The notes beneath the pieces are model-generated. The model saw only the letters and a list, made by a program, of their open reading frames with translations. It ran no database searches and was not told the DNA's origin. This document shows, in pieces, positions 1-64,000 of a stretch of 64,000 nucleotides of DNA. The first letter of the stretch is position 1. Each line of letters starts with the position of its first letter. The stretch comes from Acidobacteria bacterium Mor1. Its GTDB lineage: Bacteria > Acidobacteriota > Polarisedimenticolia > Polarisedimenticolales > Polarisedimenticolaceae. Location of the stretch: assembly GCA_001664505.1 (NCBI GenBank), contig CP011806.1:5878153-5942152 (forward strand). Reading direction: 5' to 3'. The position numbers and the translations under genes were made by a program.

Positions 1-416
1 CGCTCGGCGGCGGCGCCGACCAGCATCGCCCGTGCGGCGGCGCCCGCCTGGCGCAGGGGCATCCAGAAGGCGGGCGTCGAGGTGCTGCCGCCGGTCCCCA
101 TCATCTGGAACGCCGGGTTGTTGTACTCCGGCGCCACCGGGGAGTGGACCGCGGAGAAGCTCTCGATATCGGCGTCCAGTTCTTCGGCGACGATCATCGA
201 ATGGGAGGTGAGCACTCCCTGGCCCATCTCGATATTGGGCGAGACGAACACGATGCTGCCGTCGGCGTGAACCCGCAGGAACGCGTTCAGCGCGGTTGCG
301 GAATCGGCGGCGGCCGGGGTCAGGGCCCGGGATAGCTGGGGCAGCGCCACGCTCAGGGCGAAGCCGCCTCCGGCGAGCGCGCTGACCTGAAGGAAGCGTC
401 TTCGGTCGAGCTTCAT
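1..416 (-). CDS. Xanthine dehydrogenase-family molybdopterin-binding subunit (IorB-like), N-terminal part
   Basis: Partial gene running off the left edge; about 138 residues are visible. The N-terminus has a twin-arginine signal (RRRFLQ at residues 5-10) followed by a hydrophobic stretch, so the folded enzyme is probably exported by Tat. The visible region includes NIEMGQG and GTGGSTST, typical of the large subunit of isoquinoline 1-oxidoreductase/aldehyde-oxidase type molybdenum hydroxylases, which hold the molybdopterin cytosine dinucleotide. Its ATG overlaps the TGA of the upstream Fe-S subunit by four bases (ATGA), so the two are translationally coupled. Substrate unknown. Confidence 0.9.
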
Positions 417-874
417 GAGGGCTCTCCCGCGGCGCGGCGAATCGCCTTGGCGATCCGGTCGTAGGCGCCGCAACGACAGATGTTGCCCGCCATGGCCGTC
501 TTGATCTGGAGGTCGCTCGGTTTCGGGTTCGCATCGAGCAACGCCGCGGCGGACATGATCTGCCCGGTCTGGCAGTAGCCGCACTGCACGACGTCTTCTT
601 CGAGCCACGCCTGTTGCACCGGGTGCAGGGTGTCCCCCTCGGCGAGCCCCTCGATGGTGGTGACCGCCTTGCCGGCGACCGCCTCGACCGGGGTAACGCA
701 CGCGCGGCGCGCTTCTCCCTCGACGTGGACCGTGCAGGCGCCGCACTGGGCGATGCCGCAACCGAACTTGGTTCCCGTCAGCCCGAGGGTGTCCCGCAGT
801 ACCCACAAAAGCGGGGTGTCGGGATCGACGTCGAGCCGATGGGTCTTGCCGTTGACCCGGATCTCGATGGCCAT
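413..874 (-). CDS. (2Fe-2S)-binding small subunit of a molybdenum hydroxylase (IorA-like)
   Basis: 153 residues, the usual size for the small electron-transfer subunit of aldehyde oxidase/isoquinoline 1-oxidoreductase enzymes. The N-terminal plant-type ferredoxin domain has Cys39, 44, 47 and 59 (CGIAQCGAC), and the C-terminal helical domain has Cys98, 101, 133 and 135 (CGYC and CRC), giving two [2Fe-2S] clusters. It passes electrons from the molybdenum subunit encoded immediately downstream (four-base overlap). A strong AAGGAGG precedes the ATG. No FAD subunit is visible, which fits the two-subunit IorAB layout with an external acceptor. Confidence 0.95.
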
Positions 875-895
875 GATGCCTCCTTGATAGCCCGG

Positions 896-901
896 ATTCT
901 A
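896..901 (-). promoter_or_regulatory. Possible -10 element for the molybdenum hydroxylase operon
   Basis: TAGAAT on the minus strand, 21 bases upstream of the ATG at 874. It resembles other TARAMT hexamers found upstream of genes in this window. No convincing -35 was seen. Confidence 0.35.
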
Positions 902-1002
902 TGACGACCGAGCGCAGCAAGTCCCTTGCGAATCGCGCCAAAAGCGAGAGACCCCCGCCACCGAAACGTCACGTGCGCAGGTCGGATCCGGTGCCCGGGA
1001 CG

Positions 1003-3861
1003 TCAGAAGTCGTTTCCCGACAACCTTCCGTCCAGGTAGGCGATGGCGTCGTGTCCCGAGCCGTGGATCTCGCCGATCCGCCGCCGCGCCTCGGAGCGGA
1101 TTCTCTCCGCTTCTGCCGGGTTGCCGTCGGCCTCATGGGCTTCGGCCAACATTCGGGCGCAGCGGGTGTACACCCGCAGGTTCGAAGTCGGCGAGGTCAG
1201 CGGGAACGCCCGGGACAGCGGATCCAGTGCCTCGGCGCCACGCTCGCGGTCCAGCAGGAAGCGTCCCCAGACCATCAGCGGTCCCGCCAGTCGCGGGTGC
1301 CCTTCCCGGAGGGTGTTGGGGTAGCGTTCGACCGCATCTCGGATCAATCGCTCGGCGGACGCATCCCGGCCGAGGGTGGCGAAGGTGCGGGCCTTCTCGA
1401 CCTGGGCATCCAGGGTCATCACGTTGTCCGCCCCGTAGATCCGTTCCAGCACACGGCGCGACTGCTCAATCTGAGCGAGCGCGTCCTCCGGCCGGCCGGC
1501 CAGCCGCAACGCCCGGGCCAGTTGGCGCCGGGCGTTGGTCGTGACCGGGTCCTCCTCCCCGCGCACCTGGGCGAAGCCGTCGAGGGCGCTGCGGGACAGC
1601 GCGACAGCCTGGTCGTTTCGTCCCCGCATCAGGTGGTAGCGGCCGAGGAGCTGTTCGCTCTGGGCGATGGCGAACGGGTCGCCGTGTTCCCGTTGAATCG
1701 CCAGGGCCTTCTCGGCGGTCGGACCGATGTCGTCGATCCGCCCGGCCAGGTTCGCCGTCGACGCGAGCTGGTACAGGGCCGACGCCGCCTGGGGGCTCTC
1801 GGCGCCGAATCGTCCTTCGGCGACCCGGCGCTTCTCTTCGTAGGTCGCGATGGCCTCGTCCCAGTTGCGCATCGCCGCGTGGTAGGTGCCGAGCATGCCG
1901 AGGATCGCGACGTACTCGTCGCTGGCCGTATCGCCGGTTTCGCGGTAGATCGCGGCGGCCTGATTCCAGAGGTCGAGAGCACCGTTGAAGTCGTTACGGT
2001 GATGGCGCAGCGAAGCCTGGCGGAAGAGCACCGCCGCCGTCGACACGTCGTCGGGTGCCTCCCGGGAGCGAAACAGGGTGAGGGCCTCGTCGAGCAGTGG
2101 CTCCGCCGCGTCGTAGTCCGCCGCCATTTCCCAGGCGGTGCCCAGCTGCAGCAGGGTGGCGGCGACGTGGCTGCTCGCAGGTTGTTCGCGGCGCCGCAGC
2201 TCGAGGGCTTCCTGAAGCGGCGCGACCGCCTCCCTGGGTTGTCCCTGTTTCAGGCGGGCTTCGCCGAGCTGTTCCAGCAGGTCGGCGATCTCGAGGGGCG
2301 GGGCCCGGGTCTCGCGCTTCTGACTCAATGCGGTTTCGAGGGTCGCAGCCGCCTCTTCACTGCGGCCGAGCTGCAGGTAGATGCGCCCGATCGACTGAAG
2401 CAGCTCCGCCTGGACTTCCGGCTCGTTGCCAAGCTCTCGACGAACCCGTTCGCTGCCCCAGCGGAGCAGCTCGTGAGCCTCGATATCTTCCGGGGCCCGG
2501 GCGCCGGGCTCGGAGATGCGCAACACGTCGACCAGCAGATCGGCAACCCGCTCGGCGCGGGCCCGTTCGTCGGCAAGCCGCTGCGCATGCCGCCATTGGT
2601 TCCACTGGAAGGCGCCGGCGCCGGCGATGCCGACCGCTGCGAGTGCCGCAGTGACCCCGACGGCGACCCGGTGGCGCCGGAGAAAACGGCCGGTGCGGTA
2701 ACGCAGGGTGCCGCGCCGGGCGTGGACCGGTCGACACTCGAGGAAGCGGCGGATGTCGGCGGCCAGTTCCAGCGCCGATGCGTAGCGATGCTCCGGTTCC
2801 TTGCGCAGACCGCGGGCGGCGATCGCCTCCAGGTCTCCCCGCAGCAACCTGGCTGGCAGCGGTTCGATCGGGTGGTCGGGGTCGACCCCTTCGGCCCCTT
2901 CGTTGCTCAGACGGCTCAGCGGGAGCGCGCCGTCGCGCAGGACGTGGCGCTCGAGTTCGGCGCGGCTCGACGGCCGAACCCGATAGGGCAGGCGGCCGGT
3001 GGTCAGGATGCAGAGCAAGATGCCCAGGGCGTAGACGTCGGTCGCCGTCGAGATCGGTTCGCCGGTGATCTGTTCCGGTCCGGCGAAAGCGGGCGTCAGC
3101 GGAGTGGACTCCGGCCCTTCCTGGGTCCGCAGGAAGTCGGGAGCCTCGGGGTCGAGCAGCTTGGCGATGCCGAAGTCGAGTAGCTTGACGGTGCCGTCGG
3201 CGGTGACGTGGACGTTGTTCGGTTTGAGGTCCCGGTGCACGATCAGGTTACGGTGGGCATAGCCAACCGCCTCGCAGACCTGGAGGAACAGTCCCAGCCG
3301 CGCCTCGAGTCCGGGGTTGCGCTGGGCGACGTGGCGATCCAGCGGTTCCCCCTCGACGTACTCCATCGCGAGATAGGGCCGGCCCTGCTCGACACCTCCG
3401 TCCAGCAGGCGGGCGATCCCGGGATGTTCCAGCCGCGCGAGAATCTGGCGTTCGGCGACGAAACGGCGTTCCCCGGCGTCCCCACCCAGATGGGCCGCGA
3501 GCCGTTTGATCGCGACGGTTTGCCGGAAGCGGGGATCGTCCCGTTCCGCCAGGTAGACCACGCCCATGCCGCCCCGTCCAAGTTCCGAGATGACCCGGTA
3601 GGGGCCGATGCGTTCGGGTATCTCGGCGCCGTCGGTGTCGGGGAGTTCCAGCGGGCGTCCGGCACCCATGCGTTCGGCGAGTGAACCGAGGAAGGCGTCC
3701 GCCTCGTCGGCGTGACCGAGGAGCGCCCGCACCTCTTCCTGGAGGCCGGGGTCGTCGCCGGCTTCGGCGGCGATCAGCGCTTCCGCTTCGTCACGGGGCA
3801 GCTCCGCCGCGCGAGCGACCAGATCCGAGACCCGTTGCCAGCGTTGCGCCGCGTCGCTCAT
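1003..3861 (-). CDS. Transmembrane serine/threonine protein kinase with C-terminal TPR repeats
   Basis: 952 residues when started at the ATG that overlaps the sigma factor stop (ATGA at 3858-3861); a longer reading frame to 4017 exists but would run into the sigma gene. Domains: a short helical N-terminus, a kinase domain from about residue 86 (glycine loop GRGGMG at 96-101, Lys119 in AIK, HRD 209-211 with DLKPNN, DFG 229-231, GPE replacing APE), a single transmembrane helix near 398-417, then a long extracytoplasmic TPR region. All main catalytic residues are present, so it should be active. Coupling to an ECF sigma factor is a common Acidobacteria/Planctomycete arrangement in which the kinase may control the sigma factor. 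Confidence 0.95.
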   Translation of the reverse strand: MSDAAQRWQRVSDLVARAAELPRDEAEALIAAEAGDDPGLQEEVRALLGHADEADAFLGSLAERMGAGRPLELPDTDGAEIPERIGPYRVISELGRGGMGVVYLAERDDPRFRQTVAIKRLAAHLGGDAGERRFVAERQILARLEHPGIARLLDGGVEQGRPYLAMEYVEGEPLDRHVAQRNPGLEARLGLFLQVCEAVGYAHRNLIVHRDLKPNNVHVTADGTVKLLDFGIAKLLDPEAPDFLRTQEGPESTPLTPAFAGPEQITGEPISTATDVYALGILLCILTTGRLPYRVRPSSRAELERHVLRDGALPLSRLSNEGAEGVDPDHPIEPLPARLLRGDLEAIAARGLRKEPEHRYASALELAADIRRFLECRPVHARRGTLRYRTGRFLRRHRVAVGVTAALAAVGIAGAGAFQWNQWRHAQRLADERARAERVADLLVDVLRISEPGARAPEDIEAHELLRWGSERVRRELGNEPEVQAELLQSIGRIYLQLGRSEEAAATLETALSQKRETRAPPLEIADLLEQLGEARLKQGQPREAVAPLQEALELRRREQPASSHVAATLLQLGTAWEMAADYDAAEPLLDEALTLFRSREAPDDVSTAAVLFRQASLRHHRNDFNGALDLWNQAAAIYRETGDTASDEYVAILGMLGTYHAAMRNWDEAIATYEEKRRVAEGRFGAESPQAASALYQLASTANLAGRIDDIGPTAEKALAIQREHGDPFAIAQSEQLLGRYHLMRGRNDQAVALSRSALDGFAQVRGEEDPVTTNARRQLARALRLAGRPEDALAQIEQSRRVLERIYGADNVMTLDAQVEKARTFATLGRDASAERLIRDAVERYPNTLREGHPRLAGPLMVWGRFLLDRERGAEALDPLSRAFPLTSPTSNLRVYTRCARMLAEAHEADGNPAEAERIRSEARRRIGEIHGSGHDAIAYLDGRLSGNDF

Positions 3862-4439
3862 CGACCCGGTGGCGGAAGCGGTGCCGAGAGTTCCCGGTGG
3901 AGCCAGGCACTGGCGGCGCGCCAGTCCCGCTTGACGGTGACGGCGGAGACGTCGAGAGCTTCGGCGGTCTCCGCGACATCCATGCCGGCGAAGAAGCGGC
4001 ACTCGACCACCCGGCACTGGCGCTCGCTCAACTGCTCGAGCTTGCCCAGGGCTTCATGCAGCGCCAGCGCATCCTCGGTCGAACCGGAGAAGGGAGCGTC
4101 CTCTTCCTCGAGGGGGAGGTCTTCCTCCCCGGAGCCCCGTTTGGCGGCCCGGGCGCGCTCGGCGTAGTTGATCAGGACCTGCCGCATGGCTCTGGCCGCG
4201 GTTCCGAAGAAGTGGGCGCGGCTCTGCCAGTCGAGACGCTCGGGGCTTGCCAGCTTCAGGTAGACCTCGTGGATCAATGCGGTGGTGTTGAGGGTGCGGT
4301 TGCCCTGCCAGCGGCGGCGGTTGGACCGAGCCAGACGGCGCAACTCTCCGTAGACCACGTCGAACAGCCGGTCCAGCTGGCGCCGGTCCCCGCTGCGGAT
4401 GGTCTCGAGCAGACGAGTGACTTCGCCCGATTCGCTCAT
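3858..4439 (-). CDS. ECF-type RNA polymerase sigma factor (TIGR02999-like)
   Basis: 193 residues with region 2 (about 15-95; GELRRLARSNRRR and the ALIHEVYLKL segment typical of this ECF subgroup) and region 4 near the C-terminus (DVAETAEALDVSAVTVKRDW helix-turn-helix). No zinc-finger anti-sigma gene is next to it; instead the TPR-kinase follows with a four-base overlap. This suggests control by the kinase, as in ECF groups linked to Ser/Thr kinases (inference). Confidence 0.93.
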   Translation of the reverse strand: MSESGEVTRLLETIRSGDRRQLDRLFDVVYGELRRLARSNRRRWQGNRTLNTTALIHEVYLKLASPERLDWQSRAHFFGTAARAMRQVLINYAERARAAKRGSGEEDLPLEEEDAPFSGSTEDALALHEALGKLEQLSERQCRVVECRFFAGMDVAETAEALDVSAVTVKRDWRAASAWLHRELSAPLPPPGR

Positions 4440-4460
4440 GGATCCCCCGCGGTGCTCCCG

Positions 4461-4466
4461 ATTCTA
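4461..4466 (-). promoter_or_regulatory. Possible -10 element for the sigma factor/kinase operon
   Basis: TAGAAT on the minus strand, 21 bases upstream of the sigma factor ATG at 4439; same motif and nearly the same spacing as at 896-901. Confidence 0.35.
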
Positions 4467-4647
4467 GCCGGAAAGCGGGGGTTTTCGCGGGAGATCTCGC
4501 CTCGGCGGCCGGGCCGCTTCAAAAAAAGCGAATTTCGATGATCCCTGTTTTCCCGGTTTCCGGTTTGACCCGATGACGGCGGACGACACGAGGTCGCGAC
4601 CGCCCGAAAGAAGCGAACCAATACCCGAAAGGGACGAGGAGAACGAG

Positions 4648-5283
4648 ATGAAACGGATTGCGAACCTTCTGTTGGTGACTGCGATGATCCTGACCGGCGC
4701 GGCGGTTTCCGCGGAGCCGGTGCTCGAACCGATCCAGGGGGCCGCGGGCCCGGTCTACGCCTTCGACGTGGTCGAAGACGCCAAGCGCTTCGTCTTCGAC
4801 GAAACCCCGCTGGATCCCCAGGGGCTGCCGGGCTACGGCAACGAGTTCGTCAGCGAAGGCTACATCTACCCGGCCGGCACCGTGGTCTGCGACGACGAGG
4901 GCTGCAACGGCATCCTCCCCGACGGCCAGCCGGAGTTTCCGGAGCTGGTGATCGGCCGCTGGACCTGCTGGGGCACCCACGTGGGCCAGGGCGCGACCAC
5001 CCCGACCGGCGCCTGGGTCGCCACCACCCAGATCTACGACTTCGGTCCGGAGCTGGGCGACAACACCATGATCAGCAACGGCTATGAACTGGTCGATCTG
5101 AACAAGACCATCAAGCGGCCCCTGGCCGGCGGTACCGGTCAGTTCGCCGCGGCCAACGGAACGGCCAACCAGACCATGGTCGGCTTCAACGCCTCGGGCG
5201 GTGTGGTGCTGCGCTACGAGATCGAGCCGGCCCGCCCCCGGGTCAACGTCATCGAGCGCCGCGAAGCCGTGCAGCCCTGGTAA
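4648..5283 (+). CDS. Secreted protein, possibly an allene oxide cyclase/dirigent-like barrel
   Basis: 211 residues from the ATG at 4648, preceded by GAGGAGAACGAG; an upstream in-frame ATG at 4573 lacks this site. Residues 1-22 form a Sec signal peptide ending in VSA. The mature part has two cysteines in a CDDEGC segment and a third in WTCWG, and it ends in glycine-rich strands (GGTGQF, GTANQTM, VVLRYEI). These resemble the last strands of allene oxide cyclase/dirigent-type beta barrels. That fold assignment is tentative; function unknown. A terminator follows 17 bases after the stop, so the gene looks monocistronic. Confidence 0.85.
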   Translation: MKRIANLLLVTAMILTGAAVSAEPVLEPIQGAAGPVYAFDVVEDAKRFVFDETPLDPQGLPGYGNEFVSEGYIYPAGTVVCDDEGCNGILPDGQPEFPELVIGRWTCWGTHVGQGATTPTGAWVATTQIYDFGPELGDNTMISNGYELVDLNKTIKRPLAGGTGQFAAANGTANQTMVGFNASGGVVLRYEIEPARPRVNVIERREAVQPW

Positions 5284-5300
5284 GCGAGCTCATCCCCCCG

Positions 5301-5337
5301 AACGGCCGGTCCCCCAGCGGGCCGGCCGTTTTCTTTT
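5301..5337 (+). terminator. Rho-independent terminator after the secreted protein gene
   Basis: A perfect 9-bp stem (5301-5309 with 5322-5330, AACGGCCGG/CCGGCCGTT) is followed by TTTTCTTTTT-like sequence. It lies between convergent genes; the T tract serves the plus-strand transcript. Confidence 0.8.
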
Positions 5338-5349
5338 TCCGGGTCAGGT

Positions 5350-5625
5350 TCAGGCGCGGGTGCCGAAACGGGCGGCCGAGCGCGCCTTGGCCTTGGCCTT
5401 CTCGATCTCGCGGTCCCGTTTGGGAGCCGCGGTGACCAGGTTGTCCACCAGTTCCCGTGCGACATCGGTGATGCGATCGACCGCAAGCTCGAAGGCCTCG
5501 GCGTTGGCCTGGGAAGGGCGGGTGAACCCGCTGATCTTGCGCACGAACTGGAGCGCCGCGGCCCGCACCTCGTCGTCGGTGGCCGGCGGCTCGAAGTTGA
5601 ACAGCGGACGGATATTGCGGCACAT
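5350..5625 (-). CDS. DUF2277 family protein
   Basis: 91 residues beginning MCRNIRPLFNFEPPATDDE and containing QFVRKISGFTRPS, the signature of the DUF2277 family of small proteins found mainly in actinobacteria and acidobacteria. The N-terminal half carries the conserved motif, the C-terminal half is helical and basic. No catalytic role is known. A GGAG-type site lies upstream of the ATG. Confidence 0.9.
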   Translation of the reverse strand: MCRNIRPLFNFEPPATDDEVRAAALQFVRKISGFTRPSQANAEAFELAVDRITDVARELVDNLVTAAPKRDREIEKAKAKARSAARFGTRA

Positions 5626-5784
5626 GGTGCTCTCCTCCCCGGAAAATATGACCGACCGAGAGCCGCGCCGGTGCCGGAATCTCGGCCCTGCCGCAGCGCG
5701 GCGGGTCTAAACCCTACCCCTGGAGTGGGTTACCTGTGGCAAAATCATCCTACGCGGCTATCCCGCCGCGCAAGGGGGTGAGAG

Positions 5785-8211
5785 ATGAAGCGTGGGTTGC
5801 TTCTGATTCTTCTGCTGTGCCTCGGAGGTGCGGCCTTCGCGGCGGACACCGGATCCCTCGAAGGGCAGGTGACGCGCAGCGGAGACGGTGTCGGCGGTGT
5901 GACGGTCCTGGTCAGTGAGGCCAAGGAGGTCGCCCTGACCGACCGCAACGGGAACTACTCGATCCAGGGACTCGCTCCCGGGACCTACACGGTGATCTAC
6001 ACCCTTGGCAGCCGCACGGTGAGTTCCACCGGCGTGGTAATCAAGGCGGGCGAGGCCACCACGTTGGACAAGGACGTGCCCTGGGAGGTCAGCCTCGTCG
6101 AGACCCTGACCGTCTACTCGGCATCTCGCCGGGCGGAGCGGATCGTCGAGGCGCCCCAGGCGGTGACCAGCGTCTCCGAGGAGGAGATCGAGCAGCAGGC
6201 CGCTCACGGCCAGGTGCCGAAACTGCTGGAGTTCACTCCGGGAGCCGAGGTGACCCAGAGCGGTCTCTACGACTACAACTTCAACACCCGTGGATTCAAC
6301 AGTTCGTTGAACCGCCGTGTGGCCACGTTGATCGACGGCCGTGATCCGTCGGTGCCGTTCCTCGGCGCCCAGGAGTGGGCGGCGGTTTCGTTCCCGTTGG
6401 ACGACCTGGCCAACCTGGAGCTGGTGCGCGGACCGAGCGCCGCGCTCTACGGCTCCAACGCGTCGAGCGGTGTGCTCAACATCACCACCAAGGCGCCCCG
6501 CTACAGCCAGGGGCTGACGGTGCGGTTGACCGCCGGTGATCTCGACACCGAGAACGCCGATCTGCGCTTCGCCGGCAAGATCAGCGACCGCTGGTACTTC
6601 AAGGTCACCGGCGGCCAGCGCAACTCCAACGATTTCTCGCGCTCGCGCAACGGGGCCGCCGAGTACTCGGTGCCCTGCAGCATGACCCAGATCACCGACT
6701 GCCTACCCCAGGAAGTGTTGCCGCTGCAGCGCAACGACAACGACATCTTCTTCGGCAGCATGCGCTTCGATCACTACTTCAACAACGGCGACGTGCTGAC
6801 CTTCGAGGGTGGCCTGGCCGACCTGTCCGGCCCGCTGTTCCAGAGCGGCATCGGCCGCGTGCAGCTGCTCGACGTGCAGCGTACCTGGGCCCGGGTCAAC
6901 TACACCGGCGACAGCTACAACATCCTGGCCAGCGTCAACAAGCGGGATGCGCCGATGCAGCGTTCGCTCAGCTCCGGGTTGAACCTGGTGCTCGACACCA
7001 ACAACGAGCGCCTCGAGGCCCAGAAGAGCTTCAGCTTCGGCGGGGATCGTGGCCGCTTCGTGATCGGTGGCTTCCACGAGGAAGAGGAGATCGACACCCT
7101 CGACCCGCTGACCGGCCGCCAGTCCCTGGTGTTCGCCCCGGTCGAGGCGGACTTCACCGGCGGGTACTCCCAGTTCGACTGGAAGTTCAGCGACAGGTTC
7201 AAGCTGGTGCTGGCCGGGCGCTACGACACCAGTTCGCTCCACGAGGACCGGGTATCGCCCAAGGCGGCGCTGGTCTTCACGCCGTCGGAAAACCACACGG
7301 TCCGCCTGACCTACAACGAAGCGTTCCAGGTGGCGAACTATTCGGAGTTCTTCCTGCAGGCGGATGTCGCCGCGCCGGTCGATCTGAGCGCCCTGGAGGC
7401 GATCTGCACCGGCGAGGGGGTCGACTGCGGCTTCGGCAACCCGACCCGGGTGCTCGCCGTGGGCAACGAGAGCCTGGATCTCGAGGACATCGCCACCGCC
7501 GAGATCGGCTACGCCGGCATCTTCGGCGGGAAGGTGTTCCTGACCTTCGACATCTATCAGAGCGACAACGAGAACTTCATCACCGACCTGATCCCGCAGT
7601 TCGACTCGTCGGGCAACGTGACCAACCCGAACTTCGGCGCCTACACGCCGCCTGCGGCGCTCTCGCCGACCGGTCAGGCGACCCTGCTGGGAGCGCTCCA
7701 GGCCAACTTGCCGCCGACGCTGCTGGCGATCCTGAGCAACAACCTGGACGGTTCGCCCTTCTTCGTCGGCCGTTCCTACAAGAACTTCGGCCAGGTGGAT
7801 ACCACCGGCGCCGACCTCGGCCTGAACATCTACTTCAACGATCACTGGAACGCGACGGTCAACTACTCCTGGTTCGACTTCGACCTGGATTCGACCCTGG
7901 ACTTCTCCGAGCAGCTCCAGCCCAACACGCCGGAGCACAAGGCGTCGGCGGGGATCTCGTTCACCAGCGACGAGTTCGACATCTCGTTCAGCGGCCGCTG
8001 GAGCGATGAGTTCCGCTGGGTGGTCGGGCCCTTCCAGGGACCGGTCGAGGCCTACGAGACCTTCGATCTCAACGCCAACTACCACATCGACCAGCACTGG
8101 TCGGTAGGTGTGGCGGTGGCCAACCTGTTCGACAGTGACCACTACGAGGCCTTCGGCGGCGACATCCTCGGCCGCCGGGCGCTGTTCAACGTGACCTACC
8201 GCGACGAGTAG
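5785..8211 (+). CDS. TonB-dependent outer-membrane receptor with N-terminal carboxypeptidase-regulatory-like domain
   Basis: 808 residues. Residues 1-20 form a signal peptide (ending AFAAD), residues about 20-100 a CarboxypepD_reg-like beta sandwich (SLEGQVTRSGDGVGGVTVLV), then a plug domain (about 115-230, with VRGPSAALYGSNASSGVLNI) and a beta barrel ending in aromatic-rich strands. It should import a large or scarce ligand through the outer membrane using TonB energy. The ligand cannot be told from sequence; no transporter or siderophore genes adjoin it. AAGGGGGTGAGAG provides a strong ribosome-binding site. It is flanked by a terminator and stands alone. Confidence 0.95.
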   Translation: MKRGLLLILLLCLGGAAFAADTGSLEGQVTRSGDGVGGVTVLVSEAKEVALTDRNGNYSIQGLAPGTYTVIYTLGSRTVSSTGVVIKAGEATTLDKDVPWEVSLVETLTVYSASRRAERIVEAPQAVTSVSEEEIEQQAAHGQVPKLLEFTPGAEVTQSGLYDYNFNTRGFNSSLNRRVATLIDGRDPSVPFLGAQEWAAVSFPLDDLANLELVRGPSAALYGSNASSGVLNITTKAPRYSQGLTVRLTAGDLDTENADLRFAGKISDRWYFKVTGGQRNSNDFSRSRNGAAEYSVPCSMTQITDCLPQEVLPLQRNDNDIFFGSMRFDHYFNNGDVLTFEGGLADLSGPLFQSGIGRVQLLDVQRTWARVNYTGDSYNILASVNKRDAPMQRSLSSGLNLVLDTNNERLEAQKSFSFGGDRGRFVIGGFHEEEEIDTLDPLTGRQSLVFAPVEADFTGGYSQFDWKFSDRFKLVLAGRYDTSSLHEDRVSPKAALVFTPSENHTVRLTYNEAFQVANYSEFFLQADVAAPVDLSALEAICTGEGVDCGFGNPTRVLAVGNESLDLEDIATAEIGYAGIFGGKVFLTFDIYQSDNENFITDLIPQFDSSGNVTNPNFGAYTPPAALSPTGQATLLGALQANLPPTLLAILSNNLDGSPFFVGRSYKNFGQVDTTGADLGLNIYFNDHWNATVNYSWFDFDLDSTLDFSEQLQPNTPEHKASAGISFTSDEFDISFSGRWSDEFRWVVGPFQGPVEAYETFDLNANYHIDQHWSVGVAVANLFDSDHYEAFGGDILGRRALFNVTYRDE

Positions 8212-8235
8212 TCGTCGAGCCCGAGTCTGAAAAAG

Positions 8236-8275
8236 AAGGGGCCACGCGTCGATACGCGCGGCCCCTTTTCCTTTT
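8236..8275. terminator. Bidirectional terminator between the TonB receptor and haloperoxidase genes
   Basis: Stem AAGGGGCC (8236-8243) pairs with GGCCCCTT (8260-8267), and after an A/C mismatch CGCG pairs with CGCG around a TCGATA loop. A-rich sequence lies on the left and T-rich on the right, so it can stop both convergent transcripts. Confidence 0.85.
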
Positions 8276-8293
8276 CGTGGATGGTCGCGAGTG

Positions 8294-10027
8294 TTATCCG
8301 CGCTCCCGCGGCCTCATGCTGCGGTTGCCGGGGTCGCGACGGTTGCCGCGGCTGCGGTCCCGCCGCACGCCGTCGCCGCTGACCCGAATGGCGGTGCCGT
8401 CGAAACGGGTCAGTCGGTAGCCGCCGAAGGGTTCGCCCCGGGTGCCGGCGTAGTCCCCCAGAATGCCGAGGGCCACCTCCTCGCCGAGCTTCAGCCCGTC
8501 GATCCCGTCAGAGCGGTAGTGCACCCCCGCCGTGTCCCGGCCCAGTGAGATGTTGGCGGCGAGCTTGTTGATCTCGCCCCCGACCGTCAGGGTTTCACCC
8601 TGCCAGGGATCCAGCCGGGAGCCGTCGGCGTTGGCCTGGACCGGCTCGTCGAACACGTAGTCCTCGTCGAAGAACGCCTTGAGCATGGTGGCGCAGGCGC
8701 CGGCGATGGTGGCGTGGCCCGCCGGGTAGGCGGGATGGGTCGGCGAACCTTCGGGGTAGGCCAGGGGCAGCAGCAGGTTGCCCTGGGCGTCCAACACCCG
8801 GTTGGAGGCGTCGCAGTCGAAGATCTCGGCGTGGAGCCCGTAGTCCCGTTCTCCGCTGGCCTGGAACGCGGCGCGGGCGGCGTAGGCCTCGGGGCGCAGG
8901 CGGCGGTGAACGAACCACTTCTGGTACCAGGCGGCCTTGAGCGCCGCGTTGGCCGCCTTGGCCACCAGGTCGACGATCTCCGGAGCGCCGAAGGTCACGA
9001 AGGGAACCTGGTTGTCCTTCTCGAAGTAGGGGTTCTCCGGATCCAGGGTGTCCGAGCCGAACCCGAGCAGGATCAAGGCAGCGGTCAGGTACGCCTGGTA
9101 GGAGACGTCGACGTGGACATACTCCGCCAGGTCCCTGCCGGTCGAGATGAAGCGGCGGCCCACATCCAGCCGAGCGGTGTCCCGGGGGGAGGCGCCCAGT
9201 TGGATCGAGAGCCACTCGCCGCTGGATGTGCCGAAGTCCTCGCCGGCAGTGGGCAGCTCGAACTGCTGGTCGAACCGGGCAAGCCCGAACTGGGCCGGCA
9301 TCCAGAGGAACTGGCTCAGGTAGGGGCCGACGCGGTCGCCGGGAGTTTCACCGCGGAAAAGGTTGCCGACGGTGATCTCGCCGCCGCCCACGGCGTGGGA
9401 GAAGCTGTTGAGATCCCGTACCGCGTCGCCGATGGTCTCGTTCTCACCGTAGTCGGTGAAGGGGATGTCCCGGGTCAGCGCTTGCCAGTAGACCTCGCCC
9501 ATCTCGGCGGCCGTCTCCGGGCCGGCGAAGGTGGGCGCCGGGCGCATGCGCAACGCCCAGGGGTCGGGGCCGATCATTTCGAACGCCAGCCCGGCCAGGG
9601 GGTTGGCCAGGGCGCGGTCGGCGCTGGAAGAGAGGGGCACCGCGTCGACCGCCTCGGCGGAACGCTTGCCCAGGGCCTCGACGAGTTGGTCGTAGGCCGT
9701 GGTGTCGACCTCGCCGTACTCGTTCTGCGGCAGGGTCTTGTAGAACGATGCGCGGCGGTCGTCGTAGAGCGCCTCGTCGCCGTTGTCGACCGCATCGCCC
9801 GTCGCGGTCTGCTCGAGCTGGCGAGTGCCCGCCTCGACACGCAGCCGTAGCGCCGTGCGGGCGCGGCGGCTGGTCCGCTGCAGATCGATCAGGGTCGGGC
9901 TTCCTCGATCTTCCATCGCCGAGGCCGAGCCCGACAGGGGAATCGTGGTCGCCACGACGCCGCCGGCAGCCGCCAGGCGGATGAAGTTCCGTCGGGAGGT
10001 CGGGGGAGTCTTGTCTTCGGGTCGCAT
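8294..10027 (-). CDS. Tat-exported vanadium-dependent haloperoxidase-like protein (PAP2 superfamily)
   Basis: 577 residues from the ATG at 10027, which is preceded by GAGGAGGGC. The N-terminus has a twin-arginine motif (SRRNFI, residues 11-16) and a hydrophobic segment. The C-terminal half carries the vanadate/phosphate pocket signatures of bacterial vanadium haloperoxidases and type-2 phosphatidic acid phosphatases: KWFVHRRLRPE, PAYPAGHATIAGA and GRDTAGVHYRSD, with the two histidines and arginines expected. Such enzymes oxidise halides with peroxide or act as phosphatases; which applies here cannot be decided. The gene is monocistronic between the TonB receptor and a propeller lipoprotein. 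Confidence 0.92.
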   Translation of the reverse strand: MRPEDKTPPTSRRNFIRLAAAGGVVATTIPLSGSASAMEDRGSPTLIDLQRTSRRARTALRLRVEAGTRQLEQTATGDAVDNGDEALYDDRRASFYKTLPQNEYGEVDTTAYDQLVEALGKRSAEAVDAVPLSSSADRALANPLAGLAFEMIGPDPWALRMRPAPTFAGPETAAEMGEVYWQALTRDIPFTDYGENETIGDAVRDLNSFSHAVGGGEITVGNLFRGETPGDRVGPYLSQFLWMPAQFGLARFDQQFELPTAGEDFGTSSGEWLSIQLGASPRDTARLDVGRRFISTGRDLAEYVHVDVSYQAYLTAALILLGFGSDTLDPENPYFEKDNQVPFVTFGAPEIVDLVAKAANAALKAAWYQKWFVHRRLRPEAYAARAAFQASGERDYGLHAEIFDCDASNRVLDAQGNLLLPLAYPEGSPTHPAYPAGHATIAGACATMLKAFFDEDYVFDEPVQANADGSRLDPWQGETLTVGGEINKLAANISLGRDTAGVHYRSDGIDGLKLGEEVALGILGDYAGTRGEPFGGYRLTRFDGTAIRVSGDGVRRDRSRGNRRDPGNRSMRPRERG

Positions 10028-10196
10028 GCAGCCCTCCTCGAGTTGTCGCAGAGCGCGACGCCATAGGGGTACTCCGGTTTTGCCCGTTGCCCAAGGGCGA
10101 ATCGGGAGTCGTTTTGGAGACGATCCGAACTCCTCGAGGGTGTCTTCGTCGCAGGATCGAACCGGGCCTTCGGATAACTCCGGGGTTGTTCGCTCG

Positions 10197-10202
10197 TATG
10201 CT
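10197..10202 (+). promoter_or_regulatory. Possible -10 element giving a leaderless transcript
   Basis: TATGCT ends 5 bases before the ATG at 10208, where there is no Shine-Dalgarno sequence; initiation at or next to the start codon would fit. No clear -35. Confidence 0.35.
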
Positions 10203-10207
10203 CCCGC

Positions 10208-11665
10208 ATGAACAGGTTCTGGACAATGGCCTCGGGCCTTTTTCTGGCGGTGCTCTGTGGCTGCGCTCCTCCGGAGCCCGCCGGACCTACCGGCGTCTGG
10301 CAGGCGGAACCGGAGTTTCAGGGCGCCGCCGGGCGGGTGGTGCTGGAGATTCTCGAAGACGAGGAGGGGCAGCTCGGTGCCCGCCTGGGGATGCCCGATC
10401 TCGGCGTTCACGGTCTGGCCATGGGGCCGGCCACCCTTCAGGGTTCGGAACTTCAGGCCGGACCCTTCCGGCTGACTTTCGACCCGGCGGCGGGCACCCT
10501 GAAGGGGGACCTGCCCGAGGCGTTGGTCCCGGTCCACCGCATTGCGGCAACCTTTCGGCGGGTCGCGTCCGCGGCTCCGGTTCCCGAGCAGGAGCCCGAG
10601 GCGCCGCCGCTGGAGCCTGCCTGGACCTACGACGCCGGCGCAGCGATCTGGGGCGGGGTCGCCGCAGACGATTCCGGCGTCTACTTCGGTGATGACTCCG
10701 GCATGGTCCGGTCGCTGGATCTCGACGGCACCGAACGCTGGCGTTTCGCCGCGGAGGGAGCGGTGCGTGGCCGCCCATCCTTCGCCGGCGACGATCTGCT
10801 GGTGCTGTCCGACGACGGCAGGCTCTATCGGCTCGATCGTTCGAACGGAGAGACGGTCTGGGTGGCCGAGGTCGAGGCGCCGCGCACCCGCATCGCCTAC
10901 GGCGAGAGCGGCTATCGCTACGATCACCAGTCCGCCGCGCCGGTGATCGCCGCCGGCGCCATCTACCTGGGCACCGCATCGGGAGCGCTGCTCGCCCTCG
11001 ACGCCGCGAGCGGCCGGATCCGCTGGCAATTCGAAGCGGGAGATTCGATCACCGGGAACGCGGCGGTCGCCGACGGAGTCGTCTGTTTCGGTAGCTTCGA
11101 CGGTTTCGTCTACGCCCTCGATACCGCTGACGGCGCACTACGTTGGAAGGTCGACACCGGAGCGCCGGTGCCGTCGTCGCCGGCGATCCACGACGGGCTG
11201 GCGATTGTCGGAAGCCGCAGCTACGACCTCTTCGGCCTGGCCCTGGAAGACGGTGCGATACGTTGGCGCAGCTATCTGTGGTTCTCCTGGATCGAGTCGT
11301 CGGTGATCATCGACGGAGGTGCGGCCTACCTCGGCTCGTCGGACGCCCAGTTGCTTCAGGCCTTCGATCCATCCTCGGGGGCGAGGCGGTGGAGCGCCGA
11401 CACCGGCGGCTCCGCCTGGGCCACTCCCGCCGTGGATGGAGAGGTCGTCTACATCGGCACCGCCGGCGTGGCGGGCTACATGGTCGACCATCGGGCGCGC
11501 TTCCTGGCTCTCGATCGGGAGCAGGGGAGGGTCCTCGGGGCGTTCTCCCTGGAGCCCCGGGGGGATGAGCCGGTCTGGGGCTTCTCGTCGTCCCCGGCGG
11601 CGGCCCGAGGCCGGGTCTTCGTCGGTGGGCTGGACGGGAGGCTCTACGCGTTCGACCGGCCGTGA
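10208..11665 (+). CDS. PQQ-type beta-propeller repeat lipoprotein
   Basis: 485 residues with a lipoprotein signal (lipobox LCGC, Cys at residue 19). After an N-terminal segment of about 120 residues, the rest is a series of seven-or-so propeller blades with repeated motifs such as GVYFGDDSG, IYLGTASGALLALDA, VYALDTADGALRW and VYIGTAG. These are PQQ-enzyme-like repeats, also found in the outer-membrane assembly lipoprotein BamB. There is no evidence that it binds PQQ or is an enzyme. It is probably a periplasm-facing lipoprotein, possibly a scaffold. The next gene starts 68 bases downstream behind its own promoter-like site. Confidence 0.92.
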   Translation: MNRFWTMASGLFLAVLCGCAPPEPAGPTGVWQAEPEFQGAAGRVVLEILEDEEGQLGARLGMPDLGVHGLAMGPATLQGSELQAGPFRLTFDPAAGTLKGDLPEALVPVHRIAATFRRVASAAPVPEQEPEAPPLEPAWTYDAGAAIWGGVAADDSGVYFGDDSGMVRSLDLDGTERWRFAAEGAVRGRPSFAGDDLLVLSDDGRLYRLDRSNGETVWVAEVEAPRTRIAYGESGYRYDHQSAAPVIAAGAIYLGTASGALLALDAASGRIRWQFEAGDSITGNAAVADGVVCFGSFDGFVYALDTADGALRWKVDTGAPVPSSPAIHDGLAIVGSRSYDLFGLALEDGAIRWRSYLWFSWIESSVIIDGGAAYLGSSDAQLLQAFDPSSGARRWSADTGGSAWATPAVDGEVVYIGTAGVAGYMVDHRARFLALDREQGRVLGAFSLEPRGDEPVWGFSSSPAAARGRVFVGGLDGRLYAFDRP

Positions 11666-11679
11666 GCGGCGTTCCCGGC

Positions 11680-11685
11680 TAAACT
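11680..11685 (+). promoter_or_regulatory. Possible -10 element for the spermidine-synthase-like gene
   Basis: TAAACT within GGCTAAACTC, a sequence seen again at 52444-52449 (minus strand) and 54940-54945; 48 bases upstream of the ATG at 11734. Confidence 0.3.
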
Positions 11686-11733
11686 CCCGCCGAGGTTCCG
11701 GAGCGGTTCCGGCGCCTGACTGCGGAGCCTCCC

Positions 11734-12414
11734 GTGAAACCCAGAGAGCTGCTGGCCTCGACCGTAACCCCCGACGGCATGTCGATGACCCTGACGCTGC
11801 ACGCCGGGGACTACTACATCGATGTGGACGGCGACGAGCTGATGTCCACCCGTGCGCCCGGGTCCGAGCAGGCGTTGGCGACGCTGGCTGCCGATGAGTT
11901 GAACGGAGGTGCGGGGGCGAGGGTGTTGATCGGCGGCCTGGGACTCGGCTTCACCCTCGAGGCCGCCCGGGAGGCGTTCCCGGCCGATGCAAAGCTCACC
12001 GTCGTCGAGTACTTCGAGATCATCGTCGACTGGAACCGCAAGTTCAGCTTCGCCTCGACCGGGAGCGACGCATTCGAGGACCCGCGGGTGCGGGTCGAGG
12101 TCGACGACGTGGTCCGGTACCTGGGCCGCTGTAAACCCTTCGACGCGATCCTGCTCGACGTCGACAACGGGCCCGACGCCTGGACGCTGGCGACCAACGA
12201 CCGGCTCTACGACCACCGGGGACTGGCGCGGATCGACCGGGTGCTTGCGCCGGGAGGGCTGCTCGCGGTCTGGTCGGCGGCTCCGTCCAGGGACTTCGAA
12301 TCCCGTTTGCAGCAGGCGGGGTTCGAGGCCCGTAGCGAGACCGTGCGCTCCCGCGGCCGCAAGGGGCAACGCCACACCATCTTCCTGGCGCGCAAGCCGG
12401 CGGTTCGCGGCTAG
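11734..12414 (+). CDS. Spermidine synthase-like SAM-fold protein
   Basis: 226 residues with a Rossmann methyltransferase/spermidine synthase fold: glycine motif VLIGGLGLGFTLEAA, acidic residue in TVVEYFEIIV, and ILLDVDNGPDAW in the position of the catalytic aspartate loop. It lacks the N-terminal beta domain of full-length spermidine synthases (about 280-300 residues), so it is a short spermine/spermidine-synthase-like protein whose reaction is unknown. Its stop codon overlaps the stop of the convergent gene in a shared CTAG. Confidence 0.85.
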   Translation: MKPRELLASTVTPDGMSMTLTLHAGDYYIDVDGDELMSTRAPGSEQALATLAADELNGGAGARVLIGGLGLGFTLEAAREAFPADAKLTVVEYFEIIVDWNRKFSFASTGSDAFEDPRVRVEVDDVVRYLGRCKPFDAILLDVDNGPDAWTLATNDRLYDHRGLARIDRVLAPGGLLAVWSAAPSRDFESRLQQAGFEARSETVRSRGRKGQRHTIFLARKPAVRG

Positions 12415-12812
12415 GGTTTCGGACGCTCCTTCTTCGCCAGGATTCTCAGCACCGCCGAGGCCCGCAGGGTCTTGCCCGACGTGGTCCGCACCTCGGCGAA
12501 GGCGTTGAGGGTCTCGGCCCCGGGATCGGCGGGGACCTTCAACTCCAGTTCGAACTTGCGCCGCGGGGGATCGAACTCCCGCGGCTCCAATCGCTGCTCT
12601 CCCAGGCCGGCGCTGACCCGGAGGACCGGTTCGCTGGCCTCGACCTCGACGGTGAGCGTGCTGCCCGGCCGGGCCGGGTCCGGCGTCAGATGTAGATGCA
12701 GGCCCCGGGAAGCCCCGTGGGCCAACGCCGCAACGGACGCGAGGCTCAGCAGCACTGCCAGCGCCCCGTGCAGCGGCCGCAGACGGCGGCGATGTCGCAG
12801 GCGTTCGCTCAT
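12411..12812 (-). CDS. Small secreted protein, unknown function
   Basis: 133 residues. Residues about 1-33 make a basic, then hydrophobic signal peptide (ending in ALAHG), followed by a single predicted beta-sandwich (PGSTLTVEVEA, KFELELKVPAD, TLNAFAEVRT) resembling an Ig-like or bacterial adhesin-type domain. The ATG overlaps the stop of the large mannosidase-like gene by four bases, so the two are co-expressed and this protein may work with that enzyme at the cell surface (inference). Confidence 0.8.
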   Translation of the reverse strand: MSERLRHRRRLRPLHGALAVLLSLASVAALAHGASRGLHLHLTPDPARPGSTLTVEVEASEPVLRVSAGLGEQRLEPREFDPPRRKFELELKVPADPGAETLNAFAEVRTTSGKTLRASAVLRILAKKERPKP

Positions 12813-15800
12813 CGCACCAGATAGAAGTAGGTGTTGCCGTCGATCAGCACCGGGTCGTCGAAACTGCCGATGTCCTGTTCGTCGGCCAGGTCCGCCGGGT
12901 TCAGGTTGAAGGGGGCGTCCTCGGCCCGCTGCACGGTGAACGGTGTCACGCCGCCGCTCCAGCTCAACAGCACCCGGCCTCCGGCGAGGTCCTTGTCGAC
13001 CCGCAGATCGATCGGCGCCCAGCCGGCCGCCACCTGGACCCGCACGGTGCGAGTCTCGTAGGGGCCGAGGGGAACCCGGAAGCCGTCGCCGTCCATCAGC
13101 AGGGGAGTGCCCCCTTCCTCGTCGGCCTCGATCTCCTCGGGTTGCGACAGCGCCAGCAGGTCCGACGCGACCCGGGCGTCGGTGGCGTTTCCGGTCAGCT
13201 CCGTCAGCCGCAGCACCAGTCCGTCGCCGATGTCCGCCTGTTTCATCGTGTACGGCAGCACCGTGGCGTCCTCGACGGTGACAAACGACGCGGCGTCGGA
13301 GTTCAGGTTGCCCGGGCGCTTGCTCAGGGTTCGCGCGGCCACCGGGGTCAGGGCCTCGAAGCCGAACCGGCTGGCCGCCACCGGATCGAAGGTCGCCGGC
13401 GCGCCCTGAAGGTGGTGGGTGTAGGTCAGTCGCGAAGGGGTTCCAGGCTCGACGGTGAAGGCACCGACGGTGCCGCCGTCGAACTCGTACTCGTCTGCCT
13501 TGTCGTACAGCCGTGAGAGCAGCAGCGCGTCTCCGTTGGAGAAGGCGGTGGAGGTCAGGCTGGAGAGGTTCTCGAAGTGGTGCACCAGCACGCTGTCCAG
13601 GGCGTAGTGGATCCCGCCCTGGCCGTCGAAGAACGCCAGAGTGTGCTCGACGTTGTGCCAGTCGAAGAGATTCGGCCTGGGGAAGCCGTCGTTCAAAGGG
13701 TCGAGGAAGCGAGTCGTGCTCTCCGAGCGAATCTCGAAGTCGTGAACGTCGAAGGGCATGGTGACCATGTACGAGCGCACTGCGGTGGCCTGGGGCACGT
13801 AGGGCATCAGGTCCCGCTCCAGCACGTTCTCGATCTCGACCCGGTCCTCGCCGTTGCGCAGCCGGTAGATCGTCTCGGTGTGGGGCGTTCCGGTGCGGGT
13901 CACCCGGAGCGATGCCAGCAGCGGTCCGTTGAGCTCGATGCCGACCGTCGCGGTGGCCGGCGGTTGCGCCACGGGTAACGCCTGGAAGTCGTATTCCTGT
14001 TTGACGTTGGCGGCCAGCTCGTTGAAGTCGTACGCGGAACCGGTGTCGATCAACTCCCGCCCGGTGGCTTTCTCGATCAGGCTCTGGACGCTGCCGTCGG
14101 TGGCGTCGAGGGTCAACAGGTAGAAGTCGTTTTCCAGGGTCGTCGCCGTCGCGGTCAGCAGTCCCGCCGGAGTGGCCGTCGGCGCTCCCGGTTCGATCCG
14201 GTAGGCCCGGTAGCCGAAGGCGGGCACGCCGGTGGCGTGGAACAGCAGATCGCTGCCGCCGTTGAGTGTCTGGTAGGGCACCTCGCTGCCGCTCTCCACC
14301 TCGATCAGGCGGAAGCTCCCCGGGGTCTGCCCGGCAGGCACCGGGCTCTCGACGTAACCGTCCCGGGCTCGGCCCAGGGTGTTGATCGCGGCGATCCCGT
14401 CGCCGGCGGCCGGAATCAGCGCACCGATCCGGTCGAGCCCCTGGGTCTTGAGCGCCACGGCGTTGTCCCGGGCGTCGGTGGCGTAGCCCAGGTGGATGGT
14501 GTTGTTGCGCTCCATCTCCTCGGGAGTGAAGTAGCCGGGCCAACCGCCGGCGCCGGTGTGCTCGTCGGACTCGAGCATCTTGCGGTACATCAGGTCGATC
14601 TGGTCCCTGGGATAGGGCTGCCCGTCGAGGGAGGCCGCGGCGGCCAGCGTCGCCTCGGCGGCGCGGCCGTCCCGGTGAGACTGGCGGATCCTCGCCTGGG
14701 TGTGGGCGGCATTGGATCGGCTGTTGCACCAGGCGGCGCCATAGTCTCCGGAGTATTCGGGGAAGGCCGCGGCACCGTACTTCGACAGCATCATGTCGAA
14801 GAACTCTTCCGGCGTGACCAGATGGAACACCGGCGTGTCGTAGGTCGCGTTCCACTGATTGATCAGGTTGCGCGCGTGAAAGCCCTGATAGTGGTTGTCG
14901 AAACCGCGCAGCAGCATCAACTCGGGATAGGGGTAGCCCGCCTCCTCCTGTTCCGGCAGCTTCTGGGCCAGCTTGTCGTACATCGCCGCCAGGTTGTCGA
15001 AGAAGGAGAAGCCGTACTGGAAGCCCTCGGCGTAGGAGTCGAAGGTGTGCCAGGCCAGCACCCGGCTTCCGTCGGGGCCGACCCACCAGAACGGCCGGTC
15101 ACCGTGCCCCGGTTCGTCCACCCGGCCGCCGAAGCCGGTGTTCATCCCGCCGATGAAGTACTCGATACCCGCGCGGGCCAACACCTCGGGCACCGCCTGG
15201 GTCGTGCCCGGCACGTCGTCGGTGATCCAGGTGCGCACCGGGAAGCCGTGTTCCCTGGCCAGGCGGGTGCCGTAGTACACGTTGCGGATCAACTGTTCGT
15301 GACCCAGGGCGGTCGAGGTCTGCATCGCGTAGCTCGCGCTCAGGCTGAGCCGTCCGCTCTGCAGCCACGAGATCATGTTCTGGTGTTCCGCCGGGGTCGA
15401 GCGCTCCCACCACTTTTCGAGGAACCAGCCGGACTCGATGAACCAGCGGTAGTCCGGGTCCGCGGCCAGGTTGTTCAGCACGTTATCCAGGTGGGTCTTG
15501 GAGAAGGCCTCGATGTCGTCGGGGGGCTCGGTGAAGCCGATGTCCAGGTGGCTGAGCTCCACCAGGTAGATGTGTTCGACCGAGGAGACGACGCCCCGGC
15601 CGGCATCCCCCCAGACGTCCAGATCGTCGACCCAGGTGCGCTTGCCCCGCTCTCCGTCCGCCCGCAGCTCGATCTCGTGAAAACGATCGACGGTATCCAG
15701 GGTGTCGAGGAAGTCCAGGTTCCAGCTCGCAGGTTCGGCACCGGCCCCGCCGGTCCAGTGGCGGAAGCGCAGCCGGGGATGGCCGCCGGCATCCTCCTCG

Positions 15801-16339
15801 ACGGCGAGCTTGAGCCAGCGGGTCACCCCGGCGGGAATCTCGTTGGGTCCGCCGGCGAGCACCAGCTGCATCACGCCCGATTCGCTGCGCCATAGCGAAG
15901 GCGTTCCGTTCTCGTCGATCTGCAGCCGGTACTGACGCAGCTCGGGCGCCCGCTGCAGCAGGTCGATCTGGAACAGGTAGCCGCTGCCCAACTCGCTGCG
16001 GTACTCCATGGCGACGGCGAAGGTGGTCGCCGTCGTCGGCCGCACGAAATGCCGGGCCTCGTGGAGCGAGGGGGAGCTGACGAAGGGCCCCTGGCCGTCG
16101 GCCTGGAAGGAGCTGTCGCCGCCGTCGGGCACGATCAACCAGGGGGAGGGTTGGCCGAAGCCGTTGCCCTGCTCCCAGCCGGCGTCGAGGCCGGCATCGA
16201 AGTCGTCGCTGTAGACCGTCCCGCTTCCGGGGGTGTAGGCCGCTGCCGGCAACCCCGCCAGGAGCAGCAGGGCGAGCCACAAGACCGGGAGGGACGTCCG
16301 CGACGGGACGACCGGGACTGAACCGCGAGTGCGCTGCAT
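12809..16339 (-). CDS. Exported glycoside hydrolase family 38-like (alpha-mannosidase-like) protein
   Basis: 1176 residues from the ATG at 16339, which follows GGAGGCAGC; the frame stays open to 16402 without a better start. A signal peptide (about 1-35, ending PAAAYT) is followed by a jellyroll-like domain, then a GH38-type catalytic region (about residues 245-600; SHLDIGF in place of the metal-binding HxD motif, WITDDVPG carrying the likely nucleophile aspartate, MNTGFGG) and the C-terminal beta domains of the mannosidase family. It ends with an FN3-like segment finishing TYFYLVR. Likely acts on glycans outside the cytoplasm; the substrate is unknown and a DUF5054-type hydrolase is an alternative label. 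Confidence 0.88.
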   Translation of the reverse strand: MQRTRGSVPVVPSRTSLPVLWLALLLLAGLPAAAYTPGSGTVYSDDFDAGLDAGWEQGNGFGQPSPWLIVPDGGDSSFQADGQGPFVSSPSLHEARHFVRPTTATTFAVAMEYRSELGSGYLFQIDLLQRAPELRQYRLQIDENGTPSLWRSESGVMQLVLAGGPNEIPAGVTRWLKLAVEEDAGGHPRLRFRHWTGGAGAEPASWNLDFLDTLDTVDRFHEIELRADGERGKRTWVDDLDVWGDAGRGVVSSVEHIYLVELSHLDIGFTEPPDDIEAFSKTHLDNVLNNLAADPDYRWFIESGWFLEKWWERSTPAEHQNMISWLQSGRLSLSASYAMQTSTALGHEQLIRNVYYGTRLAREHGFPVRTWITDDVPGTTQAVPEVLARAGIEYFIGGMNTGFGGRVDEPGHGDRPFWWVGPDGSRVLAWHTFDSYAEGFQYGFSFFDNLAAMYDKLAQKLPEQEEAGYPYPELMLLRGFDNHYQGFHARNLINQWNATYDTPVFHLVTPEEFFDMMLSKYGAAAFPEYSGDYGAAWCNSRSNAAHTQARIRQSHRDGRAAEATLAAAASLDGQPYPRDQIDLMYRKMLESDEHTGAGGWPGYFTPEEMERNNTIHLGYATDARDNAVALKTQGLDRIGALIPAAGDGIAAINTLGRARDGYVESPVPAGQTPGSFRLIEVESGSEVPYQTLNGGSDLLFHATGVPAFGYRAYRIEPGAPTATPAGLLTATATTLENDFYLLTLDATDGSVQSLIEKATGRELIDTGSAYDFNELAANVKQEYDFQALPVAQPPATATVGIELNGPLLASLRVTRTGTPHTETIYRLRNGEDRVEIENVLERDLMPYVPQATAVRSYMVTMPFDVHDFEIRSESTTRFLDPLNDGFPRPNLFDWHNVEHTLAFFDGQGGIHYALDSVLVHHFENLSSLTSTAFSNGDALLLSRLYDKADEYEFDGGTVGAFTVEPGTPSRLTYTHHLQGAPATFDPVAASRFGFEALTPVAARTLSKRPGNLNSDAASFVTVEDATVLPYTMKQADIGDGLVLRLTELTGNATDARVASDLLALSQPEEIEADEEGGTPLLMDGDGFRVPLGPYETRTVRVQVAAGWAPIDLRVDKDLAGGRVLLSWSGGVTPFTVQRAEDAPFNLNPADLADEQDIGSFDDPVLIDGNTYFYLVR

Positions 16340-16417
16340 GCTGCCTCCTCGGAGGGGCAGGGGGGTGCCCCGGAGCTTACGCCGCATCGCGCTGCGAAAC
16401 AACGCTTTAGGCGGCGG

Positions 16418-16996
16418 TCAGGGGTTGAGCGCGCGGTAGGTGAGCCAGATCCAGATCGCCGTCAGGGCCAGCACCATCCAGTGCTCCCGGTTGCGCAGCA
16501 TGCGGGCGGCAGCCCAACGGCGGCCGCCATCCTGGTCGTAGGGGCGGAGCGCCGGGAAAAGGGCCGGAACGGCGTCGAAATAGCGGGCATAGGCCGCGCC
16601 GTGGACCTCCCGCAGCCGCGCCGGCTCGACCCGCTCCTTACGCGGCAGGTAGTAGGCGAAAAACACCAGGTAGCCGGCAGAGAGCACGAACAGGTTGGCC
16701 CGGTAGGGGAGTTCCGCCGCCAGAGCCAGGCCGGTGAAGATCAAGAGCCGGCCCAAGTAGAGCGGGTTGCGGCTGAAACGGTAGGGGCCGGAGGTGACCA
16801 GCTCCCGGGTCTTGGTCAGGTGCCCGGCGCTCCAGAAGCGGATCCCCTCGCCTGCGGCGGCGAACAGGCCGCCGAGGGCCACGCTCAGCGAGGTCGGGGT
16901 CGCCCGCAGCAGCAACGCGCCCACCAGCGCATAGATCGCCGCCAGGCGGACACGTCCCCAGGCCTTGCTGCGCCTATTCGGTTGGGTGGACGTCAA
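16418..16996 (-). CDS. Isoprenylcysteine carboxyl methyltransferase/phospholipid methyltransferase-like membrane protein
   Basis: 192 residues with four to five hydrophobic segments. The core motif LVTSGPYRFSRNPLYLG followed by an E-x-x-L...HGAAYARY motif is diagnostic of the ICMT/PEMT superfamily of SAM-dependent membrane methyltransferases. The substrate in bacteria is usually unknown. The chosen start is TTG at 16996 behind GGAGACTC; no in-frame ATG gives the first helix. It is divergent from msbA. Confidence 0.88.
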   Translation of the reverse strand: MTSTQPNRRSKAWGRVRLAAIYALVGALLLRATPTSLSVALGGLFAAAGEGIRFWSAGHLTKTRELVTSGPYRFSRNPLYLGRLLIFTGLALAAELPYRANLFVLSAGYLVFFAYYLPRKERVEPARLREVHGAAYARYFDAVPALFPALRPYDQDGGRRWAAARMLRNREHWMVLALTAIWIWLTYRALNP

Positions 16997-17168
16997 GAGT
17001 CTCCGCCCATGGTCTCCTCTGCCGGGGGATCCCGGCGCCGCACGGGCCCTGACGGGGCCTGCCGAACGGGGATCCTATCCGAACTGTCCGGTGGGTCCCA
17101 GCGGGGCTGCGTTTCCCGGGCCGGCGCAAGCGCGAAGCAGACAATCGGGGTAAGATCGGCGGTCCGCA

Positions 17169-19070
17169 ATGAGCGACCAAAAGCCCAGGACCTCCCAGAC
17201 CCTCATCCAGTTCTTCAAGACCTACTTGAAGCGCCAGTGGGTCTGGATCACCGTGGCGCTCCTCGCCGCGCCGCTCTACGCCCTGGCCACTACCGGGACC
17301 ATCATCATGATCGAGCCGATCTTCGGCGAGGTCCTGATGGCCACCCCGGCGGAGATGGATCAGGGCGGGATCGGAATACCGAGCTTCGGCGGCTCGGACG
17401 AGGACGGAGACGAGGACTCCTTCCTCGGCCGCTTCAACCTGAAGAAAATCAGCGGCCTGGCCTACGGCAAGCTCAAGGCCGCCTTCGATATCGGCCCGCA
17501 CAACGTCGTCTACTTCGTGCCGCTCCTGGTGATCTGCGTCTATCTGTTGCGCAACTTCGCCAGCTTCAGCAGCGACTACTCGTTCCAGCGGGTGGCGCTC
17601 GGCGTGACCAACGACATCCGCAACGATCTCTACGGCCGCATCATCGGACAGTCGAGCCGCTTTCACCTGAGGCACAAGTCGGGGGAGCTGGTCAGCCGGG
17701 TGGTCAATGACGTCTCGATCATGCAAACGGCGATCTCCCAGAACGTGCTGGACCTGGTCAAGGAGAGTCTGACCGCGCTGTTCCTGCTGTACCTGCTGAT
17801 CTCCTCCAACCCCAAGTTGGCGTCGATCTGTCTGCTGGCCATGCCGCTGATCCTGTTGCCCATCGTGCGCTTCGGCTCCAGCATGCGCCGGGTCAGCCGC
17901 CGCATCCAGATGCGCATCGCCGAGGTCACCTCGTTGATGAACGAAGGGGTGCGGGGGCACACGGTGGTCAAGGCCTTCGGCGCCGAACGCTTCGAGCGGG
18001 ACCGCTTCCGCTCGGCGACGACGAACCACCTGCGGGCCAACCTGCGCGCGCAATTGCTGGCGTCGTTGTCCAGTCCGTTCATCGAGATGGTGGGCGTGCT
18101 GATCGGCGCATCGCTATTGGTCTACGCCGGCATCATGGTGCGCCGGGGAGAGATGACCGCGCCCCAGCTGATTTCGTTCCTGGCCAACCTGTTGGTGCTT
18201 TACCAACCGGTGCGCAAGCTCAACCGGGTCAACCTGATCCTGCAGCAGGCCACGGCGGCGGGTTACCGGGTCATCGAGCTGATGGAGTACGAGAACGAGG
18301 TTCACGAACTCCCTGCAGCGAAGGAAGCCCAGGGAGTCGGCGAGGGCATCGAACTCTGCGACGTGACCTTCGCCTACGACCAGAAACGGGTGCTGGACCA
18401 GGTGGCGCTCTCGGTGCGCACCGGCGAGGTGGTGGCCTTGGTCGGCCCCAGCGGCGCCGGCAAGACCACCATCGTCAATCTGCTCCCGCGCTTTTTCGAT
18501 CCCGACGAGGGACGGATCGAGATCGGCGGCCAGGACATCCGCGGCCTGACCCTCGATAGCCTGCGGGCGATGATCGGTGTGGTGACCCAGGAGACCTTCC
18601 TGTTCGACGGCACCATCCGGGAGAACATCGCCTACGGCCTCAAGGATCGCACCGACGCCCAGGTCGAGGCGGCGGCCAAGGCGGCCTACGCCCACGAGTT
18701 CATCCAGCAGCTCGATCAGGGCTACGAGAGCCGGGTCGGCGAGGCGGGGACATTTCTTTCCGGCGGCCAGCGTCAGCGGTTGGCCATCGCCCGGGCGTTG
18801 CTCAAGGATGCGCCGATCCTGATCCTCGACGAGGCGACCTCCCAGCTCGACAGCGAGTCGGAGTCGCTGGTGCAGAAGGCGCTGAGCAACCTGATGCAGG
18901 GGCGCACCACGCTGGTGATCGCCCACCGTCTGGCCACGGTGATCGGTGCCGACCGGATCATCGTGATGGAGGCGGGCCGGGTGGTCGAAGAGGGGAACCA
19001 CGAGCAGCTGCTGGCCAGGGACGGGATCTACCGGCGGCTGTACGACCTGCAGTTCAAGCAGGGCGCCTGA
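17169..19070 (+). CDS. msbA: MsbA-like ABC transporter (ATPase fused to permease)
   Basis: 633 residues. An N-terminal six-helix exporter domain (with an acidic insertion near residues 75-90 between the first helices) is followed by a nucleotide-binding domain: Walker A GPSGAGKTT at about 426-434, Q-loop VTQETF, signature LSGGQRQR near 530 and Walker B ILILDEATS. The half-transporter layout and the sequence around TTIVNLLPRFFDP match MsbA, the flippase for lipid A-core. The LPS-kinase-like genes immediately downstream support a lipid A role. TAAGAT at 17151-17156 is a candidate -10; no strong ribosome-binding site is seen. Confidence 0.9.
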   Translation: MSDQKPRTSQTLIQFFKTYLKRQWVWITVALLAAPLYALATTGTIIMIEPIFGEVLMATPAEMDQGGIGIPSFGGSDEDGDEDSFLGRFNLKKISGLAYGKLKAAFDIGPHNVVYFVPLLVICVYLLRNFASFSSDYSFQRVALGVTNDIRNDLYGRIIGQSSRFHLRHKSGELVSRVVNDVSIMQTAISQNVLDLVKESLTALFLLYLLISSNPKLASICLLAMPLILLPIVRFGSSMRRVSRRIQMRIAEVTSLMNEGVRGHTVVKAFGAERFERDRFRSATTNHLRANLRAQLLASLSSPFIEMVGVLIGASLLVYAGIMVRRGEMTAPQLISFLANLLVLYQPVRKLNRVNLILQQATAAGYRVIELMEYENEVHELPAAKEAQGVGEGIELCDVTFAYDQKRVLDQVALSVRTGEVVALVGPSGAGKTTIVNLLPRFFDPDEGRIEIGGQDIRGLTLDSLRAMIGVVTQETFLFDGTIRENIAYGLKDRTDAQVEAAAKAAYAHEFIQQLDQGYESRVGEAGTFLSGGQRQRLAIARALLKDAPILILDEATSQLDSESESLVQKALSNLMQGRTTLVIAHRLATVIGADRIIVMEAGRVVEEGNHEQLLARDGIYRRLYDLQFKQGA

Positions 19071-19078
19071 TCGCGCGG

Positions 19079-19741
19079 CTACTTGCCGCGAATCCGATTC
19101 CAGAGCCGCTTCAGCCGCCGGGTGCGGGCGTAGCGCCGGGCGGCGGTCACGCCGACCGCTTCCATCGCGGCCTGCTCGTCCTGTCCCAGGTAGCGGGCCC
19201 GCAGCCGGGCCACGGTCACGCGATCACGTTCGGCCATCCGTCTGAACAGCGACCGCCGCAGCGGCCCGGGACGGTCTCCCAGCACCAGGGCCGTGGCCAG
19301 GTCGACGACGAACACCCGGCCGTCAACCGCCAGCAGGATGTCCCGATGGTGCAGGTCTCCGAGGGCGACGCCGAGTTCGTGCAGCCCGGCCACCACCTCG
19401 CCGAGACGATCGAAGGCCTCGGCGGGCACCTCTCCGCGGGGGTGCTCGGCCAGCGGGCGCGCCGGCAGCCATCCGGTGACCAGCGACAACGGCCCGGGCG
19501 TCCCGTGGAAGGGCGCCAGGCCGTGGGCACCCGCCGCCGCCCGGTAGGCGGCGCTCTCCCGGCGGATCGAGGGCCGTCCGATCCAGCGCCGCACCCACCA
19601 GGAACGAGCGGAGTAGTCCTTGACGGCGTACTCCCGCTCGTCGAGCCGGTAGACTAGGACGTCGGCCTTGGTCGCGTTGCGGCCGGGCAGCCGACGGGTA
19701 GGCGAGGTGCCCCGCAGCTTGGAGTGGATTTCGGCGCTCAT
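19079..19741 (-). CDS. LPS core/Kdo kinase-like protein (KdkA/WaaP/InaA group), copy 1
   Basis: 220 residues from the ATG at 19741; an upstream GTG at 19768 is possible. It has a minimal kinase fold: VKDYSARSWW supplies the ATP-binding lysine, LGDLHHRDIL is the catalytic loop (the usual HxD region appears as GDLHHRD) and FVVDLATAL holds the metal-binding aspartate (DFG position). Such RIO/Kdo-kinase-like proteins phosphorylate LPS sugars. It lies 8 bases beyond msbA on the opposite strand and is divergent from a paralogue at 19794. Confidence 0.82.
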   Translation of the reverse strand: MSAEIHSKLRGTSPTRRLPGRNATKADVLVYRLDEREYAVKDYSARSWWVRRWIGRPSIRRESAAYRAAAGAHGLAPFHGTPGPLSLVTGWLPARPLAEHPRGEVPAEAFDRLGEVVAGLHELGVALGDLHHRDILLAVDGRVFVVDLATALVLGDRPGPLRRSLFRRMAERDRVTVARLRARYLGQDEQAAMEAVGVTAARRYARTRRLKRLWNRIRGK

Positions 19742-19793
19742 GGGCGCGCTGTGATCGGTGCCTGCCACTTGTTCGAGGAGCCGTGATCCGGCC

Positions 19794-20510
19794 GTGAGAC
19801 CTGCGACCTTACCATCCGAAGGTGGGCCCGACCAAGGCCCCGGCCTCGACCGCCTGCGGATCGAGCAGGGGATCGTCGGCTACCTGCGCCGGGGCAACCC
19901 CTACAAGGCGGATCTGCTGCTGGTGGATCTGGGGCAGGGGCCGTTCCTGGTGAAGGACTACGCCGACAAGTCCTGGCGCCGTCGTCTGCTCGGACGGATC
20001 CAGATCGCCCGGGAGGCCGCCGCCTACCGGCATCTCGGTGAGCTCGGCGGCGTGCCCCGCTTTCTCGGTCGGGTCGATCGTTGGGCGCTGGCCGTGGAGC
20101 ACGTGCAGGCGGGACAGCTCAGCGCCGATCCCGAGCGGCACCGCCGTGCCCGGGAGTACCTGGATCGCCTGCGGTCGGTGATCGACGGCATGCACCGCAC
20201 GGGGCTCGTGCACCTGGACCTGCGGGGCAAGAGCAACGTGCTGAGCGGCAAGCAGGGAGAACTCTGGGTGGTCGATCTGGCCGGCGGGCTGCGCTTCCGC
20301 CCGGGCTCCATCCTGCACCGCACTCTCGGCGGGCTGCTGGAGTCCGCCGACAGGCAGGCCTGGCTCAAGTGGAAGGCGCGGCTCCTGCCCGATGAGCTGG
20401 AGGCGAGCGAAGAGGCGGCGCTCGACCGCTACCGCTGGATCCGGAAGCTGTGGTTTTTCAACCGGCGCCACGCCAGCCCGATCGATCCCCGTTCGCGGCC
20501 GCGCCGCTAG
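19794..20510 (+). CDS. LPS core/Kdo kinase-like protein, copy 2
   Basis: About 238 residues from a GTG at 19794; another GTG at 19758 is also possible and neither has a well-spaced ribosome-binding site (GAGGAG lies at 19775-19780). Kinase-fold motifs are VKDYADKSWRRR (lysine), EAAAYRHL (glutamate of the C helix), VHLDLRGKSN (catalytic loop) and LWVVDLAGG (metal-binding aspartate). It is clearly paralogous to the divergent gene at 19079-19741 (shared VKDY..SW, RE.AAYR and VVDLA motifs). The two may phosphorylate different LPS positions (inference). Confidence 0.82.
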   Translation: MRPATLPSEGGPDQGPGLDRLRIEQGIVGYLRRGNPYKADLLLVDLGQGPFLVKDYADKSWRRRLLGRIQIAREAAAYRHLGELGGVPRFLGRVDRWALAVEHVQAGQLSADPERHRRAREYLDRLRSVIDGMHRTGLVHLDLRGKSNVLSGKQGELWVVDLAGGLRFRPGSILHRTLGGLLESADRQAWLKWKARLLPDELEASEEAALDRYRWIRKLWFFNRRHASPIDPRSRPRR

Positions 20511-20550
20511 CGCGGCGTTCGCCTTCGGCGGCGCTTCAGGAACCGTTCTT

Positions 20551-21819
20551 TCAGGGGCCGGCGGACGATGCGGCCGAGGCACGCTCCGCCGGCGCGTAGT
20601 AGCCCGAGCGGGTGACCACTTCCAGATCGGGGCGTCCGGGAATGGTCAGCCGGACCTCGCGCCAGGCTCCGTCACGATCCTTGTTGTCGGAGCTGTAGGC
20701 CACCGAGTACTGGTGGCGCAGATCGGCGGCGACGTCGTCGAAGGCCTGCTTCAGTTGGCCCGAACGCCGGGAGAAGAAGGCGCGTCCGCCGGTGGTGCCG
20801 GCGATGCGGCCGAGGATCGACGCCAGGCTCTCGCGACCGTAGAAGTCGAGCTTGTTCTCGAGGTCCCGGCCGAAGCCGATGGCGAAGATCATGATGTCCT
20901 TGCGCAGCGCCTGATCGAGCGCCTCGTCCAGGGTGTGCAGGCTGCCCGGCTCGAGGCCGGTGCGGGCCTCGTCCCGGCCGTCGGAGAGCAGCACCATGAC
21001 CTTGCGGCCGTTGAACGCGCTCATGCTCTTGGAGGTGCGCCAGATGGCGTCGTAGAGGGCGGTGCCCCCTTCGGGCTCGGTTTCGCGGATCGCCTTCTCC
21101 AGCAGGGCAGGCTGATCGGTGACCTCCTGGCGAACCTCGACCCGGTCGCTGAAGGTGACGAACATGCCCTGGTCGCCGGTCTGCATCACGTCGAGGAAGC
21201 TCAGCGCCGCCTTGCGGGCGGACTCGATCTTGCGGCCCTCGCTCATGGTGGTCGACGTATCGAGCACCACGGCGACCTGCAGTCCCTTGCGTTCGGAGGT
21301 GAAGCGGTCGATCCGCTCCCGGCGGCCGTCCTCGGTCAGCACGAAGTCGGCGGGGTCCAGGTCGGTGACGTAGTTGCCCGACTTGTCCCGCACCACCACG
21401 TAGAGGTTGACCAGGTCGACCTGCTGCACCTGGTTGATGCGCAGGGGGCTGGTGTTGAGGAACGCGGTCGCCGTGCGGCCGTCGCTCAGCCGGGCCACGG
21501 CCTTGATCAGGTGGCCCTCGGCGCCGTCACCGGCATCCCAGGTGTAGACCCAGGGGGCGCTTTCGAGGGTGGCGATGGAGATACCGTCGACCCGCAGCTC
21601 GATGGATTCGACCTGAGTCCCGGCGGGCGGGTTGACTCCGAGTTCGATGCGGGTGGGGCCGAGGGCGGTCGCGCGGTTGCGCGGGCTCTCGAAGGTCACC
21701 GCACCGCGGACCGAATCGGTCTCGGGCACCACCGGAGTCTCGGCCTGGACCGCCGACATCGCGGAACCGATAAGCAGCATGACCATGACGCGCCGCGCGC
21801 GTCCGAGCCAGACGTTCAT
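20551..21819 (-). CDS. Secreted von Willebrand factor A-domain protein (acidobacterial VWFA-related type)
   Basis: 422 residues from the ATG at 21819 (a GTG directly before it is also possible). A signal peptide covers about residues 1-27, then an Ig-like region, then YVVVRDKSGNYVTDLDPADF and a VWA domain with a MIDAS-type DTSTTMSEG metal site, KVMVLLSDGRDEA, and a tail ending near RSGYYAP. This order matches the acidobacterial VWFA-related family (TIGR03436), abundant but functionally uncharacterised. Probably binds protein or polymer partners in the periplasm. Monocistronic. Confidence 0.92.
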   Translation of the reverse strand: MNVWLGRARRVMVMLLIGSAMSAVQAETPVVPETDSVRGAVTFESPRNRATALGPTRIELGVNPPAGTQVESIELRVDGISIATLESAPWVYTWDAGDGAEGHLIKAVARLSDGRTATAFLNTSPLRINQVQQVDLVNLYVVVRDKSGNYVTDLDPADFVLTEDGRRERIDRFTSERKGLQVAVVLDTSTTMSEGRKIESARKAALSFLDVMQTGDQGMFVTFSDRVEVRQEVTDQPALLEKAIRETEPEGGTALYDAIWRTSKSMSAFNGRKVMVLLSDGRDEARTGLEPGSLHTLDEALDQALRKDIMIFAIGFGRDLENKLDFYGRESLASILGRIAGTTGGRAFFSRRSGQLKQAFDDVAADLRHQYSVAYSSDNKDRDGAWREVRLTIPGRPDLEVVTRSGYYAPAERASAASSAGP

Positions 21820-22004
21820 CACCGAACCCCCGTAATCCCCTCGAGCCGGCAGATCCCCTCACCGGCGCAACGTTACCGATCGAAACAACACCGCCGAGGC
21901 CGGTGTCATTCCGCACTGTCAATGTAGAACGTTACGCAAGGGGCCGCCCGGGTGGACCGAGCGGCGGCACCTTCGCTGCGGTGAACGGACCGCGGCAGGC
22001 GAAG

Positions 22005-23234
22005 CTAGGGCGATGAGGGGCCGGGTTCGGGGGCGGCTTCCGCGGCCGGAGGGGTCCGCGGTTCCGGCGCAGTCACCGCTGCCGGGACGTCCGGGGGACG
22101 TTCGGCCCTGGGGGAACCTGCACCGGTCAGCAGCACCAGGCCGATCGCCGGGGCCTCGAGCAGCAGCCAGAAGGCCAGCCACAGCGCCCAGGAGAAGACG
22201 AAGCCGAGGACTCCGAGGAACGACGGCACCACCACCAGCAGGGCGTAGGGGATGAAGCCCAGCAGGATCGCCCCGAGCAGCGACATCTCCCGGCGGATGC
22301 TCAACCCGACCCGTTCGCCGAGCCGGTGCAGGATCGCGGCGATGCCGAGCCACTTGAGCACGACGAAGGCGACGTAGAGAGCGGCGGCAACCGGGATGCC
22401 GAAGACGGTGGCCAGCAGGGTGGTGTTGAGCACGGTCAGCAGCAGGTAGGCGCCGACACCGGTCAGCAGCGCCGGGAAGTAGCGCACCGGGGCCTCACGG
22501 CTCATCACCCGCAGCCGGTCGGGGATCAGCGCCGCGAACACCAGGATCACGACGAAGAACAGCAACAGCTTGATCAGGCGGATCCAGGCCGCCAGCAGTG
22601 CCACCGCGGCGAGCGGTCCGCCGAGGCCCACGTCGAAGCCCAGGGGCAGATCGACCTGCCCGCCTTCGATGACGGCGCCGCGGTTGAGCAATGCTCCGGC
22701 GACGTTGATCATCTGGCCGCCGATCTCGGCGCTCGGCTCGAGAACCGAATCCGAGAGCACGCTGACCACGTCGTTGCGCACCTCGCCGGCGACCTCGACG
22801 TTGCCCCAGATCACCACCACCTGGCCGTCGACCAGCCCGTCGACGACGACGTCGGAGAAGATCGCGATCACGTTGCCGTCGACCCGGTGGTTCGGCTCGA
22901 CGTGGATCGTGTCACCGCCGAAGGTGAACTGGCCGCCGGGCTGCCGGACAAAGCGCCGGCGTAGCGTTCTTTCGGAGCCCACGTCGGCGGCGGCATCACC
23001 GGTCGCAGCCGAGCCTTCTGCGCCGGCTTCGGCCTGACCGGCCTCCGCGCCCGAGGCGTCGCCGGCGGCCGCGGCATCGGTTTCCACGTCGGCGGCTTCG
23101 CCGGCGGCCGAGCCTGCGGCATCGGTTTCCACGGCCGGGCCGCTGGCCAGCAGCGCCGGGGCCCAGGCGGGGGAGACCAGCAGGATCAGCAGCAGCCAGC
23201 GTGCGGTGCGCAGCCACCCACGGTCAGCTTTCAT
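22005..23234 (-). CDS. Exported membrane protein with bactofilin-like polymer-forming domain
   Basis: 409 residues. Signal peptide or first helix (about 9-30), an Ala/Glu/Gly-rich linker (about 35-85), a right-handed beta-helix-like region with repeated V-D-G steps (HRVDGNVIAIFSDVVVDG, VEVAGEVRNDVV, SAEIGGQMINVAG) as in bactofilin/polymer-forming domains, then about five transmembrane helices and a Pro/Ala-rich tail. It overlaps the anti-sigma gene by 11 bases and so belongs to the sigma/anti-sigma operon. Likely an envelope-stress or shape-related membrane protein (inference). Confidence 0.85.
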   Translation of the reverse strand: MKADRGWLRTARWLLLILLVSPAWAPALLASGPAVETDAAGSAAGEAADVETDAAAAGDASGAEAGQAEAGAEGSAATGDAAADVGSERTLRRRFVRQPGGQFTFGGDTIHVEPNHRVDGNVIAIFSDVVVDGLVDGQVVVIWGNVEVAGEVRNDVVSVLSDSVLEPSAEIGGQMINVAGALLNRGAVIEGGQVDLPLGFDVGLGGPLAAVALLAAWIRLIKLLLFFVVILVFAALIPDRLRVMSREAPVRYFPALLTGVGAYLLLTVLNTTLLATVFGIPVAAALYVAFVVLKWLGIAAILHRLGERVGLSIRREMSLLGAILLGFIPYALLVVVPSFLGVLGFVFSWALWLAFWLLLEAPAIGLVLLTGAGSPRAERPPDVPAAVTAPEPRTPPAAEAAPEPGPSSP

Positions 23235-23820
23235 GACGCCTCCGCGGGTCGACCAGATCCCGGCCGACCACCAGCACGATGGTTACGGCCATCAGGGCGA
23301 ACCCCCACAGCAGCACCGGCAGACTGGACAACTGAGCCTGGCCGACCAGATCCGGCAACGGTTCCACCAGGGAGGTGATGTAGTTCACCGGCGCGGCGAA
23401 CCACTCGGCCACCGAAGCGATCATGCCGCGTACCGCCGAGCCGATACCACGCCCCAGCGGCGCCAGGGGGCGCAGGGCGGCGGGCAGCAGCGGGATCAGC
23501 AGGGCCGCGCCTGCGAGGAGGGCCAGGGCGCCTCCGGCGGCGGTCAACAGGCCCCAGGCGAGTTGACGGTCGGAGACATCGTGGCGGGCGGGTCGAGGTT
23601 CGGCGCGAACCTGGCGCATCACGGCGCCCTGTACGTCGATCTCGAAATCGGGTTCGGTTCGGAGTGCCTCGAACGCCCGGGAGAGCGCCTGCTCCCGCTT
23701 CGCCTCGGCGGCGCAGGCGGCGCAGGCGGCAAGGTGTGCGTCGAGCGAACGCTGTTGTTTTGCGCTCAGGGTGCCGAGGCTGCGCTCGAACAGCCGGCGA
23801 CGGGCATCACGGCAGAGCAT
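23224..23820 (-). CDS. Zinc-finger anti-sigma factor-like membrane protein
   Basis: 198 residues from the ATG at 23820, which follows TTGGAGGGGAAC. The N-terminus carries a zinc-binding anti-sigma signature (Cys3; His29-x3-Cys33-x2-Cys36), then a linker and three hydrophobic helices (about 90-115, 125-150, 170-190). Its start overlaps the end of the ECF sigma gene by 14 bases. This is the classic layout of a sigma factor held at the membrane by its anti-sigma. Confidence 0.88.
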   Translation of the reverse strand: MLCRDARRRLFERSLGTLSAKQQRSLDAHLAACAACAAEAKREQALSRAFEALRTEPDFEIDVQGAVMRQVRAEPRPARHDVSDRQLAWGLLTAAGGALALLAGAALLIPLLPAALRPLAPLGRGIGSAVRGMIASVAEWFAAPVNYITSLVEPLPDLVGQAQLSSLPVLLWGFALMAVTIVLVVGRDLVDPRRRHES

Positions 23821-24388
23821 GTTCCCCTCCAAAGTGGCCGGGGTTGCGGCGGACGAGGATCTTGCGCAGGGCTTCGCGGCCCCGCATCAGCCGGGTCTTG
23901 ACGGTGCCCACGGGCACGGCCAGGGCACGGGCTGCATCCTCGACCTTGAGTCCTTCGATGTACACGAGCTTCAACGCCTCCTGATACTTGGGGGAGACTT
24001 CGTTCAGCGCCGCGCGCAACAGCGCGGCATCTTCGTCCTGCTCGACGCCGCTGCTCTGGGACGGCGTCGGGTCTTCCATTTGTTCCGGGAACTCGTCCTG
24101 TAGACGATCCCGTCGTCGGCGGCGGGTGAAATCCACCGAGTGGTTCACCGCCAACCGGTAGAGCCAGGTGGAGAAAGGGTGGTCCGGCCGGTAGCGGTGA
24201 AGGTTGCGAAACACCTTGATGAACACCTCGTTCACGACATCCTCGATGTCTTCGCGCCGGATTCCGTAGCGCCAGGCCACGCTTCCGACCATCCGCTGGT
24301 AGCGGCGAACCAACTCCGAGAATGCCTCGGTGTCACCCCCGAGGACCGCCTCGATGAGTTGCTGGTCCGGCGCTGATCCTTCCTCCAT
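23807..24388 (-). CDS. RpoE-like ECF sigma factor
   Basis: 193 residues from the ATG at 24388; the frame continues to a TTG at 24403 that would sit over the ribosome-binding region. Region 2 is at about 15-85 (EDIEDVVNEVFIKVFRNL, FSTWLYRLAVNHSVDF) and region 4 at about 125-180 (YQEALKLVYIEGLKVEDAA then VPVGTVKTRLMRGRE). First gene of a three-gene operon with its zinc anti-sigma and a bactofilin-like membrane protein, which suggests control by an envelope signal (inference). Confidence 0.93.
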   Translation of the reverse strand: MEEGSAPDQQLIEAVLGGDTEAFSELVRRYQRMVGSVAWRYGIRREDIEDVVNEVFIKVFRNLHRYRPDHPFSTWLYRLAVNHSVDFTRRRRRDRLQDEFPEQMEDPTPSQSSGVEQDEDAALLRAALNEVSPKYQEALKLVYIEGLKVEDAARALAVPVGTVKTRLMRGREALRKILVRRNPGHFGGEHALP

Positions 24389-24517
24389 TCCCCCGCCTCT
24401 CAATCGGTGGAACGTCCCGAATCCGTTTCGGTTCCCTCAGGTTCCGAAGCTACTATAGCCAGCGTCCGGCCAGGCATGGGGGCCGGGGTCGTTCGTATAT
24501 GTTCATGGAGTTCCGCG

Positions 24518-26962
24518 ATGGACGTCGACCGCTGCCTGTTGCCGCCGGAGAAGCTGCGTTTTCGCTGCGATCCCGCCGGTTTTTCCTTTGAAACCACCGC
24601 CGATATCGGCGAGTGTCCGATCAACATCATCGGTCAGCCCCGGGCCCAGGACGCCCTGAGGCTGGGACTGGCCCTCCGCAGCGAGGGCTACAACGTCTTC
24701 GTCGTCGGAGCGGTCGGGAGCGGTCGTTCGACCTCGGTGCGCCGGATGCTGGCGGAGGTCGACTGCGGCGACAAGGCGCCCCCGGACCTGGTCTACGTCC
24801 ACAACTTCGAGGATCCCTCCCAGCCCAGCCTGCTGCAGTTTCCCGCCGGCGCGGGGCACCAGTTCCAGCAAGGGATGGAAGACCAGGTCGACCGCCTGGG
24901 CAAGATGCTCCCCCGCCTGTTCGAGTCCGACCGTTTCCGCGAACAGCGGGACGCCATCGTCGAACAGACGGCCGGCAAGCAGCGGGAGGAGATGAAGGCC
25001 TTCGAGGCGGAGATCCAGGCCGAGGGGTTTGCCCTGGTCCAGGTCCAGATGGGGCCGATGGTGCGCCCCGAGCTCGTGCCGGTGATCGACGGGGAGCCGG
25101 TAGAGTTCGAGAAACTCGACGCGGCCGCGGCCAAGGGGGAGTTCCCCGCCGAGCAGTTCGCCCAACTCCGGGAGAAGCACGGGGAACTCCGGGGCCGCAT
25201 GGAGGCGATGATCAAGGGCTTCCGCAAGCTCGACCGCGGGCTGCGCAAGCGCCTGGGCAAGCTGGACCGGGAATTGGCCAAGCCGCTGATCGAGGAGTCC
25301 ATCGGGGACCTGCGGGACGAGTTCGACGCTCCCGGCGTGTCGGCCTACCTCGACGGTGTGGTCCAGGACATGCTCGAGCATCTCGACCGCTTCCGCGACG
25401 AGGGAGAAGGCCAGCCCCAGCCCGGACCCCAGGGCCCCCCGCCCGAGCCCGCCTTCGAAGCCTTCTACGAAGTCAACGTGGTGGTCGACAACAGCAAGAC
25501 CAAGGGGCGCCCGATCATCTGGGAGACCGCCCCGAACTACCGCAACCTGTTCGGCATCATCGAGCGGGTGCGTTCCGGCGGCGGCGACTGGCACAGCGAC
25601 CACACCCGCATCCGTTCCGGCAGCATGCAGCGGGCCAACGGCGGCTTCCTGGTCATCGACGCCATGGATGTTCTGACCGGGCCCGGAGTCTGGGCGGCGC
25701 TCAAACGCAGCCTGCGCAACCGCTCGGTGGAGATCCTGCCGGTCGAGCCGCAGTTCGCCTACACCGGAGCGTCGCTCAAGCCGCAGCCGGTACCCATCGA
25801 CGTGCGGGTGGTGATGATCGGCACCCCGCACATCTACCGGGTGCTGTTCGGCATGGACGAGGACTTCAAGAAGATCTTCAAGGTCAAGGCGGAGTTCGCC
25901 ACCCGCACCGGCCGCAGCGAGCAGGAGATCGACAACTACGTCTGCTTCGTGCACAAGAAGTGCACCGACGACGACCTGCCGCCGTTCCACCGGGAGGCCG
26001 TGGCGGGGGTGATCGAGCACGGCGTGCGCCTGTCCGGGCACTACGACCACCTGACCACCCGCTTCGGCGAGATCGCCGACGTGATCCGGGAGTCCGGCTT
26101 CTGGGCGCTGAAGGAGGGGGCATCGGTGGTCGAGGGCCGACACGTGGATCATGCGCTGGACCAGCGCATCCGCCGGGTCGACCTGTTGGCCGAGATGCTG
26201 CGAGACCGGATCTCCGACGGATCGGTGCTGATCGACGTCGACGGCGACAAGGTCGGCCAGGTCAACGGCCTCGCGGTGCTCGACGCCGGGGATCACGCCT
26301 TCGGCCTGCCCTCGCGGATCACCGCCACCGCCGCCGTGGGGCGCAACGGCATCATCGATATCGAGCGGGAGGCCCGCATGGGTGGCGCGCTGCACACCAA
26401 GGGGATGCTGATTCTCTCCGGCTTCCTCCGCGCCCGCTTCGCCCAGGACAAGCCGCTGGCCCTTTCTGCCAGCCTCTGCTTCGAGCAGAACTACGGCGGG
26501 GTCGACGGAGACTCCGCCTCCTCCACCGAACTCTACGCCCTGCTTTCCTGCCTTTCGGGCGTGCCGATTCGCCAGGGGATCGCGGTCACCGGGTCGGTCA
26601 ACCAGATGGGCCAGGTGCAGTCGATCGGCGGGGTCAACGAGAAGATCGAGGGTTTCTTCGATGTCTGCTCCCTGTTGGGTCTGAACCAGGCCCAGGGGGT
26701 AATGATCCCCGCGACCAACGTCCCGCAGCTGATGCTGCGTAAGGATGTGGTGCGCGCCGTCGAGGAGGGGCGGTTCCGCATCTGGGCGGTGGAGACGATT
26801 GAGGAGGGAATCGAGGTCTTGACCGGCCAATCTGCCGGTGCGCGAGATGCCGAAGGCCGCTACTCTGAAGGCTCCGTATTCGCCAAGGCGGATGCCCGCC
26901 TGAGCGCCCTTGCGGAGCAGGTCGTCCGGTTCGGACCGGCCGATTCAGGACTCGCGACCTGA
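24518..26962 (+). CDS. Lon-family ATP-dependent protease (AAA_32/LonB-LonC-like)
   Basis: 814 residues from the ATG at 24518, which has GGAG seven bases upstream. The N-terminal P-loop reads GAVGSGRST: the usual Walker lysine is arginine, as often seen in this AAA_32 family. A long charged helical insertion (about residues 140-310) precedes the second half of the AAA module (NGGFLVIDAMD as Walker B). The C-terminal Lon protease domain has Ser666 (DGDSAS) and Lys709 (NEKIEG), 43 residues apart as in E. coli Lon. Divergent from the ECF operon; function in vivo unknown. Confidence 0.93.
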   Translation: MDVDRCLLPPEKLRFRCDPAGFSFETTADIGECPINIIGQPRAQDALRLGLALRSEGYNVFVVGAVGSGRSTSVRRMLAEVDCGDKAPPDLVYVHNFEDPSQPSLLQFPAGAGHQFQQGMEDQVDRLGKMLPRLFESDRFREQRDAIVEQTAGKQREEMKAFEAEIQAEGFALVQVQMGPMVRPELVPVIDGEPVEFEKLDAAAAKGEFPAEQFAQLREKHGELRGRMEAMIKGFRKLDRGLRKRLGKLDRELAKPLIEESIGDLRDEFDAPGVSAYLDGVVQDMLEHLDRFRDEGEGQPQPGPQGPPPEPAFEAFYEVNVVVDNSKTKGRPIIWETAPNYRNLFGIIERVRSGGGDWHSDHTRIRSGSMQRANGGFLVIDAMDVLTGPGVWAALKRSLRNRSVEILPVEPQFAYTGASLKPQPVPIDVRVVMIGTPHIYRVLFGMDEDFKKIFKVKAEFATRTGRSEQEIDNYVCFVHKKCTDDDLPPFHREAVAGVIEHGVRLSGHYDHLTTRFGEIADVIRESGFWALKEGASVVEGRHVDHALDQRIRRVDLLAEMLRDRISDGSVLIDVDGDKVGQVNGLAVLDAGDHAFGLPSRITATAAVGRNGIIDIEREARMGGALHTKGMLILSGFLRARFAQDKPLALSASLCFEQNYGGVDGDSASSTELYALLSCLSGVPIRQGIAVTGSVNQMGQVQSIGGVNEKIEGFFDVCSLLGLNQAQGVMIPATNVPQLMLRKDVVRAVEEGRFRIWAVETIEEGIEVLTGQSAGARDAEGRYSEGSVFAKADARLSALAEQVVRFGPADSGLAT

Positions 26963-27056
26963 TCGGTCCGGGACGCGCCGTTCGGCATCAGAAAAACGCG
27001 GAGTTCATCCGGTGGATACCAGGTCCTCGCAGGCCGGCACCGGAAGAGGAGACCTC

Positions 27057-28079
27057 ATGAAGATCCGCATCGGTTTGATGGGTTTCGGTCGTATCGGCCG
27101 AAACGTGTTCCGGATTCTCTATCCGCAGGATGACGTCGAGGTGGTGGCCATCGCCGACGTCGCCGAGCCCGAGTCGCTCGAGTACCTGCTCAAGTACGAC
27201 ACCGTTCACGGACGTTTTCGCGAGCCGATCCGTGTCACCGGTGGCTACATGTACGCCAAGGGCCGACAGATCAAGATGATCCAGGCCCGGGAACCCGGCG
27301 AGGTCGATTGGGCCGAGCTGGGGGTGGATATCGTCGTCGAGGCGACCTCCCGCTACCGCACCCGGGCGATGCTGCAAAAGCACATCGACGCCGGCGCCAA
27401 GCGGGTGATCCTGACGAGCCCGCCCGATGACGAACTCGACGCCCTGATCGTGCCGGGGGTGAATGACGACGACCTGACGGCCGAGAGCCGTCTGATCTCG
27501 AACACCTCCTGCACCGCGATCGCCGTGGCGCCGATCTGCAAGATCCTGAACGACGCCTTCGGCATCGAGCGGGGTTTCATGACCAGCGTCCACGCCTATA
27601 CCAACGAACAGCGGCTGGCCGACGTGCCCGCCAGTGAAACCCGGCATTCCCGCGCCGCGGCTCAGAACATCATTCCGGCCAACACCTGGGCTCAGGTGGC
27701 GGTGGGCAAGATCGTTCCCGAGCTGGAAGGGAAGCTCGACGGTACGTCCCTCTGTGTCCCGGTTCCCGACGGATCGTCGGTCGACCTGGTCACGATGATG
27801 AGCCGGGAGGTGACCATCGAAGAGGTCAACGAGGTGGTGCGCTCGGCGGCGGGCAGCACCTTCAAGAACATCGTCGAGTACACCGAGGAGCCGATCGTCT
27901 CCTCGGACGTCGTCGGCAACTCCCACTCGGCGGTGTTCGACGCGCTGTCGACCGGCGTGCTGGGCGGGAACATGCTGAAGACCCTCACCTGGTACGACAA
28001 CGGTTGGGGCTACGCCACGCGGGTGGTGGAGTCGATCTATCGGCTGGCCGCGTTCGATCGCGTCGCGGCGGAGGCGTAA
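27057..28079 (+). CDS. Divergent GAPDH-like NAD-dependent dehydrogenase
   Basis: 340 residues from the ATG at 27057 behind AGAGGAGACCTC. Overall it is a type I glyceraldehyde-3-phosphate dehydrogenase: Rossmann GFGRIGR, catalytic Cys152 (NTSCT) and His179 (VHAYTN). However, residues that bind the substrate and inorganic phosphate differ: the canonical TTTG is ANTW (Gly to Trp at 211), the arginine of the RVP motif is Cys233, YTND is YTNE, and NEWGYS is NGWGYA. It probably uses a different or non-phosphorylated aldehyde, or has a regulatory role (inference). A canonical GAPDH follows after 4 bases. Confidence 0.9.
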   Translation: MKIRIGLMGFGRIGRNVFRILYPQDDVEVVAIADVAEPESLEYLLKYDTVHGRFREPIRVTGGYMYAKGRQIKMIQAREPGEVDWAELGVDIVVEATSRYRTRAMLQKHIDAGAKRVILTSPPDDELDALIVPGVNDDDLTAESRLISNTSCTAIAVAPICKILNDAFGIERGFMTSVHAYTNEQRLADVPASETRHSRAAAQNIIPANTWAQVAVGKIVPELEGKLDGTSLCVPVPDGSSVDLVTMMSREVTIEEVNEVVRSAAGSTFKNIVEYTEEPIVSSDVVGNSHSAVFDALSTGVLGGNMLKTLTWYDNGWGYATRVVESIYRLAAFDRVAAEA

Positions 28080-28083
28080 CACC

Positions 28084-29094
28084 ATGTCGAAACCCAAGGT
28101 CGCGATCAACGGGTTCGGCCGCATCGGCCGGGCCGTCTTCCGCATCCTGAGTCAGAACCAGAACTACGACGTGGTGGCGCTCAACGACATCACCGACAAC
28201 GAGAAGCTGGTCTACCTGTGCAAGTACGATACGGTTTTCGGGCGTTTCCCCGGCGCCGTGGAACTGGACGGATCGACCCTGCGTGCCGGGACCCAGACCG
28301 TGGAGATGTTGGCGGAGCGGGACCCCTCCAGGCTGCCCTGGAAGGAGATGGGCATCGATGTGGTCGTCGAGGCCACCGGCCGCTTCCGCAAGCGGGCGGA
28401 GATCGCCCAGCATCTCGATGCCGGCGCCGGCCGGGTCGTGCTGACGGTGCCGGCCAAGGACGAGATCGATGCCACCGTGGTTCTGGGGGTCAACGACGAC
28501 ACCCTGGAGCCCGAGCATCGCATCGTGTCCAACGCTTCCTGCACCACCAACTGCCTGGCCCCGGTGGCCAAGGTGCTGCAGGACGAGTTCGGTCTGGTCA
28601 AGGGCTACATGACCACGGTCCACGCCTACACCAACGATCAGCGGCTCGCCGACGTGCCCCACAGTAACCTGCGTCGCTCCCGGGCGGCGGCGGAGAACCT
28701 GATTCCGACCACCACCGGCGCGGCCCGGGCGGTGGGCAAGGTGTTGCCGGAGTTGGACGGCCGCCTCGACGGGGTCGCCATGCGAGTACCGGTACCCGAC
28801 GGATCCACCGTCGACCTGGTCGCCGAGCTGGAGCGCGAGGTGACCGTCGAGGAGATCAACAGCGTCATGCGCGAGGCGGCCCAGACCGAAAGCCTGCGCA
28901 CGATTCTCGAATACACCGAGGAGGAGATCGTCTCCTCGGACATCATCCAGAACTCCCACTCGTCGATCTTCGACGCCAAGTGCACCAAGGTTCTCGGTGG
29001 GAACCTGATCAAGGTGTTGTCCTGGTACGACAACGAGTGGGGCTACTCCTGTCGTGTGGTCGACCTGATGGGGCGGCTGACCGCCTTCGGGTAG
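28084..29094 (+). CDS. gap: Type I glyceraldehyde-3-phosphate dehydrogenase
   Basis: 336 residues, the normal length. It has the NAD-binding GFGRIGR with the D-loop ALNDI, catalytic Cys153 in NASCTTNC, His180 in TTVHAYTND, phosphate-site Thr211-Gly212 in TTTGAARAVGK, Arg234 in AMRVP, and WYDNEWGYS. It oxidises glyceraldehyde-3-phosphate to 1,3-bisphosphoglycerate in glycolysis/gluconeogenesis. Its ribosome-binding site (GGAGG) lies in the last codons of the divergent paralogue, so both are on one transcript. Confidence 0.97.
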   Translation: MSKPKVAINGFGRIGRAVFRILSQNQNYDVVALNDITDNEKLVYLCKYDTVFGRFPGAVELDGSTLRAGTQTVEMLAERDPSRLPWKEMGIDVVVEATGRFRKRAEIAQHLDAGAGRVVLTVPAKDEIDATVVLGVNDDTLEPEHRIVSNASCTTNCLAPVAKVLQDEFGLVKGYMTTVHAYTNDQRLADVPHSNLRRSRAAAENLIPTTTGAARAVGKVLPELDGRLDGVAMRVPVPDGSTVDLVAELEREVTVEEINSVMREAAQTESLRTILEYTEEEIVSSDIIQNSHSSIFDAKCTKVLGGNLIKVLSWYDNEWGYSCRVVDLMGRLTAFG

Positions 29095-29113
29095 GGAATC
29101 CTTCGTAGACCAG

Positions 29114-29155
29114 GGGGCGGTGCGTCGCTTGCCGGCGCGCCGCCCCTTCGTGTTT
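29114..29155. terminator. Probable terminator between gap and the convergent protease gene
   Basis: GGGGCGG (29114-29120) pairs with CCGCCCC (29140-29146), followed by only a weak T-containing stretch (TTCGTGTTT). Its position between convergent genes supports the call. Confidence 0.5.
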
Positions 29156-29193
29156 CTACGGGGCGCCGGCTCTCTGCCGTGCAGCCGGCGGGC

Positions 29194-31227
29194 CTACGGG
29201 CAGGTGGCCGGATCCACCGTCGCGCAGGTCGACAGCGGCGTGCGCGCCTGGCCGCTGCTTCCCGTGCCCAGGCTGCCTTCCCTGCTGGCCAGCACCGGGC
29301 TGACCAGCCAGTAGCGGTCGTCGGCGGAGCCGATCACCACGAAGTTGCGGTCCATGCCGGTGCTGCAGGTCAGCGGCGCGTGGTCCTGGGTCCCGCCCAG
29401 GGAGGACAACGATCCTTCGTAAACGCCGAAGTCCTGATCGGACACCGTCGCGTCGTTGCAGGGAGCCCCCCAGGTCAGCTCGACGCTGCCGGCCGGCGGG
29501 ATCGTGCTCCCGGTGGCGCGCAGCATCCAGTTCTCCGTCTCGAGGGTGAAGAAGGATGGGTCCGGGTTGGCGCTGTTGTTTTGCGCCTGGTCGTAGGAGC
29601 GTCCCGAGGAACTGTCGTTGTCGAAGGCGATGATGAAGTTGTTGGTCGCGTCGGCGACCAGATCCAGCACGCCGATGTAGTACTCGCCGGCGGCGATGGT
29701 GACCGGGGTGGCCAACGTGTACTCGTTGAAGTCGGTGTTGCTCAACTGCTGGATCGTGGTGTCTTCGCTGTAGACCAGCGTCGCATTGGCCGGATTGCCG
29801 GTGGCGCCGGGATCGGAGTAGACCAGCAGGCGAATCCCGCGCCCCGGGGCGAGGCTCGTGTTCTGAATGAAAAGCACGTCGATCCGCTCGATGCGGAAGG
29901 GCAGCTCGTCGGCGGCGGGGGAGATTCGCGTCACCCAGCTCGCCTGGGCGGTCCCGCTGAAGGCCTTGGCCGAGTTGACGCTGTCGTCGTCGAAGCGGAT
30001 CTCGACGGGAGGCAGCGGGGTGCTGCCGTCGAACTTGGCCAGGTTCAAGCCTTCGGTCTGATCGGTCAGTAAGGTGCCGGGGTTGCCGCTATTGTTGATC
30101 GCGATGTCGATGGAGCCGAGGGTCTGTCCCGCGCCCGGCGCGACCACCGCCGAGAACAGGGCCGGATCGTCCGGGGGATCGAAGCTGTCCTCGGAGGCGC
30201 CGTTGTAGTAGTCGTCGGGGCCGCCGAGGGTGGCCGGCGGGATCGTGTACTGGGCGCCGTCGGTGATGCTGGTGGCCAGCACCGTGTAGGCGCTGCCTGC
30301 GTTCAGGCCGGCGAACCGGAAGCTTCCGTCACCGCCGCCGGGGGCGGCGCCCGACTGCATTCCCTGAGCCTCCTCGTAGAGCGCCGTGCAGTCGGGGGTG
30401 TCCGGCCGCAGGACCAGGTTGCCACCCTGGAATCCCGATGCGCCGTCCCGGCCGAGCAGGGTGCCTTCGATGGTGGCGAAGCCGGTCTGGAACGAGCCGC
30501 TCGGGTAGAGCGACGACAGCCCGATCTCGTCGTCGTGGTGCAGGTTCAGTGCGCCGTCGGTGAGGAACGGACTCATGGTCTCGATCTGCTCGGTGGTGGG
30601 AAGCTGGCAGCCCGGAAGCGGGACGGTCAGCTCGTGGTTGACCGACGAGTGCCCCAACCCGTTGAAGTGGCCGAACTCGTGAACGATCATGCCGCGGAAG
30701 CGGGCTTCGCTGACCTCGCCGACGTCGTTGGCGCCGGCCGGCTCGTCGTCGAACCAGTCGCCCTGCAGGACGGCGTAGCCCTTGGTGATCTCGGTTCCGG
30801 CGCTGCGCAGGGTGCCGGCGAAACCGACCACGGCGTCGGGGGTGCCCAGCAGATCGAAGATGTCCCGGTCGTTGTCGTAGATGATCGGGTTCTGCCCGTT
30901 GTCGGTGTTGATCACGTCGGAGTAGTTGGCCGAGGTGACGTCGGTGCTCATGCCGGTGCCCGGATCGATGATCTGCACCCCCTGGGTGTAGTTCAGCGAC
31001 GCGGTGCCGACGGTCATCCACTTGGCCAGTTCGTCGCTGATCCAGGAGCTCGCCTGGGCGTTGTTCAGCTTGCCCAGTCCGCCGCCGTCGGGGTTCCAGA
31101 TCACCGGTACACCGGTGCCCCAGCGCAGCGGTTGGCCGTTGCTGTCGAGGGATGCGGGGTTCCAGGCATGAGCGGCCGTGACGGCCAGCAGGAGCATGAG
31201 CAGCAGTCCGTAGAGACGCCGGCTCAT
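29194..31227 (-). CDS. Secreted metzincin-like zinc metalloprotease with C-terminal lineage-type domain
   Basis: 677 residues. Signal peptide (1-21), then a matrixin/metzincin-like catalytic domain with zinc motif HEFGHFNGLGH at 183-193 and a candidate Met-turn (ETMSPF, near 222). Beta-sandwich segments with carboxypeptidase-like regulatory repeats follow (about 255-330). The C-terminal 100 residues contain W-x-x-PCNDATVSDQDFGVYEG, a later paired Cys and REGSLGTGSSG, a pattern I associate with exported proteins of Acidobacteriota. Its ATG overlaps the stop of the upstream secreted gene by four bases. Confidence 0.88.
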   Translation of the reverse strand: MSRRLYGLLLMLLLAVTAAHAWNPASLDSNGQPLRWGTGVPVIWNPDGGGLGKLNNAQASSWISDELAKWMTVGTASLNYTQGVQIIDPGTGMSTDVTSANYSDVINTDNGQNPIIYDNDRDIFDLLGTPDAVVGFAGTLRSAGTEITKGYAVLQGDWFDDEPAGANDVGEVSEARFRGMIVHEFGHFNGLGHSSVNHELTVPLPGCQLPTTEQIETMSPFLTDGALNLHHDDEIGLSSLYPSGSFQTGFATIEGTLLGRDGASGFQGGNLVLRPDTPDCTALYEEAQGMQSGAAPGGGDGSFRFAGLNAGSAYTVLATSITDGAQYTIPPATLGGPDDYYNGASEDSFDPPDDPALFSAVVAPGAGQTLGSIDIAINNSGNPGTLLTDQTEGLNLAKFDGSTPLPPVEIRFDDDSVNSAKAFSGTAQASWVTRISPAADELPFRIERIDVLFIQNTSLAPGRGIRLLVYSDPGATGNPANATLVYSEDTTIQQLSNTDFNEYTLATPVTIAAGEYYIGVLDLVADATNNFIIAFDNDSSSGRSYDQAQNNSANPDPSFFTLETENWMLRATGSTIPPAGSVELTWGAPCNDATVSDQDFGVYEGSLSSLGGTQDHAPLTCSTGMDRNFVVIGSADDRYWLVSPVLASREGSLGTGSSGQARTPLSTCATVDPATCP

Positions 31228-31865
31228 CGGGCGCCCCCACTTCGCTCGGCGTCGAGCTTCAGGACCGCGCGGCGCAGCATCGGGTAGGGCACCGGCCGGT
31301 CGGTCACCTGGAGATAGGGCTCTTCGGCGGGATCCTCCGCCTCGATGAACCGGGACAGGCCTCCTTCGCCGAACACGCGGTTGCCCGCCAGACTCTCGGC
31401 GTAGTTTTCGTCACCGCTGGGTTCGCTCTCGATCCGGAAAGCGCCCATGAACAGGCCGCTGACGTTGGTGAAGCCCCAGGCGCTGTCCTCCCGCAGCAGC
31501 AGCAGGTAGCGTTGGCCCACGCCGTAGCGCGGGGTCCCCTCGACGAACAGCCGTCCGCCGTCCGGCATCTCTACCGGTGCGCCGTACAGCTTGATCTCGA
31601 GGAACTCACCGGCGTCGGGTACCGCACCGAACAACGGTTCGTCGATGCGCAGTTTCACGAAGGTCGCGTGCAGGCCGCGCGCGTCGTAGTCGTGGTGCAC
31701 GCCGGCGACGGTGGCGAGGACGCCACGATGCGCTTCGTCGACCAGCGCAGGCAACTCCTGGAGCTGAACCAGGGTGGCGGCATGCACCGGTGCGAGACTC
31801 AGGAGTGCCAGGCACGCCAGGATGGCGAGCGCCGGCCCCTGAGCGGAGCGGTAGAGTCGAGACAT
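31224..31865 (-). CDS. Secreted protein of unknown function, first gene of the metalloprotease operon
   Basis: 213 residues with a signal peptide (about 1-29, ending VHAAT). The mature part has VDEAHRGVLATVAGVHHD, a beta-rich middle and RYLLLLREDSAWGF, a pattern I have seen in proteins encoded before secreted metalloproteases, but no named family is certain. It is coupled by ATGA to the protease gene. It might be a chaperone, inhibitor or co-secreted partner (inference). An AT-rich upstream patch (minus-strand TATATT at 31924-31929) may be its promoter. Confidence 0.82.
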   Translation of the reverse strand: MSRLYRSAQGPALAILACLALLSLAPVHAATLVQLQELPALVDEAHRGVLATVAGVHHDYDARGLHATFVKLRIDEPLFGAVPDAGEFLEIKLYGAPVEMPDGGRLFVEGTPRYGVGQRYLLLLREDSAWGFTNVSGLFMGAFRIESEPSGDENYAESLAGNRVFGEGGLSRFIEAEDPAEEPYLQVTDRPVPYPMLRRAVLKLDAERSGGAR

Positions 31866-31980
31866 TCAGCGATTCTCCGGCCTTGAATCCGTCGGACCTG
31901 GGGACCCTCGTCGAGCCAATAGAAATATACGAGACGCGGGAAAAATCGAAAGGCCGACTTGGCGGGGGCGGCCGGCGGCT

Positions 31981-32964
31981 CTAACTATTTGATTTATAGG
32001 GGCTTGGGTCCCCGGGCGGGCGCATGCGAAAACGCTTGTAGCTCCACAGGTACTGTTCCGGACAGCTGCGGACAAGCCGCTCGACATCCTGGTTGAGTGC
32101 CGTGGCCGAGGCCACGACATCCGGGTCGTATACGCCGTCGGATGCGTCGCTGAAATGCAGGTGGAACCCCTGTCCCCGGGGGAGCCGCTCGCCCCAGGCC
32201 AGCACCACTCGCGGTCCCCGGGTCGCCAGGCGGGAGAGCAAGACCATGGTGTTGGCCTGCTTGCCGAAGAACGGGGCGAACACGCCGATGCCGACGCCGG
32301 GATCCTGGTCGGGCAGGATGGCGATGGTCCGCCCTTGATCCACCGCCTTGCGCAGGGTGCGGACGGCGCTGCGGCCGGCGGCCGCGAGTTCGGCGCCGAA
32401 GCGGCCGCGGCCATGGCGGGTCAGCCAGTCGATCTCGGCGATTCGGGGTGACCGGTAGAGCACCGTCATCGGGTAGCGGGTCGAGATGAACGGACCGATC
32501 ACCTCCCAGGAACCCAGGTGGGGGATGGCCAGCACCACGCTGCGGCCTTCCGCCAGGGTGTCGGCGATCAGATGCTCCCCGTCGACCTTTCGAATCAGCG
32601 GGTCGATCCGCTCCCGGGACCAGAACCAGAGCGCACCGATCTCGGCAAAGGCCCGGCCGCTGTGGGCCAGACTGCGCCGCTCGACTTCACGCCGCCGTGC
32701 ATCGCTCCATTCGGGGAATGCGATCTGCAGGTTGACCCGGGTGACCTTGCGTTCGGTCAGCGGAAGCCTGGCCATCAGGCCGCCGATGAAACCGCCGAGG
32801 CCCTGGGCCGCCCGTAGCGGCAGCCGGGAGAGCAGGCGCAGCAGCCGCGGCGCCAGGAACCCGACCACCGGCCGGGACGGAGCCTCCGTGACGCCGAAGA
32901 CGTCGGACTTCGGCCGGATCCCTTCGGCCTGGCGCCGTTCGGGGCGATCGTCCGCAGCGCCCAA
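31981..32964 (-). CDS. Lipid A biosynthesis acyltransferase-like protein (LpxL/HtrB family)
   Basis: 327 residues beginning with TTG directly after the TGA of the upstream gene (TGATTG), with GAGGG just upstream. Basic and hydrophobic N-terminus, then the HxxxxE catalytic motif HLGSWE at 149-154, VLYRSPR and LPDQDPGVG, as in late lipid A acyltransferases that add secondary acyl chains at the inner membrane. The partner gene upstream is an isoaspartyl methyltransferase, unrelated in pathway. It completes the window's LPS set with lpxC and msbA. Confidence 0.9.
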   Translation of the reverse strand: MGAADDRPERRQAEGIRPKSDVFGVTEAPSRPVVGFLAPRLLRLLSRLPLRAAQGLGGFIGGLMARLPLTERKVTRVNLQIAFPEWSDARRREVERRSLAHSGRAFAEIGALWFWSRERIDPLIRKVDGEHLIADTLAEGRSVVLAIPHLGSWEVIGPFISTRYPMTVLYRSPRIAEIDWLTRHGRGRFGAELAAAGRSAVRTLRKAVDQGRTIAILPDQDPGVGIGVFAPFFGKQANTMVLLSRLATRGPRVVLAWGERLPRGQGFHLHFSDASDGVYDPDVVASATALNQDVERLVRSCPEQYLWSYKRFRMRPPGDPSPYKSNS

Positions 32965-33702
32965 TCAGGGGCCCTCTTCGATCTTGCCGGTCATCGGTAC
33001 GAAGCGGACGCCGGCCTTGGTTTCCCGTTCGAAGCGTCCATCCTCGGTGCGGGTCACCACCAGCAGATCCTGGTTCAGCCGGCCGACCGGAATGACCAGG
33101 CGCCCGCCGGGTCCCAGTTGATCCAGCAGCGGCTGGGGGATCGTCGGCGGGGCTGCCGTGACGATGATCGCATCGAAGGGGGCTTCCTCCGGCCAGCCGT
33201 CGAATCCGTCGCCGGTGCGGATCTTGACGTTGCCGTAGCCCAGTTCCGCGAGGATGCCCCGGGCCCGGTCGGCGAGGCCGGGCAGGATCTCGATGCTGTA
33301 GAGCTCGACCTCGCACTGGGCCAGCACCGCGGCCTGATAACCCGAGCCTGTGCCGACCTCGAGGACCTTCATCCCGGGCTGCGGTCGCACCAATTCGGTC
33401 ATCAACGCGACGATGTAGGGCTGGGAGATCGTCTGGTCGAAACCGATGCGCAGCGGCGCGTCCCTGTAAGCGAAGCGCCGATCCTCCAGCGGGACGAAAA
33501 GCTCCCTGGGTACGGTGCGCAGCGCCTTCAGGACCGCGGGGTCCCGGATGCCGCGGGATTCGATTTGTTCGGCGACCATCTCGTCACGCATGACGGCGTA
33601 GTCCTCCTCGGAGGTCGTGTCCGGAGACGGCTCGGGTGAGCCGCAGCCTCCCGCGGCCAGCATCGCGATGAGGAAGCCGGCCGGGACCAGGCACTTGAGC
33701 AT
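32965..33702 (-). CDS. pcm: Protein-L-isoaspartate O-methyltransferase with lipoprotein-type signal
   Basis: 245 residues from the ATG at 33702, which has GGAG upstream; the longer frame to 33795 has no ribosome-binding site. Residues 1-23 are a signal peptide ending in AAGGC, a possible lipobox. The rest is a complete PCMT domain: DQTISQPYIVALM and VLEVGTGSGYQAA (SAM binding), RTGDGFDGW. It repairs isoaspartyl residues using SAM. Export of a SAM-dependent enzyme is odd because SAM is cytoplasmic. Confidence 0.9.
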   Translation of the reverse strand: MLKCLVPAGFLIAMLAAGGCGSPEPSPDTTSEEDYAVMRDEMVAEQIESRGIRDPAVLKALRTVPRELFVPLEDRRFAYRDAPLRIGFDQTISQPYIVALMTELVRPQPGMKVLEVGTGSGYQAAVLAQCEVELYSIEILPGLADRARGILAELGYGNVKIRTGDGFDGWPEEAPFDAIIVTAAPPTIPQPLLDQLGPGGRLVIPVGRLNQDLLVVTRTEDGRFERETKAGVRFVPMTGKIEEGP

Positions 33703-33760
33703 GCGGTTCTCCAGCGAGCACCCGGGACGGACCGCTCTCCCTCCCGCGTCGCGCTCGCCG

Positions 33761-33778
33761 CGATTGTAGCTACAATCG
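33761..33778. promoter_or_regulatory. Perfect 18-bp palindrome with a -10-like hexamer in both directions
   Basis: Two 9-base halves (CGATTGTAG and CTACAATCG) form a perfect inverted repeat between the divergent pcm and 33783 genes. TACAAT occurs on each strand. The plus-strand copy ends 6 bases before the GTG at 33783, which would give a leaderless transcript. It may be a shared promoter core or an operator. Confidence 0.5.
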
Positions 33779-33782
33779 AGCG

Positions 33783-34439
33783 GTGATTGTTCCACGGCAT
33801 GGTCGCTGCCCGGGACCGGGATGGTGGATCCCGGCGATCCTGTTGCTTCTCGCGGCCGGCTGCGGCCCCGGGGAAGAGGACGCGGCCGATGGGGTCCACG
33901 CCTACATCAAGGCGGTCCAGGACGGGAACTTCTCCGCGTTGCGCTGTGCCCTGGCCGGAGCGGCGGCCGAAGGCTCCGATCCCGCCGCCTTCGAGGCCTG
34001 GGCCCGGGACCTCTACCTGCAGTACGAGACCGGCCGGGATCAGGGCGGGGTGGCCTTCGACGAGGAAGGCTTGCTGCTGGTCAAGACCTTCGCCCTGGGC
34101 AAGGGGACCTTCTATTCGGTGCTGCAGTCCGAGAGCTCGGCGGAGACCTTGACCGTCGACACCCTGGTGCGCTTCGGCTACACCCAGATCGACTACTCGG
34201 CCCTCTCGCCGGGCACCACCTTCTATCTGGCGGGCTGGCCTCCGGGGCGGATCCGGGCCATGCGGGTGCCCGGCCGGGCGGACACCTTGCGCGCGGAGGT
34301 GCTGGAACGCATCGTCGTCCGGTGGACCCTGGTGCGGGAGCCGGCGGCAGGCGGCTGTCCCGAGCGATACTCGGTCTACCGGGTCGAGCCGGTAGAGGAC
34401 ACCGGCGAACGGATCAACTGGGCGGTGGAATGGCAGTAG
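33783..34439 (+). CDS. Lipoprotein of unknown function
   Basis: 218 residues from a GTG at 33783. Signal region with lipobox LAAGC (Cys near residue 27), then a helical segment (DGVHAYIKAVQDGNFSALRC) and a mostly beta C-terminus. No family recognised. The gene has no Shine-Dalgarno sequence but a TACAAT hexamer six bases ahead, which suggests leaderless initiation. It overlaps the following patatin gene by 10 bases. Confidence 0.75.
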   Translation: MIVPRHGRCPGPGWWIPAILLLLAAGCGPGEEDAADGVHAYIKAVQDGNFSALRCALAGAAAEGSDPAAFEAWARDLYLQYETGRDQGGVAFDEEGLLLVKTFALGKGTFYSVLQSESSAETLTVDTLVRFGYTQIDYSALSPGTTFYLAGWPPGRIRAMRVPGRADTLRAEVLERIVVRWTLVREPAAGGCPERYSVYRVEPVEDTGERINWAVEWQ

Positions 34440-35410
34440 TCAAGCGGGCGCCGTGGCGCATCAATGTCGGTCTGGCCCTGGGCGGCGGTGCGGCCCGGGG
34501 GCTGGCCCACATCGGCGTGATCCGCGGCCTGCAGCGGGCCGGCATCCCGATCGACATCGTTACCGGCACCAGCATGGGGGCGATCGTCGGCGGAGCCTTC
34601 GCCGCCGCGGGCAACGTCGACCAGTGCGAGCACCAGGTCCGCGAGATTGTCACCAGCGAGCGGTTCAAGAAGAGCCGGCTGTCCTTCCTGCAGGAATCGA
34701 AGAAGGCCTCGGGCGGGCTGATGTACTCGGTGCGCAGCCTGGTCAAGAAGGGGGTGTTCTACGGCGTGTCCTCGATGCGTTCGTCGTTCCTCTCGGCCGA
34801 GGACTTCGCGTCGGACATCGCCGCGGTCGTGCCGGACATCCCGTTGGCCGATACCCAGATTCCCTTCGCCGCCGTGGCCCTGGATCTCGACGAAGGGGAA
34901 GAGGTGTTGATCCGGGACGGCAGCCTGTTGCGGGCCACCCGGGCGAGCTCGGCGATCCCGGGCATCCTGCCCTCGGTCTCCTTCGAGGGGCGCACCCTGA
35001 TCGACGGCGGCTGGGTGGACAAGGTGCCGGTGCTGCCGGCGTTCTACCTGGGGGCGGACATCGTCATCGCCGTCGACATCACCGCCGATCTGGACGAGCC
35101 CAAGGAAAAGCGCAAGGCCATCGACGTGATGATGCGGGCCAACACCATCCGCGACAAGGCCCTGGTGCGCATGATCGTGCGGCTGGCGGACCAGGTCATC
35201 GAGCCCGACGTGCGCAGCATCCACTGGGCGGACTTCGGCGCCGTCGATCGCTGCGTCGAAGCGGGCGAAGCCTCGGTGGCCGAGGCGCTGCCCCGGCTCC
35301 AGGCGTTCCTCCAGAAGGAGCGCTGGGCCTCGCTTGTGCGCCGCAGCCGGGCGCGTAAGATGGCGGATCATTACCTGAAGCTGCATCGCAAACATCTGTG
35401 CGTCCTTTGA
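34430..35410 (+). CDS. Patatin-like phospholipase (RssA-type)
   Basis: 326 residues. Starts at an ATG inside the end of the preceding lipoprotein gene, behind GGTGGA. Oxyanion-hole motif GGGAARG (18-24), nucleophile elbow GTSMG with Ser48, and catalytic aspartate in DGG (Asp192) make a complete Ser-Asp dyad. Such proteins hydrolyse membrane phospholipids or acyl esters. No signal peptide, so it is cytoplasmic or peripheral. Confidence 0.93.
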   Translation: MAVVKRAPWRINVGLALGGGAARGLAHIGVIRGLQRAGIPIDIVTGTSMGAIVGGAFAAAGNVDQCEHQVREIVTSERFKKSRLSFLQESKKASGGLMYSVRSLVKKGVFYGVSSMRSSFLSAEDFASDIAAVVPDIPLADTQIPFAAVALDLDEGEEVLIRDGSLLRATRASSAIPGILPSVSFEGRTLIDGGWVDKVPVLPAFYLGADIVIAVDITADLDEPKEKRKAIDVMMRANTIRDKALVRMIVRLADQVIEPDVRSIHWADFGAVDRCVEAGEASVAEALPRLQAFLQKERWASLVRRSRARKMADHYLKLHRKHLCVL

Positions 35411-35423
35411 CGCGGGAGCGGAC

Positions 35424-36851
35424 TTGAGCAAACGAGAACATGTGCACCTGATCGGGATCGGCGGCACCGGCATGGCCGGCCTCGCGGGGCTGCTGCACCA
35501 GAGCGGCTGCCGCGTGACCGGATCCGACGGTCCGCTCTATCCGCCGACGTCGACCCTGCTCGAGGACTGGAAGCTCGAGGTCTACGAGGGCTACGACGCG
35601 GCCCATCTCGATCCGGCGCCGGATCTGGTGGTCGTGGGCAACGCGGTCCGCCGGGGCAATCCCGAGGCCGAGGCGGTGCTCGACCGCCGGCAGCCTCACA
35701 CCTCGATGCCGCGGCTGATCTCCGAACGGTTCCTGGCCGACCGCCACTCGATCGTGGTTTCGGGGACCCACGGCAAGACCACCACGGCGTCGATGCTCGC
35801 CTGGGTGCTGCAGTCCGCCGGCCGGGATCCGGGCTTCCTCATCGGCGGGATGCCGCTGGATCTGGAAGGTCCCTGCCGGCTGGGCAGCGGGCCGGCCTTC
35901 GTGATCGAAGGGGACGAGTACGACACCGCCTTCTTTGACAAGGGGCCGAAGTTCATGCACTACCGGCCGGACACCCTGCTGGTCGGCACGGTGGAGTTCG
36001 ATCACGCCGACATCTTCCGCGATCTGGAACAGATCAAGACCACGTTCAAGCGGCTGACCAACATCGTGCCCGGTCGCGGCCGCATCCTGCGCCACGAGGA
36101 CCGTGAGATCACCCGCGAGGTGACCGATGCGGCGTTCTGCCCGATCGAAGGCTACGGCCTGGAGCGAGGGCACTGGCGCGCGGTCGACCTGGAGATGCGC
36201 GACGAACGCCAGGCCTTCCGGGTGCTGCGCGGCGGCGAACCCTTCTGCGAGATCGAGATGGACTCCGCCGGCCAGCACAACGTGCAGAACGCTCTGGCGG
36301 TGATCGGCGCGGCGTCGGAACAGGGGCTGACCCCCGTGGAGATCGCACGGGGGCTCGCCACCTTCCGTGGGGTTGCCCGCCGGCTGCAGCTTCGCGGGGA
36401 GCAGGGGGGCGTGCGGGTCATCGACGACTTCGCCCACCACCCGACGGCGGTGGAGCTGACCCTGGGTGCGGCACGCAAGCGCTACCCCGAAGGCCGGCTA
36501 TGGGCGGTGCTCGAGCCGCGCTCCTGGTCGATGCGCCGCAACGTGTTTCAGGAGCGCCTGCGGAACGCCTTCGGCGCCGCCGACCAGGTGGTCATCGCGG
36601 CGGTTCACGGCTCCGATCAGATTCCCGCCGACGAGCGGCTCGATCCCGAGGCGTTGGTCGCCGCGCTTTCCGGTGACGGTAAGGACGCGGCGTTCCTGGC
36701 TGGGGTAGACGCCATCGTCGACCACCTTTCCGCCGGCGTGCGGCCCGGGGATACCGTCGTCGTGATGTCCAACGGGGGCTTCGGCGGCATTCACGAGCGC
36801 CTGCTCGAATCCTTCGCCGCCCAGAGCGCTCAGGCGGGTAACGGAGCCTGA
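35424..36851 (+). CDS. mpl: UDP-N-acetylmuramate:L-alanyl-gamma-D-glutamyl-meso-diaminopimelate ligase
   Basis: 475 residues from a TTG behind GGGAGCGGAC. Mur-ligase domains in order: N-terminal UDP-binding (HLIGIGGTGMAGLA), central ATPase with P-loop SGTHGKTT at 113-120 and VIEGDEYDTAFFD, and C-terminal domain (DDFAHHPTAV, EPRSWSMRRN). The DEYDTAFFD and EPRSxxMRR motifs distinguish Mpl from MurC. It recycles the cell-wall tripeptide by joining it to UDP-MurNAc, so the cell recycles peptidoglycan with meso-DAP, consistent with dapF at 58065. Confidence 0.95.
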   Translation: MSKREHVHLIGIGGTGMAGLAGLLHQSGCRVTGSDGPLYPPTSTLLEDWKLEVYEGYDAAHLDPAPDLVVVGNAVRRGNPEAEAVLDRRQPHTSMPRLISERFLADRHSIVVSGTHGKTTTASMLAWVLQSAGRDPGFLIGGMPLDLEGPCRLGSGPAFVIEGDEYDTAFFDKGPKFMHYRPDTLLVGTVEFDHADIFRDLEQIKTTFKRLTNIVPGRGRILRHEDREITREVTDAAFCPIEGYGLERGHWRAVDLEMRDERQAFRVLRGGEPFCEIEMDSAGQHNVQNALAVIGAASEQGLTPVEIARGLATFRGVARRLQLRGEQGGVRVIDDFAHHPTAVELTLGAARKRYPEGRLWAVLEPRSWSMRRNVFQERLRNAFGAADQVVIAAVHGSDQIPADERLDPEALVAALSGDGKDAAFLAGVDAIVDHLSAGVRPGDTVVVMSNGGFGGIHERLLESFAAQSAQAGNGA

Positions 36852-36852
36852 G

Positions 36853-37533
36853 ATGTCGCGGATGCTGTGGGTCATCGATCCGTCGCTCCAGACGCCCGAA
36901 TCTCAGGGAGTCCGTCAGGTACTGGCCGGTTGGCCGGGGGAGTCGCGAGTCTTCCAGCCCGCGCTGACCGGTGACGGTCCCCGTCCCGGCGACGGCTACG
37001 ACTGTGACGCCGTGGTGCTCCTCGGCTCGGCCGCATCGGTCTACGACCAGCATCCGTGGCTGCTGGAGCTGTCCGCGTGGTTGCGCCCGATCGTGCGCGG
37101 CGAGGAGCGCATTCCGCTGCTCGGCGTCTGCTTCGGTCATCAATTGCTGGCCCACCTGGCCGGCGCCGAGGTCGGCTTCCTGCGTGAGGACAAGAGCAAG
37201 CGGCTCGGCATCGAGACCAGCGCCTGGTCGTCGAACCGGCTGGGGGACGGGGTTCACGGCGACCGCCGGGTGATCGTCAGCCACCGGGAGGTGGTGACCA
37301 CGGTGCCCGAACACTACAAGGTCTTCGCCAGCCGCCCCGGCGTCGCCGTCGACGGCATCGAGCACGAGAGCCTGCCGCTGTGGAGCGTGCAGTTCCACCC
37401 CGAGGCCCGGGAGGAATTCCTCAATCGCGCGGGGATCGAGCCGGGCGTGGCCGACGAGCAGTTGGTCGCCGACAGCCGCCTGTTGATCGACGCGTTTCTC
37501 GAGCGGGCATCGGCCGAGCCGGCGCATCGCTAG
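36853..37533 (+). CDS. Class I glutamine amidotransferase-like protein
   Basis: 226 residues; the ATG follows the mpl stop by one base. Catalytic triad visible: Cys93 in GVCFGHQ, His182 and Glu184 in QFHPE. It resembles the stand-alone GMP-synthase-like GATase1 proteins, with no synthetase domain attached. Substrate unknown; possible hydrolysis of gamma-glutamyl compounds. Co-transcribed with mpl. Confidence 0.9.
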   Translation: MSRMLWVIDPSLQTPESQGVRQVLAGWPGESRVFQPALTGDGPRPGDGYDCDAVVLLGSAASVYDQHPWLLELSAWLRPIVRGEERIPLLGVCFGHQLLAHLAGAEVGFLREDKSKRLGIETSAWSSNRLGDGVHGDRRVIVSHREVVTTVPEHYKVFASRPGVAVDGIEHESLPLWSVQFHPEAREEFLNRAGIEPGVADEQLVADSRLLIDAFLERASAEPAHR

Positions 37534-37567
37534 CTTTCGGCCCGGCCGCTCCCAGGAATACCCCCCC

Positions 37568-37602
37568 AAAAAAAACGAGCCGGTGGCCTATCCACCGGCT
37601 CG
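37568..37602 (-). terminator. Rho-independent terminator for the FecR/DUF6600-like gene
   Basis: An 11-bp perfect stem (37576-37586 with 37592-37602, CGAGCCGGTGG/CCACCGGCTCG, loop CCTAT) is followed, for minus-strand transcription, by eight U residues (A8 at 37568-37575 on the plus strand). Confidence 0.9.
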
Positions 37603-37607
37603 CGTTC

Positions 37608-37636
37608 GATGCCGACCGAGGGGGTTAGTCGGCATC
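37608..37636 (-). other. Second hairpin in the 3' region of the FecR/DUF6600-like gene
   Basis: GATGCCGAC (37608-37616) pairs perfectly with GTCGGCATC (37628-37636), with an 11-base loop. It lies between the stop codon at 37656 and the terminator; it may protect the mRNA end. Confidence 0.5.
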
Positions 37637-37655
37637 AACCTTCATATGCTGTGTG

Positions 37656-40070
37656 CTAGCGGCGCTTGGCCTTGCCTCGGGAGTTGCCTCCACGGGCGCG
37701 ACCGCCGCTCTTCTGCTTCGACCCGCCACCGCGGTTACCGCCGCGCTGGGCGCTGGGCCGTTTCGATCCGCCGCCGCGGTTGCCGCCCGAGGCCTTGGGC
37801 CGCGGCCGGCTCCCCGAGCGCGGCGTAGCCGAGGGCCGGGACGGGCGGTTGCCCGAACCCGGTCGCACCGACGGCCGCTGGGTACGGCCCGAACCGGGGC
37901 GCACCGACGGGCGCTGAGGCGACGGGTTGCGGCGCGCTCCCGCCGAGGGGCGTCCCGGCCGGTTGCCGGTCCGGGGACCGGCGGTCGGGTTGCGACGATC
38001 GCTGCCCGAGCGAGCCGAGGGGCTCTGAGGGCGGCGGGGCGTCGAACCGCTGCCGGGTCGCATCGACGGCCGGCGGCCGGAGTTGCCCTGGCGTCCTGCC
38101 GACGGGCGGTCCGGACGGGGACGCGGCTGCGGGGTCACCCGCGGGCTGCGCGTCCCGCTGCGCCGATCGATCGAGTCACGGCGGCCGTTGTCTCCGCGGC
38201 GGGGCGTGCCCGCCGAGGGACCCCGGCGATCTCCGCCACGGCGCGGGTTGTCGGCGACCGGGCCGCGGCGGTCTCCACCGCGACGCGGGTTGTCCGCAGC
38301 CTGCCGGCGGCTGGTTTCGCTGGAGCGGCCCAGCCGGCGGTACATATCCTGGCGATTGCCGTCGCCGCGGCGGCCCTGGCGAGCGCGAGGGTCGGTCTCG
38401 GGCCGCAGCCGGTCACGGCCGCGTTCGACGTTGCGCTGGTCCCGCAGGATCCGGCGCGGGTAGGAGGAGGCTCCCGAGTCCCGGGGCGAATCTCCCCGGC
38501 GTCCCAGGCGGGTTCCGCCGTTGCGGCCCGGAGTCTCGTCGCCCACCCGGCGTCCGCGAGGGACGCGTCCTATGTCGCTGTCGATCTGGCGTCCGCCGCC
38601 GCCGCGGCGTCCGCGGTCGGCGATACGGCGGCCGTCCCGTTCGCGCTCCCGGTCACGGAAGCCGTCGCGGCCGGCGCGGCGATCACGATCCCAGGGGCGG
38701 TCGATGCGATGGGCCCGGGCGCGATCGTGGATCCGCCGGCGCGCACCGTCGTCACGAGCCAGGGCTCGGGGCGAGACCCGCGGCGCGCGGGTCACGATGG
38801 CGTGGCGGCCCAGATGCGGGCGTACGTCGTTGAGATGCAGCCGGTGATGCCGGTAGTAGCGGTGACCGAAATGACGGTAGCCGACGAAGTTCCAGCAGAG
38901 CGGGTCGTAGAAGCCCCGGCTCGACAGGCGCACGTAGGCGGGCCGGTTCCAGAAGTTGAGCGGCGCCCAGCCTACGTGGAGGTTGCCGAAGGACCAGCTG
39001 ACCCAGGCACCGCCGAACACGCGGCCCGGAGCCCAGCACCAACCGCGGCCGGCCAGCCAGTTCCAGCGGCCGTAGCGGTAGGGCGCCCAGCCCCAGGGCT
39101 CGTCGGCGACCCAGAAATAGCCTCGGCGGCCGTAGTGCCAGTAGCCGTCGGTGTACGGACGCCAGCCGGTGCGCACGCCGCTGGGGGACCAGACCCAGCC
39201 GTAATCCTCGCTCCAGACCCATTCGCCATGGCGGGACAGCTCGCTGTAGTGCGGCCGCACCTCGTCAGGTAGCTCGTCGTAGACCGCGCCGGCCTCGTAA
39301 CGTTCGCCGTCGCGGTAGACCACCGTCTGGTTGTGGGCGGTCAGATAGGTGTCCTGGCGGCCGTCGACCCAGTCGGAGAAGTCGCTGCGTGCCAGGGTGT
39401 TGAACGGCCGCGGATCGTCGGGGATGCGCCCGGGCAGCACCTCGCCGGCGTTGCCTGCGCGGACCAGGACCGATCCGCCGGATCCGGCGATCTCGGCGAC
39501 GCCGCGCCAGGAGGCGACCCGGGTCGCGCCGCGAGTCTCGACGGTGACTTCGAAGTCGCCGTCTTCCAGCAGATAGACCGAGCTGGCCGGGGTGTCGATG
39601 CGGAATTCCCGCTCGCCGATCTCGGATTCGATCCGGATCGAACCGCGCTCGAGCTGCAGCACGAAGTTGTCTTCGTAGGTGGCGTAGGGGGAGGGGAGCG
39701 CCAACAGCTTGAGCGCGGTATCTCGATCGACTCGGATCAGGGTGCCGCCGGCGAATTCAATCTCGATGCGCTGGTCGTAGTCGGTGACCAGGGTGTCGCC
39801 GGGGAACAGCGGGGCGTTGAGCGTGCCCCGGTCGTTCTCGGCATCGGGCTCGGTCTCATCCCGCAGGATGGTCACGCCGTTCTCTTCGTAGGTGATCCGG
39901 CCGAAGTCGCCGGACGCGTACTGATTCTCGCGTTCTTCCCCCAGGTCCGAGGTGGAGACACCGTAGTCGTCCCAACGGTCGCTGCGGGGGGCGTCGGCGG
40001 GCGATTGCGCTGACACGAGTCCCGGCAGCGCAAGTAGCCACAGCAGCAGGGGAATCGTTCGTCGCTTCAT
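37656..40070 (-). CDS. Exported FecR-like/DUF6600-type protein with long basic Arg/Gly/Ser/Pro-rich tail
   Basis: 804 residues. Signal peptide (1-21), a FecR-like domain (about 50-220; VTDYDQRIEIEF, FRIDTPASSVYLLEDGDFEV), a Trp/Tyr/Gly-rich DUF6600-like region (about 260-400; repeated GWAPYRYGRW, GYWHYG, WCWAPGR), then about 400 residues dominated by Arg, Gly, Ser, Pro and Asp, with repeated RPSVRPGSG units and GGNRGGGSK near the end. The tail is extremely basic and should be disordered, fit to bind acidic surface polymers or nucleic acid (inference). The gene is monocistronic with a good terminator. Confidence 0.88.
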   Translation of the reverse strand: MKRRTIPLLLWLLALPGLVSAQSPADAPRSDRWDDYGVSTSDLGEERENQYASGDFGRITYEENGVTILRDETEPDAENDRGTLNAPLFPGDTLVTDYDQRIEIEFAGGTLIRVDRDTALKLLALPSPYATYEDNFVLQLERGSIRIESEIGEREFRIDTPASSVYLLEDGDFEVTVETRGATRVASWRGVAEIAGSGGSVLVRAGNAGEVLPGRIPDDPRPFNTLARSDFSDWVDGRQDTYLTAHNQTVVYRDGERYEAGAVYDELPDEVRPHYSELSRHGEWVWSEDYGWVWSPSGVRTGWRPYTDGYWHYGRRGYFWVADEPWGWAPYRYGRWNWLAGRGWCWAPGRVFGGAWVSWSFGNLHVGWAPLNFWNRPAYVRLSSRGFYDPLCWNFVGYRHFGHRYYRHHRLHLNDVRPHLGRHAIVTRAPRVSPRALARDDGARRRIHDRARAHRIDRPWDRDRRAGRDGFRDRERERDGRRIADRGRRGGGGRQIDSDIGRVPRGRRVGDETPGRNGGTRLGRRGDSPRDSGASSYPRRILRDQRNVERGRDRLRPETDPRARQGRRGDGNRQDMYRRLGRSSETSRRQAADNPRRGGDRRGPVADNPRRGGDRRGPSAGTPRRGDNGRRDSIDRRSGTRSPRVTPQPRPRPDRPSAGRQGNSGRRPSMRPGSGSTPRRPQSPSARSGSDRRNPTAGPRTGNRPGRPSAGARRNPSPQRPSVRPGSGRTQRPSVRPGSGNRPSRPSATPRSGSRPRPKASGGNRGGGSKRPSAQRGGNRGGGSKQKSGGRARGGNSRGKAKRR

Positions 40071-40236
40071 CGCTTACCTCCTTGGTCGCCCCCTCGGGCC
40101 GGGCGGCCGCCCTACATAGGTGCAGGGAGCGTGCCACGGTCGTTTCCCCGGTTTTCGCCGGTTTTCCCCCGCCGGGGACACCGCTGTGTCCCTTTCCGGC
40201 CACAGCCCCCGTCCTGTAGGGCGGACACCCGCCGCC

Positions 40237-40266
40237 TTGACGGCCTCGAAGGGCCGGTGCTATCGT
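40237..40266 (+). promoter_or_regulatory. Candidate sigma-70-type promoter of the def-bamD gene cluster
   Basis: TTGACG (40237-40242) and TATCGT (40261-40266) separated by 18 bases; the -35 matches consensus in five of six positions. It lies 55 bases upstream of the def ATG and is the clearest -35/-10 pair in the window. Confidence 0.45.
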
Positions 40267-40321
40267 CCCTGACGGCGCAAGTTGCGCTTTTCCAACACCT
40301 TGCAGGGAGCAACCCCGCCTC

Positions 40322-40855
40322 ATGGCCATCCTTCCCATCGTGCTCTTCCCCGATCCGGTCCTGCTCGAACCGACCAAGCCGGTCGGGGAGATCGACGACG
40401 AGATCCGGCAGCTGGTGAGTGACATGGAAGAGACCATGTACGCGGCTCCGGGAGTCGGGCTCGCCGCCAATCAGGTCGGCGTCGGCAAGCGGCTCTGCCT
40501 GGTCAACGTGACCGCGGGGGACGACCCCTCCCAGCTGATGGTGCTGATCGACCCGGTGATCCACGAGCGCTCCAGCCAGACCGAGGTCGGCGAGGAGGGC
40601 TGCCTCTCCTTCCCCGACGTGCTGATCGACGTACACCGCTCCCTGACCATCGAGGTCGAGGCCACCGACCTGGAAGGCAACCGCCGCCGCTGGACCGAAG
40701 AGGGTTTCACCGCCCGGGTGATCCAGCACGAGGTGGAGCACCTCGACGGCAAGGTGTTCATCGGAAACATCTCCCCGCTCAAGCGCGAGATGATCAAGCG
40801 CAAGATCAAAAAGCGCATCGAGGCGGGAGACTGGGAGTCGGCCCCGGTATCGTGA
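40322..40855 (+). CDS. def: Peptide deformylase
   Basis: 177 residues with all three PDF motifs: GVGLAANQVG (about 41-50), EEGCLSFP (zinc Cys) and QHEVEHLDG (two zinc His and catalytic Glu). Removes the N-formyl group from nascent proteins at the ribosome. It overlaps fmt by four bases, the standard def-fmt pair. A basic C-terminal helix (LKREMIKRKIKKR) may contact the ribosome. Confidence 0.97.
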   Translation: MAILPIVLFPDPVLLEPTKPVGEIDDEIRQLVSDMEETMYAAPGVGLAANQVGVGKRLCLVNVTAGDDPSQLMVLIDPVIHERSSQTEVGEEGCLSFPDVLIDVHRSLTIEVEATDLEGNRRRWTEEGFTARVIQHEVEHLDGKVFIGNISPLKREMIKRKIKKRIEAGDWESAPVS

Positions 40856-41793
40856 AGCTCGCCTTCCTCGGAACTCCCGCTCCGGCGGTCCCGTCGCTGC
40901 GGGCCCTGCTCGATGCAGGGCACGACGTGCGTCTGGTGGTCACCCAGCCGGACCGCGCCGTCGGCCGCTCGGGCACCCTCAGGCCGCCGGCGGTCAAACA
41001 GGCCGCCCTCGCGGCCGGGCTCGAGGTGGCCCAACCGCGCAAGGTCCGCGGGCCGAAGTTTCATGAACGCTTGCGTGCGCTCGACCTGGATCTGCTGGTC
41101 GTGGTCGCCTACGGCCGCATCCTGCCCCGTTCGCTTCTGGACCTGACTCCCGGCGGCGCGCTCAACGTGCACTTCTCGTTGTTGCCCCGTTACCGCGGGG
41201 CGGCGCCGGTGCAGTGGGCGCTGGCCCGGGGCGAGGCGGTCACCGGGGTGACTACCATGCAGATCAACGAGCAGCTCGACGAGGGGGATGTGCTGCTGCG
41301 GCGGGAGACGCCGATCGAAGTGGACGAGCATGCGCCGGCGCTGAGCCGCCGTCTCTCGGACATGGGCGCGGAACTGATCGTCGAGACCCTGGCCGCCCTC
41401 GGCGAGAACGCCGTCACCCCCGAACCTCAGGATCACACCCTGGCGACCTTCGCCCCGGTGCTCTCGCCGGCCGACGGGGTGTGGTCTCCCGACTGGAGTG
41501 CCGGCGACATCGAGGGGCGCATTCGCGGTTTCGATCCGTGGCCGGGCGTATGGGCCCGGCGCAAGCGCAAGCGGCTGCGTCTGATCGACGGCGCTGCGCT
41601 TTCCGGCGAGACCAGCACCGAGCCGGCGGGTACCGTGCTCGGCCTGGAAGAGGACGGGTTGCGGGTCGCTTGTGCCGAAGGCACCGTGCTGTCGCTGCGT
41701 CAGGTTCAGCCCGACGGCCGCCGGGCCCAGTCGGCCCGGGACGCGGTCAACGGCCGCCAGCTGACCCCCGGCGATGTCCTCGAACCGGCGTAG
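40852..41793 (+). CDS. fmt: Methionyl-tRNA formyltransferase
   Basis: 313 residues from the GTG of the GTGA overlap with def. N-terminal formyltransferase domain (FLGTPAPAVPSL, LNVHFSLLPRYRGAAPVQWAL), then a C-terminal OB-like domain that begins near LATFAPVLSPADG. Uses 10-formyl-THF to formylate initiator Met-tRNA. The family's usual length is about 310, so it is complete. It overlaps rsmB by 20 bases. Confidence 0.97.
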   Translation: MKLAFLGTPAPAVPSLRALLDAGHDVRLVVTQPDRAVGRSGTLRPPAVKQAALAAGLEVAQPRKVRGPKFHERLRALDLDLLVVVAYGRILPRSLLDLTPGGALNVHFSLLPRYRGAAPVQWALARGEAVTGVTTMQINEQLDEGDVLLRRETPIEVDEHAPALSRRLSDMGAELIVETLAALGENAVTPEPQDHTLATFAPVLSPADGVWSPDWSAGDIEGRIRGFDPWPGVWARRKRKRLRLIDGAALSGETSTEPAGTVLGLEEDGLRVACAEGTVLSLRQVQPDGRRAQSARDAVNGRQLTPGDVLEPA

Positions 41794-43123
41794 CCCGGGA
41801 GCCCGGCGCCTGGCGTTCGACGTGCTGACGCGTGTCGAGGCCGAGGGCGCCTACGCGGGCCGTCTGCTGGACGCTGCCGCCGGCCACCACCCCGATCCCC
41901 GAGAAGCCGGGCTCGCCCGGGAGTTGACCCTCGGTGTGCTGCAGCGCCGCTCGGCGTTGGACCATGCTCTTTCCGCTCATCTGCGGCGCCCCCTGGAGAA
42001 GGTCGAGCCACCGGTCTTGATCGCCCTCCGGCTCGGCGCCTATCAACTGCTCTACCTGGACCGGATTCCCGACCACGCGGCGGTCGACGGTTCGGTGCGG
42101 CTGGTGCAGGCAGCCAAACGCCGCTCCGCCTCGGGCTTCGTCAACGGCGTGCTGCGTAACCTGGTGCGCAACCGAGAACAGGCGCTGCCTGCCGCGCCGG
42201 AACTCGGCGATGTCGACGGGCTGGCCCGCTACGAAGGGCATCCATCCTGGTGGACTCGCCGCATGGTCGAGCGACACGGCTGGGAAATCGCTGCGTCCCT
42301 GCTCGCCGCCGACAACGCGCCGGCAACCCTGACCCTGCGCGCCGCCGGCGGGGTCGCGGCGGTCGACTCCCTCCGGGACGAACTCGGCGAGGCGGGGATC
42401 GAGACCGAGCCCGGGCGATACATCGAGGATGCGCTGCGCCTGACCTCGGGAGGCCTCGCCGGGAGCCGCGCGCTGGATGAAGGCCGCGCCTGGGTGCAGG
42501 ACGAGGCCTCTCAACTGGTGGCGCGCCTGGTCGGCCCGGGGGACGGTCCGATCCTCGACGCCTGCGCCGCGCCGGGAAGCAAGACCTTCCTGCTTTCGGC
42601 GGATCCGCAGGCGCAGGTGGTGGCCGCCGATCTGCATCCGGCCCGGCTGCGGCGGATGCGCGAGGGCCTGGACCGGCTGGGCCGGGACAACGTCTCCCTG
42701 GTCGCCGCGGACATGCGCCGGCCGACCTTCGAGGGGGACTTCGGACGGGTGCTGGTCGACGCCCCCTGCACCGGAACCGGGACTCTGCGGAGGCATCCGG
42801 AGATTCGCTGGCGGCTGCAGCCCGAGGATCCGGCGCGGCTGGCCGATCTGCAGCGGCAAATCCTCGACGCCTGCGCTGCCCGGGTCGCTCCCGGAGGCGT
42901 GCTGGTCTACGCGGTCTGCTCCCTGGAGGCCGAGGAGGGACCGCAGCAGGTCGAGGCCTTTCTGCAACGGGATCCGCGCTTCCGGCTGGAGGATCCTCGT
43001 GAATGCCTGCCCGCCGGCGCCCACGTCCTGCTGGACGAGAAGGGCTGCCTGGCGACGTCCCCGCCCGACGGCGTCGACGGCTTCTACGCCGCCCGCTTTC
43101 GCCGGGACGGTTCCGCTCTATAA
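41774..43123 (+). CDS. rsmB: 16S rRNA (cytosine-967-C5)-methyltransferase
   Basis: 449 residues. N-terminal NusB-like domain (ARRLAFDVLTRVEAEGAYA, VDGSVRLVQAAKRRSASGFVN), then the Rossmann methyltransferase domain: DACAAPGSKTFLL (SAM binding), VLVDAPCTGTGTLRRHPEI and YAVCSLEAEEG, the last holding the nucleophile cysteine. The final bases include a TATAAT that may be the promoter of the PASTA gene. Confidence 0.95.
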   Translation: MSSNRRSPGARRLAFDVLTRVEAEGAYAGRLLDAAAGHHPDPREAGLARELTLGVLQRRSALDHALSAHLRRPLEKVEPPVLIALRLGAYQLLYLDRIPDHAAVDGSVRLVQAAKRRSASGFVNGVLRNLVRNREQALPAAPELGDVDGLARYEGHPSWWTRRMVERHGWEIAASLLAADNAPATLTLRAAGGVAAVDSLRDELGEAGIETEPGRYIEDALRLTSGGLAGSRALDEGRAWVQDEASQLVARLVGPGDGPILDACAAPGSKTFLLSADPQAQVVAADLHPARLRRMREGLDRLGRDNVSLVAADMRRPTFEGDFGRVLVDAPCTGTGTLRRHPEIRWRLQPEDPARLADLQRQILDACAARVAPGGVLVYAVCSLEAEEGPQQVEAFLQRDPRFRLEDPRECLPAGAHVLLDEKGCLATSPPDGVDGFYAARFRRDGSAL

Positions 43124-43124
43124 T
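43119..43124 (+). promoter_or_regulatory. Consensus -10 element overlapping the rsmB stop
   Basis: A perfect TATAAT overlaps the rsmB stop codon, about 59 bases upstream of the PASTA-protein ATG. No good -35 was seen, so it may act weakly or as an internal promoter. Confidence 0.4.
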
Positions 43125-43182
43125 CGGGGTTCGCGGGTTCCGGCCCGTCGAAGCGACCCCCAGAAGAGGTTCCGACCCGAGC

Positions 43183-43941
43183 ATGAAGATCGTGATCCCC
43201 GAACGGCTGAGCCGACCGCTCAAGGCCGTTCTGCGCGCCTGCCTGTGGATCTTCGGCGGCGGAGCGCTGGTCGGCTTCGTGTTCGCCGGCTGCTTCTACA
43301 TGTCGATGAAGAGCGAGATGCGCTCCACCGAGGTGGTGGTGCCCGATCTGCGGGGGCTCAAGCAGGTCGACGCGTCCCAGCAGGTGGAAAACCTCGGGCT
43401 GCAGCTTCAGGTGGTCGACCAGCGCCACGATCCGGACATCGCCAGCGGCCGCATCCTGCAGCAGGAGCCGCCCGGCGGGGCCACGGTGCGGCGGGGGCGC
43501 AGGCTCAAGCTGGTCCTCAGCCTGGGGGGTAAGACCCTGACGGTGCCCGATCTGGTGGGCAAGGCCAACCGGGCCGTACAGATCGAACTGCGCCGGGATG
43601 GTTTCTCGCCGGGGGATGTTGCGCGGATCGCCGCACCGGGACAGAGCACCGGGCGGATCCTGGCTCAGGTGCCTCCCGCCGGCAGCCCCGGGGTGCCCAA
43701 CACCCGGGTGCACCGGCTGGTCTCCGACGGCCCACCGCCGGCCCGTTGGGTCATGCCGGACCTCACCGGCCGCTCCCGGCGCTCGGTCGAGCGCTGGCTC
43801 GACCGGGTCGGCCTGCGCTACGGGCGGGCCCGGCAGGTTTCCATGCGCAACCGGGCGCCCGGCACGATCATCGGACAGTTTCCGCTGGCCGGGCATCCGA
43901 TCGAGGCCAGGGATGTCGTTGAACTGACCGTGGCTCGTTAG
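43183..43941 (+). CDS. Membrane-anchored PASTA-domain protein (no kinase domain)
   Basis: 252 residues from the ATG at 43183. A cytoplasmic N-terminus, one transmembrane helix (about 16-38), then three PASTA repeats (about 50-110, 115-180 and 185-252; VPDLRGLKQVDASQQVENLG, VPDLVGKANRAVQIELRRDG, MPDLTGRSRRSVERWLDRVG). PASTA domains bind peptidoglycan or muropeptides and normally sit on Ser/Thr kinases or penicillin-binding proteins; here the domain stands alone. Likely a cell-wall sensor or adaptor. Confidence 0.92.
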   Translation: MKIVIPERLSRPLKAVLRACLWIFGGGALVGFVFAGCFYMSMKSEMRSTEVVVPDLRGLKQVDASQQVENLGLQLQVVDQRHDPDIASGRILQQEPPGGATVRRGRRLKLVLSLGGKTLTVPDLVGKANRAVQIELRRDGFSPGDVARIAAPGQSTGRILAQVPPAGSPGVPNTRVHRLVSDGPPPARWVMPDLTGRSRRSVERWLDRVGLRYGRARQVSMRNRAPGTIIGQFPLAGHPIEARDVVELTVAR

Positions 43942-43964
43942 GCCCGGACGATCCGGGCTAGAAT
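43942..43964 (+). promoter_or_regulatory. Hairpin followed by a -10-like element before rpe
   Basis: GCCCGGA (43942-43948) pairs perfectly with TCCGGGC (43952-43958) around a CGA loop, immediately after the PASTA stop; TAGAAT at 43959-43964 touches it. There is no T tract, so it may be a weak attenuator or an RNA processing site rather than a terminator. Confidence 0.35.
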
Positions 43965-43985
43965 CCCGTCCCCTTGGAGGTTCCC

Positions 43986-44669
43986 TTGTCTGCCGTACTC
44001 GCACCGTCGATCCTGTCCGCCGATTTCGCCCGTCTGGGCGCCCAGGTCAAGGAGGTCGAGGCCGGAGGGGCCGCGTTGATTCACGTCGACGTGATGGACG
44101 GCCACTTCGTGCCCAACATCACCATCGGTCCGGCGGTGACCGCCGCGCTGCGCAAGGTCACCCAGCTCCCCCTGGATTGCCACCTGATGATCTCGGATCC
44201 GGACCGCTACGTGCTGGACTTCGTCGAGGCCGGCGCCGAGATGGTCTCGGTGCACGTCGAGGCGGCGGTTCATCTGCACCGTACGGTGAAGCGAATTCAG
44301 GATGCAGGGGCCAAGGCGGGGGTGGTGCTCAACCCCGCTACGCCCCTTTCGGCCATCGAGGACATCCTGCCCGAGGTGGACTTCGTGTTGTTGATGTCGG
44401 TCAACCCGGGGTTCGGCGGACAGAAGTTGATCCCGCCGGTGCTGCAGAAGGCCCGCAGGCTGAGGGAGTGGATCGAGCGGGAAGGGCTCTCCACGCGTAT
44501 CGAAATCGACGGCGGCGTGACCGTCGACAATCTGCGCGAGGTGGCCTCCTGCGGCATCGACATGATCGTGACCGGTTCGGCGGTGTTCGGCACCCCCGAT
44601 CCCCGAGCCACGACCCAGAAGATGGTGCGGACCCTGGCGGAGATGGTCGAGGATGGCTCCCGCTGCTGA
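43986..44669 (+). CDS. rpe: Ribulose-phosphate 3-epimerase
   Basis: 227 residues from the TTG at 43986, five bases after TTGGAGG; an earlier TTG lies inside that site. TIM-barrel with metal-binding and catalytic signatures: SILSADF, HVDVMDGHFVPN, CHLMISDP, VNPGFGGQ and IDGGV. Interconverts ribulose-5-P and xylulose-5-P in the pentose phosphate pathway. It overlaps the thioesterase gene by 17 bases. Confidence 0.96.
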   Translation: MSAVLAPSILSADFARLGAQVKEVEAGGAALIHVDVMDGHFVPNITIGPAVTAALRKVTQLPLDCHLMISDPDRYVLDFVEAGAEMVSVHVEAAVHLHRTVKRIQDAGAKAGVVLNPATPLSAIEDILPEVDFVLLMSVNPGFGGQKLIPPVLQKARRLREWIEREGLSTRIEIDGGVTVDNLREVASCGIDMIVTGSAVFGTPDPRATTQKMVRTLAEMVEDGSRC

Positions 44670-45093
44670 AGATCGGTCCCCGGTCCATCGCACCTGCACC
44701 CGGGTGCGCTACCCGGAGACCGATCGGATGGGGGTGGCCTACCACGCCCACTACCTGGTCTGGTTCGAGTTGGGCCGGACCGAGATGATGCGGGCCATCG
44801 GCGCTCCCTACGGGGAGTTGGAGGACGAGGCCGGCATTCTGTTCCCGGTGATCGAGGCCGGGGCGCGCTATTTGCGGCCGGCGCGCTACGATGACGTGGT
44901 CGCCATCGACACGACGGTTCGCGCCGTCGGTGGAGCGCGGGTACGCTTCGAGTACGCGCTCTCGCGAGAGGCCGACGGCGAACGGTTGGCTACCGGCTTC
45001 ACCGAGCATGCGTCGGTGGGGCGTGACGGCAGACCCACGCGGTTGCCTGCCGAGCTGCGGGAGCGGCTCGAGGAGACACGAGAAGGTGAGTGA
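44653..45093 (+). CDS. YbgC-like 4-hydroxybenzoyl-CoA thioesterase family protein
   Basis: 146 residues. Hot-dog fold with the YbgC-type motif YPETDRMGVAYHAHYLVWFE: the Asp in ETD and the His-Tyr-x-x-W-F segment form the acyl-CoA thioesterase active site. Probably hydrolyses short acyl-CoA or acyl-ACP. In many bacteria ybgC sits beside envelope (Tol-Pal) genes; here it overlaps bamD by eight bases. Confidence 0.92.
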   Translation: MAPAAEDRSPVHRTCTRVRYPETDRMGVAYHAHYLVWFELGRTEMMRAIGAPYGELEDEAGILFPVIEAGARYLRPARYDDVVAIDTTVRAVGGARVRFEYALSREADGERLATGFTEHASVGRDGRPTRLPAELRERLEETREGE

Positions 45094-45892
45094 ACGACGT
45101 TTTGCCCGGGACACGATTCTGCTTGCGGGGCTTGTGGCCGTCTGCGCCGTGAGCGTCGGCTGCGGGAAGAAGGACAAGAAGGACCTTCAGGCCTACGCCA
45201 CGGCCCAGGAACTCTACGACGAGGGCAGCCGGCACCTGGCCGAGCGGGATCTGAACAAGGCCCGCCGGGTGCTCGAGCAGGTCTATTACACCCCCGAAGA
45301 CCGGGCGCGGCTCGAACCGCTGGTCCGGCTGCGCATCGCCGACGCGGTCTTCTACCAGGGGACCGACCTGGCGTTGATCGACGCCCGTTCGCTCTATCTC
45401 GACTTCGTGACCCTTTACGGCGATCATTCCGAAGCCCCCTACGCCCAGTTCCAGGCGGGGGTCAGCTCTCTGGGGCAGGGCAACGACCCGACCCGGGACC
45501 AATCGCAGACGCTGCGGGCGATTCAGGACTTCCGCGTGGTGATCGACCGCTTCCCCGACTCCCGCTACGCCATCGCCGCACGGGACATGATCGGTTCCGC
45601 CGAGTCGAAGCTGGCCGAGCACGAGTTCGTCGTGGGCCGGTTCTACATGAAGAAGAAGGCCTGGGAGGCGGCGGCCAACCGGTTCAAGGTGGTCGTCGAG
45701 CGCTACCCGAGTTACCGGGACAAGGACAAGCTCTACTTCAACCTGGGCAAGGCGCTGATCCGGGGCAACAGTGCGCCGGAAGGCCGCATCTACCTGGACA
45801 AGTTGCTCAAGGACTATCCGAAGAGCGACTACATCAAGGAAGCCAACGGACTGCTGGCCGAGAAGCCCGCGGTCGACAGCGCCGAGGGTTGA
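45086..45892 (+). CDS. bamD: Outer membrane assembly lipoprotein BamD-like (TPR)
   Basis: 268 residues from a GTG at 45086 inside GTGAGTGA, overlapping the previous stop, behind AGGAGA. Lipobox VSVGC (Cys near residue 23), then TPR-like helical repeats (about 35-250) with YDEGSRHLAERDLNKARR, FPDSRYAIAARDM and FVVGRFYMKKKAWEAAANRF, the BamD hallmark. BamD is the essential lipoprotein partner of BamA in outer-membrane protein insertion, so the organism is diderm. Confidence 0.9.
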   Translation: MSERRFARDTILLAGLVAVCAVSVGCGKKDKKDLQAYATAQELYDEGSRHLAERDLNKARRVLEQVYYTPEDRARLEPLVRLRIADAVFYQGTDLALIDARSLYLDFVTLYGDHSEAPYAQFQAGVSSLGQGNDPTRDQSQTLRAIQDFRVVIDRFPDSRYAIAARDMIGSAESKLAEHEFVVGRFYMKKKAWEAAANRFKVVVERYPSYRDKDKLYFNLGKALIRGNSAPEGRIYLDKLLKDYPKSDYIKEANGLLAEKPAVDSAEG

Positions 45893-45914
45893 TTCCGGCG
45901 CCGTCCCGGCCGGG

Positions 45915-46331
45915 TCAAACCTGGTCGGGCACGAAGCGGGTCAGGTAGATCACCAGCACGCCGCCGACGGCGATCGGTGGCCCCTCGAACCAGGTCCAGT
46001 ACCAGGGCATCCCGGCGAACAGGTCGATGGCCAACATACCCAGGCCGAAGAACGTGTTCATCCAGCCGATGAAGATCACCACCGGGCGCAGCCGCCGCAC
46101 CTGGAAGGAGACCAGGCCGCAGAGCGCGCCGTGGAACCCGTAGAGCAGCGCGATCGACCGGGTCAGGTACTGCATGATCGTGGTGTCGGGGAAGGTGCCC
46201 AGCCCGAGCCAGGCGTGGGAACTCTTCATCCACTCGGTGGGCAGCAGGGCGGCGCCGAAGGCCAGGGTCACGATGGCGGCGATACAGCGGAGCACGAATA
46301 CGAGAAACCGCTCTTCTCGACTCACTTCCAA
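45915..46331 (-). CDS. Small four-helix membrane protein, unknown function
   Basis: 138 residues with four predicted transmembrane helices (about 10-30, 50-72, 78-100 and 112-132). Start is uncertain: TTG at 46331 behind GGGAGATGTC, or GTG at 46325. No family recognised. It lies 75 bases after the selenoperoxiredoxin gene and has a -10-like hexamer (46371-46376), so it may be transcribed separately. Confidence 0.75.
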   Translation of the reverse strand: MEVSREERFLVFVLRCIAAIVTLAFGAALLPTEWMKSSHAWLGLGTFPDTTIMQYLTRSIALLYGFHGALCGLVSFQVRRLRPVVIFIGWMNTFFGLGMLAIDLFAGMPWYWTWFEGPPIAVGGVLVIYLTRFVPDQV

Positions 46332-46370
46332 GACATCTCCCTCGCGCCCCCGCTCGGATCGAACCCGCCG

Positions 46371-46376
46371 ATTCTA
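46371..46376 (-). promoter_or_regulatory. Possible -10 element for the 4-TM gene
   Basis: TAGAAT on the minus strand, about 40 bases ahead of the start at 46331, in the gap after the peroxiredoxin stop. Confidence 0.35.
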
Positions 46377-46406
46377 GCAAGCGCCGCGGCCGGAAGGGCA
46401 AACTGC

Positions 46407-46856
46407 CTACAGGTTGTCCAGATCTTCCAACACCTGGGCGGCGTGCTTCGAGGTCGAGACCTTCTGGTAGATCTTGGCGATCTTGCCGTCGGCGCCGATC
46501 AGGAAGCTGGCCCGCTTGGCGAAACCGAGCATGCCGCGCACCCCGTAGGCCTGGAGCACCTCTCCCTGGGGATCGCACAGCATCGGAAAGGTCAACCCGT
46601 TCTTCTCGACGAAGCGGCGCTGGGCCGCCACCCGGTCGGCGCTGATGCCGACCACCTTGCAGCCTGCCGCCGCGAACTGTTCTTCTGCGTCGCGGAACCC
46701 GCGCGCCTCGATGGTTCAACCCGGGGTGGAAGCCTTGGGAAAGAAGAACAGCAGCACCGGGCTACCCCGCATCGAGTCGAGACGCACGGTCTTGCGGAAG
46801 GCGTCGGGCAGCTCGAACGGGGGTGCCGGATCCCCGACCTGAGGGCCGGAACTCAC
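46407..46856 (-). CDS. bcp: Selenocysteine-containing BCP-type peroxiredoxin
   Basis: 149 residues if the TGA at 46716-46718 is read as selenocysteine (Sec47). Start is the GTG of a GTGA overlap with the upstream propeller gene. The sequence matches the thioredoxin-fold BCP/peroxiredoxin Q family: GDPAPPFELPD, VLLFFFPKASTPG, then U in place of the peroxidatic cysteine, then TIEARGFRD, VVGISADRV and FPMLCDPQG. The resolving Cys five residues later in many BCPs is Arg here. Homology is continuous across the TGA in the same frame. A SECIS-like hairpin follows at 46687-46706. It should reduce peroxides. Conventional annotation will give only the 83-residue C-terminal part. Confidence 0.88.
46687..46706 (-). 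promoter_or_regulatory. Predicted bacterial SECIS element
   Basis: On the minus strand, starting 9 bases after the TGA, GCG-CGCG pairs with CGCG-a-CGC (one bulged A) around an apical GGUUC loop, a 7-bp stem. The loop begins 17 bases after the UGA. Known bacterial SECIS elements have a short stem and an apical loop with a G in the first two positions about 16-37 bases after the UGA, bound by SelB. An alternative pairing gives a 3-base GUU loop. Confidence 0.7.
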
Positions 46857-48190
46857 GCGCCCACCTTGCCCAGCTCGTAGGCCCGCAGCGAAGCACCGTC
46901 CCGCACGAACAGCCGGGTATCCACCAGGGTCGGCGGGGTCCAGGTCTTCTCCTCGGTGATGCGCACCTCGGCCATGCGGGTCAGGCCCTCGGGGCTGAAG
47001 CGCACCATCGCCAGATGTCCCTTGGAATCCAGCAGGATCGTCCGGTCGCCGACGTGCAGCAGGTTGGATTTTTCGTAGCCCCGTTCCCGCCAGAGGATCT
47101 CGCCGCTATCCACCGACACTCCGGCGAGGATCGAGCCCTGGCCGCCGATGTTGGCGTAGACGTGGTTGTCGACCCGCAGGGCGTTCCAGTAGTGCAGGTT
47201 GACCTTGGGGTTGAACCAGATCTGCTCCGCCTCGATGCCGTCGCCGTTGCGCTTCAGGTCGAGCAAGCGGGTCCCGCCGTCGAGCTGGGTCGCGACCCAC
47301 AGCTTGCCGTCGCCGGACCACAGCGGATCGGTCGCGTTGTTGGCGTACCGGTTCTCGACCGGTTCGCGCCACAGCACCCGGCCCTCGCCCGAGGCGACGC
47401 TGATGACCTCGTCGCTGGTCATGTAGACCACCTGGTCGAGGCCGTCGACATCGAAGGCGATCGGCGTGGCGTAGCTGACCGAAGACGGCGGGGTTTCCCA
47501 CAGGATCGAGCCGTCGTCGGGGGAGAGCGCGATCAGGCCGCGGTCCCCGCCGACCAGCACCAGCACCGCGCCGTCGTGGAGTACCGGACTCGCCGCGTAG
47601 CCGAACTTGGGGACCACTCCGCCGAGCTCTTCCACCAGGTCGTGCTTCCACAGCAGGGAGCCGTCCTCACGGGACCAGGAGCGCAGCTGTCCGCCGAAGC
47701 CCAGGGTCACGATGCGGTCGCCGAGGAGCAGCGGCGTGGCGTTGGGGCCGAGGCCGAAGTCGGTGACGATCTGATCGCCGGCGATCGGGGCGGTGTAGCG
47801 GCTCTCCCAGCGGGTCGCGCCGTCCACGGCGGAGAGCGCCACGATCACGTCGTCGTCGCCCTCCCGGTAGGCGCTGTAGAGGGTGTCGCCGGAGGCGGCG
47901 AGCGCCGCGTAGCCCGGTCCGAAGTCCCGCTGCCAGATCAGGGGCGGTCCGTTCTCGGGCCAGCTGTCGGCAAGGTCCCGGGCGGCGAGATGGAAGTCGC
48001 CGGCCGGCCCGCCCCAGGCGGGCCATTCACCGTCGAGGGTGGCCGAGAGCGCGGCACCCGGATCGGGTTCGCTGTCGACCGCCGGTGCATCGGAACCGGA
48101 GCAGCCGGACAGAATCAGCATCGCCGTGCAGAGCGCGAGAAACCCGAAGCCCGCGAGGGACCGGACGGAACGTTTCGGCGTCGATCTCAT
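46853..48190 (-). CDS. PQQ-type beta-propeller lipoprotein upstream of the selenoperoxiredoxin
   Basis: 445 residues from the ATG at 48190, with GGAGG six bases upstream. Lipobox ILSGC (Cys near residue 30), then propeller repeats: LIWQRDFGPGYAALAASGDTL, VIVALSAVDGATRWES, SWSREDGSLLWKHDL, ISVASGEGRVLWREP, GVSVDSGEILWRE. The fold resembles BamB and PQQ-quinoprotein propellers but there are no visible PQQ or metal ligands. It is translationally coupled to the selenoperoxiredoxin gene (GTGA overlap), so the two are made together. Confidence 0.9.
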   Translation of the reverse strand: MRSTPKRSVRSLAGFGFLALCTAMLILSGCSGSDAPAVDSEPDPGAALSATLDGEWPAWGGPAGDFHLAARDLADSWPENGPPLIWQRDFGPGYAALAASGDTLYSAYREGDDDVIVALSAVDGATRWESRYTAPIAGDQIVTDFGLGPNATPLLLGDRIVTLGFGGQLRSWSREDGSLLWKHDLVEELGGVVPKFGYAASPVLHDGAVLVLVGGDRGLIALSPDDGSILWETPPSSVSYATPIAFDVDGLDQVVYMTSDEVISVASGEGRVLWREPVENRYANNATDPLWSGDGKLWVATQLDGGTRLLDLKRNGDGIEAEQIWFNPKVNLHYWNALRVDNHVYANIGGQGSILAGVSVDSGEILWRERGYEKSNLLHVGDRTILLDSKGHLAMVRFSPEGLTRMAEVRITEEKTWTPPTLVDTRLFVRDGASLRAYELGKVGA

Positions 48191-48287
48191 CGAATCCTCC
48201 ATGAATGTCCTGGAGCGCTTCGTCCCGGCCGGGGCTCCGGATTCAGGAACCGGATCCTACCACCGCTGGTGGGCGGCAAACAGGGAG

Positions 48288-49184
48288 CTAGAACAGCCGT
48301 TCCCGGCGAACCGTCGCGACCTGTTCAAGATCGGGATAGGTCTCCACCAGGGCCTGGGGAGCCGGCGGTTTGGTCCCGCTGATCAGGTGTTTGAGCTGGA
48401 TCGTGTTGGCCAGCGCCTGGCCGCGGAAATGGTTGTTCTGCACCACCAGGACCTCGGCGCTCTCTGCCGCCAGCGCCTGGGCCGCCTCGGCGAGTGGGGC
48501 CAGCTCTTCCATGGCGTAGCGGTAGTCGTAGCGGCGGTCCCGGCCGGCGTCGGGCCGGAACCAGTCCCGGTGGTTGCGGCCGTGAAGCCGCAGGTAGCCG
48601 GTGGCTCCGGTCGCCCGGGCGCGCACGCCCAGGGTCTTGTTGCCGACGAGCGGCTGGTCCACCGCGCACCAACCGGCGCCCCGCTCGGCCAACCAGTCGA
48701 ATACCTCTTCGCGGTCCCAGGAGCTATGCCGAACCTCGAAGGTCAGGGGCCACCCGGAGGTTCCCTCGACGATCCGCTCCATGCGCTCGAAGGCGGAAGG
48801 GGTCCGGTGAAAGGACTGGGGAAACTGCACCAGGATCGTGGAGAGCCGCCCGGCGTCGCGGAGCGGTGCCAGGCCCTGCAGGGTCGCCTGGATCGAGGCG
48901 GTCAGGTCGGCGTCGGGATCGTGGGTCCAGGAGCGATGGGATTTGGCGCTGAAGCGGGTGCCCTGGCGCTCGGTGCGCGCTGCCCAGCCCTCGGCGGACT
49001 CCGGTGCGTTGGGGCGATAGAAGGTGCTGTTGATCTCGATCACGTCGACGAAGCCGGCGACGTAGGCCAGTCGGTCGCGGCAGGCGCCGCTGCCGGCCGG
49101 ATAAACCGTGCCGCGCCAGTCCGGGTAGTCCCAACCGGCGATGCCGACACGGATGGTGCCCGGGCTCGATTCCTCCTTCGCCAT
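48288..49184 (-). CDS. DUF72 family protein
   Basis: 298 residues, TIM-barrel-like DUF72 family (YecE-like): RVGIAGWDYPDWRGTVYP, INSTFYRPN, FSAKSHRSWTHDP, YLRLHGRNHRDW. Biochemical role is unknown. Monocistronic, divergent from the acyl-CoA synthetase at 49270. Confidence 0.93.
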   Translation of the reverse strand: MAKEESSPGTIRVGIAGWDYPDWRGTVYPAGSGACRDRLAYVAGFVDVIEINSTFYRPNAPESAEGWAARTERQGTRFSAKSHRSWTHDPDADLTASIQATLQGLAPLRDAGRLSTILVQFPQSFHRTPSAFERMERIVEGTSGWPLTFEVRHSSWDREEVFDWLAERGAGWCAVDQPLVGNKTLGVRARATGATGYLRLHGRNHRDWFRPDAGRDRRYDYRYAMEELAPLAEAAQALAAESAEVLVVQNNHFRGQALANTIQLKHLISGTKPPAPQALVETYPDLEQVATVRRERLF

Positions 49185-49257
49185 GTCGACGATGGTCGCA
49201 ATTCCGCGCCGGGAAGGCCAGCCCGGCCCGCGGAGGGAGCACCGTGGCTCCCGGTGC

Positions 49258-49263
49258 TATCTT
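49258..49263 (+). promoter_or_regulatory. Possible -10 element for a leaderless acyl-CoA synthetase mRNA
   Basis: TATCTT ends 6 bases before the ATG at 49270, which has no Shine-Dalgarno sequence. Confidence 0.3.
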
Positions 49264-49269
49264 GCCTCC

Positions 49270-51396
49270 ATGAGCTCTTCGACCTCGCTCGACGCGATTT
49301 TTCGTCCCCGTTCGGTAGCGGTCATCGGGGCCTCACGGCGCCAGCAGACCATCGGCTACGAGATCCTGCACAACCTGATCGGCTACGCCTTCACCGGGCC
49401 GGTCTACCCGGTCAACCCGGGGAGCGACGTGGTGCACTCGATCCGCGCGGCGGCGAGCATCGAGGATATCGAAGGGCCGGTCGATCTGGCGGTCATCGTC
49501 GTGCCCCGGGACCACGTGCTGGGCGTGGTCGAGGCCTGCGCCCGCAAGGGGGTCCGCGGCATCGTCACCATCACCGCCGGCTTCAAGGAGGTGGACGAGC
49601 AGGGGGCGGAGCTCGAGGCCAAGGTGGTCGACGTGCTCGAGCGCAACGGGATGCGGATGGTCGGACCCAACTGCATGGGGGTGATCAACACCGAGCCGGA
49701 CGTGCGGCTCAACGCGACCTTCGCCGCCGAGATGCCCGAGCGGGGCAACGTCGGCATCGTTTCCCAGTCGGGCGCCCTCGGCGAGGCGATCCTCGCCGAT
49801 GCCCAGCAGAGCGGCATCGGAGTGGCGATGTTCGTCTCGATGGGCAACAAGGCGGACATCTCGGGCAACGACCTGCTGGAGTACTGGGAAGACAACGACG
49901 ACATCCAGGTGATCCTGATGTACCTGGAGTCCTTCGGAAACCCGAGCAAGTTCACCCGCTATGCCCGCAAGGTGACCCGCAAGAAACCGGTGATCACCGT
50001 CAAGGCCGGGCGCACCGCCGCCGGCGCCCGGGCGGCGTCCTCGCATACCGGATCGATCGTGGGGCTCGACATCGCGTCATCGTCTCTACTCGAGCAGTGC
50101 GGCGTGCTGCGGGTCTCCTCGATGGAGGAGATGTTCGTGCAGGCCTCGGCGCTGGCGAGCCAGCCGGTTGCGGCAGGGGACCGTATCGCGGTGGTGACCA
50201 ACGCCGGCGGTCCCGGAATTCTCTGTACCGACGCCCTGGTCGGCCGCGGGCTGACCCTGGCCGAACTCAGCGAGGACACGAAGGCGGCCATGCGTGCCGC
50301 CCTGCCGCCGGAAGCCTCGGTGGTCAACCCGGTGGACATGATCGCCTCGGCCGACGCGACCCACTACCGGGCGGTGCTCGAGGCGGTCAAGGCGGACCCC
50401 GGCGTCGACGGCATCATCGCCATCTTCGTCTCCCCGATCATGATCGATGCCTTCGAGGTCGCCCGGGCCATCGCCGATGCGTCCACCGGCGAGAAGCCGG
50501 TGCTCTCGGTGTTCATGGGCAAGCGCCGCTCCGATGAGGGCATTCAGAAGCTGCGGGAGAGTTCGGTTCCGATCTATCGCTTCCCCGAGGAGGCGGCGTC
50601 GGGCATGAGCGCGCTGGTGCGCTACCGCCAGCTGCGGGATCGTCCCCACGGCGAATCCCGTAGCTTCGAGGTCGACCGGGACCGCGCCGCGGCGGCCATC
50701 GCCGCCGCCCGCAGCTCAGGACGCCTGGATCTATCCTCCTTCGAGGTGGGGGAGATCCTCGCCGCCTACGGTTTCCCCGTCGCTCCGGCGCGGCAGGCCG
50801 GCAGTCTCGCCGAGGCCATTGCCGCCGCCCAGGAGCTGGGCTACCCGGTGGTGGTCAAGGTCGACTCCGAGAGCATCTCCCACAAGAGCGACGTCGGCGG
50901 CGTGCGGGTCGACCTGCGCAACGCCGACGAGGTCGGGGCGGCCTACCGGGAGATCACCGACGCGGTCAAGGATCAGGATCCCGACGCCGGCGTCCTGGTT
51001 CAGCGGCTGATTCGCGGCGGCCGGGAGGTGATTCTCGGCATGGCCCGGGACGGCGTCTTCGGCCCGGTGCTGATGTTCGGGCTGGGCGGTGTGTTCGTCG
51101 AGGTGATGAAGGACGTCGCGGTGCGGGTCCACCCGCTGACCGACGCCGGGGCTCACGACATGGTTCGCCGGGTCAAGGGCTTCCCGCTTCTGGCCGGCGC
51201 CCGGGGAGACAAGCCGGTGGCGATCCCGCTGATCGAGGAGTCGCTGCTGCGCCTCTCGCAGCTCGTCGCCGACTTCGAGGGTGAGCTCGAGGAGCTGGAC
51301 CTCAATCCCTTCATCGTCACCGAGAACCCCGAGGACTCCTTCGTCGTCGACGCCCGCATGCGGCTGCGGGACGCGGATGCCCGGGACGAAGACTGA
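49270..51396 (+). CDS. ADP-forming acetate/acyl-CoA synthetase (fused alpha-beta)
   Basis: 708 residues. N-terminal CoA-binding domain (FRPRSVAVIGASRR), succinyl-CoA-synthetase-like domains (GNVGIVSQSGALG, VSMGNKADISGND) with the phosphorylated His259 in SSHTGS, then an ATP-grasp beta part (about 490-708; GYPVVVKVDSESISHKSDVGG, DLNPFIV). It makes acyl-CoA and ADP plus phosphate reversibly, or conserves energy as ATP from acyl-CoA. There is no C-terminal GNAT domain. Substrate may be acetate or a branched or aryl acid. Confidence 0.93.
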   Translation: MSSSTSLDAIFRPRSVAVIGASRRQQTIGYEILHNLIGYAFTGPVYPVNPGSDVVHSIRAAASIEDIEGPVDLAVIVVPRDHVLGVVEACARKGVRGIVTITAGFKEVDEQGAELEAKVVDVLERNGMRMVGPNCMGVINTEPDVRLNATFAAEMPERGNVGIVSQSGALGEAILADAQQSGIGVAMFVSMGNKADISGNDLLEYWEDNDDIQVILMYLESFGNPSKFTRYARKVTRKKPVITVKAGRTAAGARAASSHTGSIVGLDIASSSLLEQCGVLRVSSMEEMFVQASALASQPVAAGDRIAVVTNAGGPGILCTDALVGRGLTLAELSEDTKAAMRAALPPEASVVNPVDMIASADATHYRAVLEAVKADPGVDGIIAIFVSPIMIDAFEVARAIADASTGEKPVLSVFMGKRRSDEGIQKLRESSVPIYRFPEEAASGMSALVRYRQLRDRPHGESRSFEVDRDRAAAAIAAARSSGRLDLSSFEVGEILAAYGFPVAPARQAGSLAEAIAAAQELGYPVVVKVDSESISHKSDVGGVRVDLRNADEVGAAYREITDAVKDQDPDAGVLVQRLIRGGREVILGMARDGVFGPVLMFGLGGVFVEVMKDVAVRVHPLTDAGAHDMVRRVKGFPLLAGARGDKPVAIPLIEESLLRLSQLVADFEGELEELDLNPFIVTENPEDSFVVDARMRLRDADARDED

Positions 51397-51414
51397 ATCG
51401 GCGAGACGCCGACG

Positions 51415-52437
51415 CTAGAGGGGAATCGCGTCTCCCTCCCGCAAGACCTTGAAGCCGCGCCGCTCCACCTCCCGCCGGGCGGCGCTGTCCTCTTCGAGTA
51501 GCGGGTTGCTGTGGTTCAGATGGGTGAACCAGACCTCGAGGGTGCCCGCCGCGACCCGCTCCGCCAGCAGATTCATCGAGTCGATGACCAGGGGGTGGGG
51601 GATCTCCGACGGATCCCGCCCGGGCAACTCGTCGGCGGAGTAGAAGGTGGCATCCAGCAGCGCGATGTCCACGCCCTCGAGCACTTCCAGGAGCGGCGGG
51701 TCCCAGTGATCCCAGGTGTCGGTGTCCGGCACGTAGAGGGCCGAACGTTCGGGCCCATGGATCAGGAAGGCCACGGTGTCGCTGAATTCATCCCGGTGAG
51801 GCACGGTCATCGCCTCTACCGACACCCGGCGGTCGCTCAGCGGGTGAAACGGCGTGCCCGGCGTGATCTCCTCGAGGGAGATCTCCCGGAGGTCGACGAG
51901 CTGGCTCCAGGGACCGTTTTCCCGCAGGAACCCGGCCATGCGTTCGGTGCAGTAGACCGGCAGTTCCGAGGTGTGGACCGCCTCGCGGCCGAAGTGCATC
52001 AGTCCGGTGTAGTGGCCCATGTGGGCGTGGGTCAGCAGCACGCCGTCCAGGGGATCCCGGTCGGTGCGACCCTGGGGCGGGTCGCCGATGTCGGTGAGGG
52101 CGTGAAGCTGGGTGCGGATATCCGGCGTCGCGTCGATCAGGACCCGCTCTCCGCGTTCCGGGTCCAGCAGCCCCAGGCTGGCCACCCGCCGCCTTGCCGA
52201 CGGAGGGCGTCGCCGCGCATCCTCGCAGCGGATGCAGTTGCACGAGGCGTGGGGCAGGCCGCCGTCCTGCACCGTGCCCAGCGCCCGCAGAAACGGGCCG
52301 TCGGGGATTGGCGCGACGGGAGCTGCCTGGCCGGCCGGCGGATCACCGGGACCGGCGTCGCCGGCGGGGGCGCAGGCGAGGGCAAGGCATGACAGGAGGC
52401 CGAGGGCCGCGGCGCGGTGTCGGATCGTCGAGTTCAT
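51415..52437 (-). CDS. PqqB-like metallo-beta-lactamase-fold lipoprotein
   Basis: 340 residues. Lipobox LALAC (Cys near residue 22), then LGTVQDGGLPHASCNCIRC with the Cys pattern of the PqqB group, metal-binding THAHMGHYTGL (HxHxGH), and FTHLNHSNPLL. PqqB is a cytoplasmic enzyme of PQQ biosynthesis, but this copy is exported, and no other pqq gene is seen here. It may be a related hydrolase/oxygenase of unknown substrate. TAAACT sits six bases upstream of the ATG. Confidence 0.88.
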   Translation of the reverse strand: MNSTIRHRAAALGLLSCLALACAPAGDAGPGDPPAGQAAPVAPIPDGPFLRALGTVQDGGLPHASCNCIRCEDARRRPPSARRRVASLGLLDPERGERVLIDATPDIRTQLHALTDIGDPPQGRTDRDPLDGVLLTHAHMGHYTGLMHFGREAVHTSELPVYCTERMAGFLRENGPWSQLVDLREISLEEITPGTPFHPLSDRRVSVEAMTVPHRDEFSDTVAFLIHGPERSALYVPDTDTWDHWDPPLLEVLEGVDIALLDATFYSADELPGRDPSEIPHPLVIDSMNLLAERVAAGTLEVWFTHLNHSNPLLEEDSAARREVERRGFKVLREGDAIPL

Positions 52438-52443
52438 CGGCCG

Positions 52444-52449
52444 AGTTTA
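52444..52449 (-). promoter_or_regulatory. Possible -10 element giving a leaderless PqqB-like mRNA
   Basis: Minus-strand TAAACT within GGGCTAAACTCGG, 6 bases before the ATG at 52437; no Shine-Dalgarno sequence between. A TTCACT hexamer lies 18 bases further upstream. Confidence 0.4.
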
Positions 52450-52465
52450 GCCCGGCCGGGGCGGG

Positions 52466-54808
52466 TCAGTGAACGTCCCCCTCGCCGGGATCGTCCAGGG
52501 CGCCGATGGCGTCGGTCAGCGAGTCGAGGGTGTAGGGTTTGGTCAGCACCGGGTTGGACCGCCGTTCGAGGAACGCCACGTTGGTCTCGTCGTTGAGGTC
52601 GCCGGTGGCGAACACGATGCGGCGGGCGAGATCGGGGCGGCTCTCGTGCAGCCGGCGGTACAGCTCTCGGCCGTCCATACCCGGCATCAGCAGATCGACC
52701 AGCAGCGCGTCGTAGGCGGTTTGTCCGACCTTGCGCAACGCCTCGAACCCGTCCCGAGCCACATCGACCGACCAGCCCTGGGCCCGGAAGTAGCTGTCGA
52801 CCATCTCCCCGATGGTCGGATCGTCCTCGACCACCAGTAGCTTCCCCGGGGCCGGCCGCGCCGTTCCCCGCGCTTCGTCGCGGGGCTGTTCCTCGGCAAT
52901 CCGGGTCGGATCGGCCCGGGGAATCTCGATGCGCAGGGTCGTTCCCTGGCCTGCGGCGCTGTCGAAATCGATCGAGCCGCCATGTTCGGTGACGATGCCG
53001 TGGCACAGGCTCAGTCCGAGACCGGTGCCTTCGCCGGCGGGCTTGGTGGTGAAGAACGGCAGGAACACTTGGTTGATCTGCTCCCGGGGCAGGCCCGGCC
53101 CGTTGTCGATGAACAGGATGCCGACCCGTTCCCGTTCGGCGCGGGTCTCGACGATCAGGCGCCGGGGCTGGTCGCGGTCACGCAGGGCGTGTTCGGCGTT
53201 GTTGACCAGGTTGAGGAACACCTGTTCGAACTGGTGGTCGTCGATCCAGACGGGCGGGAGCACCGGAGCGTAGCGCCGCTGCAGCTCGATGTTGCGCATC
53301 TGCAGATCGTGGGCCTTGAGTTCGATCACGCGGTCAAGCACGTCGTTGACGTTGGCCAGCCGCTTCTCCACGACCCGCTTGCGCGAGAAGGACAGCAGCT
53401 GGTTGACGATGCGGACCGAACGGTGCGCCTCGCTGCGCACCTTGTCGAGGCCGCGGCGCTTGCCCGGATCGCTCTCCTTCATCATCAGCAGTTCACAGAA
53501 GCCGATCACCGACGTCAGCGGATTCTTGAGCTCGTGGGCCACGCCGGACACCAGCATGCCCAGCGCCGAGATCTTCTCGCTCTGCAGCAGATGTTCGTGA
53601 AGCTGTTTCTGCTCGGTCACCAGCTGGGCGTTGGACAGCGCCATGTTGACGAAGCGCACCAGGGTGCCGAGCCGCTTGCAGTCGTCGTCATCGAAGGGGC
53701 GCCGGCGCCGTCCCCGGGTCAGCACCAGCAGGGCGTCCCGGCGTCCGAGGATGCGTACCGGAGCGCAGAGCACTCCCGACACCCCTTCGAGGAAGCGTAG
53801 GTCCGGGTAGAGATCCCGCTGGGCCTCGAAGTCCTCGACGACCCGGATCTGCCCGGTTTCGAAGAAACCGTCGGAGAAGCGAGAGAGGGGAAGGGTCGCG
53901 GCTGGCACCGGCCGCAGGCCCAGGTGAGCCTGAACCACCAGGTGCTTCCCCTGTGGGTCCGGCGCGGCCAGCAGCGCGCCGCTGGCCTGAAGCGCGTCGG
54001 TGGCGGTGCGGACCACGGCGGCGCGAACCCGGTGTTCATCCAGTTCCGAACCGATCTCGAGGCCGAGCCCCTGAAGGGAATCCAGGTCGGCCTGATGCCG
54101 CTCGAGTTCCTGTTCGCGGCGGCTGAGCATCATGAGCAACAGCAGCAGCAGTCCGATCGGAGCGATGCCCAGGGTCAGGAGCCACGGGTTGATCGTCCAG
54201 AACAGCGCCAGGGTCAGGCCGTACACCGCGCAGAGCAACTCGGCCAGCAGGCCGACCCGGGTGATCGGGCGCAGGCTGTAGAACGGGCGGCGGTTGGCCA
54301 GGTTGGTCACCACCACCGTCAGCAACTGGTTGATCAGCGCCAGCACGACCAGCGAAGCGAAGGCGGCGATCAGGGCCCAGGGAGCGGTGCTGTCCAGTCC
54401 TTCGAAGCCGGGGTCGAGCAGGTGCCGCACCCCCCAACCTGCAGCGAGGGCCAGGGTCAGCTGAGCCAGGTTGAAAAAGCCGGTCAGCGGCCGTCGCCGG
54501 TTGAGCCCCCAGTCGGCGAGGATCGAGGTCCAGAGCGGCAGGCAGGTGGCGGCGGGACCGACGATCAGGAACAACGCCTGCCAGAACGCGGCGCCTACCT
54601 GGTGGGTGATGCGGGTCGGGAGATGGTCCCGGCGGGAGAGGGTCAGGGTGGACGAAACCACCGCCAACACGCCGAATACGGCGATGGCGCTCCAGTCCCA
54701 GTGGTAGGGCTCTCCCCGGGCGATCAGGGCGACGCCGAGTGCGGATCCGGCGAGGATGACACTCCAGACGTAAGCACGTGCCACGGGTGAGAGGGGTCTG
54801 CGGCTCAT
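52466..54808 (-). CDS. Hybrid sensor histidine kinase with membrane, GAF and receiver domains
   Basis: 780 residues from the ATG at 54808 (a TTG at 54829 is possible). About six N-terminal transmembrane helices (10-230), a GAF-like domain (about 245-395), then HisKA with His425 (GVAHELKNPL), HATPase_c (NLVNNAEHAL, DNGPGLP, GTGLGLSLCHG), and a C-terminal receiver domain with Asp705 (LLVDLLMPGMDG) and Lys757 (LTKPYT). All phosphotransfer residues are intact. No separate output regulator adjoins it, so signalling targets are unknown. Confidence 0.95.
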   Translation of the reverse strand: MSRRPLSPVARAYVWSVILAGSALGVALIARGEPYHWDWSAIAVFGVLAVVSSTLTLSRRDHLPTRITHQVGAAFWQALFLIVGPAATCLPLWTSILADWGLNRRRPLTGFFNLAQLTLALAAGWGVRHLLDPGFEGLDSTAPWALIAAFASLVVLALINQLLTVVVTNLANRRPFYSLRPITRVGLLAELLCAVYGLTLALFWTINPWLLTLGIAPIGLLLLLLMMLSRREQELERHQADLDSLQGLGLEIGSELDEHRVRAAVVRTATDALQASGALLAAPDPQGKHLVVQAHLGLRPVPAATLPLSRFSDGFFETGQIRVVEDFEAQRDLYPDLRFLEGVSGVLCAPVRILGRRDALLVLTRGRRRRPFDDDDCKRLGTLVRFVNMALSNAQLVTEQKQLHEHLLQSEKISALGMLVSGVAHELKNPLTSVIGFCELLMMKESDPGKRRGLDKVRSEAHRSVRIVNQLLSFSRKRVVEKRLANVNDVLDRVIELKAHDLQMRNIELQRRYAPVLPPVWIDDHQFEQVFLNLVNNAEHALRDRDQPRRLIVETRAERERVGILFIDNGPGLPREQINQVFLPFFTTKPAGEGTGLGLSLCHGIVTEHGGSIDFDSAAGQGTTLRIEIPRADPTRIAEEQPRDEARGTARPAPGKLLVVEDDPTIGEMVDSYFRAQGWSVDVARDGFEALRKVGQTAYDALLVDLLMPGMDGRELYRRLHESRPDLARRIVFATGDLNDETNVAFLERRSNPVLTKPYTLDSLTDAIGALDDPGEGDVH

Positions 54809-54939
54809 CCGATGTCCATCGTGGGCCAAAAGTAACCGGAACCAGGAAGAGTGTCCAGACTCCCGGGTAGTGTTTTCCCACCTTCGGGGAACGCTTGTTC
54901 CCGATGGGGTGGCCGGATGACTCCTCCGGGGATCCGGGC

Positions 54940-54945
54940 TAAACT
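54940..54945 (+). promoter_or_regulatory. Possible -10 element for hslVU
   Basis: TAAACT within ATCCGGGCTAAACTC, 65 bases upstream of the hslV start. The preceding bases ATCCGGGCTA also precede the rpe -10 at 43959. Confidence 0.35.
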
Positions 54946-55010
54946 CGTGGTCCCGGCCGGTCCCAAGCCGGCCTCGCGGTCCATGGCACCCTCAACTAAG
55001 GAATGAGCCC

Positions 55011-55580
55011 TTGAGTGACGACCTCATCGGGACGGGATCCGGTTCCCGCCCGCGGTTCCATCACACCACCATCCTGGCGGTAAGGCGAAACAATGGTGTT
55101 GCCATTGCGGGAGACGGCCAGGTCACCCTGGACAAGACCGTGTTCAAGAACGGCGGCCGCAAGGTGCGCCGGCTCGGCGGCGGCAAGGTGATCGCCGGAT
55201 TCGCCGGCGGGGCGGCGGACGCGATGTCCCTGCTCGATCGCTTCGAACAGAAGCTTGAGCATCATGGCGGTCAGTTCGAGCGGGCGGCGGTGGAACTGGT
55301 CCGCGACTGGCGCACCGACCGGGCCCTGCGCCGGCTCGAGGCGATGCTCGTGGTCGCCGACGCCCAGAAGACCTTCCTGTTGTCGGGAACCGGCGACCTG
55401 ATCGAGCCCGACGACGGGGTGCTCGGTATCGGCAGCGGCTCGGTGGCCGCCATCGCCGCCGCCCGCGCCCTTTGCGCCCATAGCGAGATGGCGGCCCGGG
55501 AGATTGCCGTCGAGTCCCTGCGTATCGCGGCCGGGCTCGACATCTACACCAACGCCGAGTTGACCGTCGAGGAGATCTGA
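55011..55580 (+). CDS. hslV: ATP-dependent protease proteolytic subunit HslV
   Basis: 189 residues from a TTG behind AAGGA. N-terminal propeptide of 18 residues, then catalytic Thr19 ([11 protein letters not shown]) typical of proteasome-like HslV, followed by [28 protein letters not shown] and [16 protein letters not shown]. Forms a double hexamer that degrades proteins fed by HslU. hslU begins two bases after its stop, so they form an operon. Confidence 0.97.
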
Positions 55581-55581
55581 C

Positions 55582-56985
55582 GTGGTTTTCTACATGCCCG
55601 GCGAGGTGGACACCGGCAAGGTGGTCTCGGACCTCAGCCCCCGCAAGATCGTCGAAGAGCTCGATCGCTTCATCGTCGGCCAGGCCGACGCCAAGCGTGC
55701 CGTGGCCATTGCGCTGCGCAACCGGATGCGGCGCCGCAAGCTCTCTCCCGAACTGGCCGAAGAGGTGATGCCCAAGAACATCCTCATGATCGGCCCCACC
55801 GGCGTCGGAAAGACCGAGATTGCCCGCCGCCTGGCCCGGATGGCCGGCTCGCCGTTCCTCAAGATCGAGGCGTCGAAGTTCACCGAGGTCGGCTACGTCG
55901 GACGGGACGTCGAGTCGATGGTGCGCGACCTGGTCGAGATCGGCATCGAACTCGTGCGCAAGGAGCGCCGCGATCAGGTGGCCGAGCAAGCGCGTGAGGC
56001 GGTGGAGGATCGTCTGCTCGACGCGCTTTTGCCACCGCGGCCCCGCCGGCCCCGATCGGCGGACCCCGAAGCCGCCGAACGTGAGAACAAGGAGCAGGCT
56101 TCCTGGGAGAAGAGTCGTGAGCGGTTGCGTGGACAGCTGGCTGCGGGGTCTCTCGAAGACCGCATGATCGAGATCACCGTCAGCTCCCAGTCGGGAGCCA
56201 GCTTCCGCATGTTCAGTCCCGGCGGCATGGAAGAGATGGACATGAACCTGCAGGACATGATGCCGGGCCTGTTCCAGCAGAAACCCCAGCAGCGGAAGAT
56301 GAAGGTCTCCGAGGCGCGGGATGCCCTGCAGCGGGAGGAAGAGGACAAGCGGATCGATCCGGAGCAACTGGCCCGGGAAGCGATCCACCGGGTCGAGGAG
56401 TCGGGCATCCTGTTCGTCGACGAGTTCGACAAGATCGCGACCCGCGAGGGTGGGCGCGGACCGGATGTCTCCCGTGAGGGAGTCCAGCGGGACCTGCTGC
56501 CGATCGTCGAGGGCACGCTGGTCAAGACCAAACACGGGATGGTGCGCACCGACCACATCCTGTTCGTCGCCGCCGGCGCCTTTCACCTGTCGAAGCCCTC
56601 GGACCTGATTCCGGAGCTCCAGGGACGTTTCCCGATCCGGGTCGAGCTGCAGTCCCTCGGCAGGGAAGAGCTGCTGCGAATCCTGACCGAACCCGAGAGC
56701 TCGCTGATCGTCCAGTACCGGGCGCTGATGGAGACCGAGGGCATCGACCTCGAGTTCACTGCCGACGGGGCCGAGGCGCTGGCCGAGTTCGCCGAGTCGG
56801 TGAACAGCCGGACCGAGAACATCGGAGCCCGGCGCCTGCATACGGTGATGGAGCGGCTGCTGGAGGACATCTCCTTCAAGGGGCCGGAGCTGCGCGGGGA
56901 GCGGATCGTCGTCGATGCCGCCTTCGTTCGCGAGCGGCTCACCGAGATCGCAGGCGACGCGGACCTGTCCCGCTACATTCTCTGA
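55582..56985 (+). CDS. hslU: ATP-dependent protease ATPase subunit HslU
   Basis: 467 residues from a GTG. AAA+ domain with Walker [10 protein letters not shown] (about 73-81), [13 protein letters not shown], an inserted I domain (about 110-250, shorter conservation), Walker [10 protein letters not shown] and sensor region [13 protein letters not shown]. The C-terminal LSRYIL tail, which docks into HslV, is intact. It unfolds substrates for HslV. Confidence 0.97.
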
Positions 56986-56991
56986 GGCGCG

Positions 56992-58068
56992 ATGATCCCG
57001 ATACGTGCGGTGCGAGGTTTGCTTTGGGTGGGCGCGCTTGGGGTGTCCTTGCTGGCGGTCTCCTGCGGCAAGGTCGGTCCACCCCTGCCCCCCGAACCGC
57101 GGGGCCCCCTGGCCCCGGAAACGCCCCGGGTGCGCCAGTTGGGTGAACGGGTGCTGGTTTCGACCCGCCTGCCACCGACGAGAGGGGACAAGCCCCACCA
57201 GGAACTCTCCCGGATCGAATTGGTCCGGGTGGACTACCCGGCCGGGGCCAACGCGTCTCTCGATCCCGACGTGTTCCGCCGCCGAGGCGTCATCGTCGGC
57301 GAGTGGAGCGGAGATCCGCTGGAGTCGGGCACCCTGGCTCGCTTCGTCGACGAGGAACCCCCGGGAGAGGTCGGGGGGCTGTTGCGCTATGCGGTCCGTC
57401 TCGAGGATCGCCGCGGGCGCGGTTCGGCGCTGGTGGTCGGTAGCGATCTGGTCTGGATCGCACCGCTTCCGGCTCCCGGCGGGGTGTCCGGGGTGGCCAC
57501 TGCCGACGGAGTTCGGCTGCGCTGGAATGCCGCGGGCGACGACGTGCGTTACAACGTGTATCGACAGCCGGAGAACGGTCCGGCCTCGGAGCAACCGTTG
57601 AATACCGCGCCCCTTTCCTCTCTCGAGTACCTCGACGCCTCGGTCGAGTTCGGCAGCACCTTCATCTACGAGGTGCGGACCTCCTCGTCCGAGTCGCGTC
57701 CGTTCCGCGAGAGCGAGTCCGGCACGCCGGTGCGCATCGTCGCCGAGGACCGCTTTCCCCCGGCGTCCCCCGACGGCCTGGTCGCGGTGCAGGAGGGTGT
57801 CGCGGTCCGGCTGTTCTGGAACCCGAACCGGGAGCGTGACCTGGCGGGCTACCGGATCGAACGCCGCGCCGGCGACGGGCCCTGGAAGCCGGTCGGGCCG
57901 GAGATCGTGACCGAATCGCTCTACCTCGATCGCGACGTCCGGATAGGACAGCGCTACGGCTATCGGGTGCTGGCCCTGGACCGGGCGGATCCGCCCAACG
58001 CCAGCGCACCTTCGCAGGCGTTCGAGCTGGATGTCGCCGTGGAGCCGGTGGGGGATCCTTCCTCATGA
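56992..58068 (+). CDS. Lipoprotein with LptM-like N-terminal motif and FN3-like domains
   Basis: 358 residues. Signal and lipobox AVSCGKVGPPLPPEP (Cys near 23): the C-G-x-x-G-P-x-x-P pattern is the motif of YifL/LptM lipoproteins, which in E. coli are encoded just upstream of dapF, as here. The remaining 320 residues hold fibronectin type III-like repeats (VSGVATADGVRLRWNAAGD, VQEGVAVRLFWNPNRERDLA). Probably a periplasmic lipoprotein aiding outer-membrane/LPS assembly or another envelope role (inference). Its stop overlaps dapF. Confidence 0.85.
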   Translation: MIPIRAVRGLLWVGALGVSLLAVSCGKVGPPLPPEPRGPLAPETPRVRQLGERVLVSTRLPPTRGDKPHQELSRIELVRVDYPAGANASLDPDVFRRRGVIVGEWSGDPLESGTLARFVDEEPPGEVGGLLRYAVRLEDRRGRGSALVVGSDLVWIAPLPAPGGVSGVATADGVRLRWNAAGDDVRYNVYRQPENGPASEQPLNTAPLSSLEYLDASVEFGSTFIYEVRTSSSESRPFRESESGTPVRIVAEDRFPPASPDGLVAVQEGVAVRLFWNPNRERDLAGYRIERRAGDGPWKPVGPEIVTESLYLDRDVRIGQRYGYRVLALDRADPPNASAPSQAFELDVAVEPVGDPSS

Positions 58069-58904
58069 TTCCGGCGCGGAAGAACCCGGTACAGATCACC
58101 AAGATGTCCGGTGCGGGCAACGATTTCATCGTGCTCGGTGCCGAGGACCGGGCGCGGATCGGAGAAGGGCTCATCCCCTGGACCCGGACCATCTGCCGGC
58201 GCGGCCTCTCGGTCGGTGCCGACGGAGTGCTGATCGTCGAGGGAGTGGAACCCGGGCGGGTGCGGATGCGTTACCTCAACGCAGACGGGACGCCGGCCTT
58301 CTGCGGCAACGGGTCCCGCTGTGCCGCCCGCTTCGCCTTTCTCAACGGCCTCGCGGGGGAGACGATGATGCTTCTGACCGATGCCGGCGAGATGCCGGCT
58401 CGGATCGAGGGAGACCGGGTCCACGTGTCGATGCCCCGTCCGACCGCGCCGTTGGCTCACCAGCTGGAACTGGGCTCCAGTCCGGTTGCGGGTCAGCGTG
58501 TGCTCGCCGGCGTGCCCCATTTCGTGACCTTCGTCGACGACCTGCCCAACGCACCGCTCGACCGGCTCGGTCCGGGTTTGCGAGCCCACCCTTCCTTCGG
58601 GGAGGAGGGGACCAACGTGAATCTGGTTCAGTGGTTCGGCGACGAACATCTCGGGGTGCGCACCTTCGAGCGCGGCGTCGAGGGGGAGACCCTCTCCTGC
58701 GGCAGCGGCGCGCTGGCGGCGGCCTGGGGCGCCCGGCTTCACGACCGCCACGGCGCGGTGCGGGTCACGCCGACCAGCGGCGTCGAGCTCGAGATCGTCT
58801 ACCCGGATCCGGAGCACGGGGCGGAGTTCATCCGGCTCAGCGGCGAAGCGCGGGTGGTGTTCCACGCCACCGTCGACGGCGAGGCGTCCCGAGGGTTCGC
58901 GTGA
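58065..58904 (+). CDS. dapF: Diaminopimelate epimerase
   Basis: 279 residues. Two-base catalytic cysteines are visible: Cys80 in FCGNGSRC and Cys212 in SCGSGA, with NADGTPA and ERGVEGET between them. Converts LL-DAP to meso-DAP for lysine and peptidoglycan, matching the meso-DAP ligase mpl in this window. The ATG overlaps the preceding lipoprotein stop (ATGA) and its stop overlaps the next GTG. Confidence 0.96.
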   Translation: MIPARKNPVQITKMSGAGNDFIVLGAEDRARIGEGLIPWTRTICRRGLSVGADGVLIVEGVEPGRVRMRYLNADGTPAFCGNGSRCAARFAFLNGLAGETMMLLTDAGEMPARIEGDRVHVSMPRPTAPLAHQLELGSSPVAGQRVLAGVPHFVTFVDDLPNAPLDRLGPGLRAHPSFGEEGTNVNLVQWFGDEHLGVRTFERGVEGETLSCGSGALAAAWGARLHDRHGAVRVTPTSGVELEIVYPDPEHGAEFIRLSGEARVVFHATVDGEASRGFA

Positions 58905-59212
58905 GCGAGGTCGAACCCACAACCGGCGTGGAGCCGGGGGAAGAGCTCGCGCCGCGCAAGCAGGTCTCGACGCTGCGTAAGATCTTCGACTGGATCCTCG
59001 GGATCCTGTTGATCGTTGCGGGCATCATCGCCGGCCCGATTCCGATCCTCCAGGGCTGGATCTTCGTCGGCCTCGGGTTGATGGTGCTGAGCAGCCACAG
59101 CCGTTTGGCGCGCAAGCTGCTGGACCGGCTGAAGCAGGCCGGCCACGACATCAAGGCGCGGGTCGGCGGCCGCGGCAAGAGCGGCGACGAACCCCCCAAG
59201 GAAACGAGCTAG
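58901..59212 (+). CDS. Small membrane protein resembling the PGPGW family
   Basis: 103 residues from a GTG overlapping the dapF stop (GTGA). Two hydrophobic helices (about 31-53 and 56-75) joined by GPIPILQGW, a variant of the PGPGW motif, followed by a basic tail (HSRLARKLLDRLKQ). Function unknown. The stop lies in a CTAG shared with the convergent transporter gene. Confidence 0.78.
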   Translation: MSEVEPTTGVEPGEELAPRKQVSTLRKIFDWILGILLIVAGIIAGPIPILQGWIFVGLGLMVLSSHSRLARKLLDRLKQAGHDIKARVGGRGKSGDEPPKETS

Positions 59213-60081
59213 CTCGCGTCTTTCGCTCGCGGCCAGAGTTCGGTCACGAGCATCCCGGCCAGAATCAGGATCGATCCGGCGATCTCGCCGCTGCCGAACC
59301 GTTCGCCCGCAAAGGCGAAGGCGGTGACCGTGGCGAAGACCGGCTCCATCGTCAGGATCACCGCGGCCCGGGTCGGGGTGGTCTTGCGCTGGGCGTAGTT
59401 CTGGGCCATCACCGCGATCAAGCTTCCGAGGAACGCGGTGGCCAGCAGGGCGGCCCACACGTCGGGGGTCGAGACCCAGCGCGGCGTTTCCAGCAGGGTC
59501 GCCGGCCAGCAGAGCAGCGCGACCCAGAACATCTGGGCGAACAGCAGCGGCAGCAGTTCGCAGCGCCGGCTGAAGCGATCCACCGCCAGGATCTGGACGG
59601 CGAAGGAGAGGGCGCAGCCGAGGGTCAGCAGGTCGCCGCGCAGCCAGTTGCGCGGGTCGACGCCGGTGAGCAGCACCAGCCCCGCCGTGGCCAGCAACAC
59701 GCCGATCACCGATCCCGCCGCGGGCAGCCGTCGCAGCACGACGACCAGCAGCAGGGGGACCATCACCACGTAGAGCCCGGTCAGGAACGCCGAGCGTGCG
59801 GCTCCGATCTCCTCGAGGCCGACGGTCTGGAGGGCGAACCCGACCATCAGCGGCGCACCGACGGCGAAGCCCGCGATCCAGGCCTCGCGGGAGGGCCAGG
59901 TCCGGCGCACCACCACCACGGGCAGCAGCATCAGCAGCGCCAGGGTGAAGCGCAGCGCGTTGAACAGCAGCGAGGAGACCCGCTCGATGGCGGCGTCGAC
60001 CACCACGAAGGTGCTGCCCCAGATCAGGGCGGCGCCGAGCAGGACGAGGTCTGCGCGGAGGGTGTGGTTGCGGTTCGCGAT
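59209..60081 (-). CDS. EamA/DMT family transporter with a non-canonical start
   Basis: About 290 residues if started at ATC (60079-60081), or 265 from the first ordinary start (GTG at 60006), which would cut off most of the first helix (ADLVLLGAALIWGSTF is encoded upstream). Ten-helix EamA layout with two repeats (ALIWGST...FNALRFTLALLMLLP and FTL...MEPVFATVTAFAFAGE). Probably exports amino acids or metabolites. Between the TAG at 60097-60099 and the GTG at 60006 there is no ATG, GTG or TTG in this frame; GGAG lies seven bases before the ATC. Confidence 0.85.
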   Translation of the reverse strand: MANRNHTLRADLVLLGAALIWGSTFVVVDAAIERVSSLLFNALRFTLALLMLLPVVVVRRTWPSREAWIAGFAVGAPLMVGFALQTVGLEEIGAARSAFLTGLYVVMVPLLLVVVLRRLPAAGSVIGVLLATAGLVLLTGVDPRNWLRGDLLTLGCALSFAVQILAVDRFSRRCELLPLLFAQMFWVALLCWPATLLETPRWVSTPDVWAALLATAFLGSLIAVMAQNYAQRKTTPTRAAVILTMEPVFATVTAFAFAGERFGSGEIAGSILILAGMLVTELWPRAKDAS

Positions 60082-60096
60082 CGAAGCGCTCCGAAC

Positions 60097-61092
60097 CTAC
60101 TCCGCGGGAGGCAGAAGCTCGGCGTTGCCGGCGGCCAGGACCTGAACGAAGGCGCTGTGCAGGATCTCGAGACCGCCCGGTCCCAGGTGCGAGTAGCGGC
60201 GCATGAAGGTCTCGCGGCCCCGGTTCAGGTGATCACCGATGCGCTTGGCCAGGTCGCCGTTCTGGCGGCCGAGCATTACCGACTCCTCGTTGTAGAGCCG
60301 GATATCGGTGGCGATCAACTTGGCGTAGCGCTTTGCCGAGACCTGATCGGGATTCTCCTCGGCCTCGGCGGGCTTGCTTTCCACCGGAGCCATCGCCGAC
60401 GGTTCCGGGCGGATGCCCGGGTTGGTTCCGGCGGAAACTCGCGGAGTGGTCTCGGCGGAAGGCTGAATCACCTCTACCGCAGGCGTATCCGCTTCGACGG
60501 TGGGGGCGGTGGCCGGCGCCGCAGTGGCCTCGTTCACGGGAGCAGGGGCCGCGGGAGCCTGGGCCGCCGCTGCCTGATTCGCCGTAGCCTGATTCGCGGC
60601 AGGCGACGGCTGTTGGGCCGGCCGCAGCTTACGGCGGGCCAGATCCAGGTCGAGCTTGAGCTCGGCGAACTGTCCGAGAATCGAGAGGGTGGCCGGATTC
60701 CAGCCGGTGGATTCCTGCCCCCGCTCGGCGAGCAGCAGCGCCACGGCTCGTCCGCCGACCCGGACGGCCAGGGCGACGGTTTCGCCGGCCGGCGGTTGTC
60801 CGAAGTCGGGTGCGGCGACACCGTCGGGTTTGGTCACGAGCCCCTGGCCGGACTCCAGGACCTCGCCGACCCAGCCGTTGCGTGCGTCGTCGCTCCATTC
60901 CTTGAGCCGCGGGCTCAACGAGGGCTCGTAGCCGACGCAACCCCAGCCCTTGACCTTGCCCTGGCGGACCAGGAAGATCGCGCAACGGGACGATCCGACC
61001 CGGGACGCGTCGAGCAGCTTGTGAAAGACCTCGGACGGGGTACCGGCGCCGGCGAGCGCGCCCACTTTCTGAGCGAGGGTATCGAACGACAC
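60097..61092 (-). CDS. GAF-like protein with Pro/Ala linker and conserved helical C-terminus
   Basis: 331 residues from a GTG at 61092, six bases after GGAGG; the TTG at 61098 overlaps that site. Residues about 1-155 form a GAF-like domain (TPSEVFHKLLDASRVGSSRCAIF, VALAVRVGGRAVALLLAERG). Then an Ala/Pro-rich linker (about 160-245), and a compact helical domain (KRYAKLIATDIRLYNEESV, GDLAKRIGDHLNRGRETFMRR). Similar helical domains end diverse signalling proteins of Acidobacteria and Myxococcota. Likely a cytoplasmic signalling protein. Confidence 0.82.
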   Translation of the reverse strand: MSFDTLAQKVGALAGAGTPSEVFHKLLDASRVGSSRCAIFLVRQGKVKGWGCVGYEPSLSPRLKEWSDDARNGWVGEVLESGQGLVTKPDGVAAPDFGQPPAGETVALAVRVGGRAVALLLAERGQESTGWNPATLSILGQFAELKLDLDLARRKLRPAQQPSPAANQATANQAAAAQAPAAPAPVNEATAAPATAPTVEADTPAVEVIQPSAETTPRVSAGTNPGIRPEPSAMAPVESKPAEAEENPDQVSAKRYAKLIATDIRLYNEESVMLGRQNGDLAKRIGDHLNRGRETFMRRYSHLGPGGLEILHSAFVQVLAAGNAELLPPAE

Positions 61093-61183
61093 GGACAACC
61101 TCCGATGAGTTCAGCAGGACACCGCGACTTTAGCACCGGGCCGGGGCCCAGAGAAGAGTTGATCCGAGCGGATTCGAGGCGGG

Positions 61184-62170
61184 TCAGCGCAGGCGCGGAT
61201 CGTTCAGCAGGGGCGCGAACTCGCTGAATCCCGGCAAAACCACCCGCATTCCTGGGGCAATGCGCACCAGCTCGGCCAGCACCTCGATCGCCTCGGAGGG
61301 GCGTTCGGCGCGTGCGAGGACCGAGGCGCGGTTCAGCCGGTAGATCGTCTCGTCGGGCGCGAAGCGGGAGGCCTCGCCGTAGGCGCGCTCGGCGGCATGG
61401 TCGTCGCCGGTCTCCTCGAAAACCCGGGCCAGGTTGTTCCAGGTCGGGTGGTAGTCGTGGCGCAGCTGGAGTGCCTGGACGTAAGCCCGTACGGCGTCGC
61501 CCCAGCGGTGGGCCTGGGCCAGGGTCAGCCCGAGGTTGTGCCAGGCCTCGTGGTCCTGCCGCTGAATGCGCAGTGCCGTGCGCAGGGCCTGCTCCGCCTC
61601 GTCGAGCAGGCCGAGATCGAGGCAGGTCGTGCCCAGGTTGTACCAGACGCCGTGGTCCTGTGGGACCAGCTCCGCCGCCTGGCGGTAGGCGTCCATGGCG
61701 CCCCGGGCGTCGCCGATACGGCTCAGCGCCAGGGCCAGGTTGAACCAGACCTGGTGATCCCGGGGTTCGAGCTGGAGCGACTGCCGGTAGTGTTCGACGG
61801 CGTCGTCGAAGCGTTCGAGGTCGCAGAGCACGTTCCCCAGATTGAACCAGACGGCATAGGCATGAGGGTTGCGCTCGAGGGCGGAGTGGTAACAGGTCTC
61901 GGCCCGCTCGAGTTGGTCGAGCAGGGCATAACAGTTGCCCAGGTTGTTCCAGCTCTCGAAAGGAGCCGGATTCAGGGCGACCGCCTGTTCGAACTCGATG
62001 GCCGCGGCGCGGTAGTCTCCGCGCTCCCACGCACCTTCGGCGGCGGCCAGACGTGTTTCCACCTCGCCGTCACGATGCGGCCGGGGTTCGCCTCCTCGAA
62101 CGTGGATGGCGCTCCTCCGGCCAGGAGCTTTGCGGCCGGTCCCGATTCCCTTGCGCGTTCGATCCGTCAC
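61184..62170 (-). CDS. TPR-repeat protein
   Basis: 328 residues from a GTG at 62170. After a basic N-terminal 40 residues, seven TPRs follow each other with W/N-L-G signatures (SWNNLGNCYALLDQLERAE, VWFNLGNVLCDLERFDDAV, VWYNLGTTCLDLGLLDEAE, WHNLGLTLAQAHRWGDAV). No signal peptide. It probably mediates protein-protein contacts. It may be co-transcribed with the GAF gene 91 bases downstream. Confidence 0.85.
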   Translation of the reverse strand: MTDRTRKGIGTGRKAPGRRSAIHVRGGEPRPHRDGEVETRLAAAEGAWERGDYRAAAIEFEQAVALNPAPFESWNNLGNCYALLDQLERAETCYHSALERNPHAYAVWFNLGNVLCDLERFDDAVEHYRQSLQLEPRDHQVWFNLALALSRIGDARGAMDAYRQAAELVPQDHGVWYNLGTTCLDLGLLDEAEQALRTALRIQRQDHEAWHNLGLTLAQAHRWGDAVRAYVQALQLRHDYHPTWNNLARVFEETGDDHAAERAYGEASRFAPDETIYRLNRASVLARAERPSEAIEVLAELVRIAPGMRVVLPGFSEFAPLLNDPRLR

Positions 62171-62254
62171 GGATGCGTGTCCTTCAGGGGGGGAAGGCTT
62201 GCCGATTCAAACACTTTGCAGACTCAGCGTCAACGTATCTTGTCTGCGATATCA

Positions 62255-62275
62255 AGTTGTGGAATTGCAACAACT
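62255..62275. promoter_or_regulatory. Inverted repeat between the TPR gene and lpxC
   Basis: AGTTGT (62255-62260) and ACAACT (62270-62275) form a perfect inverted repeat around GGAATTGCA in the most AT-rich part of this 236-base divergent intergenic region. It could be an operator. Confidence 0.35.
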
Positions 62276-62371
62276 CTGGGGCATGATTGTCGCTGCCGAT
62301 CGGTCGGAGCGCGCTACCGTTTCTCGACCGAACCCGGACCGGGGGCGGGGAGCCGCTTCGGCGAAAAGGTC

Positions 62372-62377
62372 TACAAT
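62372..62377 (+). promoter_or_regulatory. Possible -10 element of lpxC
   Basis: TACAAT 29 bases before the lpxC ATG; the leader contains GGAGGGGTGGAG as ribosome-binding site. No good -35. Confidence 0.4.
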
Positions 62378-62406
62378 GTTGCGGCGGAGGGGTGGAGCCG
62401 AAACCG

Positions 62407-63297
62407 ATGCTCACGAGACGCACGCTGGCCCGGGACGCGAAGATCGAGGGGATCGGTCTGCATACCGGCAAGATGGTCCACATGCACCTGCGGCCGGCGC
62501 CGTCGGGCAGCGGCATCGTGTTCGTTCGCACCGACCTTGATCACGCCGAGATTCCCGCGACTCTCGCCCACGTGGGCCCGAGCTTCTACGCCACCGTGAT
62601 CGGCCGCGAGGAGGTCACGGTTTCGACCATCGAGCACCTGATGGCGGCTCTCTACGCGCTGCAGATCGACGACGTGCGCGTCGAGCTGGACGGTCCCGAG
62701 GTCCCGGTGATGGACGGTTCCTCCCGTCCCTTCGTCGACGCGCTGCGCAAGGCGGGCAGCTCCGAGCACGATGAGCCCCGCCAGTACATCACCATCATCC
62801 GTCCGGTCTCGGTCAGCCATGACGAGAAGCGTGTGGCGATCTATCCCTGCTCCGAGTTCCGGGTGACCTACGCCATCGACTTCGACCACCCTCGGCTCGG
62901 TTACCAGGAGTTGACCGCGGGGCTCTGGGGGCAGCGTGCCTTCGACGAGAAGCTGGCCCCGGCGCGCACCTTCACCTTCGAGCGGGACGTTCAGGCGCTG
63001 CAGCGGGAAGGGCTGGCGCTGGGTGGTTCGCTGGACAACGCCGTGGTGATCGGGGACGAGGGCATCCTCAACCAGGAGCTGCGCTTTCCCGACGAGTTCG
63101 TCCGGCACAAGATGCTGGACCTGACCGGCGACCTGTCGCTGCTGGGGCACCCTGTGCGCGGTCACGTCGTCGCCTACCGGGCCGGACACGACATGCATCT
63201 GCGTCTGGCCAAGCGAATTCTCGAATGCGGCGATTGCTGGTACCTCGCGCCCTGGTCGGGCGCGGGCATGAATCACGAAGCGGCAGCCGGAGCGTGA
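62407..63297 (+). CDS. lpxC: UDP-3-O-acyl-N-acetylglucosamine deacetylase LpxC
   Basis: 296 residues from the ATG behind GGAGGGGTGGAGCC. Zinc ligands are visible: His77 in STIEHLMAAL and the His/Asp of HKMLDLTGDL; GIGLHTG (about 16-21) and GPEVPVMDGSS are also typical, and a late His in YRAGHD serves as general acid. It commits lipid A synthesis by removing the acetyl group from UDP-acyl-GlcNAc. Divergent from a TPR gene; overlaps the DUF4390 gene by four bases (GTGA). Confidence 0.96.
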   Translation: MLTRRTLARDAKIEGIGLHTGKMVHMHLRPAPSGSGIVFVRTDLDHAEIPATLAHVGPSFYATVIGREEVTVSTIEHLMAALYALQIDDVRVELDGPEVPVMDGSSRPFVDALRKAGSSEHDEPRQYITIIRPVSVSHDEKRVAIYPCSEFRVTYAIDFDHPRLGYQELTAGLWGQRAFDEKLAPARTFTFERDVQALQREGLALGGSLDNAVVIGDEGILNQELRFPDEFVRHKMLDLTGDLSLLGHPVRGHVVAYRAGHDMHLRLAKRILECGDCWYLAPWSGAGMNHEAAAGA

Positions 63298-63887
63298 GGC
63301 GGGCGGCCGTCGGCCTGCGACGCGGTTGCGGCCTGCTCCTGGTGCTCGGGGCGGTCTGTGTCTCATGGGCCGGTTCCGGTCTCGACCCGGTCATTTCCGA
63401 TCTCAGTTCCCGCATCGACGATGACGAGCTGCTGGTCAGCTTCCGGCTGGATCACGCGCTGTCCGAGGACACCCTCGAGCGCCTGCATTCCGGGGACGCG
63501 CTGCAGTTCCAGCACCGGGTCGAGTTGATTCGAAGGAAGGCCTACTGGGTGACCCCCAACCGTACCCTCGGCCGCACCGTGGTGGAGTCCCAGGTCGAGT
63601 ACGACTCGCTGACCCGCCAGTACAGGCTCTACCGCCGCACCGAGAACGAGACCCGCGGCGACGCGCAGCCCTACGTCGATACCGAGGTGCGGCGCAGCAC
63701 CAAGTCGCTGGCCGAGGCGGTGGACTGGCTGGTCGCCATGCAGGACGTGCCCCTGGCCTGGTCCCCGGACCCGGCCCTCGAGGACCGGCTCAAGGTCCGG
63801 GTGGAGTCGCTCTTCGGCCGCCGCATGATCCTCTACATGGTGCCCTCCCGCCGCTCGATCGCGGCGGAGCTGCGGCTGGAGTTCTGA
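63294..63887 (+). CDS. DUF4390 domain-containing secreted protein
   Basis: 197 residues from the GTG of the GTGA overlap with lpxC. Signal peptide (about 1-24, ending WAGSG), then DELLVSFRLDHALSEDTLERLHSG, FQHRVELIRRKAYW, and a RRTENETRGD-containing beta-rich DUF4390 domain. In many Proteobacteria DUF4390 precedes the NtrY-like sensor kinase, and the gene that starts right after this one may be such a kinase. Confidence 0.87.
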   Translation: MRRAAVGLRRGCGLLLVLGAVCVSWAGSGLDPVISDLSSRIDDDELLVSFRLDHALSEDTLERLHSGDALQFQHRVELIRRKAYWVTPNRTLGRTVVESQVEYDSLTRQYRLYRRTENETRGDAQPYVDTEVRRSTKSLAEAVDWLVAMQDVPLAWSPDPALEDRLKVRVESLFGRRMILYMVPSRRSIAAELRLEF

Positions 63888-63893
63888 TCGCCG

Positions 63894-64000
63894 ATGCCGA
63901 CCAGCCGCCGCAACTTCCGATGGCTTCTGATGCTGGTGCTGATCGCCGCGGTGGTCGGGATCTACGTGCTGGCCTCCCGGCTGGCCGAGCTCGGCCCCGA
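63894..64000 (+). CDS. N-terminal fragment of a membrane protein, probably an NtrY-like sensor kinase
   Basis: Only about 35 residues before the window edge: a short basic start (MPTSRRNFRW) then a hydrophobic helix (LLMLVLIAAVVGIYVLA). Its position six bases after DUF4390 matches the DUF4390-NtrY arrangement, so a membrane histidine kinase is likely, but nothing catalytic is visible. Confidence 0.55.
   Translation, partial: MPTSRRNFRWLLMLVLIAAVVGIYVLASRLAELGP

Follow-up and report, generated by a model that had tools for sequence, protein, structure and literature searches.

A gene on the minus strand of the 64-kb stretch of DNA analyzed here (the window) almost certainly encodes a selenocysteine (Sec)-containing peroxiredoxin of the PrxQ/BCP group, with an in-frame TGA at the codon for the peroxidatic residue. 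The evidence is computational and consists of the reading frame, the conservation of the TGA column among homologues, a SECIS-like hairpin downstream of the codon, the Sec machinery of the genome, and the modeled fold of the product.

The gene, its in-frame TGA, and its homologues

Direct reading of the minus strand reveals a frame that runs from a GTG (46856-46854) to a TAG (46409-46407) and contains a single in-frame TGA (46718-46716), preceded by the residues FFFPKASTPG and followed by TIEARGFRD (Table 1). The first-pass annotation had placed this TGA at the catalytic Cys position of an otherwise open frame, a claim that was confirmed both by this reading and by the best-matching Pfam family of the product, AhpC-TSA (3.4e-38, cutoff passed): with the TGA taken as a residue, the match covers residues 7 to 128 and is unbroken across the codon. 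The sequence as deposited reads TGA, not TGC or TGT, and since independent homologues carry TGA too, a base-calling error at codon 47 is very unlikely. Mechanical open reading frame (ORF) finding yields only an 82-amino-acid (aa) ORF from GTG 46655; because this is the first start codon past the TGA, a mechanical caller would lose 67 N-terminal residues, the active site included. The earlier expectation of a truncated call was thus correct in kind, and its estimate of 46 lost residues was too low.

Table 1. Coordinates of the predicted selenoprotein gene, its sequence elements, and neighboring genes in the window
Feature	Position	Strand	Description
Predicted selenoprotein peroxiredoxin gene, PrxQ/BCP-like	46407..46856	-	149 aa including U47; GTG start, TAG stop
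TGA codon, predicted Sec, residue 47	46716..46718	-	Peroxidatic position, TPGU; TGA or a Cys codon in all 84 homologues
Bacterial SECIS-like hairpin	46687..46706	-	GCGCGCGG-GUU-CCGCG(A)CGC; -11.5 kcal/mol; 20 nt
Upstream gene, BamB/PQQ_2-type beta-propeller	46853..48202	-	Lipoprotein-like N terminus; Pfam PQQ_2, 3.4e-21
Downstream ORF, membrane-protein-like	45915..46331	-	138 aa; without family match

An AAGGTG-like ribosome-binding site precedes the GTG start, which shares the tetranucleotide GTGA (46853-46856) with the TGA stop of the upstream beta-propeller gene, and translational coupling of the two genes is probable. The upstream product also gave a weak acido-quinoprotein match; on the other side, the downstream ORF is likely the next gene. 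When a conserved operon partner was sought, the neighbors of two homologues, a ThiF/rhodanese-type protein for L024 and GatB for L025, both neighbors named from their translations only, were found to be unlike those of the window gene, so that the gene neighborhood implies no partner. Both strands of the window were scanned for TGA codons flanked on either side by coding-type GC3; this returned two, the peroxiredoxin TGA and one at 32967. The latter was rejected as a second read-through candidate: it is the boundary, as judged from translations only, between two adjacent genes (31981-33795, minus strand), one methyltransferase-like and one acyltransferase-like, which follow one another head to tail in a single frame and mimic a read-through TGA.

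Homologue searches took in the class and the phylum to which the source genome belongs, plus named genomes, and 84 sequences, the window's own copy included, covered the residue-47 column. Only Sec (TGA) or Cys codons occupy this column (TGA in 38, TGC in 37, TGT in 9, and any other codon in 0 of 84), and the frame is conserved on both sides of it. Because 19 of the 38 TGA sequences were fetched on account of a TGA flagged in the search, the ratio of 38 to 46 is not a frequency; every flagged TGA sits in the residue-47 column. The carriers belong to several families, with named metagenome-assembled genomes (MAGs) from Myxococcales (L024), Acidobacteria (L025 and L028), and TMED198 (L023). The nearest homologue is only about 50% identical to the window gene, so that selection on the latter is not measurable from near relatives. 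In a maximum-likelihood tree, the window gene groups with L057 (Sec) and L059 (Cys) with moderate support (86), and at least 8 switches between Sec and Cys are required by the tree as drawn, with only 3 forced by well-supported branches. This agrees with a published analysis reporting repeated Cys-to-Sec change in peroxiredoxins (PMC1794560).

The same class holds a second Sec peroxiredoxin-like family, with the motif AWFPKAFTGGUTxEC, a Cys at +4, and TGA in 14 of the 14 members fetched (L043, L044, L048, L052, L054, L056, and L088 to L095); a search of the window's own genome for this family at E <= 1e-15 found no member.

Fold, active site, and recycling

Fold and sequence put the protein in the PrxQ/BCP group. 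The AlphaFold2 model (pLDDT 96, pTM 0.91) has the PrxQ/BCP fold and matches BCP/PrxQ structures with TM scores of 0.85 to 0.90, the best solved-structure match is Mycobacterium tuberculosis BcpB (5epf, 1.3e-24), and the PxxxTPG(C/U)T motif of the group is present. Since the best NCBIfam match, the BCP equivalog NF006960 (thioredoxin-dependent thiol peroxidase), scored 122.8 bits against a cutoff of 140, we file the protein as PrxQ/BCP-like and not as an exact equivalog. Compared with BcpB and with Xanthomonas PrxQ (5iiz), it is alike in fold, in sequence, and in its TPG-x-T active-site loop but has Sec in place of Cys and Arg in place of the resolving Cys at +5.

This Arg had already been remarked on in the first-pass annotation, which read it as a hint of a different recycling partner; the replacement is real and is common to other Sec relatives. 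Among homologues of the TPG/TSG type, the +5 Cys is missing from 10 of 24 Sec sequences versus 7 of 42 Cys sequences (Fisher p = 0.04, relatedness uncorrected). The window protein has a resolving Cys neither at +5 (helix 2) nor at about +36 (helix 3), a feature that is not universal in the PrxQ/BCP group, and its only remaining Cys residues are Cys66 (+19) and Cys94 (+47). With no resolving Cys in helix 2, the likeliest recycling route is an external reductant, and Sec47 is probably recycled by an external thiol.

A less likely course for the same selenoprotein, to which we give perhaps a minor share of the probability, is an internal two-residue mechanism in which Cys66 or Cys94 forms a selenylsulfide with Sec47. 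Consistent with this, a +47 Cys is found in many Sec relatives (e.g., L023, L062, L031, and L101), but it is also found in Cys relatives that have a normal +5 Cys (L021 and L022), and the alternative resolvers known in PrxQ proteins lie at +5 or near +36 (C48 and C84 in Xanthomonas PrxQ). Moreover, the domain of L057, the Sec relative that stands closest, contains no further Cys, nor do those of L078 and L099. External recycling is the reading that we carry into the proposed mechanism. UGA codon 47 would be read by SelB with Sec-tRNA-Sec, guided by the downstream hairpin; the selenolate in the TPGU loop would reduce hydroperoxides and be converted to selenenic acid; and an external thiol or a reductant with a thioredoxin fold would most likely resolve the latter (a 1-Sec mechanism), internal resolution through Cys66 or Cys94 being less likely. 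Selenoenzymes are in general more reactive.

A Cys-based counterpart for such a cycle is M. tuberculosis AhpE, which has the same fold (TM of about 0.90) and, according to its PDB entry title, is a 1-Cys enzyme, working without an internal resolving Cys. Besides the use of Cys, AhpE differs from the window protein in that the sequence similarity between the two is lower. AhpE is reduced by mycothiol/mycoredoxin.

The SECIS-like hairpin and the Sec machinery

The SECIS-like hairpin starts 9 nt after the UGA and consists of a 5-bp upper stem, 3 bp beneath a bulge, and an apical GUU loop (46696-46698) that lies 17 nt past the UGA and has G as its first base. With its folding energy of -11.5 kcal/mol, it falls within the constraints of the published bacterial SECIS model, namely, a loop of 3 to 9 nt, an upper stem of 4 to 16 bp, a G within the first two positions of the loop, a spacing of 16 to 37 nt, and a minimum free energy of <= -7.5 (PMC13188914). 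An Rfam scan of the 44- to 49-kb region returned nothing relevant and no bacterial SECIS match.

Resampling of synonymous codons showed the local hairpin of the window gene to be stronger than expected (p = 0.027, which is moderate for a single gene). With the same control, which used pooled codon usage and a short folding stretch chosen after folds had been seen, the mean z was -1.78 in 24 Sec TPG genes versus -0.43 in 46 Cys genes. No signal emerged when a longer stretch of 86 nt was folded (z = -0.17), and we regard the short stretch with the synonymous-codon control as the more fitting test. In the alignment of Sec TPG sequences, 81% of cells pair in the bulged register versus at most 57% in slid versions; a register that omits the bulge and pairs throughout was rejected as a poorer fit (74%). 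The covariation score of this alignment was 0.269, compared with 0.121 in shuffles (0/500), and since the shuffles keep relatedness in, we take the covariation as strong support and not as proof. At pair 14-31, where both bases fall at amino-acid-changing codon positions, 11 of the 22 distinct Sec TPG sequences have GC and 10 have CG.

The source genome of the window (5.985 Mb, single contig, 99.98% complete) had been suggested as the place to look for sel genes, and all four were found there: SelA (442.6 bits), a full-length SelB (330 bits, cutoff 242), a tRNA-Sec whose anticodon is TCA (72.7 bits, against a gathering threshold of 47 in Rfam), and SelD (358 bits). The organism therefore has a complete Sec-decoding set. 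SelA was likewise found in seven of the eight probed genomes that carry a Sec homologue, the eighth (1.1 Mb) being probably a partial MAG. The SelD gene itself (L018, G000:C1:2910488-2911429, minus strand) has an in-frame TGA in CAGUASK, the usual Sec position of SelD; SelD is thus predicted to be a second selenoprotein of this genome, and its gene would be misannotated too.

From these observations we infer that Sec is incorporated in vivo and that the product has peroxidase activity, with recycling as proposed above. That the gene is instead a pseudogene of a Cys-type BCP, with a TGC or TGT turned into TGA by nonsense mutation or sequencing error, is highly improbable. Only one substitution separates TGA from either Cys codon, and an intact Cys paralogue (L022, TPGCTKEAC) is present in the same genome; however, such an event would not account for TGA in exactly the same column in 38 sequences from varied genomes, for an intact and conserved frame after the TGA, for a hairpin that is present in Sec homologues and much weaker in Cys homologues, or for the Sec machinery. 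Less probable still is that the TGA encodes another amino acid through genome-wide reassignment or near-cognate readthrough, for which we found no supporting point and against which stand the TGA stop of the upstream beta-propeller gene, the lack of any other convincing in-frame TGA in the window, the restriction of the residue-47 column to Cys or TGA, and the presence of tRNA-Sec(UCA), SelA, and SelB.

Relation to known Sec peroxiredoxins

As the first-pass annotation recognized, the family is not new. Sec peroxiredoxins (COG1225/PF00578, with a TxxU motif) are an established selenoprotein family (PMC1088965, PMC1794560, PMC2398784, and PMC13188914), and a Sec peroxiredoxin, PrxU of Eubacterium acidaminophilum, was shown experimentally in 2001, a work that we cite through its entry as reference 83 in PMC13188914. 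The 2005 Sargasso Sea survey contained 43 COG1225 Sec peroxiredoxin sequences with the TxxU motif, and the GOS survey contained 253 Sec peroxiredoxins. COG1225 is the BCP group. Since TxxU Sec peroxiredoxins were already established, the window gene joins a known family, with which it shares the predicted peroxidatic Sec, the TxxU motif (T44-P-G-U47), the AhpC-TSA domain, and a downstream SECIS-type hairpin; otherwise alike, it may differ from the published members in having no +5 Cys. PrxU, likewise a Sec peroxiredoxin, is the experimental precedent, but because the NCBIfam PrxU model matches the window protein weakly (41.3 bits, cutoff 270), the latter belongs to another peroxiredoxin subfamily.

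What the present analysis adds is a series of Sec peroxiredoxins, spread over one bacterial phylum, in which a SECIS-like hairpin is conserved. Standard annotation would truncate the window gene and remove the catalytic residue. We speculate, tentatively, that loss of the resolving Cys has occurred repeatedly among Sec PrxQ proteins of this kind and that they act as 1-Sec peroxidases. It is equally speculative that in some of them Sec is the only redox residue and that a resolving Cys becomes less necessary once Sec has been gained. Enzymes whose only redox residue is Sec would allow a clean test of whether Sec takes away the need for a resolving Cys.
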